From assembly GCA_016276965.1 (NCBI GenBank), contig JADNRU010000009.1:1-33446 (forward strand): a stretch of 33,446 bases of DNA, read 5' to 3'. Made by a program: the position numbers and the translations under genes. The notes below the pieces were generated by a model, which worked only from the letters and a program-made list of their open reading frames with translations, had not been told where the DNA came from and did not search any database. This stretch comes from Nitrosopumilales archaeon (GTDB lineage: Archaea; Thermoproteota; Nitrososphaeria; Nitrososphaerales; Nitrosopumilaceae). Each line of letters begins with the position of its first letter. The stretch's first letter is position 1. Shown here piece after piece: positions 1 to 33,446 of the stretch.

Positions 1-326
1 GGTGCGGCTCTTTCCATTATACTTCTTCCAGATTCTAGAGCCTCTGGAGAAGGCTCCAATACAAATAATGCGATTCCTCCAATTATAATTAATATTCCAC
101 TAATTATCAACATTATTCCAAGACCACTTGATTTTTTTTTCCTTGAAATGAAAAATGCGATTATTGGTAAAATAATTGCTGGCATTCCTAATCCAATTCC
201 GCGTGTCATATTATCAAGTCCCAGGAAACCTTCTTCAGCTATTTCGTTAACTGCAATATCCAGTGCGTAAATAACTAGTAATGCAATCGAAATTCCAGTA
301 ATTATTAATGCAGCTTTTATTGCCAT
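1..326 (-). CDS. partial integral membrane protein, unknown function
   Basis: This is the 5' part of a gene that runs off the left window edge (about 108 codons visible). The ATG at 326 is preceded by a GGAGGG Shine-Dalgarno sequence. The protein begins MAIKAALIITGISIALLVIY, a first membrane helix. A short loop follows, then a second helix around GLGMPAIILPIIAFFI, a basic SRKKKSS turn, and a third helix around IMLIISGILIIIGGIALFVL. At least three membrane segments are therefore visible. No family was recognised and the C-terminus is missing. The gene has its own start signal and is not obviously coupled to the kinase gene upstream on the same strand. Confidence 0.75.
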   Translation of the reverse strand, partial: MAIKAALIITGISIALLVIYALDIAVNEIAEEGFLGLDNMTRGIGLGMPAIILPIIAFFISRKKKSSGLGIMLIISGILIIIGGIALFVLEPSPEALESGRSIMERAA

Positions 327-336
327 GATTTAGCTG

Positions 337-342
337 CCCTCC
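337..342 (-). promoter_or_regulatory. Shine-Dalgarno GGAGGG of the partial membrane protein
   Basis: GGAGGG on the minus strand lies 10 nt before the ATG at 326. It is one of few clear Shine-Dalgarno sequences in a window dominated by leaderless-looking starts. Confidence 0.6.
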
Positions 343-399
343 TTAAATTAATAAACCTAGAGTTAATTCGTTCATAACTTTATTGTATGAAAATTTTGT

Positions 400-1470
400 T
401 TAGAAATTCTTTGGTAATCTTACCATGAATGTTGTGGGATCATTTTTTAGTGATATATTTCCACCGTGTTGCTCTACTATATTTTTACAAATTGACAATC
501 CCAATCCAGTTCCTAATTGTTTGGTTGTAAATAATGGATCAAAAATTTGATTCATTAGTTCTTTTGGAACTCCTGGTCCAGTATCTTCAACTATTACCAC
601 AATATCTGCAGAATTTTCCATAATTCTAACATTCACCTCGCCCTTATTTCCTATTGCTTGAACAGCATTAAGCATTAAATTTGAAAATACAGCTTCAATT
701 TTTCTATAGTCGCAATTTAATTTAGCGTCAATTTCCTCAACAATTATTTTAACATCATTTGGAATTGTAATGTTGTCTTTAGCAGAAATTATCAAGTCTA
801 AAATTGAATAGCGTTGTAATTTTAGATCTGAAGCCCTTACAAAATCTAATACGTCATCAACTTGATGTGACATTCTATTCATAGCTCGACGAAGTTTTCC
901 ATAATATTGTAGTTTTTCTTCAATTTTCAATTTTGGTTTTGACTCCATTATTTCAATGACATTTTTTATTATAGAAAGTGGGTTTCTAAGATCATGCGCC
1001 ATTCTAGAGGCTAATTCCCCTATAACGGCAAGTTTTTCAGATTTTAAAAGTTCATCCGTTTTTTCATCTACTTGTCTTGAAAGAAAATCTCGTTGAAGTT
1101 CTAATTCTTTTTCTTTTAAAACAACTTTTTCTAAATTTCTGCGAAGATCAGAAGTTAAGTTACCATTTTCTATTTTCTGTTTTTGTAATTCTTTATTCAT
1201 TTTTTCTAATTCTGCATTTCTAGTGTTTAGTGATGATGTTAATTCTTGCAAAAAATCAGTTTTCTTTTTTAACGCTGAATTCATTTTAATTGCTCCAGTA
1301 AATTGTTCACTTGATTTTGAAGCGATTTCTTTGATTTGAACAGCTTTATCTTCTAATTCTACTTTGGCTTGATCTAATTCATCAAAAGCTTTATCAGTAA
1401 AATTTGAAAATTCTTCAAACTCAGATAATTCTCCCTCTAGTGATTTTTTCTTATCAGAAGACGTTTGCAA
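400..1470 (-). CDS. cytoplasmic histidine kinase (coiled coil, DHp, HATPase)
   Basis: This is a soluble sensor kinase of 356 aa. The first 140 residues or so are low-complexity coiled coil rich in K, E and L, with no membrane segment and no recognisable PAS or GAF domain. The DHp H-box is MAHDLRNPLSIIKN with the phospho-accepting His near residue 160. The catalytic domain shows an N-box (NLMLNAVQAI), a G1 box (VEDTGPGVP) and a G2 box (TTKQLGTGLGLSICKNIVEQHGG). The input is unknown and may act through the coiled coil or a partner. It has the same architecture as the kinase at 31675-32811, and their promoter regions share a motif. The start is TTG directly after an in-frame TAA. A TATA-like AGATAATAC at 1498-1506 lies about 32 nt upstream, consistent with a nearly leaderless start. 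It lies 79 nt downstream of the prepilin peptidase gene. Confidence 0.9.
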   Translation of the reverse strand: MQTSSDKKKSLEGELSEFEEFSNFTDKAFDELDQAKVELEDKAVQIKEIASKSSEQFTGAIKMNSALKKKTDFLQELTSSLNTRNAELEKMNKELQKQKIENGNLTSDLRRNLEKVVLKEKELELQRDFLSRQVDEKTDELLKSEKLAVIGELASRMAHDLRNPLSIIKNVIEIMESKPKLKIEEKLQYYGKLRRAMNRMSHQVDDVLDFVRASDLKLQRYSILDLIISAKDNITIPNDVKIIVEEIDAKLNCDYRKIEAVFSNLMLNAVQAIGNKGEVNVRIMENSADIVVIVEDTGPGVPKELMNQIFDPLFTTKQLGTGLGLSICKNIVEQHGGNISLKNDPTTFMVRLPKNF

Positions 1471-1512
1471 TTACAATAAAGCTTTTCTGTACAATTCGTA
1501 TTATCTTGTGTT

Positions 1513-1530
1513 TGTGTTAATCGAACATAC
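1513..1530 (-). promoter_or_regulatory. candidate operator of histidine kinase 1
   Basis: The plus strand reads TGTGTTAATCGAACATAC. It matches 14 of 18 positions of the perfect palindrome upstream of the second histidine kinase (32849-32866), including an identical TCGAACATAC. It is followed on the minus strand by a TATA-like AGATAATAC. Its role as a binding site is inferred. Confidence 0.5.
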
Positions 1531-1549
1531 GCCATTTTGATTCTAGGGA

Positions 1550-2248
1550 TTAAATTGTAAGCCCTAGAAAATTGAATATAATATCTCCATAAAACAATTG
1601 AATTGCAAAACCTGCTGTAATTAATAACATGTAGGGGATACCCGGAGTTATCCAAGTATTTGGAGTATTACAATATTCTGCATATTCTGCATGATGCATT
1701 ACTAAATTCAATTTTCTATGTTTTCCAACTTTTTTCTCAATAGAAAATCCATATTTTGGATTTTTAGCTTGATATCCTAAAAACATCGCTAAGATTTTCT
1801 TTTTTCTTGTTTCATTAAATCCTTCAAAAATATCATTTTTTCTTGCTAATTGTATGATGTTTCTAATTAAATTGACAAAAAGTGGGGTAATAGAAATCAA
1901 AATTGCATTTGTAAAGGTTGTAAAAGGAGTAATTGTATTTTGAGATAATGTAATTTGTGGTGCAAGAGCTGCTAAAACAATTAATGCAAAGGCATCTGCA
2001 CCTCCAAAAAGTCCTATTCTCCAGATAATAATTGCAATTGGAACTATTATTAGTGAAATACCCAGGTTTGAAAGGGTTTCTGGAAATTGTGGTTCAAAAA
2101 AAATCAAAACTACTGCTAAAACACCAAACACCAACCAAACATAATCACTAATTTCTCTTTTAGTAACATCAGTAAATGATGCATAACCTAGCATTCCCAA
2201 CGCAAATATTATTCTGAGATGCGTAAGGTCAATGAGGGAATCAATCAT
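1550..2248 (-). CDS. archaeal prepilin/preflagellin peptidase (A24 aspartic protease)
   Basis: This 232-aa polytopic membrane protein looks like a type IV prepilin peptidase of the FlaK/PibD/EppA type. Such enzymes cleave class III signal peptides from archaellin, pilin or pilin-like substrates at the cytoplasmic face. The two aspartates expected for the family are visible: D27 in ASFTDVTKREISD, just after the first helix, and D85 in LFGGADAF, a variant of the GxGD motif. Several hydrophobic segments follow, and the C-terminal half has a basic cytoplasmic loop. The ATG at 2248 is the only sensible start. No pilin or archaellum genes are in the window, so the substrate cannot be assigned. The closest experimentally studied homologue is uncertain. 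Confidence 0.85.
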   Translation of the reverse strand: MIDSLIDLTHLRIIFALGMLGYASFTDVTKREISDYVWLVFGVLAVVLIFFEPQFPETLSNLGISLIIVPIAIIIWRIGLFGGADAFALIVLAALAPQITLSQNTITPFTTFTNAILISITPLFVNLIRNIIQLARKNDIFEGFNETRKKKILAMFLGYQAKNPKYGFSIEKKVGKHRKLNLVMHHAEYAEYCNTPNTWITPGIPYMLLITAGFAIQLFYGDIIFNFLGLTI

Positions 2249-2388
2249 TTTTTTTCGTCAATTAGTAGTAGAAAAATTAAATTATTTAATCCCCTGTTTG
2301 CGCATTTGTATGAACTCTGATAATTGAAAAAAAATTATTGAATTTAAAAAGAAAATGAAAAAGGCGATATGATAGAAGATTATTCATA

Positions 2389-3198
2389 TCATGATGCCAA
2401 TAGGACTTCAACAGGTTTAGCTTTTTTCCACAAGTGTTGGCAAAGGCTGAACATATTATTGATCATTTCCTTTGAATTGGTGTATAGAATTGAGTCATTG
2501 TCATCGTTCAAGTCCATGGTTTCTTTTATGGAACCTGACATAATCAATTGACCTCCTTCTTCAACAACCACTCTGCTTTTGGATGGTAATTTTCCAACTC
2601 TTGTTTCAGTAGCCTTTAATCTGCTAATTAAAGGAAGAAGGTTTTCGTTTGTTGTATCTGTAAGAACTCTGACCGTACCGCCATTTTTCTTACACATTGC
2701 GATCTTTTCAGGGATTGCAGTATGATACATTCTAAGAATGTCTTCTGCTGTTGTTATGATGTAGATAATTTTGGATGAATCTTGTATCAACTTTCCAGTT
2801 CGCGAATAAATATTTGAGCGTCCTTGGATTATAGATATTGAAGATGCTTCTGAAACATTTTGCGGACGATTCAACTCTTTCAAATCTTTGATGATTTTTC
2901 GAGATAGTTTTTGCATAGTAACTATTTCATCTTCTTTTCGTTGAATTACAGTTGTTAGAGCATCTGCAGGTGGAACCGATTCGCATATTGTAGGATTTGA
3001 AAATGTTGTGGTGATCAAACCCATGTCTCTTAGTTTGTTAAGGGATCTGTATGCCTTGCCCCTGTCAATTTCCAATTTAGTAGACATTTTGCCTACTGTG
3101 AGAGAACCTATTCGTAAGAGGCCTAAATACATGGTGGCGTCTGTTTTATCTAGTCCAAAGTAAGACAGTTCTGTGATTAGTTCGTCTTCTACAGACAT
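2389..3198 (-). CDS. TrmB-family transcriptional regulator
   Basis: A 269-aa protein with an N-terminal winged helix of the TrmB type (residues about 8-75, including LDKTDATMYLGLLRIG and DRGKAYRSLNKLRDMGLI). A short coiled-coil linker follows (about 85-110), then a C-terminal effector domain (about 120-260) resembling the PLD-like region of TrmB proteins. TrmB regulators often bind sugars, but the ligand here is unknown. The ATG has an upstream GGAGGG at 3211-3216 (minus-strand sense), 12 nt away, so this transcript probably has a leader. It resembles the regulator at 4627-5499 in architecture but is clearly diverged. The 197-nt upstream region holds the leader and promoter and nothing else I can name. 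Confidence 0.85.
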   Translation of the reverse strand: MSVEDELITELSYFGLDKTDATMYLGLLRIGSLTVGKMSTKLEIDRGKAYRSLNKLRDMGLITTTFSNPTICESVPPADALTTVIQRKEDEIVTMQKLSRKIIKDLKELNRPQNVSEASSISIIQGRSNIYSRTGKLIQDSSKIIYIITTAEDILRMYHTAIPEKIAMCKKNGGTVRVLTDTTNENLLPLISRLKATETRVGKLPSKSRVVVEEGGQLIMSGSIKETMDLNDDNDSILYTNSKEMINNMFSLCQHLWKKAKPVEVLLAS

Positions 3199-3395
3199 TT
3201 TTGACTAATTCCCTCCAAAATAACCTGTTTTTTTACTGCTTTTGCAGTTTTGATATTGTCGTGTTGTGTGACCATATTTCCCTTTGTTTCTATAACAGTC
3301 TAGCTAATCAGTAGCAGTATGTCATTTTTTGTACAGACAATTTTTCAAGCTAGATTTTTCAGTCAAAACCATGAGATGAAAATAATGTGGTTCTA

Positions 3396-4547
3396 CTAGC
3401 TTATAGGCTCAATAACTATAGATTTTTTAATTTTATTTATAATTTTTAAAAGCCCATCAATATTTTCTGTATTTTTTATATCGATTGCATTGAGATGACC
3501 CAACTTTCTTTTAGGTTTAGATTCTTTTTTTCCGTACATTTTTAGAAATATTCCCTCTTGGGATTTAACTATAACTGGCTTATACGCTCCTTGAAAATTT
3601 TTTGGACCAAGCAAATTGTACATTATAGCAGGATGTACTAATTTGGTATCTCCCAGCTCTAATCCCAGAATAGCCCTCAAATGCTGCTCAAATTGAGAAG
3701 TTTTGCTTGATTGTAAAGTATGGTGACCAGAATTATGAACACGTGGGGCTATTTCATTAATGAGAATCTCATCATTTTTAGTAACAAACATTTCAATTCC
3801 AAAAACCCCTGCCCCTCTAAGAACATCCATTGTTTTTTTTGCAACCTCCTCTGCTTTTTTGGCCACTTTTTCTGATACTCTGGCAGGAGCTATAGTCATT
3901 CTTAAAATATTTTCTTCATGAATGTTTTCTACCACGGGGTAGGTAGCAATATCTCCTTTTGTGTTTCTAGCTGCAATTACCGAAACTTCCATTTTAAAAT
4001 CAATGAATTTTTCTAGCATCAAGGTCTGTCCACTAAATTGTTCAAAACCTAAAATGAGGTCTTGTTCTGAATTTATTTTGAAATTTCCTCTTCCATCATA
4101 AGCATACTTACATGTTTTTAATAATGAAGGAAAGCCAAATTTTTTAATTTTTTCTTTTAAATCTTCCAATGATTCTATGTCCACAAATTCTACTACTGGA
4201 AGCTGATTTTTTGCTAAGAATGTTTTTTGAACTAGTTTATCTTGGATGATTTCTAAAGTGTGTGGAGAAGGATTAATTTTTGTTTTTGATTCTATTGTTT
4301 TTAGAACCTCACTATCTCCAGATTCGATTTCATAGGTGAGTATATCTGATTTAGATGCAAGTTCGATAATTGCGTCCTTATCTTTGAAATCTGCAATAAT
4401 CTGTTTAGCACCAACTTTAGAAGCTGGACATTCTTCAGTAGGATCTAAAACTATTACTTCAGAAATTTGAGATGGAAATTTTTTTGCAGCTTCTGTTAAC
4501 ATCATTCCTAATTGACCTCCACCAATAATCCCTAGCACTTGGCCCAT
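3396..4547 (-). CDS. purK: N5-carboxyaminoimidazole ribonucleotide synthase PurK
   Basis: ATP-grasp enzyme of de novo purine synthesis that converts AIR, ATP and bicarbonate to N5-CAIR. The N-terminal nucleotide-fold motif is GIIGGGQLGMML, followed by VLDPTEECPA. The ATP-grasp centre contains LLKTCKYAYDGRGNFKI and the metal-binding end INEIAPRVHNSGHHT, both characteristic of PurK. Its partner PurE is at 5834-6409, separated by a regulator and a small gene on opposite strands. The ORF track starts at 4553, but I prefer the second ATG at 4547 (MGQVLG) because a TATA-like TTTTTAAT lies about 26 nt upstream. The protein is then 383 aa, normal for the family. Confidence 0.93.
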   Translation of the reverse strand: MGQVLGIIGGGQLGMMLTEAAKKFPSQISEVIVLDPTEECPASKVGAKQIIADFKDKDAIIELASKSDILTYEIESGDSEVLKTIESKTKINPSPHTLEIIQDKLVQKTFLAKNQLPVVEFVDIESLEDLKEKIKKFGFPSLLKTCKYAYDGRGNFKINSEQDLILGFEQFSGQTLMLEKFIDFKMEVSVIAARNTKGDIATYPVVENIHEENILRMTIAPARVSEKVAKKAEEVAKKTMDVLRGAGVFGIEMFVTKNDEILINEIAPRVHNSGHHTLQSSKTSQFEQHLRAILGLELGDTKLVHPAIMYNLLGPKNFQGAYKPVIVKSQEGIFLKMYGKKESKPKRKLGHLNAIDIKNTENIDGLLKIINKIKKSIVIEPIS

Positions 4548-4626
4548 CGCCATTCCAACGCGTGAGCATTAAAAATAGTTAACGGGATTTTTTTCAGCTA
4601 TAATTCTTTTTTTGTAACCTATTTGA

Positions 4627-5499
4627 TTATTCTCGAGTTTTTGAGCTTGACCAAATAAAGTCAAAAAGCAATTTCATAGAATATACCAGTGAGGATGAAT
4701 CTGTCCACATGGCTGTTGTGTTTTGAACAGATTTTTCATCTTTTTTTGTAAAAAACATCATTTCATTATTCCCCTTCATTACAAAGCAAAGTTCATCTTT
4801 AATGGAACTAGGCATACACCTGATTTGTTTTTTATTCATGTTTTCAAAAATATAGAGTGTTTTTTCAGAACATGAAGTTACTATTTTTGAGTTTAATTTT
4901 TTTTCTTTTAAAGTATCCAAAAAATCTGAATGATATAATCTTAAGAAGTCTTTTTCAGAACCTAAAATTTTGATTTCTTCTCCTGTTTTTGAAATCATTT
5001 CCTTTAATTTTGCGTTAATTTGATTGGTTCCTTGCAACATTTGAAATTTATTTTCTTCTTCACCTGGTTTTTCTTTTAAAAAATCAGGAATACTGTCCCA
5101 TAATTTTATGATTGTCTGCTCTTTTTTTTCTAATGATTTTACACGTTCTTTTTCCGAATTGACTAATGTCTGAACTGCTTTATTCAATGGTATGGCTGAA
5201 AATTTTATGGGATGTCCGAATGTTGCTAATACGATTCCTTTCTTTTGTAATGAAGATAATAATTGATAGGTTTCTGTTCGAGCAATTTTTAAGGCCCTAC
5301 AAACCTCCGAAGCAGTTTTTGACCCATATTTTCCCAAAAATATGTAAACTTTTGATTGGTTTGGTGTTAAATCAAATTTTGAAAGTTCTTCTTTGAGCTC
5401 ATCTACTGATAACTTGTATTCATGTAGACTAGAGTCTGGCATTGAGTCGAATATCGTCTGTTGTGAACCTTCTTTCATGTTTACTCTGTTGATCCTCAT
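4627..5499 (-). CDS. TrmB-family transcriptional regulator with candidate autoregulatory operator
   Basis: A protein of about 290 aa with a TrmB-like winged helix at about residues 30-105 (LTPNQSKVYIFLGKYGSKTA and IARTETYQLLSSLQKKGIV). A helical linker follows, then a C-terminal effector domain of TrmB/PLD-like type. The track start at 5505 is a TTG. The ATG at 5499 (MRINRVNMKEG) is more likely, and a further ATG is at 5472. About 45-70 nt upstream lies TTGATCG-N6-CGATCAA with an extra TTGATCG half-site, an obvious candidate binding site for the protein itself. The ligand and regulon are unknown. Its position between purK and purE makes purine genes one possible target, but only by proximity. 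Confidence 0.85.
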   Translation of the reverse strand: MRINRVNMKEGSQQTIFDSMPDSSLHEYKLSVDELKEELSKFDLTPNQSKVYIFLGKYGSKTASEVCRALKIARTETYQLLSSLQKKGIVLATFGHPIKFSAIPLNKAVQTLVNSEKERVKSLEKKEQTIIKLWDSIPDFLKEKPGEEENKFQMLQGTNQINAKLKEMISKTGEEIKILGSEKDFLRLYHSDFLDTLKEKKLNSKIVTSCSEKTLYIFENMNKKQIRCMPSSIKDELCFVMKGNNEMMFFTKKDEKSVQNTTAMWTDSSSLVYSMKLLFDFIWSSSKTRE

Positions 5500-5541
5500 A
5501 TCCAAAATAAGATCTTAATATTGTGCTCGGGTTAACTAGTT

Positions 5542-5570
5542 TTGATCGCTTTGATCGCATATACGATCAA
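5542..5570. promoter_or_regulatory. palindromic operator TTGATCG-N6-CGATCAA plus extra half-site
   Basis: TTGATCG occurs at 5542-5548 and at 5551-5557, and CGATCAA at 5564-5570. The last two form a 7-bp inverted repeat with a 6-nt spacer, and the first is a direct repeat 9 nt away. The site is just upstream of an AATATTAA TATA-like box of the TrmB-like gene. It probably binds that regulator. This is inferred, not demonstrated. Confidence 0.6.
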
Positions 5571-5680
5571 TTTACGCCTATTTTTCTAAAAAACTTCTCA
5601 ATTCATGCCTGGAAATTAAATACTCATTCCTAATTTGATTTGAAGCTTAAAATTAACTATTGAGTATTTTCACTTTAGAT

Positions 5681-5782
5681 ATGCCATTAAGAAAAAAAGG
5701 GAAACATCAAAGAAGGGCCGACCAAAGTGCTGCTAGGAAAAGACGAAAACAATCTAAAAGTGGAAAACCAAGAAAACGGTGA
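5681..5782 (+). CDS. 33-aa highly basic small protein
   Basis: An ORF too short for the track. It begins MPLRKKGKHQRRADQS and ends SGKPRKR before TGA. Roughly half of the residues are K or R and there is no hydrophobic core, so it is probably nucleic-acid bound or ribosome associated. The function is unknown. A TATA-like CTTAAAATTAA lies about 30 nt before the ATG, which supports transcription as a leaderless mRNA. The codons look like the neighbouring genes. It precedes purE by 51 nt on the same strand. Confidence 0.6.
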   Translation: MPLRKKGKHQRRADQSAARKRRKQSKSGKPRKR

Positions 5783-5833
5783 ATTTTCACATCACACAGA
5801 AGATTAAAAACGTCATTTCTTTTTTGAATTATC

Positions 5834-6409
5834 ATGAGTTATGCCAAAAAGCCTCTAGTTGGAATAATTATGGGTTCAAGTTCAGATAGCAGAATAATGC
5901 ATGGAGCAGCTGAGATTTTAGATAAATTCAAGATTAAACATGAAGATCAAATAATTTCAGCACATAGAACTCCATCTAGATTGAATCAATATGCTAAACA
6001 TGCAGAAAGTAGTGGGTTTAAGGTAATTATTGCTGGGGCAGGGGGAGCAGCTCATTTACCAGGAATGATTGCCGCTCATACTATTATTCCAGTAATTGGG
6101 GTTCCAATTTTGGTTTACAATGATAAACAAGAACAGAAATCCATCAAACACAAATTTTCTGCTTTTGGTGGATTGGACTCTTTATTATCTATTTCAGAAA
6201 TGCCATCTGGTTCCCCCGTGGTAACTGTTGGAGTCAATAAAGCTACTAATGCTGGGATATATGCTATGAAAATTCTTGCAAATGAATTTGGAGATATAAG
6301 AAAAAAACTAAAAAAGCACAAAGAAATTCAACATCAATCAGTTGTAAAAGAATCAGAAACGCTGAAAAAAATAGGCTTGTCAAAATTTGTAAAAAAGAAG
6401 TTCAAGTAA
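5834..6409 (+). CDS. purE: N5-CAIR mutase PurE (class I)
   Basis: Carries out the rearrangement of N5-CAIR to CAIR, the step after PurK. The motifs GIIMGSSSDSRIMHGAAEIL, ISAHRTPSRL and IIAGAGGAAHLPGMIAAHT cover the active site of the family. The SAHRTP form and the presence of purK in the window point to a class I mutase rather than a class II carboxylase. The core ends near residue 158. A Lys-rich tail of about 33 residues follows (GDIRKKLKKHKE onwards), longer than the compact bacterial PurE. An ATTAAAAACG box about 27 nt upstream of the ATG supports a leaderless start. It converges on ilvA with a 4-nt gap. Confidence 0.95.
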   Translation: MSYAKKPLVGIIMGSSSDSRIMHGAAEILDKFKIKHEDQIISAHRTPSRLNQYAKHAESSGFKVIIAGAGGAAHLPGMIAAHTIIPVIGVPILVYNDKQEQKSIKHKFSAFGGLDSLLSISEMPSGSPVVTVGVNKATNAGIYAMKILANEFGDIRKKLKKHKEIQHQSVVKESETLKKIGLSKFVKKKFK

Positions 6410-6413
6410 ATTT

Positions 6414-7622
6414 CTAGGTCATAACCGTAAATTTGATATTTTTATTTTTAAGATGTTCAATTAATTTTTCTGCGTGTTCTTTTCCCTCTGTTTCTAAACT
6501 TAAGGTTACTCCAGCTGAGCCAGCATCAATGTTTGAACTTAGTCTATCATGAACTACTTCTACAATATTTACACTCAATGAAGCTATTTCATCTACCAAT
6601 TCTTTTAATGCCCCAGGTCTGTCTGGTAAAAGTATGAATATTTTTACTAACCTTCCCATCTGGGTTAGGCCTTTTGCAACTATCTGACCTAGTAAATACA
6701 TGTCAACATTTCCTCCACCGAGAATTGTAACAACTTTTTTTCCTGGGGAAGGTTTTGCTTCAAGCAAATATGCTAAACCAACGGCGCCTGCTGGTTCAAC
6801 AACCATTTTGCCTCTTTCCATCAACAAAAACATAGTTTTGATAATTTGATTATCATCAACCAGAACTATATCATCAATTAATTTTTTGATTATCTCAAAA
6901 GTAATTTTTCCAGGTTTTTTTACTGAAATTCCATCGGCAATAGTCCTATTCCCACCAACTGATTTTAGCGTACCTTCTTTTAGCGATTCCCTCATTGCAG
7001 GAAATGATTTTGATTGAACTCCGATAACTTTCACTTTAGGATTTTTGGTCTTGATGGCAATCAACATACCTGCTGCCAAACCTCCTCCCCCTATTGGTAC
7101 ATAAACCTCTTCTACATCAGGCAAATCTTCTAAAATTTCTAATCCTATAACTCCTTGAGCTGCAATTACCTGAAGGTCATCAAAAGCGTGAATTATCGTA
7201 GCGCCTGTTTTTTCTGCAATATTTTGTGCCTTTGCCCATGATTCTTCATAATTATTTCCTTCAAGAATTACGTTTGCGCCATATCCTCTTGTAGCAGAAA
7301 CTTTTGCTGGCGATGCATTTTTTGGCATAACTATGGTGCATGGGATTTTTTCTAATGAAGAAGCAAATGCTACACCTTGAGCATGATTTCCTGCAGATGC
7401 TGCAACGACCCCGTTTTTTTTCTCTTCCTCAGTTAGCGATTTTATTTTAAAATACGCTCCTCTTATTTTAAAAGAACCTGTTTTTTGATGAAATTCTGAT
7501 TTGAGATATATTTCTGAACCAGTTAATTGGCTAAAACTTGGAGAGTATGTTAGTGGTGTTTTTCGAATATCTTTTCCTTTCATCGATTGAGCTTTGATTA
7601 CATCTTCGTACGATGGAGTCAT
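6414..7622 (-). CDS. ilvA: threonine ammonia-lyase (threonine dehydratase) with ACT domain
   Basis: PLP enzyme that deaminates threonine to 2-oxobutanoate. The lysine for the cofactor is in GSFKIRGAYFKI, the asparagine loop is SAGNHAQGVAFA, and the phosphate-binding glycine loop is GGGGLAAGML. The C-terminal 80 residues form an ACT domain (FILLPDRPGALKELVDEIA), probably for amino-acid feedback. This one-ACT, roughly 400-residue layout is that of the short TdcB/archaeal IlvA type. I place the start at the ATG at 7622 (MTPSYEDVIKAQ). A TATA-like ATATAAC lies about 26 nt upstream, while the track start at 7685 adds 21 residues with no family match. It could serve isoleucine synthesis or threonine catabolism. 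Confidence 0.92.
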   Translation of the reverse strand: MTPSYEDVIKAQSMKGKDIRKTPLTYSPSFSQLTGSEIYLKSEFHQKTGSFKIRGAYFKIKSLTEEEKKNGVVAASAGNHAQGVAFASSLEKIPCTIVMPKNASPAKVSATRGYGANVILEGNNYEESWAKAQNIAEKTGATIIHAFDDLQVIAAQGVIGLEILEDLPDVEEVYVPIGGGGLAAGMLIAIKTKNPKVKVIGVQSKSFPAMRESLKEGTLKSVGGNRTIADGISVKKPGKITFEIIKKLIDDIVLVDDNQIIKTMFLLMERGKMVVEPAGAVGLAYLLEAKPSPGKKVVTILGGGNVDMYLLGQIVAKGLTQMGRLVKIFILLPDRPGALKELVDEIASLSVNIVEVVHDRLSSNIDAGSAGVTLSLETEGKEHAEKLIEHLKNKNIKFTVMT

Positions 7623-7730
7623 CAGGTTTGTTCGACGCATCGAGTTATATTTGATTTTTCCTGATTTCTTAGAACAATCTAACAAAAACCTAACTTCTGA
7701 TTTTAAAAATAAATAAAATCAAGAAAAGCC

Positions 7731-7739
7731 TTTATAGTT
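7731..7739 (+). promoter_or_regulatory. TATA box of the small RNA
   Basis: TTTATAGTT, preceded by an A-rich stretch. Its centre lies about 26 nt before 7761, where the closing helix of the structured RNA begins. That is the normal archaeal TATA-to-start distance. Confidence 0.5.
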
Positions 7740-7760
7740 GCTTATAGATCGATAGGAACT

Positions 7761-7830
7761 AGTCAAGGGGCCGATGCAACTCCCCTAAAGAGGAAACCTC
7801 GCCTCAGTTCACGGTCCCTTGATTATTTTG
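7761..7830 (+). ncRNA. structured small RNA of unknown family
   Basis: The element lies in the 181-nt gap between ilvA and the next minus-strand gene. Bases 7760-7773 pair with 7812-7825 in a continuous 14-bp helix containing two G-U pairs (5' strand TAGTCAAGGGGCCG, 3' strand CGGTCCCTTGATTA). Inside, AACT (7778-7781) can pair with AGTT (7806-7809), and GAGG with CCTC in two alternative ways. GGGG/CCCC (7767-7770 with 7782-7785) is a competing stem. A TATA box sits about 26 nt upstream and a T-rich ATTATTTTG follows, so a plus-strand transcript of about 65-70 nt is likely. It has no ORF and is more GC-rich than its surroundings. It does not look like tRNA, 5S, SRP, RNase P or a C/D box RNA. 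A role as leader or terminator on the minus strand is less likely. Confidence 0.6.
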
Positions 7831-7866
7831 TTCTAATTGAAAACAAGTTGGATATAAACCATTTTT

Positions 7867-8706
7867 TCATATATTCATATTTTTTTTGATCTCATCTAAT
7901 CTTTCAATAATTTTTTCTTTAATAGTAATTGGAATTTTTTTTGGATCAAAAACACCTTCTTTAATTTTATTTTTAATAAACTCAAGTTCTAAATTACATA
8001 AACATCCTTCTTCTCCAGTAACTAATCTAGCTTCGTCTATTAGTACTGGAGTAGTTTGATATGTTTCAATTAAAAGATTGTCTAATTCGTTGAAGAGATC
8101 AATTTTTCTTTTTGAAAGTGCTTTGAAATTAACATCTGTGTTTTTTTCAATTTCTTTGTAAATTTTTTCGCGTATTTCATCATTTTCAAAAAAAACTTCA
8201 AACAAATTCTGGAAATCTAGATCTTTATATCCCATATTTTTCAGTTTTTCTAGAATGAATTGATCGCTATTATCTGCAATTTTGTTTTCCATGTTTTTTG
8301 TCTTATCTATGATTTCAGAAAGTTCTTTTTGGTTTTCTATAACTTTGACATCGGCTTTATAGAATAACAGAACATGGAATTGTAGCGATAAGTGGCAAGA
8401 TAACATGTAGTTTCCTTCTCTTACATTTAGTTTAACGAAAATTCGCCTGATGTCTTCATTATTTGAAATTGAGACATCATGAGCTTCCCAGTCTGGCAAA
8501 TTTCTTACCATTTTTTTATAGAAATTTTGAATCAGGTTGGGATCAAATGTTTTTTGATCGGTTATGGTACTATCGCCTAACATAGCTTTTATTGGAATTT
8601 TTTTTGTAAGGTCTTGAATTAGTTTGAGAAATAATTGTTGAATTTCCTCATTTTTTTTATTTAAAATTTGTATAAATTCAATTGAAGATTTAGTGCCAAG
8701 ACGCAC
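7867..8706 (-). CDS. hypothetical protein, 279 aa, no recognised domain
   Basis: A soluble, charged, mostly helical protein. Its N-terminal half contains mixed segments (RRIFVKLNVREGNYMLSCHL, LQFHVLLFYKADVKV) that could form a beta-rich domain. The C-terminal half is K/E/I-rich helix and contains a GEEGCLCNLELE stretch with two cysteines. I do not recognise the family. The start codon is GTG at 8706, with a TATA-like GTTTTATTG about 26 nt upstream consistent with a leaderless mRNA. It is monocistronic: the small RNA lies downstream and a divergent mini-gene upstream. Confidence 0.7.
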   Translation of the reverse strand: MRLGTKSSIEFIQILNKKNEEIQQLFLKLIQDLTKKIPIKAMLGDSTITDQKTFDPNLIQNFYKKMVRNLPDWEAHDVSISNNEDIRRIFVKLNVREGNYMLSCHLSLQFHVLLFYKADVKVIENQKELSEIIDKTKNMENKIADNSDQFILEKLKNMGYKDLDFQNLFEVFFENDEIREKIYKEIEKNTDVNFKALSKRKIDLFNELDNLLIETYQTTPVLIDEARLVTGEEGCLCNLELEFIKNKIKEGVFDPKKIPITIKEKIIERLDEIKKNMNI

Positions 8707-8827
8707 GAAATTTAGTTTTTTTTGTTCAATAAAACTCTACATTTGAAAATTTAAAAATGGATATTTTCAACCCATTTTTTTCTAGTAATAAAATCAGAAA
8801 TTATGGTATTATTTTAAATATCTAGGC

Positions 8828-8965
8828 ATGGAGGACATGCTATTGACGGTTGAAAAAATTGTTTGCTGGAATTGCAGTGCTGAGATCGTACAATATTTTA
8901 ATGAAAATTATAAGGGCAAAAGGGGTCGTTGCCCTATTTGTGGTGTTGATTTTCCTCTAGAATGA
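8828..8965 (+). CDS. mini zinc-ribbon protein, 40-45 aa
   Basis: A short ORF missed by the track. It has CWNC near the N-terminus and CPIC near the C-terminus, spaced like a four-cysteine zinc ribbon, and ends GVDFPLE. Possible starts are ATG 8828, ATG 8837 and TTG 8843. The TTG has a GGAGG seven bases upstream and lies about 26 nt from a TTTAAATA box, so the true protein may be only 40 aa. The stop is 10 nt before the start of the class III cyclase gene, so the two are probably co-transcribed. This could be a small partner or regulator of the cyclase. That is inference from position only. Confidence 0.65.
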   Translation: MEDMLLTVEKIVCWNCSAEIVQYFNENYKGKRGRCPICGVDFPLE

Positions 8966-8975
8966 GGATAATAAA

Positions 8976-9836
8976 ATGTCTGAAAACAATGATAATTCGA
9001 ATAAAAATGGTGAAAACCAGAATTTCAAAGACGATAAAATTTCTATTGAAAAAAAATCAATCGAAAAAACTCCCGATCACAAATCCTCTGAATATATTGA
9101 CATTGTATTAAGTAGAAAAGGCGCTAAGGTAGTTGATTCTGAAACTTTAGTCAAAGAGGCTCAAAAAAGAATTTGGAGTGCATTAAAACAAGGATATGAG
9201 TATAATCCATCAACAGATGAGTCAGAAAAATTTCTTCGCGATCTAGTTTCATCTAGAGTTAACATGATAGTACTTTACGTTGATTTAGTTGGTTCAACAG
9301 ATATCACTCTTTCATTACCTGAAGAAAAAGTTGCCATAATTATCAGCTCATTTGCTCAAGAAATGGCGGAAGTAATTAGACAGCATGATGGGTACGTTCT
9401 CAAATTTGTCGGGGATGCAGTAATTGGTTATTTTATTGCTGAGGCTCTCCCATTACTTGCAGCTGATAACGCAGTTAACTCTGCAAAAACAATGGTAACC
9501 TTGGTTGAAAAAGGATTGAATCCAATTTTGAATCAATATGATTATCCAGAATTGAAAATTAAAATTGGAATGGATTTTGGAAAAAATATCATCGTTCGTT
9601 ATGGCTCTGATAAAGAAAAATCCCATGTTGATATATTGGGACCTGCAATGAACATTGCTTCAAAAATCCAATACGTCGCAGAACCAAATCAAATTCTAAT
9701 TGGAGAAGATGTTTACACACGAATACATCCATCAATTCAAAAATCTTTTGAAAAAGTAGTTTGGACAAAAACAAAATGGAAATATCATGACAGAGAAACA
9801 GGAAAACTTTATCCGGTTTACGCATATATTGGTTAG
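8976..9836 (+). CDS. class III adenylate/guanylate cyclase-like protein
   Basis: A 286-aa soluble protein. Residues about 1-90 are hydrophilic and of unknown role, and residues about 95-285 form a class III cyclase catalytic domain. Metal-binding aspartates are D103 (VLYVDLVGST) and D147 (KFVGDAVIGYF). K143 and D219 (HVDILGPAMN) sit at the adenine-recognition positions, favouring ATP. The transition-state pair is N226 and K230 (NIASKIQ), so the usual arginine is replaced by lysine. The domain may therefore be slow, altered or regulatory. There is no membrane segment. AGGAT precedes the ATG. Its neighbours are a mini zinc-ribbon gene just upstream and a second, convergent one overlapping its stop by 4 nt. 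The cyclic-nucleotide receptor is not in the window. Confidence 0.85.
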   Translation: MSENNDNSNKNGENQNFKDDKISIEKKSIEKTPDHKSSEYIDIVLSRKGAKVVDSETLVKEAQKRIWSALKQGYEYNPSTDESEKFLRDLVSSRVNMIVLYVDLVGSTDITLSLPEEKVAIIISSFAQEMAEVIRQHDGYVLKFVGDAVIGYFIAEALPLLAADNAVNSAKTMVTLVEKGLNPILNQYDYPELKIKIGMDFGKNIIVRYGSDKEKSHVDILGPAMNIASKIQYVAEPNQILIGEDVYTRIHPSIQKSFEKVVWTKTKWKYHDRETGKLYPVYAYIG

Positions 9837-9982
9837 ATAGTAAAATTACTTGGGCATTCAACATGTTCGTAATGATGGTCAGTAAATTTGTCTTGAATTA
9901 CATAAATTACAATTTTATGTAATTCTGTAGAATTAATATTTTTTTTACACTTTAAACAGAATTTTGTTCCCATGTCCTTCAT
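9833..9982 (-). CDS. mini zinc-ribbon protein, 49 aa
   Basis: A short ORF not in the track. It begins MKDMGTKFCLKCKKNINS, giving CxxC, and later has DHHYEHVECP, supplying more histidines and a fourth candidate ligand. It overlaps the cyclase stop codon by 4 nt in convergent orientation. A TATA-like CTTATAGT lies about 28 nt upstream of the ATG, which suggests a leaderless mRNA, and GATC-based palindromes cover this promoter. Together these make it likely to be real and regulated. The function is unknown. It may alternatively start at the second Met, three codons in. Confidence 0.55.
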   Translation of the reverse strand: MKDMGTKFCLKCKKNINSTELHKIVIYVIQDKFTDHHYEHVECPSNFTI

Positions 9983-9986
9983 TTCA

Positions 9987-10018
9987 AGATCAGCGATCTA
10001 GGATCACTATAAGGATCC
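9987..10018. promoter_or_regulatory. GATC-rich double palindrome over a promoter
   Basis: AGATC-AGC-GATCT (9987-9999) and GGATC-N8-GATCC (10001-10018) are two adjacent inverted repeats. The 8-nt spacer of the second is the TATA-like box of the minus-strand 49-aa gene. A fifth GATC follows at 10030. Five GATC sites fall within 46 nt of an AT-rich sequence. It is a candidate operator. Confidence 0.45.
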
Positions 10019-10118
10019 GCTATTAGCTCGATCTGACAAAATGTGACTGATGTTTCATTCTCTCCTATATCAAACGAAGAAAGATAAGCAAAAATAACCG
10101 AAAAAAAATGATAATTTC

Positions 10119-10502
10119 ATGGAATACTTGTATACAAAAAGACTGTTGGATTTATCTGGAATTAATCCAGATTTAGGATTGCCTTCATCAATGTTTCCAC
10201 GTTATCCGCCGGGAATTTCTCCTCCTTCTTTAGGTTTGATGAATCAAAATCGTTTGAAAAAAAAATTCTTTCATGATAATGCATCAATAAATACAAAATT
10301 AAATGATTTTCATCAACGCTACCAAAAATTTGCATCAGGGTTATTTGAAGTTGCGTATCCTTCTTTTCCTCCAGGGCATCCATTATTTTCTAGGTTTGAA
10401 TCAACTACTGCCTTACAAAGTGAAAATGACAAGCTTCGAAAAGAAAATCTTGAATTAAAAAAACAGATTGAAAAAAATCAAAAAACCAAATCTAAATTTT
10501 AA
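10119..10502 (+). CDS. hypothetical protein with C-terminal coiled coil
   Basis: A 127-aa soluble protein. Residues about 15-45 are Pro/Gly-rich (FPRYPPGISPPSLG), and a second Pro-rich piece lies at FPPGHPLFSRF. Residues about 95-127 form a clear heptad coiled coil (LQSENDKLRKENLELKKQI). The layout resembles oligomerisation or scaffold proteins, but I recognise no family. The ATG lies after an A-rich stretch with no obvious Shine-Dalgarno. It converges on the next small gene with a 9-nt gap. Confidence 0.6.
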   Translation: MEYLYTKRLLDLSGINPDLGLPSSMFPRYPPGISPPSLGLMNQNRLKKKFFHDNASINTKLNDFHQRYQKFASGLFEVAYPSFPPGHPLFSRFESTTALQSENDKLRKENLELKKQIEKNQKTKSKF

Positions 10503-10511
10503 TGTAAATTC

Positions 10512-10730
10512 TTATAAATGCTTCTTATATTTTTCATAAATTTTTTGTAACATTTTAGCTTCTTCTGAATTAAGCGGGAATTTTTCAGAATTGTCCTTTT
10601 CAAGTTTGGATTGTAAGGTTCTAAGCAAAAGTCTTTCAGTACTTTCAAAATAATCCCTTGCTGGAGAATTTTGTAATAATTTAATTTTGATTATAGCACC
10701 GGGTTTAGTCATAATTTCCATAATCATCAT
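10512..10730 (-). CDS. hypothetical protein, 72 aa
   Basis: A small protein beginning MMIMEIMTKPGAIIKIKLL and continuing with a Leu-rich helical segment (STERLLLRTLQSKLEKD) and a Lys-rich C-terminus. No motif was recognised. Any of the clustered ATGs may be the start. It is divergent from the next gene with a 49-nt AT-rich promoter region between them, which favours a real gene. Confidence 0.5.
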   Translation of the reverse strand: MMIMEIMTKPGAIIKIKLLQNSPARDYFESTERLLLRTLQSKLEKDNSEKFPLNSEEAKMLQKIYEKYKKHL

Positions 10731-10779
10731 AATACTTTTGATTAATATCTTTATTATGGGGATTTTTTTATTTTAATTA

Positions 10780-11166
10780 TTGAGTAAAACTCCCGAACAA
10801 AGATGGAAATCAGCAATAATTACATACAGGAAAAAATGTCAAAAAATCTTGGAAATTTCAAAATCTATTCGATATGCAGGAATCATAAACGAATATGGTA
10901 GAACATTAACTGGAATTGTACGTCCCGGAGTAATTCCACTATGGAATGCTGAACAGGTAAAAAATGAATTTTTTATTATTTCAACTTTAATGACATTACG
11001 TAAATCATACGCTCAAAAAGTTGGTGCGTTAGATTTTATTACACTTCAACATCAAAAAGTAACAATTCTTGTCTTTCAAAGAAAAAATATTACCTTTTAT
11101 GTTTCGATAGACTCCAAAGTAAAAAACCTCGAAAGTTTAATTCCAAAAATTAAAAAAATTCTTTAA
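10780..11166 (+). CDS. thaumarchaeal small protein, possibly DUF6659
   Basis: A 128-aa soluble alpha/beta protein. The segments IRYAGIINEYGRTLTGIVRP and KNEFFIISTLMTLRKSYAQK recall a family of short thaumarchaeal proteins that I believe is DUF6659. I recall that from memory and could not check it. Later strands (KVTILVFQRKNITFYVSID) suggest a Roadblock- or PAS-like sheet. The start is TTG at 10780 with a TTTATTATG box about 26 nt upstream, consistent with a leaderless mRNA. Its 3' end overlaps the convergent VOC gene by 4 nt. Confidence 0.65.
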   Translation: MSKTPEQRWKSAIITYRKKCQKILEISKSIRYAGIINEYGRTLTGIVRPGVIPLWNAEQVKNEFFIISTLMTLRKSYAQKVGALDFITLQHQKVTILVFQRKNITFYVSIDSKVKNLESLIPKIKKIL

Positions 11167-11576
11167 GCAGGCGTGAAACCTTGGTAGCCTGCTGACTGTT
11201 CAACTTTATCTTTGAAAATGGGCTCAAATAATGAGATCATATATTCATCAGGATCCAATATGACGACGTTTTTGCCAGCCTCTCTTTCAACAATATCACG
11301 GTAAATTTTGATACCTTTTGATTTTAATTCCTCTACAACAGATTTTACATCTCCTACCAAAAATCCAACCATAATACCATTTTCGATTGAGGTCCCCTCA
11401 TGTGGAGCAGATAGAGAAGCAGGATGCAAACTGATTAATGCGCCTTTTGATCCTAAATCTACCCACGTTCTTCTTTGCTGTTTGATTGGTAGACCAATAA
11501 TTTCATTATAAAACTTGATGGATTTATCTAAATCTTTAACAGCAAGAATAACATTTCCGACTCGTTTTACATTCAT
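11163..11576 (-). CDS. VOC superfamily (glyoxalase/bleomycin-resistance-like) protein
   Basis: A single-domain vicinal-oxygen-chelate protein of 137 aa. It carries the typical opening VILAVKDLDKSIKFYNEIIGLP, a middle strand SLHPASLSAP and the closing VVILDPDEYMISLFEP, where the late Glu is at a usual metal-ligand position. The substrate cannot be told: lyases, epimerases and dioxygenases share this fold. The track adds 23 residues upstream, but the domain begins right after the ATG at 11576 (MNVKRVGNVI), so that start is preferred. It lies 55 nt downstream of the RAM-domain pair on the same strand. Confidence 0.8.
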   Translation of the reverse strand: MNVKRVGNVILAVKDLDKSIKFYNEIIGLPIKQQRRTWVDLGSKGALISLHPASLSAPHEGTSIENGIMVGFLVGDVKSVVEELKSKGIKIYRDIVEREAGKNVVILDPDEYMISLFEPIFKDKVEQSAGYQGFTPA

Positions 11577-11631
11577 TTTAATTCTGAATACTCCAGAATA
11601 AATCAAAACCTTCCAAATTAAATCCTTTTTG

Positions 11632-11850
11632 TTAGGATACCTCAACCATTGTTTCTGTTCTTTCGACTCCGCTTAATGTTTGAATTTTAGTAGTAATATC
11701 TTTAATTTGAGGAAGATTTTCTACATTGATTAAGGCTACTGCATCAAATTGCCCGCTTACTGGAAATGAATCATAAACTGAATCCACTTTTTTTAATCTT
11801 GCAGCAATCAGTTTTTTTGGGGATTTAACTAAAACAACAGCCCTTACCAA
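11632..11850 (-). CDS. stand-alone RAM (Lrp/AsnC effector) domain protein
   Basis: A 72-aa protein consisting only of the Lrp/AsnC-type regulatory domain. MVRAVVLVKSPKK is the first strand, VSGQFDAVALINVEN the G-x-x-D core, and VERTETMVEVS the last strand. It has no DNA-binding helix-turn-helix. Such RAM-only proteins form oligomers that bind amino acids or pair with full-length Lrp proteins. The start is TTG at 11850 within TTGGTAA, overlapping the stop of the upstream RAM gene, so translation is probably coupled. The two RAM proteins are diverged paralogues and may form hetero-oligomers. Confidence 0.8.
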   Translation of the reverse strand: MVRAVVLVKSPKKLIAARLKKVDSVYDSFPVSGQFDAVALINVENLPQIKDITTKIQTLSGVERTETMVEVS

Positions 11851-12083
11851 CCTAAATTTACCTCCACCTCAATCATCGTTTCTGTATCCACAATCTCTTT
11901 AATTTTTTTAAATGTGATTACCATATCATTTATCTCATCAAGGGGGCCTTGAAGTATTACACTGATATCAGCTCTTCCAGTGACTATCATAATTTCCTTA
12001 TTCAATTTCCGCTTTTTCTTAAGTACCTTAACTACCCTATCTACAGTCCCTGGTTTTACGGTAATTAGACATAAGGCTCGCAT
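11844..12083 (-). CDS. stand-alone RAM (Lrp/AsnC effector) domain protein
   Basis: A 79-aa RAM-only protein. MRALCLITVKPGTVDRVV and VTGRADISVILQGPLDEIND are the signature strands of the Lrp/AsnC ligand-binding domain, ending TETMIEVEV. It is the first gene of a two-gene unit and overlaps the second by 7 nt. A TAAATTAAAG box lies about 26 nt before the ATG, so the mRNA is likely leaderless. The DNA-binding partner, if any, is elsewhere in the genome. Confidence 0.82.
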   Translation of the reverse strand: MRALCLITVKPGTVDRVVKVLKKKRKLNKEIMIVTGRADISVILQGPLDEINDMVITFKKIKEIVDTETMIEVEVNLGW

Positions 12084-12155
12084 AATGTATGTTTTATTAC
12101 GCGGCTTTAATTTATTTAGTTTTGAAAAATTAAATTCATCTGTAAATAACTAATT

Positions 12156-12389
12156 TTAATCAGAAGATTCCTGAGAACGTGCTTCTTCTAAATAGGCCCT
12201 TCTTTCTTCATGTTCAGCGTCTTTATCCACCTTTAATTCGTCATCAATGATTATAATTCCCGCGTTATCGCTTCCCTCAGAAGTGTTTTTTGGGGTTTTG
12301 GCTGTATTTTTCTTTTTCTCCTTACCTTTTGAACTAGTCTTTTTCGGTTTCTTTGATTTGATTTCTTTTTTAGATTTTTTTCCGGCCAT
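12156..12389 (-). CDS. Lys-rich small hypothetical protein, 77 aa
   Basis: Begins MAGKKSKKEIKSKKPKKTSSKG: the first 45 residues are almost all K, S and T. A short hydrophobic-acidic patch follows (AGIIIIDDELKVD), then a charged helix ending EEARSQESSD. The basic N-terminus suggests nucleic-acid or ribosome contact. The function is unknown. The track starts at 12419, adding MHSSFFSGLY, which fits the rest poorly. I prefer the ATG at 12389. It is monocistronic. Confidence 0.6.
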   Translation of the reverse strand: MAGKKSKKEIKSKKPKKTSSKGKEKKKNTAKTPKNTSEGSDNAGIIIIDDELKVDKDAEHEERRAYLEEARSQESSD

Positions 12390-12527
12390 ATAGAGACCGG
12401 AAAAGAAAGAGGAATGCATGTATTAAAAGATTGTGCAGAATTAAACATGTTGCAAAAACTAGTATTGATTAGTGTATTTAATTCATAAATTATGATATTA
12501 GATTATGTTTTTACTTTTAATTAAAGG

Positions 12528-12601
12528 TGCCAGGGGCGGGATTTGAACGCGCGACAGCTCGGTCTTCAGCCGAGTGCTCTCCCGGGCTGAGCTACCCTGG
12601 C
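12528..12601 (-). tRNA. tRNA-Phe (GAA)
   Basis: The minus strand folds as a cloverleaf. The acceptor stem is GCCAGGG with CCCTGGC and discriminator A, the D arm starts TAGCTC, and the anticodon stem is CTCGG/CCGAG with loop CTGAAGA, so the anticodon is GAA. The T loop is TTCAAAT. There is no intron and no encoded CCA (A is followed by CCT). The T stem GCGCG/CCCGC contains a C-C mismatch at positions 52-62, which is unusual. A TTTAATC box about 28 nt upstream may be the TATA element, and a T-rich sequence follows the gene. Confidence 0.95.
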
Positions 12602-12641
12602 ATATCGCATTTTCTTTATAATGGTGATTAAAGTGTGTCTC

Positions 12642-13178
12642 TTATGGTTTCCAGATCACGTCAGTAATTCCATTTCGTTTGTTAATAGTTCTGGCCATTA
12701 CAAAAAGCAAATCTGAAAGTCTATTTAGATATTTGAGACAATTATCGTTAATATTTTCTTTCTCAGAAAGAGAAACAACATGTATTTCAGCTCTTCTTGA
12801 AATTGTTCTCGAAGAATGAATTAAAGCTGCTACAGGATGTCCTCCGGGTAAAATGAAGTTAGTAATTTGAGATACCTCTTTTTCTAATTGGTCGATTATA
12901 TTTTCCAGTGATATTACCATTTCTAAGGCAACCCTATTTTTTTTGTCATTTTGGTTAGGATTAGATAAATCTGCACCTACTAGAAAAAGTTCATTTTGAA
13001 TTTCTTCTAATATTTTTCGCAAATCATTATCAATTTTACCAGATAGAATAATGCCTAATGAAGAATTGATTTCATCTACTGCACCATATGCTATAATTCT
13101 TGGATTGGATTTTGGAACTCGTTTTCCACCTTGCAAACCAGTTGTTCCATCATCTCCAGTTTTAGTATAAATTTTCAT
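12642..13178 (-). CDS. cob(I)alamin adenosyltransferase, PduO type
   Basis: A 178-aa enzyme that transfers the 5'-deoxyadenosyl group of ATP to cob(I)alamin, completing adenosylcobalamin. The PduO/MMAB signature is clear: MKIYTKTGDDGTTGLQGGKRV for ATP binding, YGAVDEINSSLG, ILPGGHPVAALIHSSRTISR and RRAEIHVV with the conserved Arg/Glu cluster, and YLNRLSDLLFVMAR near the C-terminus. The length is normal. It starts at ATG 13178 and ends 40 nt before the tRNA gene on the same strand. Together with cbtAB at 29942-30900 it shows corrinoid use by this organism. Confidence 0.93.
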   Translation of the reverse strand: MKIYTKTGDDGTTGLQGGKRVPKSNPRIIAYGAVDEINSSLGIILSGKIDNDLRKILEEIQNELFLVGADLSNPNQNDKKNRVALEMVISLENIIDQLEKEVSQITNFILPGGHPVAALIHSSRTISRRAEIHVVSLSEKENINDNCLKYLNRLSDLLFVMARTINKRNGITDVIWKP

Positions 13179-13267
13179 GAAAGCGTATACTTTTTTGTGT
13201 TATTATCTTATTCGAACTTGACCAATAGTTGTATAGTTTAATATCCTCCTATGAAGAACATATTTTG

Positions 13268-13390
13268 ATGCCTGAGATTTCTTGTCCGTATTGTGAATCG
13301 AAATTTGAAACGAAAGAAGAACTCTCAAAACATATTGATAGAATTCATCATGGTTCTGGTTTATTAGAAGGAGATACTAGGAAATTCTAG
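13268..13390 (+). CDS. 40-aa C2H2 zinc-finger protein
   Basis: A mini-gene missed by the track. It encodes one classical C2H2 finger, CPYCESKFETKEELSKH then IDRIH, with spacing C-x2-C-x12-H-x4-H, followed by a short tail GLLEGDTRKF. The same spacing occurs in the finger fused to the NDH-2-like protein at 23017-24447. Its TAG is separated by one base from the TTG start of the HD-domain gene, so the two are probably translationally coupled. It may bind nucleic acid or a protein partner. The function is unknown. Confidence 0.75.
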   Translation: MPEISCPYCESKFETKEELSKHIDRIHHGSGLLEGDTRKF

Positions 13391-13391
13391 A

Positions 13392-13919
13392 TTGATTGAA
13401 GATTTTTTTCAACACGTGATTGATCTAAAAAAAGTAGAAAGAAAAGGCTGGAAAAATAAACTAGAAATAAAAAATCCAGAATCTGTTGCTGATCATAGTT
13501 ATTCACTATCTGCATTGTCAATGGTTCTTGCAGATTTACAAGGTTTGGATACAAGAAAAATTTTGAAAATGGCTCTTCTACATGATCTTGCTGAATCGGT
13601 AGTTGGGGATTATACTCCTGAGGAAATTTCTAAACTGGAAAAAATAAAACTTGAAAATGATGCTATGGAAAAAATTCTTTCAAAGTTACCTACTAATTTA
13701 ACTAAAGAATATCTGAAAATATGGAATGAATTTCAAATTAACAAAACACAAGAATCTGAATTTCTGCATGAAATGGATAAATTCGAAATGATGCTCCAAG
13801 CAAAACAATACGTTAGTGAGGGTCATTCCAAAGAAAAAGCCCAAATATTTATTAAAACTGCCAATAATGAAATCAAAAACAAAAAACTTCGAGAATTACT
13901 AATCCAAATTTTAACGTGA
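13392..13919 (+). CDS. HD-domain phosphohydrolase (YfbR/HDDC2-like 5'-deoxynucleotidase)
   Basis: A 175-aa HD-domain protein with the metal ligands expected of the YfbR/HDDC2 group: VADHSYSLSALSM gives the first His, MALLHDLAESVVGDYTPEE the HD pair and the E of the helix, and EFLHEMDKFEMMLQAKQY the last Asp. Members of this group dephosphorylate deoxyribonucleoside 5'-monophosphates, so a nucleotide-pool role is likely. The start codon is TTG, one base after the stop of the C2H2 mini-gene, as expected for a coupled pair. Length and motif spacing are normal for the family. Confidence 0.85.
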   Translation: MIEDFFQHVIDLKKVERKGWKNKLEIKNPESVADHSYSLSALSMVLADLQGLDTRKILKMALLHDLAESVVGDYTPEEISKLEKIKLENDAMEKILSKLPTNLTKEYLKIWNEFQINKTQESEFLHEMDKFEMMLQAKQYVSEGHSKEKAQIFIKTANNEIKNKKLRELLIQILT

Positions 13920-13961
13920 CTAGAAAACTCAATATGTAATTAAAATCAAATATTTAGATTA

Positions 13962-14195
13962 ATGTCTGAAAGAAGCAAAGACGAATTACTCGAAGCACAA
14001 AAGGAAGTGATAGGAATCCTTTTTGAAATAATTAAACGTTATCAAGCTAATAATGAATTAGACGAAGAATATTTTCAAATAGTTGCTAATGAAAACAAAA
14101 AAAGTGTTAATAAAAAACGCCTTGAAAAAATACTGTCTGAAAGAAGCGAAAATGGTAAAATTGTAACTCGACTTTTAGAGAAACTAAATAGCTAA
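13962..14195 (+). CDS. hypothetical helical protein, 77 aa
   Basis: A small, strongly charged and entirely helical protein (MSERSKDELLEAQKEVIGIL, then FEIIKRYQANNELDEEYF and a Lys/Arg-rich C-terminus). It has no cysteines, membrane segment or known motif. It lies 42 nt after the HD gene on the same strand and could be co-transcribed with it. The function is unknown. Confidence 0.6.
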   Translation: MSERSKDELLEAQKEVIGILFEIIKRYQANNELDEEYFQIVANENKKSVNKKRLEKILSERSENGKIVTRLLEKLNS

Positions 14196-14291
14196 ATTAT
14201 GAGGTTTTCGTGAGAATTTTTGAAACTCTTCTATTACTAAATCACGATAATTTTTCATAATTTTAAATAATTCATGATTTTTTTATCATAC

Positions 14292-14639
14292 ATGCAGTAT
14301 TTTGCGGCACTTCAAATGGGTAAGAAAAGAGTTCAAAAAGCTAGAGAATATCTTAACAAACTTAGTAACGATAAAGCTATGCCAGCTTTGGCATTACGCG
14401 ATAATAAAACAAATGTTTGGGAACCTGTAGGAGAGGAAAACTTCTATGCTTTTGTTAATGAATCCTCAGGTTTTGTATTAACTGATACTAGTGGATTTAT
14501 CTTGGCATTATGTGATAAAAATGGAATTTCTAAAGCTATTGTTCAAGGGGTATCAAAAGAACAAAGGGAAAACTTCATTAAGACTTTTGAGGAAGACAAA
14601 ATTCCAGAATACAAGGGCAATGTATCACTTCCGGTGTAA
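14292..14639 (+). CDS. conserved-looking hypothetical protein, 115 aa
   Basis: A small alpha/beta protein. MQYFAALQMGKKRVQKAREY is an N-terminal helix. A mixed region follows (NVWEPVGEENFYAFVNESS, GFVLTDTSGFILALCD), then a C-terminal helix. I do not recognise the family. I place the start at 14292 rather than the track's 14274 because TTTAAATAA at 14262-14270 puts the expected transcription start at this ATG. It ends 6 nt before the ornithine cyclodeaminase gene, so they probably form an operon, and a link to amino-acid metabolism is possible. Confidence 0.65.
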   Translation: MQYFAALQMGKKRVQKAREYLNKLSNDKAMPALALRDNKTNVWEPVGEENFYAFVNESSGFVLTDTSGFILALCDKNGISKAIVQGVSKEQRENFIKTFEEDKIPEYKGNVSLPV

Positions 14640-14645
14640 TGAAAA

Positions 14646-15872
14646 ATGAGTAAATTTTCTCGCGAAATTGAAGTAAGAGGTCACTTAATAGATTCTCTAA
14701 TCCTCACAAAAATTTTTGATGAGGTAATGGATCTTGGAGGAGAATTTGAAGTACTTGAAATTAAAATTGGGAAAAGAAAAAAAGATGAGAGTTATGCAAA
14801 ACTTAGAATTCAAGGTAAAAACAAAAAACATCTTGATCAAATTCTTGAAGTAGTTTATCGAGAAGGAGCAACTGCACGAATCCAAAAAGAAGTTTCAACA
14901 AAATCAGCACCAAAAAATATGATCATGCCAGAAAATTTCTACAGTACAACTAACAACTATACTCAAATTTTCATAAATGGAAAATGGATTAAAGTAGAAA
15001 ACATGATGATGGATAAATGCATTGTAGTTAAATCAAATAAAGCAAAATGCGTTCCGATTCGTGATGTCAAGAAAGGAGATAAAATTGTAACCGGCGAAGA
15101 TGGAATTAAGATAACTCCTCCAAAAAGGCCAAGAGAAGGCATGAATGTATTTCAATTTATGGGAGGAAGTAGCTCTAGTGAAAGGCCTACACAACATATT
15201 GCAAAAAAGGTTGCAGAAGACATCTACAAAACAAGAAAAGAAGGTGGAAAAATTGTTCTTGTTGGAGGGCCTGCAATAGTTCACACAGGTGCTGCAGAAT
15301 CAGTAGCCACACTAATTAGAAACGGATTTATCAATGCGCTTTTAGCTGGAAATGCACTTGCAGTACATGATATTGAATACGCAACTTTAGGTACATCATT
15401 AGGAATGAATATTCGTGATGGAACACTTGCAATTAGAGGATATCGTAATCATATGCAAGCAATAAACTTCGTATTCAAGGCAGGTTCAATTTCAAAATTG
15501 GTTAAATCTAAAAAACTAAAAAAAGGAATCATGTACGAATGCGTCAAAAAAAAGATTCCATATATTCTTGCAGGTTCCATTCGTGATGATGGTCCTTTAC
15601 CTGACGTAATTACAGATATAGAGCTAGCTCAGAAAAAATATAAAGAAATTCTAAAGGATGCAAAAATGGTTATTATGGTAGCTACTATGCTGCACTCAAT
15701 AGCTACGGGCAACATGCTGCCTGCGGATGTTAAAGTTATTGTTGTGGATATTAATCAGCCAACAGTAGCAAAATTAATGGATAGAGGTACTTGGCAAGCA
15801 GTTGGAATTGTCTCTGATGTAGGTGCCTTTTTACCTATGGTAACTCAAGAAATAAAAAAACTAACCAAATGA
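14646..15872 (+). CDS. archaeal-type ornithine cyclodeaminase (TIGR00300, LOR/SDH-domain)
   Basis: A 408-aa protein of the archaeal LOR/SDH family (TIGR00300). A member from Methanococcus (MMP1218, from memory) has been described as an ornithine cyclodeaminase that converts ornithine to proline and ammonia. Residues 1-100 form the N-terminal domain (SREIEVRGHLIDSLILTKIF, FEVLEIKIGK). The C-terminal half has a Rossmann-like NAD region (IVLVGGPAIVHTGAAESVAT, INALLAGNALAVHDIEY) and the conserved AIRGYRNHMQAI and LAGSIRDDGPLPDVITD. It is unrelated in sequence to the bacterial mu-crystallin-type enzyme. It starts 6 nt after the upstream small gene. Family assignment is firm; the exact substrate is inferred. 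Confidence 0.87.
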   Translation: MSKFSREIEVRGHLIDSLILTKIFDEVMDLGGEFEVLEIKIGKRKKDESYAKLRIQGKNKKHLDQILEVVYREGATARIQKEVSTKSAPKNMIMPENFYSTTNNYTQIFINGKWIKVENMMMDKCIVVKSNKAKCVPIRDVKKGDKIVTGEDGIKITPPKRPREGMNVFQFMGGSSSSERPTQHIAKKVAEDIYKTRKEGGKIVLVGGPAIVHTGAAESVATLIRNGFINALLAGNALAVHDIEYATLGTSLGMNIRDGTLAIRGYRNHMQAINFVFKAGSISKLVKSKKLKKGIMYECVKKKIPYILAGSIRDDGPLPDVITDIELAQKKYKEILKDAKMVIMVATMLHSIATGNMLPADVKVIVVDINQPTVAKLMDRGTWQAVGIVSDVGAFLPMVTQEIKKLTK

Positions 15873-15899
15873 TGTGCTTGTTAGTTTAGAATTTGGTTT

Positions 15900-16553
15900 T
15901 TATGGACTCAATTCTTGAAGAAAATCTTTAATTGATTGCTGTGCCATAATATCCTTCATATTTTCTGTTAGTGAACTTAGAATATAGTCTTGATATGCAT
16001 TACCAAACAAATCTTGTAATACATGTTTAAGATATTGTGGATATTCATAGCAATCTTCTAGGGTACAGTTATAATCTTTATGTAATAGATCAACAACCTT
16101 GTCTAATTCTTGAATACCTAACTGAAGTAATGTATTTTTTAATGCTAAAGTAACCATGGTTTTTTTCATATGTTGTTCTGAATCAGTTGTGGGAGCACAT
16201 AGTTCATTTGTTTTTTTGATTATTTCATTAACATCTACCGGTTCATGAATTACTGCAGAAGGTTTGAGTCTGTTCATTGCCATTTCATTATTCATAGTAA
16301 TGTTATCTGCCATCATTATTACAACTGCATCGAGATCAAGTTCCCTGATTTTTTCTAACGCATATACCCCATTAAAAACAGGCATAGTCACATCAAGATA
16401 AGTAACATCTGGCTTCAATTTTTGAAATAAAAAAACAGCGTCTTGTCCGTTAAATCCTTTACCTATTACTTTAATTCCGTGACTTTCGAGTAATTCACTA
16501 AAAAGCTGTACAGTTTCCTTATCATCATCTGCTATGACTGCCTTAATCAACAA
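15900..16553 (-). CDS. atypical response regulator (REC domain, helical C-terminus)
   Basis: Residues 1-115 form a receiver domain: acidic pocket D9-D11 (AVIADDDKE) and phospho-acceptor D54 (TYLDVTMPVFNG). The conserved Thr/Ser after beta-4 is Ala (VIMMADN, A82), and the conserved beta-5 Lys is Glu (VIHEPVD, E104). Both switch residues are therefore changed, which should alter phosphorylation or its readout. Residues about 130-217 are helical with three Cys/Tyr-rich motifs and match no output domain I know. There is no DNA-binding domain. The start is TTG with AAGGA five bases upstream. The kinase partner is unknown; two orphan kinases lie near the window ends. Confidence 0.82.
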   Translation of the reverse strand: MLIKAVIADDDKETVQLFSELLESHGIKVIGKGFNGQDAVFLFQKLKPDVTYLDVTMPVFNGVYALEKIRELDLDAVVIMMADNITMNNEMAMNRLKPSAVIHEPVDVNEIIKKTNELCAPTTDSEQHMKKTMVTLALKNTLLQLGIQELDKVVDLLHKDYNCTLEDCYEYPQYLKHVLQDLFGNAYQDYILSSLTENMKDIMAQQSIKDFLQELSP

Positions 16554-16585
16554 TAATTCCTTATTATTTTTTCATAAAAGGGTAT

Positions 16586-16623
16586 GTTTTTTTGGTTTTT
16601 TTCGTTTTTTTTGAAGCGATCAA
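16586..16623. promoter_or_regulatory. phased T-tracts and TTGATCGCTT motif upstream of the response regulator
   Basis: Three T-tracts of 7, 7 and 8 bases repeat every 9-10 nt (16587-16612), which usually bends DNA. Next to them, the minus strand has TTGATCGCTT (16614-16623), identical to a 10-mer in the TrmB operator at 5542-5551. Their role is speculative. Confidence 0.3.
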
Positions 16624-16733
16624 TATATGTAGCCAAAATTTACAATTCATGCCTAAAATTTTTCTTCTCTTTTAAAAATTACTATTAAAAAATATGGATT
16701 TTTCCTTCGCGTTTTTTAATAAGAAAATTACTC

Positions 16734-17985
16734 ATGGAATCTCACGGCCATAAAAAAAGTAAATGCAATTTCATTTGCAGTCATTGGTATACTTTTAACT
16801 TCAATAGCATTTCCAGCATATGCTGAAGTAGATTCAATTCAAACGGATAGTTTATTCTATATCAAAGAAGACATCATCACTTTTTCTGGAAAGGTAGAAG
16901 AAGGAACTAATGGTTTAGTATCCATAGTTATTCGGGACCCAAATGACAAATTTGTGTATTTACTCCAAACTTCAATTCGAGCTGATAATACCTTTGAAAA
17001 AAGTGTGGAGACAGGCAAAAAATTTCTAGTAACTGGCATTTACAACGCTTCTGCATTTATGCAAAATATGAGTGCCGGAGCATTTACTCAATTTGATTTT
17101 TCAGTTGATGGTTCAATAGTTTCTCCGTCAGTGTCGGATTTGCTAAAAAAACCAGTAGATGGAATTGATTCAACAACACTAGAAGAGATTAAACCTATCC
17201 CAGAAGAAAAAATTGACCTCACATCACAACAAGTCACTATTGAATCTGAAACGATTAATGAACTAACAAGCAAAATTGCTTCTTTTGTAGACACTTCTTT
17301 AGATCCCCAACATTACATTGATAGATACAACAATGAACCTGCATACAAAGAATGGTTTGATAGAAATTATCCCACACTAAACATTGAGGAAGCTGTAGGA
17401 AATCATATAGAACCTGAAGAAGAAAAAACTTCTATCACAGGTTTTCCTGATCCTGAAAAAGATCCTCAACATTACATTAATAGATACAACAATGAACCTG
17501 TATACAAAGAATGGTTTGATAGAAATTTCGTAGGACAATCAATTTATGAAGTTGTAGGAGTTCCAGAGCCAAAATCTGAAATTGTAAGTAACATTAAGGA
17601 TATAACTAAAAATGATTCTGTATTTAGCACACAGAATTCATCACCAAATTCAGTTGAAGCATCAACTGTTAACAGTGTTAGTAGTGAAGTATCGCAAATG
17701 TTACTTGCACTTGGTGGATTAGGTGTATTATTTGGAGCAGTTTATGGAATTAAGAGAAGAGTTGATAGCAATTATCACCAAATTGTAGTAAATAAAACTG
17801 CCTTACAAAAGAATGTTGATTCTAATTCGGACCAAATAGCTCAAAATAGATTTTGGTTAAAAAGCAAACTCATAAATCGAAAAAAATGCGATGAACCAGT
17901 TACTATAATAAAAGAAAGATTAGCAAAAGGAGAAATCTCAGTAGATGAATATTATAAACTACTTAGAGCATTAAAGAAACAATAA
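16734..17985 (+). CDS. secreted, membrane-anchored surface protein with duplicated motif and SHOCT tail; start region disrupted
   Basis: The track begins at a GTG (16954), but the same frame is open back to 16723 and encodes a signal peptide (KKVNAISFAVIGILLTSIAF then PAYA). No ATG, GTG or TTG exists in that frame upstream. ATG 16734 (MESHGHK) is one frame off and would join if the A7 run at 16751-16757 had one base fewer. Alternatively, ATA at 16750 is used. The mature protein has a beta-rich domain (about 90 residues), two copies of a DPQHYIxRYNNEPxYKEWFDRN motif, and a linker. A membrane helix (MLLALGGLGVLFGAVYGI) follows, then a cytoplasmic coil ending in a SHOCT-like domain (IIKERLAKGEISVDEYYKLLRAL). 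It is probably a cell-surface protein that signals inwards or oligomerises. The function is unknown. Confidence 0.7.
17302..17368 (+). repeat. 67-nt direct repeat, copy 1
   Basis: Encodes DPQHYIDRYNNEPAYKEWFD plus RN. It matches copy 2 at 64 of 67 positions and begins 159 nt (53 codons) before it. The near identity at DNA level indicates recent duplication or gene conversion. Confidence 0.85.
17461..17527 (+). repeat. 67-nt direct repeat, copy 2
   Basis: Second copy of the repeat. The three differences from copy 1 are one synonymous change (Pro) and two amino-acid changes (Asp to Asn, Ala to Val). Confidence 0.85.
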
Positions 17986-17998
17986 AAATATTTAATTT

Positions 17999-18352
17999 TT
18001 ATTTTAGTCTCTTGTAAACGGCTCTGAATTCCTCAGCAAGAGTGTAAGCTATGTTTTCAAGGTGAGCAAGTTCATTCATAGTTGTTCTACCTTTTGCTAA
18101 CTGACGTATCAAAGTCATAGATTTATGAACCGTATTATGATCTAAATCCATATTTGCATTTGCCCAAGCTTTAAAACAATCATTAAAATCAAGACAGAAT
18201 TTTAGAATTATTTTTTCCCAACCTTGGCCAGTAGTTGGAATTCTCATAATGCTAGCTAATTCTCTAAATTCATTTTTTCTATCAATTATTAATAATTCCA
18301 CTGCATTTATCGAAGTTTGTTCCTCAAAACCCTCATGCTTTATGACCTCCAT
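17999..18352 (-). CDS. hypothetical helical protein, 117 aa
   Basis: An all-helical soluble protein with a central GWEKIILKFCLDFNDCFKAW segment and a C-terminal helix (HLENIAYTLAEEFRAVYKRL). It has two cysteines and no known motif. The ATG at 18352 has a CTTAAATTC box about 30 nt upstream. It converges on the surface-protein gene with a 13-nt gap. The function is unknown. Confidence 0.6.
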   Translation of the reverse strand: MEVIKHEGFEEQTSINAVELLIIDRKNEFRELASIMRIPTTGQGWEKIILKFCLDFNDCFKAWANANMDLDHNTVHKSMTLIRQLAKGRTTMNELAHLENIAYTLAEEFRAVYKRLK

Positions 18353-18462
18353 CCCAAAATATTATGAAATTACTCGAATTTAAGATAGTACTTTACAACT
18401 GAATGGTTATTCAATACTATCTCAAATTTATTAAACATTCATTCATGAATTCAATTTTTTCT

Positions 18463-19872
18463 TTAATAGATTTTTAATTTCTTTTTTAGTAGTTCAAGTG
18501 TTAGTGAAGGGTCAGCTTTTCCTTTTGTTTTTTTCATTACTTTTCCAACAAGAAAATTTACAGTTTCTGGCTTTTCTTTAATTTCTTTTACAGCAATACT
18601 TTCTTCATTAATGACTTTTTCAATAACTGCGGAGAGTTCAAATTCATCTGAAACATGTCCTAAATCTAGTTCAGTGATTATCTCATTAAGGGACTTTCCT
18701 GTCTTAACAATTTCTTGAAGTGCAGATTTTGATGAATTTCGAGTAATTGTATTGTTTATGATTGCGTTAGCTAGATCAGAAAGATGTTTTGATGTTAATT
18801 TTGATTGTTGCCGTTTTTCTTTAGTATCTACGAAACCCATTAAATCAGTTGTAATGATATTGGCAACTTCTTTTGCATTTTTTTCATTGTGTGCTAATTC
18901 AAATAAATCAGAATAAAACTTATCAGAAGAAAGAACGTCTGCAACCTGTGCTGGAATTTTAAATTGTTCAATGTAACGGTCTCTTTTAGAAGCTATGCTT
19001 TCAGGCATATTTTGTTTAAATTGATCCACATACTTGGGATCAAGTAATATCCATGGTATGTCTCCCTCAAGAAAATATCTATAATCTTGTTCTTCTTCTT
19101 TAGATCTTGCTGAAACCGTGATTTTTCTTCGGTCATCCCATTGTCTAGTTTCTAGTTCTATCGGGATTCCTCTTTCAACTAAACTTTGTTGTCTTGTAAT
19201 TTCAAAATGAACTGCTTTTTCTAAATCATGAAATGACCCTACGTTTTTTATTTCAACTTTGTTCCCGCCTTCAATAGAGACATTACCATCAGCTCTCACT
19301 GCTCCTTCAAGGGAGGGCTCTGATACTCCTAAATTTTCTAACAAATCCACTAGAATATTCATAAATACTCTAACCTGTTTTGGATTTTCAAAATCAGGTT
19401 CAGTTACTACTTCAACTAGCGGAGTTCCTGCTCGATTGTAATCAACCAAAGTAATTTTATTTTTTTCAGAAGTTCCTTCGTAAATTAATCTTCCTGGATC
19501 TTCTTCCAGTTGAATTCTAGTTATTCTAATCTCTTTACCTTCTATGGTGATTTTTCCGTTATTACCAATACTGGTATGTCCATAGGCATCAAATTGAGTA
19601 ATTTGATAATTTTTTGGTAAATCTGGATAAAAATAATTTTTTCTGAAGAAAGAGATTTTTTCTGGAATTTTACAGTTTAAAGCTAAAGAAATCAGTGTTC
19701 CTTTTTCTATTGCTTTTTGATTTAATCTTGGAAGAGAACCAGGTAAACCAATACAGACTGGACAAATATTGGTATTTGGTTCAAAACTTCTATAATCTGC
19801 CTTGCAGGGACAAAATAATTTACTTTCAAGTTTTGTTAGTTGACAGTGAATTTCTAGACCTATCTTTACCAT
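18463..19872 (-). CDS. gatB: aspartyl/glutamyl-tRNA amidotransferase subunit B
   Basis: The tRNA-binding kinase subunit of GatCAB. It activates the Asp (or Glu) on mischarged tRNA so that ammonia from GatA can convert it to Asn (or Gln). The N-terminal catalytic cradle is visible as IGLEIHCQLTKLESKLFCPC and ICPVCIGLPGSLPRLN, with zinc-type cysteines. YFYPDLPKNYQITQFD, LEEDPGRL and VDYNRAGTPLVEVVTEPD are family hallmarks, and the C-terminal YqeY-like tail covers the last 140 residues. I start at ATG 19872 (MVKIGLEIH), one base after the gatA stop. The track's upstream extension overlaps gatA and is not conserved-looking. It is the last gene of aspS-gatC-gatA-gatB. Confidence 0.96.
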   Translation of the reverse strand: MVKIGLEIHCQLTKLESKLFCPCKADYRSFEPNTNICPVCIGLPGSLPRLNQKAIEKGTLISLALNCKIPEKISFFRKNYFYPDLPKNYQITQFDAYGHTSIGNNGKITIEGKEIRITRIQLEEDPGRLIYEGTSEKNKITLVDYNRAGTPLVEVVTEPDFENPKQVRVFMNILVDLLENLGVSEPSLEGAVRADGNVSIEGGNKVEIKNVGSFHDLEKAVHFEITRQQSLVERGIPIELETRQWDDRRKITVSARSKEEEQDYRYFLEGDIPWILLDPKYVDQFKQNMPESIASKRDRYIEQFKIPAQVADVLSSDKFYSDLFELAHNEKNAKEVANIITTDLMGFVDTKEKRQQSKLTSKHLSDLANAIINNTITRNSSKSALQEIVKTGKSLNEIITELDLGHVSDEFELSAVIEKVINEESIAVKEIKEKPETVNFLVGKVMKKTKGKADPSLTLELLKKKLKIY

Positions 19873-19873
19873 T

Positions 19874-21316
19874 TTAAATTGAAACTCCTGGTAAGTTTGT
19901 TGTTTTTTCAAGTGCATGAGCAGCTTGTAATACTAATTTATCTTGCAGTGTGTTTGCATGAATTTGAATTCCTATAGGCAAACCATTTGAAATTTCAAAA
20001 GGAACTGAAATTGCAGGCTTACCAGTAAGATTTGCAGTAACAGTATTAAAATCAATTAAAAATAAAGCAACAGGATCATCTATCTTTTCACCAAATTTGA
20101 ATGGAAGAATAGGTACTGTTGGTGAAATTAAAAGATCTACTTTAGTGAATGCTTCATTGATTTCTGCAGTAAGTTTATTTTTTACTTTTAGCGCTTTTAG
20201 GAAATACTTTCCAGCATGGCCTGCAGATGGAACAAATCCTCCAAGAATCATCCTTCTTGTAACTTCTGGACCAAAATTTTTTCTTGCTTTAGAAATGTAA
20301 GAATTGAATTCGTAACCTTCTAAATCAAAGTCATAACCATAACGAAGGTTATCATATCTTGCAAGGTTACTTCCAGCTTCAGTTGCTGTAATGGTATAAT
20401 ATGATGCAACTGAATAATCAATCATATCTAAAGAAATTTCTTCGATTTTTGCTCCAAGTTTTTCAAACTGAACAATTGCATTTTTAGTAGCTGACGAGAC
20501 TTCTTTGTCTACGTTTTTTGTCATTTCAGAAATTACTCCAATTTTTTTACCATCAATTCCGGCATCAAGATTTTTAAGATAATTTTCTCCCTTGTTATCT
20601 ATAGTTGTGTTATCCATTGGATCTTGACCGGCAATAATATTAAGTAAAAATGCGGTATCTTCAACAGTTCTGGTCAATGGTCCAATTTGTTCAATACTAT
20701 TAGAATATGAAATCAACCCATAACGGCTAATCAAACCATAGGTAGGTTTGAAGCCCACTGTGGAACAAAAACTTGCAGGATTTCTAACAGAGCCTCCAGT
20801 ATCAGAACCTAAAGACGCAATACATTCTAAAGCACTAACTGACACTGCACTTCCTCCAGAAGAACCTCCAGGTACATAATCTGTATTCCATGGATTTTTA
20901 CTTGGACCAAACGCACTAAATTCAGTCGTCAAACCCATAGCAAATTCATCTAAATTCGTTTTTCCTATAATTATGGCGTCTTCAGATTTTAAATTCTTTA
21001 TAACAGTAGCATCATAAGGTGAAATAAAATCTTCAAGCATTTTTGATGCACAAGTTGTCTTGGTGTCCTTCACACAAATATTGTCTTTAATAGAAAGAGG
21101 CATTCCCATACACTTGCCAATTTTTTCTTTAGATTTGATTTTTCTATCTATTTCTTTAGCTTGTTGAATTGCTTTTTCATTAATTGAAAGAAATGCATGA
21201 AGGTTTCCATCTATTTTTTTTATATGTTCAATGGTTTTAGAAATAAATTCTTCTACAGTAAAGTTTTCATTTTTTATTTCATCTAAATATTTTAATGCAG
21301 ATATTTCAAGATTCAA
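19874..21316 (-). CDS. gatA: aspartyl/glutamyl-tRNA amidotransferase subunit A
   Basis: An amidase-signature enzyme that hydrolyses glutamine to supply ammonia to GatB. The Ser-cis-Ser-Lys triad is visible: Lys in MGMPLSIKDNICVKD, cis-Ser in GGSSGGSAVSVSA, and nucleophile Ser in SLGSDTGGSVRNPASFC. The C-terminal LTGKPAISVPFEISNGLPIG is also typical. It is 480 aa, a normal length. The start codon is TTG at 21316, one base after the gatC stop, and gatB follows one base after its own stop, so all three subunits are tightly coupled for equal translation. Confidence 0.97.
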   Translation of the reverse strand: MNLEISALKYLDEIKNENFTVEEFISKTIEHIKKIDGNLHAFLSINEKAIQQAKEIDRKIKSKEKIGKCMGMPLSIKDNICVKDTKTTCASKMLEDFISPYDATVIKNLKSEDAIIIGKTNLDEFAMGLTTEFSAFGPSKNPWNTDYVPGGSSGGSAVSVSALECIASLGSDTGGSVRNPASFCSTVGFKPTYGLISRYGLISYSNSIEQIGPLTRTVEDTAFLLNIIAGQDPMDNTTIDNKGENYLKNLDAGIDGKKIGVISEMTKNVDKEVSSATKNAIVQFEKLGAKIEEISLDMIDYSVASYYTITATEAGSNLARYDNLRYGYDFDLEGYEFNSYISKARKNFGPEVTRRMILGGFVPSAGHAGKYFLKALKVKNKLTAEINEAFTKVDLLISPTVPILPFKFGEKIDDPVALFLIDFNTVTANLTGKPAISVPFEISNGLPIGIQIHANTLQDKLVLQAAHALEKTTNLPGVSI

Positions 21317-21317
21317 A

Positions 21318-21584
21318 TTAAATCAACTTAGGAGCTCTAACGAAAGTACCTTTGTAATTTTTTAATTTCTCAATTAATTTTTCTTCGTAGGGAACGTACT
21401 TGTCTTCTCTCAAATTTTCAATAGTTTGTTCTTGAACAATAAGTTCTTCTGATTCAATTCCAGCTTTATCAAGAATGTCAAAATATTCAATCATTTTCTG
21501 AACTCTATCTATATGTACTACATGATCATCTACTTCAATTCTCATTAATTTTGCTACACGTTCAATCTCTTCTTTTGATACCAA
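21318..21584 (-). CDS. gatC: aspartyl/glutamyl-tRNA amidotransferase subunit C
   Basis: An 88-aa assembly subunit that wraps around GatA and GatB. The opening EEIERVAKLMRIEVDD and the middle QKMIEYFDILDKAGIESEE match the family, as does the extended C-terminal strap (YKGTFVRAPKLI). The start is TTG at 21584, 11 nt after the aspS stop, and the gene is coupled to gatA by one base. Confidence 0.92.
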   Translation of the reverse strand: MVSKEEIERVAKLMRIEVDDHVVHIDRVQKMIEYFDILDKAGIESEELIVQEQTIENLREDKYVPYEEKLIEKLKNYKGTFVRAPKLI

Positions 21585-21595
21585 TTAGATCAAAC

Positions 21596-22906
21596 CTATG
21601 GTGTAAGTCTATCAACATCTCTTGGGTAAAAAGTAGTATCACGTATATTTTCGGTACCCGTTAATGCCATCATTAGTCTTTCTAATCCAATACCGCATCC
21701 TGCGTGAGGTGGAACTCCATAATCAAAAGCTCCTAAATGATATTCAAATGCATCTGTTTTCATTCCCTTATTTTTCATTCTTTCAGCCAACTCTTCTCGT
21801 TTTTCAATTCTTGTACTTCCAGAAGACAGTTCCAAATCCCCATACATTAAATCAAATGATTCAGAAATTTTAGCGTCTTTATTACTTACTTTTACATAGA
21901 AGGGTTTTGGTCCGGTAGGCCAATCTTTAATGAAATAAAATCCCTCCAATCCAATCTTTTTTAGATTAGAGGGATATAGATCATCTCCCCACTCAATTTT
22001 TGCGCCTACATTTTTCATTTTTTCAACAAGGTCTGAATAATTATGACGAGGAATTGTGGAAGGCAATTCAGGTATAACAAACTCGGTTTCAGGGTTTGTT
22101 TTTTGATACTCTTGAACAGTTTTTACAGTGATTTTTATGATTTGTTCAATACGTTCCATTACATCATTATAATCCACAAAAGCTTCTTCCAAATCGATTG
22201 AAATAGCTTCTGCAAGATGCCTATTAGTACGAGATGATTCTGCTCTAAAAATAGGTCCAATTTCAAAAACTTTCTCAAAACTCATAGTTAATTGTTCTTT
22301 GTACAATTGTGGGCTTTGAGCAAGAAAAGCCTCTTTGTTATAATAGAAAATTGGAAACAATGCGGCTCCACCTTCTGTTGCAGTAGCAATCATTTTTGGA
22401 GTATTGATTTCAATAAATTGTTCTTGAAAAAAATAATCGCGAATTGATTTTAAAACTAAACTGCGAGCCAAGAAAATATGTTGTAAAACTTTCCTTCTTA
22501 GATCAATTGGTCTAACTTCTAATCTAGTGTCAATATTTTTTACTGTCTTTGCCTGTGGTTCAAATGGTGGAATTTTTTCAACATCTGAAAAAACTCTCAT
22601 TGCGGACGGAATAAGCTCAATTCCATCGGGAGCTTTTTCAGATGCTTTGATTTTACCTGTAATGCTAATTGAAGAGTGTTCTTTTAATTTTGATAGTTTT
22701 TCTCTGATTTCATCAGCACAATCACCAGCTTTTGCAACAACTTGTATTTCACCAAGTTTATCTCGAATTATTACAAATGAAATATTTCCATGACTTCTTA
22801 CACTTAACACCCAGCCCATTACGGTTACTTCAGTGCCTTCTTTTGATGAGGAAAGATCTTTTGAGTAATGGGTTCTACGTAAATTACCTAACTCGGTTTC
22901 TATCAT
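21596..22906 (-). CDS. aspS: aspartyl-tRNA synthetase, archaeal type (probably non-discriminating)
   Basis: A class IIb synthetase of 436 aa with an N-terminal OB fold (VTVMGWVLSVRSHGNISFVI, IRDKLGEIQVV). Motif 2 is PIFRAESSRTNRHLAE and motif 3 is GCGIGLERLMMALTG. The compact size, lacking the bacterial GAD insertion, marks the archaeal/eukaryal type. Co-operonic gatCAB and the absence of an asnS in the window suggest it also charges tRNA-Asn with Asp for later amidation. That is inference: it needs a check for AsnRS elsewhere. The OB-fold GWVLSV has Leu where, as I recall, discriminating archaeal enzymes carry Trp. A palindromic TATA lies about 30 nt before the ATG. Confidence 0.95.
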   Translation of the reverse strand: MIETELGNLRRTHYSKDLSSSKEGTEVTVMGWVLSVRSHGNISFVIIRDKLGEIQVVAKAGDCADEIREKLSKLKEHSSISITGKIKASEKAPDGIELIPSAMRVFSDVEKIPPFEPQAKTVKNIDTRLEVRPIDLRRKVLQHIFLARSLVLKSIRDYFFQEQFIEINTPKMIATATEGGAALFPIFYYNKEAFLAQSPQLYKEQLTMSFEKVFEIGPIFRAESSRTNRHLAEAISIDLEEAFVDYNDVMERIEQIIKITVKTVQEYQKTNPETEFVIPELPSTIPRHNYSDLVEKMKNVGAKIEWGDDLYPSNLKKIGLEGFYFIKDWPTGPKPFYVKVSNKDAKISESFDLMYGDLELSSGSTRIEKREELAERMKNKGMKTDAFEYHLGAFDYGVPPHAGCGIGLERLMMALTGTENIRDTTFYPRDVDRLTP

Positions 22907-22928
22907 AATTACAATTGGCTATTTTTTT

Positions 22929-22943
22929 AGTATTTATAATACT
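22929..22943 (-). promoter_or_regulatory. palindromic TATA region of the aspS-gatCAB operon
   Basis: AGTATT-TAT-AATACT is a perfect 6-bp inverted repeat with a 3-nt centre, and it contains the TATA-like TATAAATA on the minus strand. Its centre is 30 nt from the aspS ATG, fitting a leaderless mRNA. The symmetry may be an operator or just an AT-rich coincidence. Confidence 0.45.
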
Positions 22944-23016
22944 GTCTTTTCAGCAAATTGGTTAATTGAATTCAGATTTTCTCTCTTGAACTATTTTTGT
23001 TTTTTGTATAAAAAAT

Positions 23017-24447
23017 CTATAAATCTGGAAATAGCAGTTCTTTCAAAGTCGGCATTTCGTCTTTAACGTCAATTTTGCTAAGAGTTTTCTTTTTGATTTT
23101 GCCTACACATGTTAAATCACGTTTAAAGAACAAATCAACAAGCCAATCGGTTGCTACTTTAACCCTCTTCTCAAAAGTGGGCATTTGTATCAAGTAGTAT
23201 GTTCTCCAAATAAACCACGCCAAAATTCCTTCCACATTTTTACCAAAAATTGAGACCAATGCAGTTCGTTTTCCTATTGAAGCCATCCATCCTTTACTGC
23301 TATAAGAAAATGATACTAAACTGCCTTTTCCATTAATAGCTACTTTGAGATTATTTGATACTACCTTACTTTGATGCATTGCATGCTGAGCTGTTGGCGG
23401 GTATGGTTTTCCTGTAGTTTTATCTATTATTGAAGCGCAATCCCCTAATGCAAAGACGTTTGTAAAACATGCAACCTTCAAATATTTATCAACTTTAATT
23501 TTCCCTGATGAGTCATGTTCACATTTTATTTCTGAAATAACAGGATCAACTGAAACTCCTCCTGCCCAAATCAAAGTTGTGCAAGGAATTTTTTCTCCAT
23601 TATCTAATAATACATAATCTTCATCTGCATCAATTGCCTTTGTAGCCGTTATTATTTTTACACTAACTTTTTTAAGATATCTCATTGCAGACAAAGCTAA
23701 TTTTTTATTAATTTCTGGCAAAATTCTTTTTTCAGAAGAAATTAAAATCATATTTATTTTTTCTTTGTTAATGTTTGGATATGTACTAGCAGCAGCATCT
23801 CTTACAAAATGATTTATCGCCCCTATGGTTTCAACTCCTGCAAAACCACCTCCAACTACTGTGAATGTCATAAGCTTTTGTTGTAAATCTGGGTCTCCTG
23901 TTTGTGCTGCATTTTCTAACATGTTAATTGCATGATTTCGAATTCCTATTGCATCTTCAATTGTTTTAATTGTGAAAGAATGTTTTTCAAGGTTTTTATT
24001 TCCAAAAAAATTAGTTTTACTACCTAGAGCAAAAATTAGATAATCATATTCTAATGCATGAACTTTTCCATCAAAAGTGCGAGTTATTGTTACTAGTCTT
24101 TGCTCTAAATCTATTGTTGATACAACTGCTTGATAGAACTTTGCCCGTTTGCAAAATGTACGTATAGGTACCGATATATCACTTGGATGTATCATCCCTG
24201 ATGCTACTTCTGGCAACATCGGGGTAAAAAGAAAAAAATTATCTTGATTAACAAGACTGATTTCTACATTAACATTATTTTGAAATTCTTTTAGAATATC
24301 TTGCAAAATGTTTATTCCAGCAAATCCTCCACCCAAAATTAAGATTTTTTTAATTGATGGGGATACAGACTTGTGAATGTATTGTATATGCTGTTCTAAT
24401 GTCTTTTTTTTCCTAAATTCTATATCGCATTTATTGCATCGATGCAC
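23017..24447 (-). CDS. NDH-2-like FAD/NAD(P) oxidoreductase with N-terminal C2H2 finger
   Basis: A type II NADH dehydrogenase-like flavoprotein (pyridine nucleotide-disulfide oxidoreductase family), expected to pass electrons from NAD(P)H to quinone at the membrane. Dinucleotide folds are KKILILGGGFAGINIL (FAD) and FTVVGGGFAGVETIGA (NAD). NVFALGDCASI is the FAD-closing motif, followed by the PPTAQHAMHQ region. The C-terminal LAWFIWRTYYLIQMPTFEKR is an amphipathic membrane anchor. Uniquely, the N-terminus carries CNKCDIEFRKKKTLEQHIQYIH, a classical C2H2 finger about 12 residues before the FAD fold. The start is unclear: GTG 24447 (MHRCNKC) is my choice, and the track's TTG 24504 adds 19 residues. 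Whether it is a true NDH-2, SQR-like or other flavoenzyme is not certain. Confidence 0.85.
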   Translation of the reverse strand: MHRCNKCDIEFRKKKTLEQHIQYIHKSVSPSIKKILILGGGFAGINILQDILKEFQNNVNVEISLVNQDNFFLFTPMLPEVASGMIHPSDISVPIRTFCKRAKFYQAVVSTIDLEQRLVTITRTFDGKVHALEYDYLIFALGSKTNFFGNKNLEKHSFTIKTIEDAIGIRNHAINMLENAAQTGDPDLQQKLMTFTVVGGGFAGVETIGAINHFVRDAAASTYPNINKEKINMILISSEKRILPEINKKLALSAMRYLKKVSVKIITATKAIDADEDYVLLDNGEKIPCTTLIWAGGVSVDPVISEIKCEHDSSGKIKVDKYLKVACFTNVFALGDCASIIDKTTGKPYPPTAQHAMHQSKVVSNNLKVAINGKGSLVSFSYSSKGWMASIGKRTALVSIFGKNVEGILAWFIWRTYYLIQMPTFEKRVKVATDWLVDLFFKRDLTCVGKIKKKTLSKIDVKDEMPTLKELLFPDL

Positions 24448-24580
24448 AAAAAATTTAGAAATTCGATGCAAAAAGAGGCTAGTCTGTTCGCGGGACACAC
24501 ACAAAATCTGAAAATCTATTCGTCATCTTTGAATTCAAAAGGTTACTCAGATTTTATTACTGGGATACTAGAGAATAGAT

Positions 24581-24796
24581 ATGGCTTTGACTAGTAAAGA
24601 AAAAGCAGTGGTTTTGATAGCTAATGCCATAGCAGCATACTCGATTTATTCTGAAAAAGGTTCTAAATTGGAATCTAATTCAATGATTGATTTTATTCTA
24701 AAGGCTGTTCCTGAAGAATTGAAATCAGAAATTTCTATGGATTTAATTGACGAAGTTTTTGAATATGTCTCTAAAGCTCATTTGGAACTTTCATAA
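24581..24796 (+). CDS. hypothetical helical protein, 71 aa
   Basis: A small helical protein, MALTSKEKAVVLIANAIAAY at the N-terminus and LKSEISMDLIDEVFEYVSKA near the end, rather hydrophobic but without a clear membrane helix. The ATG is about 26 nt from a TTTTATTAC box, consistent with a leaderless mRNA. It lies 29 nt upstream of purP on the same strand and could be co-transcribed. The function is unknown. Confidence 0.6.
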   Translation: MALTSKEKAVVLIANAIAAYSIYSEKGSKLESNSMIDFILKAVPEELKSEISMDLIDEVFEYVSKAHLELS

Positions 24797-24825
24797 GGTG
24801 TTAATTTCCTAGAAAAATTGTAGAT

Positions 24826-25851
24826 TTGACATCAATAGCCACTTTGGGTTCTCACTGTGCCTTACAGGTACTAAAAGGCGCAAAAGACGAGGGTTTTAAA
24901 ACGATTTTAATTTCTGAAAAAAAACGTGAAAATTTGTATCGAAGATTTGGTTTTATAGACGAAATTGTTTTAGTAGATTCATTTTTGGAAATAGCAGATA
25001 AAAAATGCGAATCTATTCTTGAACAAAATAATTCCATACTTATTCCACATGGTACTTTAATTGCACAAATGAGCTCCGAACAAATAGAATCATTAACTAC
25101 ACCGATTTTTGGTAATAAATGGATTCTTCGTTGGGAATCTGACAGAAGTCTTAAAGAAAAATTAATGCTAGAAGCAGAGCTTGACGTTCCAAAATCAGTT
25201 CGTGATCCAAAACAAATCAAAAAGTTAGTGATAGCAAAAAGGCACGGAGCTGCGGGCGGAAAGGGATATTTTCTAGCAGCAAACGAAGCTGAATATAATG
25301 ATAAACGTGATAAACTGATAAAAGAGGGAATAATCACTGGCGATAAAGACCTGTATTTACAAGAATATGTTACTGGAGTATTAGCATACCTTCAATATTT
25401 TTACTCTCCATTAAATGATAAATTAGAATTTTTTGGAGCTGATAAAAGACACGAATCTGATATTGAGGGTCTTGCAAGAATTCCAGCTCAGCAACAAATG
25501 GAAATTGATCAAGTTCAATCTTTTAATGTAATAGCAAACAGTCCGTTAGTTTTACGAGAATCATTATTACCACAAGTTTATTCAATGGGCGAAAGTTTTG
25601 TTAAAGCTGCTCAAAAATTAGTTTCCCCTGGAATAAATGGACCTTTTTGCATTGAAGGAGTTTATGATGCAGATGCAAATTTTAAAACATTTGAATTCTC
25701 TGCAAGAATTGTTGCCGGAACAAACATCTACATGGAAGGTTCTCCGTATTCCTCACTGTTATATGATGTCCCAATGAGTATGGGAAGAAGAATAGCAAGA
25801 GAAATAAAAAAAGCAGATTCTGCAAATCAACTAGATAAAATTTCTACTTAA
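24826..25851 (+). CDS. purP: FAICAR synthetase PurP (formate-dependent, archaeal)
   Basis: An ATP-grasp ligase that uses formate and ATP to make FAICAR from AICAR, the archaeal replacement for the folate-dependent PurH step. Family motifs are IATLGSHCALQVLKGAKDEGF, ILIPHGTLIAQM, VIAKRHGAAGGKGYFLAANE and LEFFGADKRHESDIEGLARIP, ending with EFSARIVAGTNIYMEGSPYS. It is 341 aa, normal length. The start codon is TTG at 24826, with a GTTAATTTC box about 25 nt upstream. Its last 21 nt overlap the convergent PEF-CTERM-like gene. With purE and purK in the same window it points to de novo purine synthesis. Confidence 0.95.
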   Translation: MTSIATLGSHCALQVLKGAKDEGFKTILISEKKRENLYRRFGFIDEIVLVDSFLEIADKKCESILEQNNSILIPHGTLIAQMSSEQIESLTTPIFGNKWILRWESDRSLKEKLMLEAELDVPKSVRDPKQIKKLVIAKRHGAAGGKGYFLAANEAEYNDKRDKLIKEGIITGDKDLYLQEYVTGVLAYLQYFYSPLNDKLEFFGADKRHESDIEGLARIPAQQQMEIDQVQSFNVIANSPLVLRESLLPQVYSMGESFVKAAQKLVSPGINGPFCIEGVYDADANFKTFEFSARIVAGTNIYMEGSPYSSLLYDVPMSMGRRIAREIKKADSANQLDKIST

Positions 25852-26313
25852 GAAAAATGATTTAGTTTTTACAACTAATGTTACAAATCCAATCAAAAAA
25901 ACAAGCACGAAAAAAGGTCCAAATGGAAATTCGGGAATTACATTTGTTCCTATAATTTCAATTTCTTCTGTACCATCGAAAATATAAAATCTCAACATTG
26001 AATGGTCATTTTTAATTTCAATTTCATAATCAACTTCTAAACCATTTACCAAAACTGCAAATTCATTTTTTTCTGCAGAAATTAAAGTATTGTCAAATTC
26101 AATTTCAAATAAGGAATCTGCAACATTTTCTGTGCCAATTAACAAAGATGTTAACTCAGGATCGATTGCCATAGCAATAAGACTCCCATCTAAGGTGTAA
26201 CTAATGTTAAATGTGTGTTCATCAATTTCTAAATTATAACTCTCAGCATAAACCACCATAGTTTGAGGAATGATTAATAAAATTAAAATGAAAATACTGA
26301 TTTGAATTTTCAT
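25831..26313 (-). CDS. secreted protein with PEF-type C-terminal sorting signal
   Basis: A 160-aa extracellular protein. The N-terminus MKIQISIFILILLIIPQTMV is a signal peptide ending near VYAES. The middle is a beta-rich acidic domain. The C-terminus has EFPFGP followed by FFVLVFLIGFVTLVV and a basic KTKSFFLSR, the layout of the PEF/PEFG-CTERM sorting signals of archaea, which are handled by archaeosortase-like enzymes. The start at 26313 is preferred over the track's 26325. A GATATAAC box about 26 nt away supports leaderless initiation there. The function of the mature domain is unknown, and it is not obviously linked to the purine or phosphonate neighbours. Confidence 0.75.
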   Translation of the reverse strand: MKIQISIFILILLIIPQTMVVYAESYNLEIDEHTFNISYTLDGSLIAMAIDPELTSLLIGTENVADSLFEIEFDNTLISAEKNEFAVLVNGLEVDYEIEIKNDHSMLRFYIFDGTEEIEIIGTNVIPEFPFGPFFVLVFLIGFVTLVVKTKSFFLSRNFI

Positions 26314-26356
26314 GTAGAGTAACATATCGAATAGTTATATCAATTCATTGAAGTAA

Positions 26357-27139
26357 TCAAATCTTTACTTGCATACCCTCTTGTGCTTTTACAATATATT
26401 TATCACGAATTTTTACACTTGCCCAATCAATTAGTAATACCGTAATTAACACTACTAACATGAAAACAGCTGCTTTACCATATTCAAAGAATTTTATGTA
26501 GTTTATTATGTAAAAACCAATTCCTCCTGCTCCAACTAGACCAAGAATACTAGTTTGTCGTACATTGTAATCGAACATGTATAATATTTGACTAAGTAAA
26601 TGAGGTGCAGATTCTGGAACAACAACATGTCGTATTAATTGCCACTTAGAAACCCCTATGGAACTTACAGCTTCTACTGGATCTGAATCAATCGCCTCAA
26701 TTGATTCGTATTGTAATTTTGTAATAAAGCCTATAGTGTACATTATAATTGCGAGAATTCCTGCGAATGGCCCCAAACCTACCATTATTACAAATAAAAT
26801 TGCCCATAAAATAGAAGGAAAAGTTCTAGTGGCAGCAAGTAGTGCTCTTATAGGAACATAAACTAATTTTCTATTTAGGTTTCTTGCAGCAAGCATACTT
26901 AATGGAAGAGCAATTGCTACTCCAACCACTGTTCCAATAAATGCCATTTCAATTGTTTCCAGCATAGACCAAAAAGCTGTTCCAAACAAATCGAGTTCAA
27001 CTTCAGTCATTTCTTTTGCTACTATAGCTAAATTTGGAATTCCTTCAACAAATTCAACCGGATTTGCATCAATATTATAAGACATTGCAACAACGGCTGC
27101 AATTACTATTCCTATGATTAGATTATTCTTAGGATTCAT
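26357..27139 (-). CDS. phnE: phosphonate ABC transporter permease
   Basis: A 260-aa membrane protein with an N-terminal helix (NNLIIGIVIAAVVAM) and five further hydrophobic segments. The EAA-like loop for coupling to the ATPase is visible as EAVSSIGVSKWQLIRHVVVPESAPHLLSQ, and SILGLVGAGGIGFYIINYI is a PhnE hallmark. Its start overlaps the phnC stop by 11 nt, so translation is coupled. It is the last gene of the phnD-phnC-phnE unit. Whether the substrate is a phosphonate, phosphite or phosphate cannot be decided from sequence. Confidence 0.92.
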   Translation of the reverse strand: MNPKNNLIIGIVIAAVVAMSYNIDANPVEFVEGIPNLAIVAKEMTEVELDLFGTAFWSMLETIEMAFIGTVVGVAIALPLSMLAARNLNRKLVYVPIRALLAATRTFPSILWAILFVIMVGLGPFAGILAIIMYTIGFITKLQYESIEAIDSDPVEAVSSIGVSKWQLIRHVVVPESAPHLLSQILYMFDYNVRQTSILGLVGAGGIGFYIINYIKFFEYGKAAVFMLVVLITVLLIDWASVKIRDKYIVKAQEGMQVKI

Positions 27140-27968
27140 TAGTATTATAGAGCTCCAATATTTCTTGCTGGCTCGTATTGCCTGATTGAAAATCTACTAT
27201 CTTGTCTCCTTCTACTCCTAATTCTAAAATTTTTTGGCCTTCTTTTATCACGGCAACTCGATTCGCATATTTTAATCCAAGTTGTATATCATGGTGTACC
27301 ATCACTGCTGTTAGATTGAATTTTTTTTGAGCGTCTGCAATCAAATCCATAATCTCTCTAGCGGTTACATGATCTAATTCAGAAACAATTTCATCGGCAA
27401 GCAAGAGAACAGGTTTTTGCATTAAAGCTCTAGCAATTGCAACTCTTCTTTTTTCTCCTCCACTTAACATGTAGGTTTTTCTGTCTCTTTTACCTTCAAG
27501 CCCAACAAGATGTAGAATTTTTTCTGCTTCATTGATTTCATTTTGAGGAAAAATTTTGAAAAATGATTTAACTTTGCTAATTCTTGGTAATGCTCCAATT
27601 AGGATATTATCAATGACTGAAATGTTTTTTACTAATCCTAAATTTTGTGGAATGTAGCCTATTTTTGATAATGATTTTTTGAATTTATCATTCTTAGTGT
27701 TTGGGATTTGATAATCCACTCTGATTTGACCTTTGCTTGGAGTCATCATTCCATTAATAAGTTTGAGCAAAGTAGTTTTTCCAGAACCAGATTGACCTAC
27801 AATGGCATAATTGGTTCCACTGTTTATTGATAAGGTAATTTCTTTTAGAACATAATTTTTTGCATCGTATGAAGCCCAAACATCATTCATTTGAATTATA
27901 GTCTTAGTAGATATAGTTGATAAATTAGAAAAAGAGTGTGTTGATGATGCTTTTGAAAATAAGGTCAA
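27129..27968 (-). CDS. phnC: phosphonate ABC transporter ATPase
   Basis: An ABC ATPase of 279 aa with Walker A VGQSGSGKTTLLKLING, ABC signature LSGGEKRRVAIARAL and Walker B VLLLADEIVSELD, where the usual DEP is DEI. The H-loop is VHHDIQLGLKYANRV. The first 26 residues from the TTG start at 27968 (Ser/Thr-rich) are extra relative to typical PhnC. The inner ATG at 27890 (MNDVWASYD) is an alternative start. It follows phnD by 13 nt and precedes phnE with an overlap, as expected for one transporter operon. Confidence 0.93.
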   Translation of the reverse strand: MTLFSKASSTHSFSNLSTISTKTIIQMNDVWASYDAKNYVLKEITLSINSGTNYAIVGQSGSGKTTLLKLINGMMTPSKGQIRVDYQIPNTKNDKFKKSLSKIGYIPQNLGLVKNISVIDNILIGALPRISKVKSFFKIFPQNEINEAEKILHLVGLEGKRDRKTYMLSGGEKRRVAIARALMQKPVLLLADEIVSELDHVTAREIMDLIADAQKKFNLTAVMVHHDIQLGLKYANRVAVIKEGQKILELGVEGDKIVDFQSGNTSQQEILELYNTNES

Positions 27969-27981
27969 TAATTAGCCTCTC

Positions 27982-29064
27982 TTATTTTTGTGGATTATAC
28001 TTGTCTAGAATTTTTTGATCTAATCCAGTTAATGCATCAATATAATTTCCAAATTCACCAATATGCATTGTTGTAGTAGTAGGTAATAATGCATCAGCTC
28101 CATAGATGTCTTTTAAGATTTGATTATTTTCATCTTTATTTAATTCAAGCATTGCGTTAACTAGTAAAGTTTTAGTAGATTCGGACATGTCGGCACTAAC
28201 TACAAAGACATGTGAGGGAACAGGGCCAATTTGTTCTACAATTCTTAATTGTTTTTGTTGTTCAGGTGTGAGGTATTTTTGTGGTGCAATATCTGAACCA
28301 AACGCAACATCGACATTGTCATTAAGTAATAATTCCAATGCAGCTTTGTAACCTCCAGCAAAAGTATAAGATTCAAAAGTATCTTTTAATGCAGCTTCTA
28401 AGGCTACCAGATCATTTCCATTTAGGATAATATCTCCATTTGTGACGAGGATGCCCATTGGTCTAATGAAGCCTGAAGAACCAGTAATACTTGTAAATGC
28501 CACTCGTTTTCCTATAGTATCTTGTAATGAATTTATAGAATCATTATCGGTTTTTGCCCATACAGTTGCTTGATAGTTAACCTTGCCCTGTACAACTTCT
28601 GCAGCAACAACCTCAGCTCCAGAACGTTGATGTGCTATCCAACCAGGACCAGTATCCATAAAAGCTGCATCTATGTGGCCAAAGGTTAATCCTTCAATGA
28701 TTATTTCATAATTTGTTGGAACTACAATCTCTACGTCAGTGTGTAGTCTTTGTTCCAAAAACATTTCAAATTTTTCAGCTTTTGGGGTTAGCACGTTTGC
28801 TTTTTCAGTTGGAATAAATGCAATTGTTAGCTTTTCAATATTTTGTGTTAAAAGTTGGTTTCCTGAAACTTGTATGGTACCTTTTTCGATCAAATATTCT
28901 AATGCAGTTACAAATTCACTATCCGATATTTGATCATTTGCCCAAAACCCGGCAGTATTTTTTATCCAATTTGGAATCAATTCAGGGTTAGCTGAAGAAA
29001 TTGGAAAAGCAAAGATTCCTACTGCCAATCCAATGACAATTATGCCCAGGATTTTTGTTTTCAA
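27982..29064 (-). CDS. phnD: phosphonate-binding protein PhnD with N-terminal thaumarchaeal WIKNxAGxW module
   Basis: An extracellular solute-binding protein of 360 aa. The signal peptide is residues 1-25 (ILGIIVIGLAVGIFAFPISS). Residues about 29-66 form a module, IPNWIKNTAGFWANDQISDS and EFVTALEYLIEKGTIQV, found repeatedly in thaumarchaeal secreted proteins but not in bacterial PhnD. From about residue 75 the PhnD/phosphate-binding fold follows: LTIAFIPTEKANVLTP, IDAAFMDTGPGWIAHQ, AFTSITGSSGFIRPM and NVDVAFGSDIAP, with the Ser/Thr-rich ligand loop. The start is TTG, 28 nt from a TTTAAATAA box (leaderless). A 24-nt palindrome lies 17 nt further upstream. No lipobox Cys was seen, so the anchor is unknown; the module may serve. 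Confidence 0.9.
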   Translation of the reverse strand: MKTKILGIIVIGLAVGIFAFPISSANPELIPNWIKNTAGFWANDQISDSEFVTALEYLIEKGTIQVSGNQLLTQNIEKLTIAFIPTEKANVLTPKAEKFEMFLEQRLHTDVEIVVPTNYEIIIEGLTFGHIDAAFMDTGPGWIAHQRSGAEVVAAEVVQGKVNYQATVWAKTDNDSINSLQDTIGKRVAFTSITGSSGFIRPMGILVTNGDIILNGNDLVALEAALKDTFESYTFAGGYKAALELLLNDNVDVAFGSDIAPQKYLTPEQQKQLRIVEQIGPVPSHVFVVSADMSESTKTLLVNAMLELNKDENNQILKDIYGADALLPTTTTMHIGEFGNYIDALTGLDQKILDKYNPQK

Positions 29065-29087
29065 GATATGATTAGGATGAGCTAACG

Positions 29088-29096
29088 TTATTTAAA
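29088..29096 (-). promoter_or_regulatory. TATA box of phnD
   Basis: TTTAAATAA on the minus strand, 28 nt (centre) from the phnD start. It is identical to the box at 29887-29895 before the regulator pair. Confidence 0.6.
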
Positions 29097-29113
29097 CAAG
29101 AAACTCATTCTAA

Positions 29114-29137
29114 ATTCTGAGTCTAAAGATTTAGAAT
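29114..29137. promoter_or_regulatory. 24-nt palindromic operator upstream of phnD
   Basis: ATTCTGAGTCTAAAGATTTAGAAT. It matches 22 of 24 positions of the site at 29908-29931 and lies 17 nt upstream of the phnD TATA box. It overlaps the end of the upstream regulator gene. It is probably the binding site of one or both winged-helix proteins. Confidence 0.65.
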
Positions 29138-29514
29138 CAAAATAAGCTAGTATTTGATTTGGCCTGATATAGTTGACGTGTTTTTTCATTATTTGGATAC
29201 AGATTCAAAACGGGTTCTATTCCTCTAATTAAAATTTCAACCTGACCAATTCTGCTTTTATATTTTTTAATTTTTTTGCCTTCTGAAGAGATTATATATT
29301 TATCAACAGACACTAAAGCAAGATTCTCCAAATGAGAAAGCGTTTTGTAGACATTGGAAATTGATAATTTTAATTCTTCTGCAATTTGTGTGGCATCCTT
29401 TGCTTGAGTCAAAATAGAAAATAATACTGCTCTAGAACAGACGTTAGTTACTGATTCTATTATTTTCTGCGTTATGTTGTATTCATTTAGTTGTAAGACA
29501 TTAGGTTTTGACAT
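29137..29514 (-). CDS. winged-helix regulator, phn-associated (paralogue 2)
   Basis: A 125-aa protein with an ArsR/TrmB-like winged helix. ITQKIIESVTNVCSRAVLFSIL gives helix 1, ATQIAEELKLSISNVYKTLSHLENL the helix-turn-helix, and LVSVDKYIISSEGKKIKKYKSRI the wing. The C-terminal 40 residues are short and of unknown role. There are no cysteines in a metal motif. It is a paralogue of the next gene: they share the YDITQK/YNITQK start, the YK-L-HLE recognition helix and the KYKSRI/VYKSRI wing. It follows it by 18 nt and probably regulates phnDCE downstream through the shared palindrome. Confidence 0.82.
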   Translation of the reverse strand: MSKPNVLQLNEYNITQKIIESVTNVCSRAVLFSILTQAKDATQIAEELKLSISNVYKTLSHLENLALVSVDKYIISSEGKKIKKYKSRIGQVEILIRGIEPVLNLYPNNEKTRQLYQAKSNTSLF

Positions 29515-29532
29515 TTTCTCATAACACCGAAA

Positions 29533-29862
29533 TTAATTTGGAACTAAAACTAATGAAGGCTCAGGTTTTTTTATACTAATATTTGCTTTGCTAATTCTGC
29601 TTTTGTATACTTTGAATTTTCGTCCTTTATCTGAAATTAACCATTTCTCAACATAAATTAAAGTTAATTCTTCAAGATCCGATAATTTTTTGTAAACTGA
29701 ACTAAGTGGAATTTTATATTTTCCTGAAAGTTCTGCAGCTGTTTTGCCTTTTTTTATAATAGAAAACAAAATTGTTCTAGATTCTGCATCAGCTAATGCC
29801 TCAATAACTTTCTGAGTAATATCGTATTTTTTTAATTGTGGCAAAGTGAGTTTACGAGACAA
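29533..29862 (-). CDS. winged-helix regulator, phn-associated (paralogue 1)
   Basis: A 109-aa winged-helix protein. YDITQKVIEALADAESRTILF gives helix 1, AAELSGKYKIPLSSVYKKLS the helix-turn-helix, and YVEKWLISDKGRKFKVYKSRI the wing. It is smaller than its tandem paralogue at 29137-29514. The start is TTG at 29862, with a TTTAAATAA box 29 nt upstream (leaderless), and a 24-nt palindrome 12 nt upstream of the box. Two related regulators in tandem may work as a heterodimer. The signal they sense, perhaps phosphate, is not visible. Confidence 0.82.
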   Translation of the reverse strand: MSRKLTLPQLKKYDITQKVIEALADAESRTILFSIIKKGKTAAELSGKYKIPLSSVYKKLSDLEELTLIYVEKWLISDKGRKFKVYKSRISKANISIKKPEPSLVLVPN

Positions 29863-29886
29863 ATCTTTATACTGTTGGTATTTTAC

Positions 29887-29895
29887 TTATTTAAA
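29887..29895 (-). promoter_or_regulatory. TATA box of the winged-helix pair
   Basis: TTTAAATAA on the minus strand, 29 nt (centre) from the TTG at 29862. Confidence 0.55.
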
Positions 29896-29907
29896 TGAAA
29901 TGCTTTC

Positions 29908-29931
29908 ATTCTGATTCTATAGATTTAGAAT
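29908..29931. promoter_or_regulatory. 24-nt palindromic operator upstream of the winged-helix pair
   Basis: ATTCTGATTCTATAGATTTAGAAT is a near-perfect 24-nt palindrome (20 of 24 symmetric positions). It is the second copy of the site at 29114-29137 and lies 12 nt upstream of an identical TATA box. Confidence 0.65.
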
Positions 29932-29941
29932 TGAAGACTAA

Positions 29942-30673
29942 TTAATGAATTTCTGCTTTAACAGGTTTGTCTGGTTGGAATTTTTGCCAGAAAGCTCCAA
30001 ATATTATTCCTAATGCTATCCAAAATATTGAAACAGCAAAAACGGACATTATTCTAAATCCGTTTACCAAATCCATAGGTGCAGTTATCTCGTCAGGATT
30101 TTGTGGCATAATTATAAACACAGTACTCATGAAAACTGCGTATCCCAAGTAAGCGACAAATTTTTTGTTTTTTTGTAATCTCTTGTATAACTGATAAAAT
30201 CCTACAACCCCAAATCCAGAAATTGCAATAAATGCCAGATACAAAATTCCTCTAAGAACTACTGTTTCAGGGTCTCCAACAGTAGGAGGGTTTGCCGGAT
30301 ACTTCAAAAATGGAATAAAATAGATTGTAAACCACATTATTCCTGAAAGAAAGATTGCTTTTCTTGCATTTGATGAACCAGGTAACACATTTTTTGAAAA
30401 TACAAAAACAATTCCAAATAAAGCACCGAAAGAGGTACCCAATATTGCACCTGCTAGAATTTGACCACCTTTTTGCCAATATCGATAATTGTTATACTCA
30501 ACCCAAAATTGTGGAGAATCCACTTCTTCGCCGGAAGCGAATAAATTTTGATTTTCTATACCTATTGCCTCATCTAGATATGGTTCTACAATTGCAAGAT
30601 TTGCAAGACCGTGTATCATACCTGCAAAACATCCTGAAACTAAAACAAGTATAAGAAAAAGTACAGTTTTCAT
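29942..30673 (-). CDS. cbtA: cobalt transporter subunit CbtA
   Basis: A 243-aa membrane protein. An N-terminal helix with a glycine-rich turn (ILVLVSGCFAGMIHGLANL) precedes an extracellular charged loop, a second helix (QILAGAILGTSFGALFGIVF), and at least three more. CbtA proteins with about five helices and this N-terminal motif are predicted cobalt (B12-linked) transporters, paired with CbtB. The gene starts 11 nt after cbtB and is the second of a two-gene operon. The assignment rests on the paired layout and family resemblance; transport has not been shown by anything here. Residues before the first helix are absent, so no cleavable signal is expected. Confidence 0.8.
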   Translation of the reverse strand: MKTVLFLILVLVSGCFAGMIHGLANLAIVEPYLDEAIGIENQNLFASGEEVDSPQFWVEYNNYRYWQKGGQILAGAILGTSFGALFGIVFVFSKNVLPGSSNARKAIFLSGIMWFTIYFIPFLKYPANPPTVGDPETVVLRGILYLAFIAISGFGVVGFYQLYKRLQKNKKFVAYLGYAVFMSTVFIIMPQNPDEITAPMDLVNGFRIMSVFAVSIFWIALGIIFGAFWQKFQPDKPVKAEIH

Positions 30674-30684
30674 TTTTTTTTCAC

Positions 30685-30900
30685 CTAATGACAGGGAAAA
30701 CCTGCAGCGTGTCTCATATCATGTGTTAATTCATGAATCCAGAGTTCATCAAATGCTTCCTGTCCTAAAACAATGCTAAACAAATGACCTTGATCATAGC
30801 CTACCGTAAATAAACCAAATCCAAAAATTACTGCCAAAATAGCTATTGCCAATATCGGGGTTTTCGATTTTGAAATGGTTATTTCTCTAGCCGAAGGCAT
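30685..30900 (-). CDS. cbtB: cobalt transporter subunit CbtB
   Basis: A 71-aa protein with one membrane helix (ILAIAILAVIFGFGLFTVGY) and a C-terminal metal-binding-looking tail, ELWIHELTHDMRHAAGFPCH, the diagnostic CbtB motif with its clustered histidines and Cys. The ATG is about 25 nt from a CTTAAATAA box (30921-30929), supporting a leaderless start. In bacteria cbtAB is often controlled by a cobalamin riboswitch; none was seen here, and the short 5' end leaves no room for one. Confidence 0.82.
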   Translation of the reverse strand: MPSAREITISKSKTPILAIAILAVIFGFGLFTVGYDQGHLFSIVLGQEAFDELWIHELTHDMRHAAGFPCH

Positions 30901-31030
30901 CTTATTTTCATCTTCAAATGGTTTATTTAAGTTCTATCCCCTCTAAAATTTTTCAAATTCTAGATCTCTATTTCCAAATCTCAAACATTATTCGATAAAC
31001 TTTTTACAAGTTTCAGAATTAATTATAAGA

Positions 31031-31678
31031 TTGACCCGACTTTATCTTTTGGCAATACCGATAATTATAGGAATTTTTTCAGCAATAATTATTACATCTA
31101 TTGGAGAAGATGATAATTCTCCTACTTTGTTGACCACTGAGAATTTAATTAAAAACGGTTCTCCTTTTTTAGGAAATGCTAATGCACCAATTACAATTTT
31201 AGAATGGGGAGACTATCAATGTACATTTTGTTATCGATTTCATAAGAATAGTTTGAATACCATTTTAGATGATTTTGTAGAACAAGGAAAAGTAAAACTT
31301 GTTTTCAAAGATTTTCCACTAAATGGACCAGATTCCATTTTAGCTGCTGAAGCAGCATATTGTGCAGAAGATCAAGGGAAATATTGGAAATATCATAATG
31401 AATTATACACCAATTGGGGTGGTGAAAAAACTGGGTGGATTACACGTAATTCATTGAATCAATTTGCAAATACTGTTGAATTGAACCTAGAAGATTTCAA
31501 TTCATGCCTTGATTCACAAAAATATCGTGAACGAGTTCTAGAATCAGAAAAATTTGGAAAAGAAATTGGAATCGATGCTACTCCTTCTTTTTTGATTTTC
31601 AATGATGAAAAAATTATTAAAATCAGGGGAAATCAGCCACTAGATGTTTTTAGAAAAGCTATTAACGAATTACTCTAA
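31031..31678 (+). CDS. DsbA-like thiol-disulfide oxidoreductase, membrane-anchored
   Basis: A 215-aa thioredoxin-fold protein. The N-terminal hydrophobic segment (LLAIPIIIGIFSAIIITSI) is a signal anchor. The domain opens with ITILEWGDYQCTFCYRFHKN, giving the CxxC active site CTFC, and continues with the helical insert typical of DsbA/DsbG-like thioredoxin_4 proteins. ATPSFLIFNDE contains the cis-Pro. It probably forms or reduces disulfides in secreted proteins. Thaumarchaea have many paralogues of this type. The start is TTG 31031 with a GATAAACTT box about 28 nt upstream. It is divergent from cbtB, and its 3' end overlaps the convergent kinase gene by 4 nt. Confidence 0.85.
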   Translation: MTRLYLLAIPIIIGIFSAIIITSIGEDDNSPTLLTTENLIKNGSPFLGNANAPITILEWGDYQCTFCYRFHKNSLNTILDDFVEQGKVKLVFKDFPLNGPDSILAAEAAYCAEDQGKYWKYHNELYTNWGGEKTGWITRNSLNQFANTVELNLEDFNSCLDSQKYRERVLESEKFGKEIGIDATPSFLIFNDEKIIKIRGNQPLDVFRKAINELL

Positions 31679-32811
31679 ATGCTAGAAATTTCAAGCAATT
31701 TAGGTAATTTTATGATAAACATACTTGGTTTATTTTTAGCATAAATTGTACCACCATGTTGTTCAATTATACTTTTACAACTAGCTAATCCGAGTCCAGT
31801 TCCTGTTTGTTTAGTAGTAAATAACGGTTCAAAAATTTTCGGTAAAATATCATCCGAAGCTCCATTGCCTGAATCTTTAATTTCAATTATCACTTCGGTT
31901 TCAAAATCATTTATTCTAAAAGTTATTTTGCCTTGACCTTGTAATGCATCAATAGCATTTGATAGTATATTGTCAAAAACTACTTCAAGTTTATCAGTAT
32001 CATATACAAATTCTACATCTTTTTCAGGGATAATTATTGATAATTGTTCTTGGTTTTTGATTTTTGCTATTGACAATCCAATTGTTTCTAAAAGAGAATT
32101 ACGTGATGTTCTTAATGTTTGTATTTTAACAAATTCTAACACATCGTCAATTTGATGAGACATGGAAGCAACTGCACGCTCCATCATCCCAATTTGTTTT
32201 GATGAAAATCCCGTCTCATCTTTATTGTTTTTTGCTTTAACAATTTCTATACTACCTTTGATTACAGTTAATGGATTCCTCAAATCATGAGCTAAACTGG
32301 CAGATAACTCACCTATTGCCGATAATCTTTCGGCCTGAATCAATTTTTTTGTTTTTTCTTTAACTTCTACTTCTAATTGATCGCGTTGGTGCTTTAGTCT
32401 TTCCTCAGCCTTTGCAATATGATCAAGATTTTCTTGTAATTTATCGTAAAGCACATTTGATTGGTGTTTTTCGCTTTCAAACAATTTCTGCATCATTTCT
32501 AATTTTTCTTTAGCATATTTTTCAATAAGTTCGGATAATTCTTTGCTGGCTTTAGCTGTTTCAGGTTCTTGAAGAATATTATTTACAATAGATTTGATTT
32601 TTTTTTTCGAAAAATGTTTACTTTTGCCAGATTGTAGTATTTCTAATTCACGTTCAAAATTTTCGTGTGATTTTTTGATTTTTTCAATTCTTGATAAACG
32701 ATCATCAAATTGAGAATTAATGTAATTCATATATTGTTTGGCTTTAATTATTTGATTTTTTCTAATTTTTTTTGGAGTTTTATTACGCAATCCTGGCGAT
32801 TCTTTTTCCAT
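31675..32811 (-). CDS. cytoplasmic histidine kinase (coiled coil, DHp, HATPase), paralogue 2
   Basis: A 378-aa soluble kinase closely matching the layout of the kinase at 400-1470. A basic start is followed by about 130 residues of coiled coil. Then come DHp AHDLRNPLTVIKGSIEIV (His near 175), N-box NILSNAIDALQG, G1 IKDSGNGASDD, and G2 TTKQTGTGLGLASCKSIIEQ. No membrane or PAS domain is present. Start is ATG 32811, with a GTAATATC box about 25 nt upstream, so the mRNA is probably leaderless. A perfect 15-nt palindrome lies just before the box. The partner response regulator is not adjacent. Confidence 0.9.
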   Translation of the reverse strand: MEKESPGLRNKTPKKIRKNQIIKAKQYMNYINSQFDDRLSRIEKIKKSHENFERELEILQSGKSKHFSKKKIKSIVNNILQEPETAKASKELSELIEKYAKEKLEMMQKLFESEKHQSNVLYDKLQENLDHIAKAEERLKHQRDQLEVEVKEKTKKLIQAERLSAIGELSASLAHDLRNPLTVIKGSIEIVKAKNNKDETGFSSKQIGMMERAVASMSHQIDDVLEFVKIQTLRTSRNSLLETIGLSIAKIKNQEQLSIIIPEKDVEFVYDTDKLEVVFDNILSNAIDALQGQGKITFRINDFETEVIIEIKDSGNGASDDILPKIFEPLFTTKQTGTGLGLASCKSIIEQHGGTIYAKNKPSMFIIKLPKLLEISSI

Positions 32812-32848
32812 ATTGATTTTTTTGTTAAGTAGATATTACTGAGTTCTT

Positions 32849-32866
32849 TGTTCGATTCGAACATAC
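32849..32866 (-). promoter_or_regulatory. palindromic operator of histidine kinase 2
   Basis: TGTTCGA-T-TCGAACA (32849-32863) is a perfect 7-bp inverted repeat around one base, followed by TAC. On the minus strand an AGTAATATC box follows after 8 nt. The TCGAACATAC part is repeated upstream of kinase 1 at 1513-1530. Confidence 0.6.
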
Positions 32867-32882
32867 ATTTGAAAGAAATTAG

Positions 32883-33260
32883 TCAGATTCTTTTTTTATG
32901 CATGTTAATAGCTATTTCGGGATCATAATTTAGATTTGGTTCAATAAAACCACGCATCATCAATTTTTTGATGCATTCTTTTACATACCATTGTTCGGTC
33001 CCACCAAATTTTCTTGCCTTTTTTGATATATCTTGGAATAAAATTTCATCTTCAATTCTTTTTGTTTGGCAAACATATGTCTTTAATAAAAGACCTAATT
33101 GAGTAAGTTTATTCATTGAAAGTTCTTTTTTTTCAATGTATACTTCACGCATTAATTCTTCAATATAGTATATTCCATTTTGAGTAACTTTGTAACGTAA
33201 TAGTTTTGGATAATCATCTATTGGGATAGGATATAATTTTCCAACTACTCTGTCTACCAT
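32883..33260 (-). CDS. hypothetical protein, 125 aa, possible winged-helix-like
   Basis: A soluble helical protein with a Leu/Lys-rich core. KLLRYKVTQNGIYYIEELMR resembles the start of a winged helix (wing-like VTQNGIYYIEEL), and TEQWYVKECIKKLMMRGFIE could be a second such unit. The homology is too weak to name. It ends in KKRI. The ATG at 33260 follows an AT-rich upstream region. It lies 71 nt upstream of the kinase gene, with the palindromic site between them, so co-transcription is unlikely. Confidence 0.6.
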   Translation of the reverse strand: MVDRVVGKLYPIPIDDYPKLLRYKVTQNGIYYIEELMREVYIEKKELSMNKLTQLGLLLKTYVCQTKRIEDEILFQDISKKARKFGGTEQWYVKECIKKLMMRGFIEPNLNYDPEIAINMHKKRI

Positions 33261-33407
33261 GTTACTATATTTTCTGCAGAACTAATGTTTAGAGCGGTAA
33301 TATTGTAAGTTATTTGGGTCCAATTTGGCAATTTAAAAAACAAAAATTAGGAGATTCAACATTTCAACGACCAAACTTAATATGCACTTGTTCAAAAAGG
33401 GGGAAAC

Positions 33408-33446
33408 ATGGGTAAATTAACTATACAAAAACCTGATTCAGTCCAA
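33408..33446 (+). CDS. partial gene, first 13 codons
   Basis: An ATG after a strong Shine-Dalgarno-like AAAGGGGG with 4-nt spacing opens MGKLTIQKPDSVQ and runs off the window. The protein cannot be identified from 13 residues. CTTAATATG about 30 nt upstream may be the promoter. It is divergent from the preceding gene. Confidence 0.5.
   Translation, partial: MGKLTIQKPDSVQ

Follow-up and report, generated by a model that had tools for sequence, protein, structure and literature searches.

The closest described counterparts of the locus examined here are the PhnDCE/PtxABC importers, the DtxR/IdeR/MntR regulons of bacteria and archaea with their iron- or manganese-dependent repressors, and the small winged-helix (wHTH) regulators of archaea. 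In characterised PhnD and PtxB proteins, the oxygens of the ligand are held by an STS-H motif (Bisson et al. 2017, PMC5700983). Ammonia-oxidising archaea (AOA) are without C-P lyase, and their phnCDE genes may carry another substrate or have no function (Qin et al. 2020, PMC7490402). From Nitrosopumilus maritimus, no Fe-specific transporter is known (Shafiee 2019, PMC6776035; Shafiee 2021, PMC9723733).

We analysed a stretch of 33,446 nucleotides from a member of the Nitrosopumilaceae (the window), whose genome assembly (G000) is 1.17 Mb in size and 85% complete. It carries phnDCE genes beside two regulator genes, here called regA and regB. The earlier note had read this arrangement as a self-contained regulon in which the regulators act on their own promoter and on a phosphonate transporter. 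The link between site, regulators and phnD stands, on firmer ground than the earlier note had given it. The phosphonate theme is not supported, and phosphonate is probably the wrong label for the regulon, or a secondary one at best. We consider it likely that the locus belongs to an iron-homeostasis regulon of the Nitrosopumilaceae, with RegA as the putative binder of the palindrome described below.

The palindrome upstream of regA and phnD

Both phnD and regA are preceded by a 24-nucleotide palindrome. The first, ATTCTGAGTCTAAAGATTTAGAAT (29114..29137, no strand assigned), is a putative operator of phnDCE. The second, ATTCTGATTCTATAGATTTAGAAT (29908..29931, no strand assigned), lies in the regA promoter, comprises two overlapping copies of ATTCT-N8-AGAAT, and is a putative operator for RegA and perhaps RegB. 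As the earlier note had described, the two sequences are identical at 22 of 24 positions and both are symmetric; its coordinates are exact as well. The TATA box TTTAAATAA follows 17 nucleotides downstream of the palindrome at phnD (29088..29096, minus strand) and 12 nucleotides downstream at regA (29887..29895, minus strand), and is succeeded by a TTG start codon (29064 for phnD and 29862 for regA), again as claimed. Orthologs carry ATG, TTG or GTG at the same position. The placement of the sites upstream of TATA, which had been noticed at these two genes, is kept across the whole family Nitrosopumilaceae.

The core of the palindrome, which the earlier note did not single out, is the 18-mer ATTCT-N8-AGAAT, and the 24-mer is composed of two such 18-mers at an offset of 6 bp, a doubled layout that would suit two dimers. 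In 100 dinucleotide shuffles, there were 0 chance matches to the 24-mers.

The regulators RegA and RegB

The regA gene (29533..29862, minus strand) codes for a winged-helix regulator of 109 amino acids that has zero cysteines and begins at the TTG codon. The adjacent regB gene (29137..29514, minus strand) codes for a protein of 125 amino acids. That the two are tandem paralogous wHTH proteins, as had been proposed, is borne out by their 48% identity (E 1e-32). A model of moderate confidence suggests an ArsR-like wHTH fold for RegA. All matches of RegA and RegB to curated profiles lie under cut-off, including those to Pfam TrmB (21 and 19.7 versus 25.6), Sta1 (23.7 versus 80), Lrs14 (18.9 versus 90) and HTH_5 (18.7 versus 22), and solved structures yielded no significant match in a profile search with RegA. 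Weak PADLOC matches to Csa3/CARF wHTH proteins were rejected as generic winged-helix similarity.

A homologue of the regulator is present in 94 of the 96 good genomes of the family. Close RegA orthologs occur only in Nitrosopumilaceae; weaker relatives are found in neighbouring families of the same order, and among the listed genomes there are no RegA matches in other orders.

The link between the regulators and phnDCE finds its best support in G009 (locus L100), where a single site lies in the divergent promoter between regA and phnD. There, regA stands alone with no regB adjoining, which makes RegA the minimal candidate binder of the palindrome. This assignment is read from the sequence, and the palindrome is also found at unlinked genes, so a factor encoded elsewhere might bind it, with RegA and RegB as mere members of the regulon. 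We judge this alternative unlikely, because the site holds an autoregulatory position upstream of regA in 86 of 88 loci (scores of at least 9/10 for the 18-mer core, compared with about 4% of shuffles) and because genera with a single regulator retain it in the interval that separates regA from the transporter gene (L076, L077, L100).

An exchangeable transporter slot

The genes are arranged in the order cbtB-cbtA-regA-regB, followed by a variable slot. In the window, the conserved upstream neighbours cbtA and cbtB occupy 29942..30673 and 30685..30900, both on the minus strand. Among 88 loci, the slot holds PhnDCE in 49, the iron permease FTR1 in 18 and a ZIP transporter in 4, and is empty or cut off in the remaining 17; none of the 88 carries two slot transporters. 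All three slot types occur within genus g14. In genera g6 and g9, a lone regA and the ZIP gene diverge from a common promoter region. Pfam matches have E-values of 1e-15 to 1e-17 for FTR1, 1e-8 for ZIP (just below cut-off) and 1e-22 for the ferritin-like protein encountered below. Some FTR1 loci have an additional gene before FTR1 for an exported protein of 519 amino acids. This protein (L063 4181-5740), from a family without assignment, is possibly an outer partner of FTR1; in several genomes its gene separates regB from FTR1.

A tree of 100 loci, built from neighbouring genes by a quick method, implies at least 11 changes of the slot transporter; it replaced an earlier tree on PurP and CbtA that dropped most FTR1 loci. 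Across 30 genomes, FTR1 is present in 11 and the PhnD type of the window in 14, with both in only one (P = 0.002, uncorrected for kinship). The exchange of PhnDCE, FTR1 and ZIP under conserved regulators and a conserved site points to a role of the 'phosphonate' transporter in iron nutrition.

The site accompanies these transporters. The 18-mer core scores at least 9/10 in 42 of 45 phnD promoters and 10/10 in all 14 FTR1 slot promoters, and ZIP slot promoters match it at only 9/10 or 7/10 and are without the DtxR-like box described below. For FTR1 genes away from the locus, a perfect ATTCT-N8-AGAAT is found upstream in G019 and G011, and a perfect site was looked for and found absent at such copies in G013 and G030.

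Distribution of the palindrome

The earlier note had proposed a genome scan for the motif. It proves to be uncommon in G000, where the consensus RTTCYNRNTCYNNRGANYNRGAAY has 5 perfect matches, each located upstream of a gene, and its reversed pattern has 0. Besides the sites before regA and phnD, these precede a YciI-like gene (C7:3393) and a gene for a 60-amino-acid Zn-ribbon protein (C31:4260), and a tfb gene and a ferritin-like gene flank the promoter region that contains the fifth (C38:537). Two further sites with one mismatch each lie before sufC (C13:10304) and at another tfb/ferritin-like pair (C10:31495). These additional sites do not support a self-contained regulon. The genes on C10 and C38 are similar, and one set may come from a related strain within the assembly.

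Across 46 genomes, 34 perfect 24-mers were found, compared with 1 for the reversed control, and 26 of the 34 are at the regA locus. Other perfect copies are found at tfb (two further genera), at YciI (G012) and at a Zn-ribbon gene (G073). In G079 (L085 3820-4782), a perfect 24-mer precedes a gene for an exported protein of 320 amino acids without a Pfam match.

These distributions bear on whether RegA, RegB and phnDCE might form a regulon responsive to phosphonate or phosphate, as the annotation of phnDCE and its conserved linkage to regA and regB would imply. We regard this as very improbable. The same regulators and sites, hence the same cassette, occur with FTR1 or ZIP in genomes without phnDCE, and sufC as well as the tfb/ferritin-side promoter carry sites. 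In G000 (85% complete), not one of the 7 sites with 0-1 mismatch is at phosphate uptake genes, and the second box described below recurs at Fe-S assembly genes. As the main reading, a phosphonate regulon is rejected on the evidence from the slot.

A second, DtxR-like box

A further conserved element, TTAGCTCATCCTAA (29072..29085, minus strand), was overlooked by the earlier note. It lies between the TATA box and the start codon, where it covers the point at which phnD transcription presumably begins. Its general form, TTAGCTN3CCTAA, resembles the DtxR/IdeR box. Scores of at least 9/10 are reached in 41 of 45 phnD promoters (shuffles 1.7%), and the element is present between TATA and start in 10 of 14 FTR1 slot promoters. 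In G005, G008 and G058, the divergent ZIP promoter carries it as well. The same box is found beside the sufC TATA box in seven genomes (G000, G012, G009, G046, G030, G032 and G018) and, in G008, ahead of sufB. Most tfb promoters have the variant TTAGCTN3CCTAC at a similar place, with 23 of 30 scoring at least 9/10. Taken alone, TTAGSNNNNSCTAA shows no genome-wide enrichment over its reversed control and is therefore unable to define a regulon, so the case for the DtxR-like box is an argument from position and conservation.

A DtxR-family gene scores above cut-off in all 18 genomes tested. In G046 (L147, C1:1033500-1037500; L148), TTAGCCTAGGCTAA comes directly after such a gene, along with a multicopper oxidase/ZIP-like gene pair, an arrangement that occurs twice. 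In G032 (L149), the box TTAGCCTAGGCTAA precedes the orthologous multicopper oxidase/ZIP-like pair.

Iron is the most likely metal of the RegA regulon. Points against this reading are the missing genome-wide enrichment of the box, the FTR1 copies of G013 and G030 that have no perfect site, the imperfect site and absent box of ZIP slot promoters, the resemblance of PhnD to phosphite and phosphonate binders, and the annotation of the cbtAB neighbours as cobalt transport genes. Mn, Zn, Co or Cu might be the metal instead, since ZIP transporters are unspecific, cbtAB is annotated for cobalt, and a DtxR-family gene adjoins multicopper oxidase/ZIP-like genes. Such a regulon seems improbable to us given that FTR1 is an iron permease family and that SUF and ferritin genes are iron genes.

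The tfb and Zn-ribbon genes

The promoter of one tfb paralog (71-100% identity between genera) is conserved and contains the palindrome together with TTAGCTN3CCTAC (upstream regions L265-L290, and C10:31608 and C38:649 in G000). In some relatives, the tfb promoter has lost the palindrome and kept the TTAGCTN3CCTAC box. The conserved paralog is a candidate for a dedicated TFB for metal stress and, with this tfb gene within the regulon, the regulon targets may use a dedicated TFB.

Zn-ribbon proteins of 50-60 amino acids (MRIDSCKKCG...) form a family with several copies per genome, some of which adjoin the palindrome or tfb (C31:4364, C10:31226 and C38:309 in G000; L295-L324). The gene for a second PhnD-like binding protein (L086 1203-2123) stands directly before a sensor histidine kinase gene, close to a Zn-ribbon gene that has a perfect palindrome; this binding protein perhaps serves as a ligand sensor.

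The PhnDCE transporter and its substrate

The phnD gene (27982..29064, minus strand) codes for a substrate-binding protein of family PF12974 (144 bits, cut-off 27). It is followed by phnC (27129..27968, minus strand), coding for an ABC ATPase whose true start is probably 10-15 codons downstream, where the ortholog alignment begins, and by phnE (26357..27139, minus strand), coding for an ABC permease that passes TIGR01097 (255.8 bits, cut-off 216.7). PhnD passes the wider subfamily TIGR01098 (129.7 versus 112 bits) and fails the PhnD equivalog TIGR03431 (98.6 versus 261.1 bits). Its nearest solved structures are PtxB and PhnD, which bind phosphite and phosphonates. The STS-H motif is absent from AOA PhnDs, which instead have GSS at 195-197 and G238/Y239, all invariant or nearly so, with the position of the His based on alignment. 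The GSS sequence retains two of the three STS hydroxyls. The structure model of PhnD is poor (mean pLDDT 58). The N-terminal part of PhnD (27982-29064), at about residues 30-70, contains the module PxWIKNxAGxWAxxxISDxxF, which is also seen in other exported proteins of Thaumarchaeota (L083, L084, L148).

Work on the N. maritimus proteome by Shafiee and colleagues in 2022 is said to have found the Phn transporter up under Fe limitation. That PhnDCE itself carries iron is a real possibility, which we put somewhat short of an even chance. We propose with the same caution that the AOA PhnDCE might be an importer of Fe(III) or an Fe chelate, and so the missing iron uptake system of Nitrosopumilus, under the control of a new RegA/RegB operator, a DtxR-type repressor and a dedicated TFB.

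The regulon might also respond to iron while the cargo of PhnDCE is a phosphorus compound (phosphonate or phosphite) required under iron scarcity, for example because an iron-dependent step of phosphonate synthesis fails or because surface sugars bearing phosphonate bind iron. The same colleagues reportedly put forward a hypothesis of this kind, and the nearest solved relatives of PhnD together with the PhnE score above the equivalog cut-off are in its favour. We hold this possible yet rather doubtful, in view of the one-for-one exchange with the metal transporters FTR1 and ZIP in the slot, the replacement of STS-H by GSS-Y, and the absence of C-P lyase in AOA (PMC7490402).

A model for regulation

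In the iron-homeostasis regulon that we favour, RegA and its duplicate RegB would bind the palindrome and control their own gene together with a metal, most likely iron, regulon. The main target would be one interchangeable uptake system beside the regulators, namely PhnDCE in the window and FTR1 or ZIP in relatives. Archaeal activators act upstream of BRE/TATA, and RegA dimers on the palindrome at this position would most likely set or boost expression. However, both activation and repression by RegA are possible because TFB might instead be hindered by a site 12-17 nucleotides above TATA. At the phnD or FTR1 start, the second box would probably be occupied by a DtxR-type metal-dependent repressor, which would keep the transporter off with ample iron and release it when iron falls. 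Further members of the regulon would be the dedicated TFB, sufC and the Zn-ribbon gene.

Implications

AOA drive ocean nitrification and can be iron-limited. Two puzzles, why N. maritimus has no recognised iron-specific transporter and what AOA phnCDE carries, are linked by the replacement of one transporter by another in the slot (PhnDCE, FTR1 or ZIP), by the operator that these have in common and by the changed binding motif. In marine and soil AOA alike, a conserved regulator pair and DNA site are tied to one chromosomal slot, and an archaeal iron regulon with its own TFB is proposed. If PhnDCE does import iron, AOA 'phosphonate uptake' genes in ocean surveys would be iron genes, and caution would be warranted before AOA phnCDE in metagenomes is taken as phosphonate use.

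Comparison with known systems

The AOA transporter is like PhnDCE/PtxABC importers in its PF12974 binding protein, its ATPase and permease of the same families, and a PhnE above the equivalog cut-off. It differs from them in a binding protein that lacks STS-H and falls under the PhnD equivalog cut-off, in a promoter architecture common to an iron permease, and in the absence, according to the literature, of C-P lyase from AOA.

With small archaeal wHTH regulators (TrmB, ArsR-like and Lrs14/Sta1), RegA and RegB share a winged-helix fold and a size of about 110 amino acids, and the fold search gave ArsR-like neighbours. Unlike these, they fall under all curated cut-offs and form a tandem pair tied to a transporter slot, and RegA is without cysteines.

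The locus resembles the DtxR/IdeR/MntR regulons in having a putative TTAGG-N4-CCTAA-like box over the starts of uptake genes, in its proposed membership of uptake systems, ferritin-side and SUF genes, and in the presence of a DtxR-family gene in every genome tested. As judged from its consensus, however, the putative box differs from the bacterial DtxR box. The locus also departs from those regulons in combining this box with another putative operator of unrelated sequence, the 24-bp doubled form of ATTCT-N8-AGAAT, and in its lineage-specific tandem wHTH pair.
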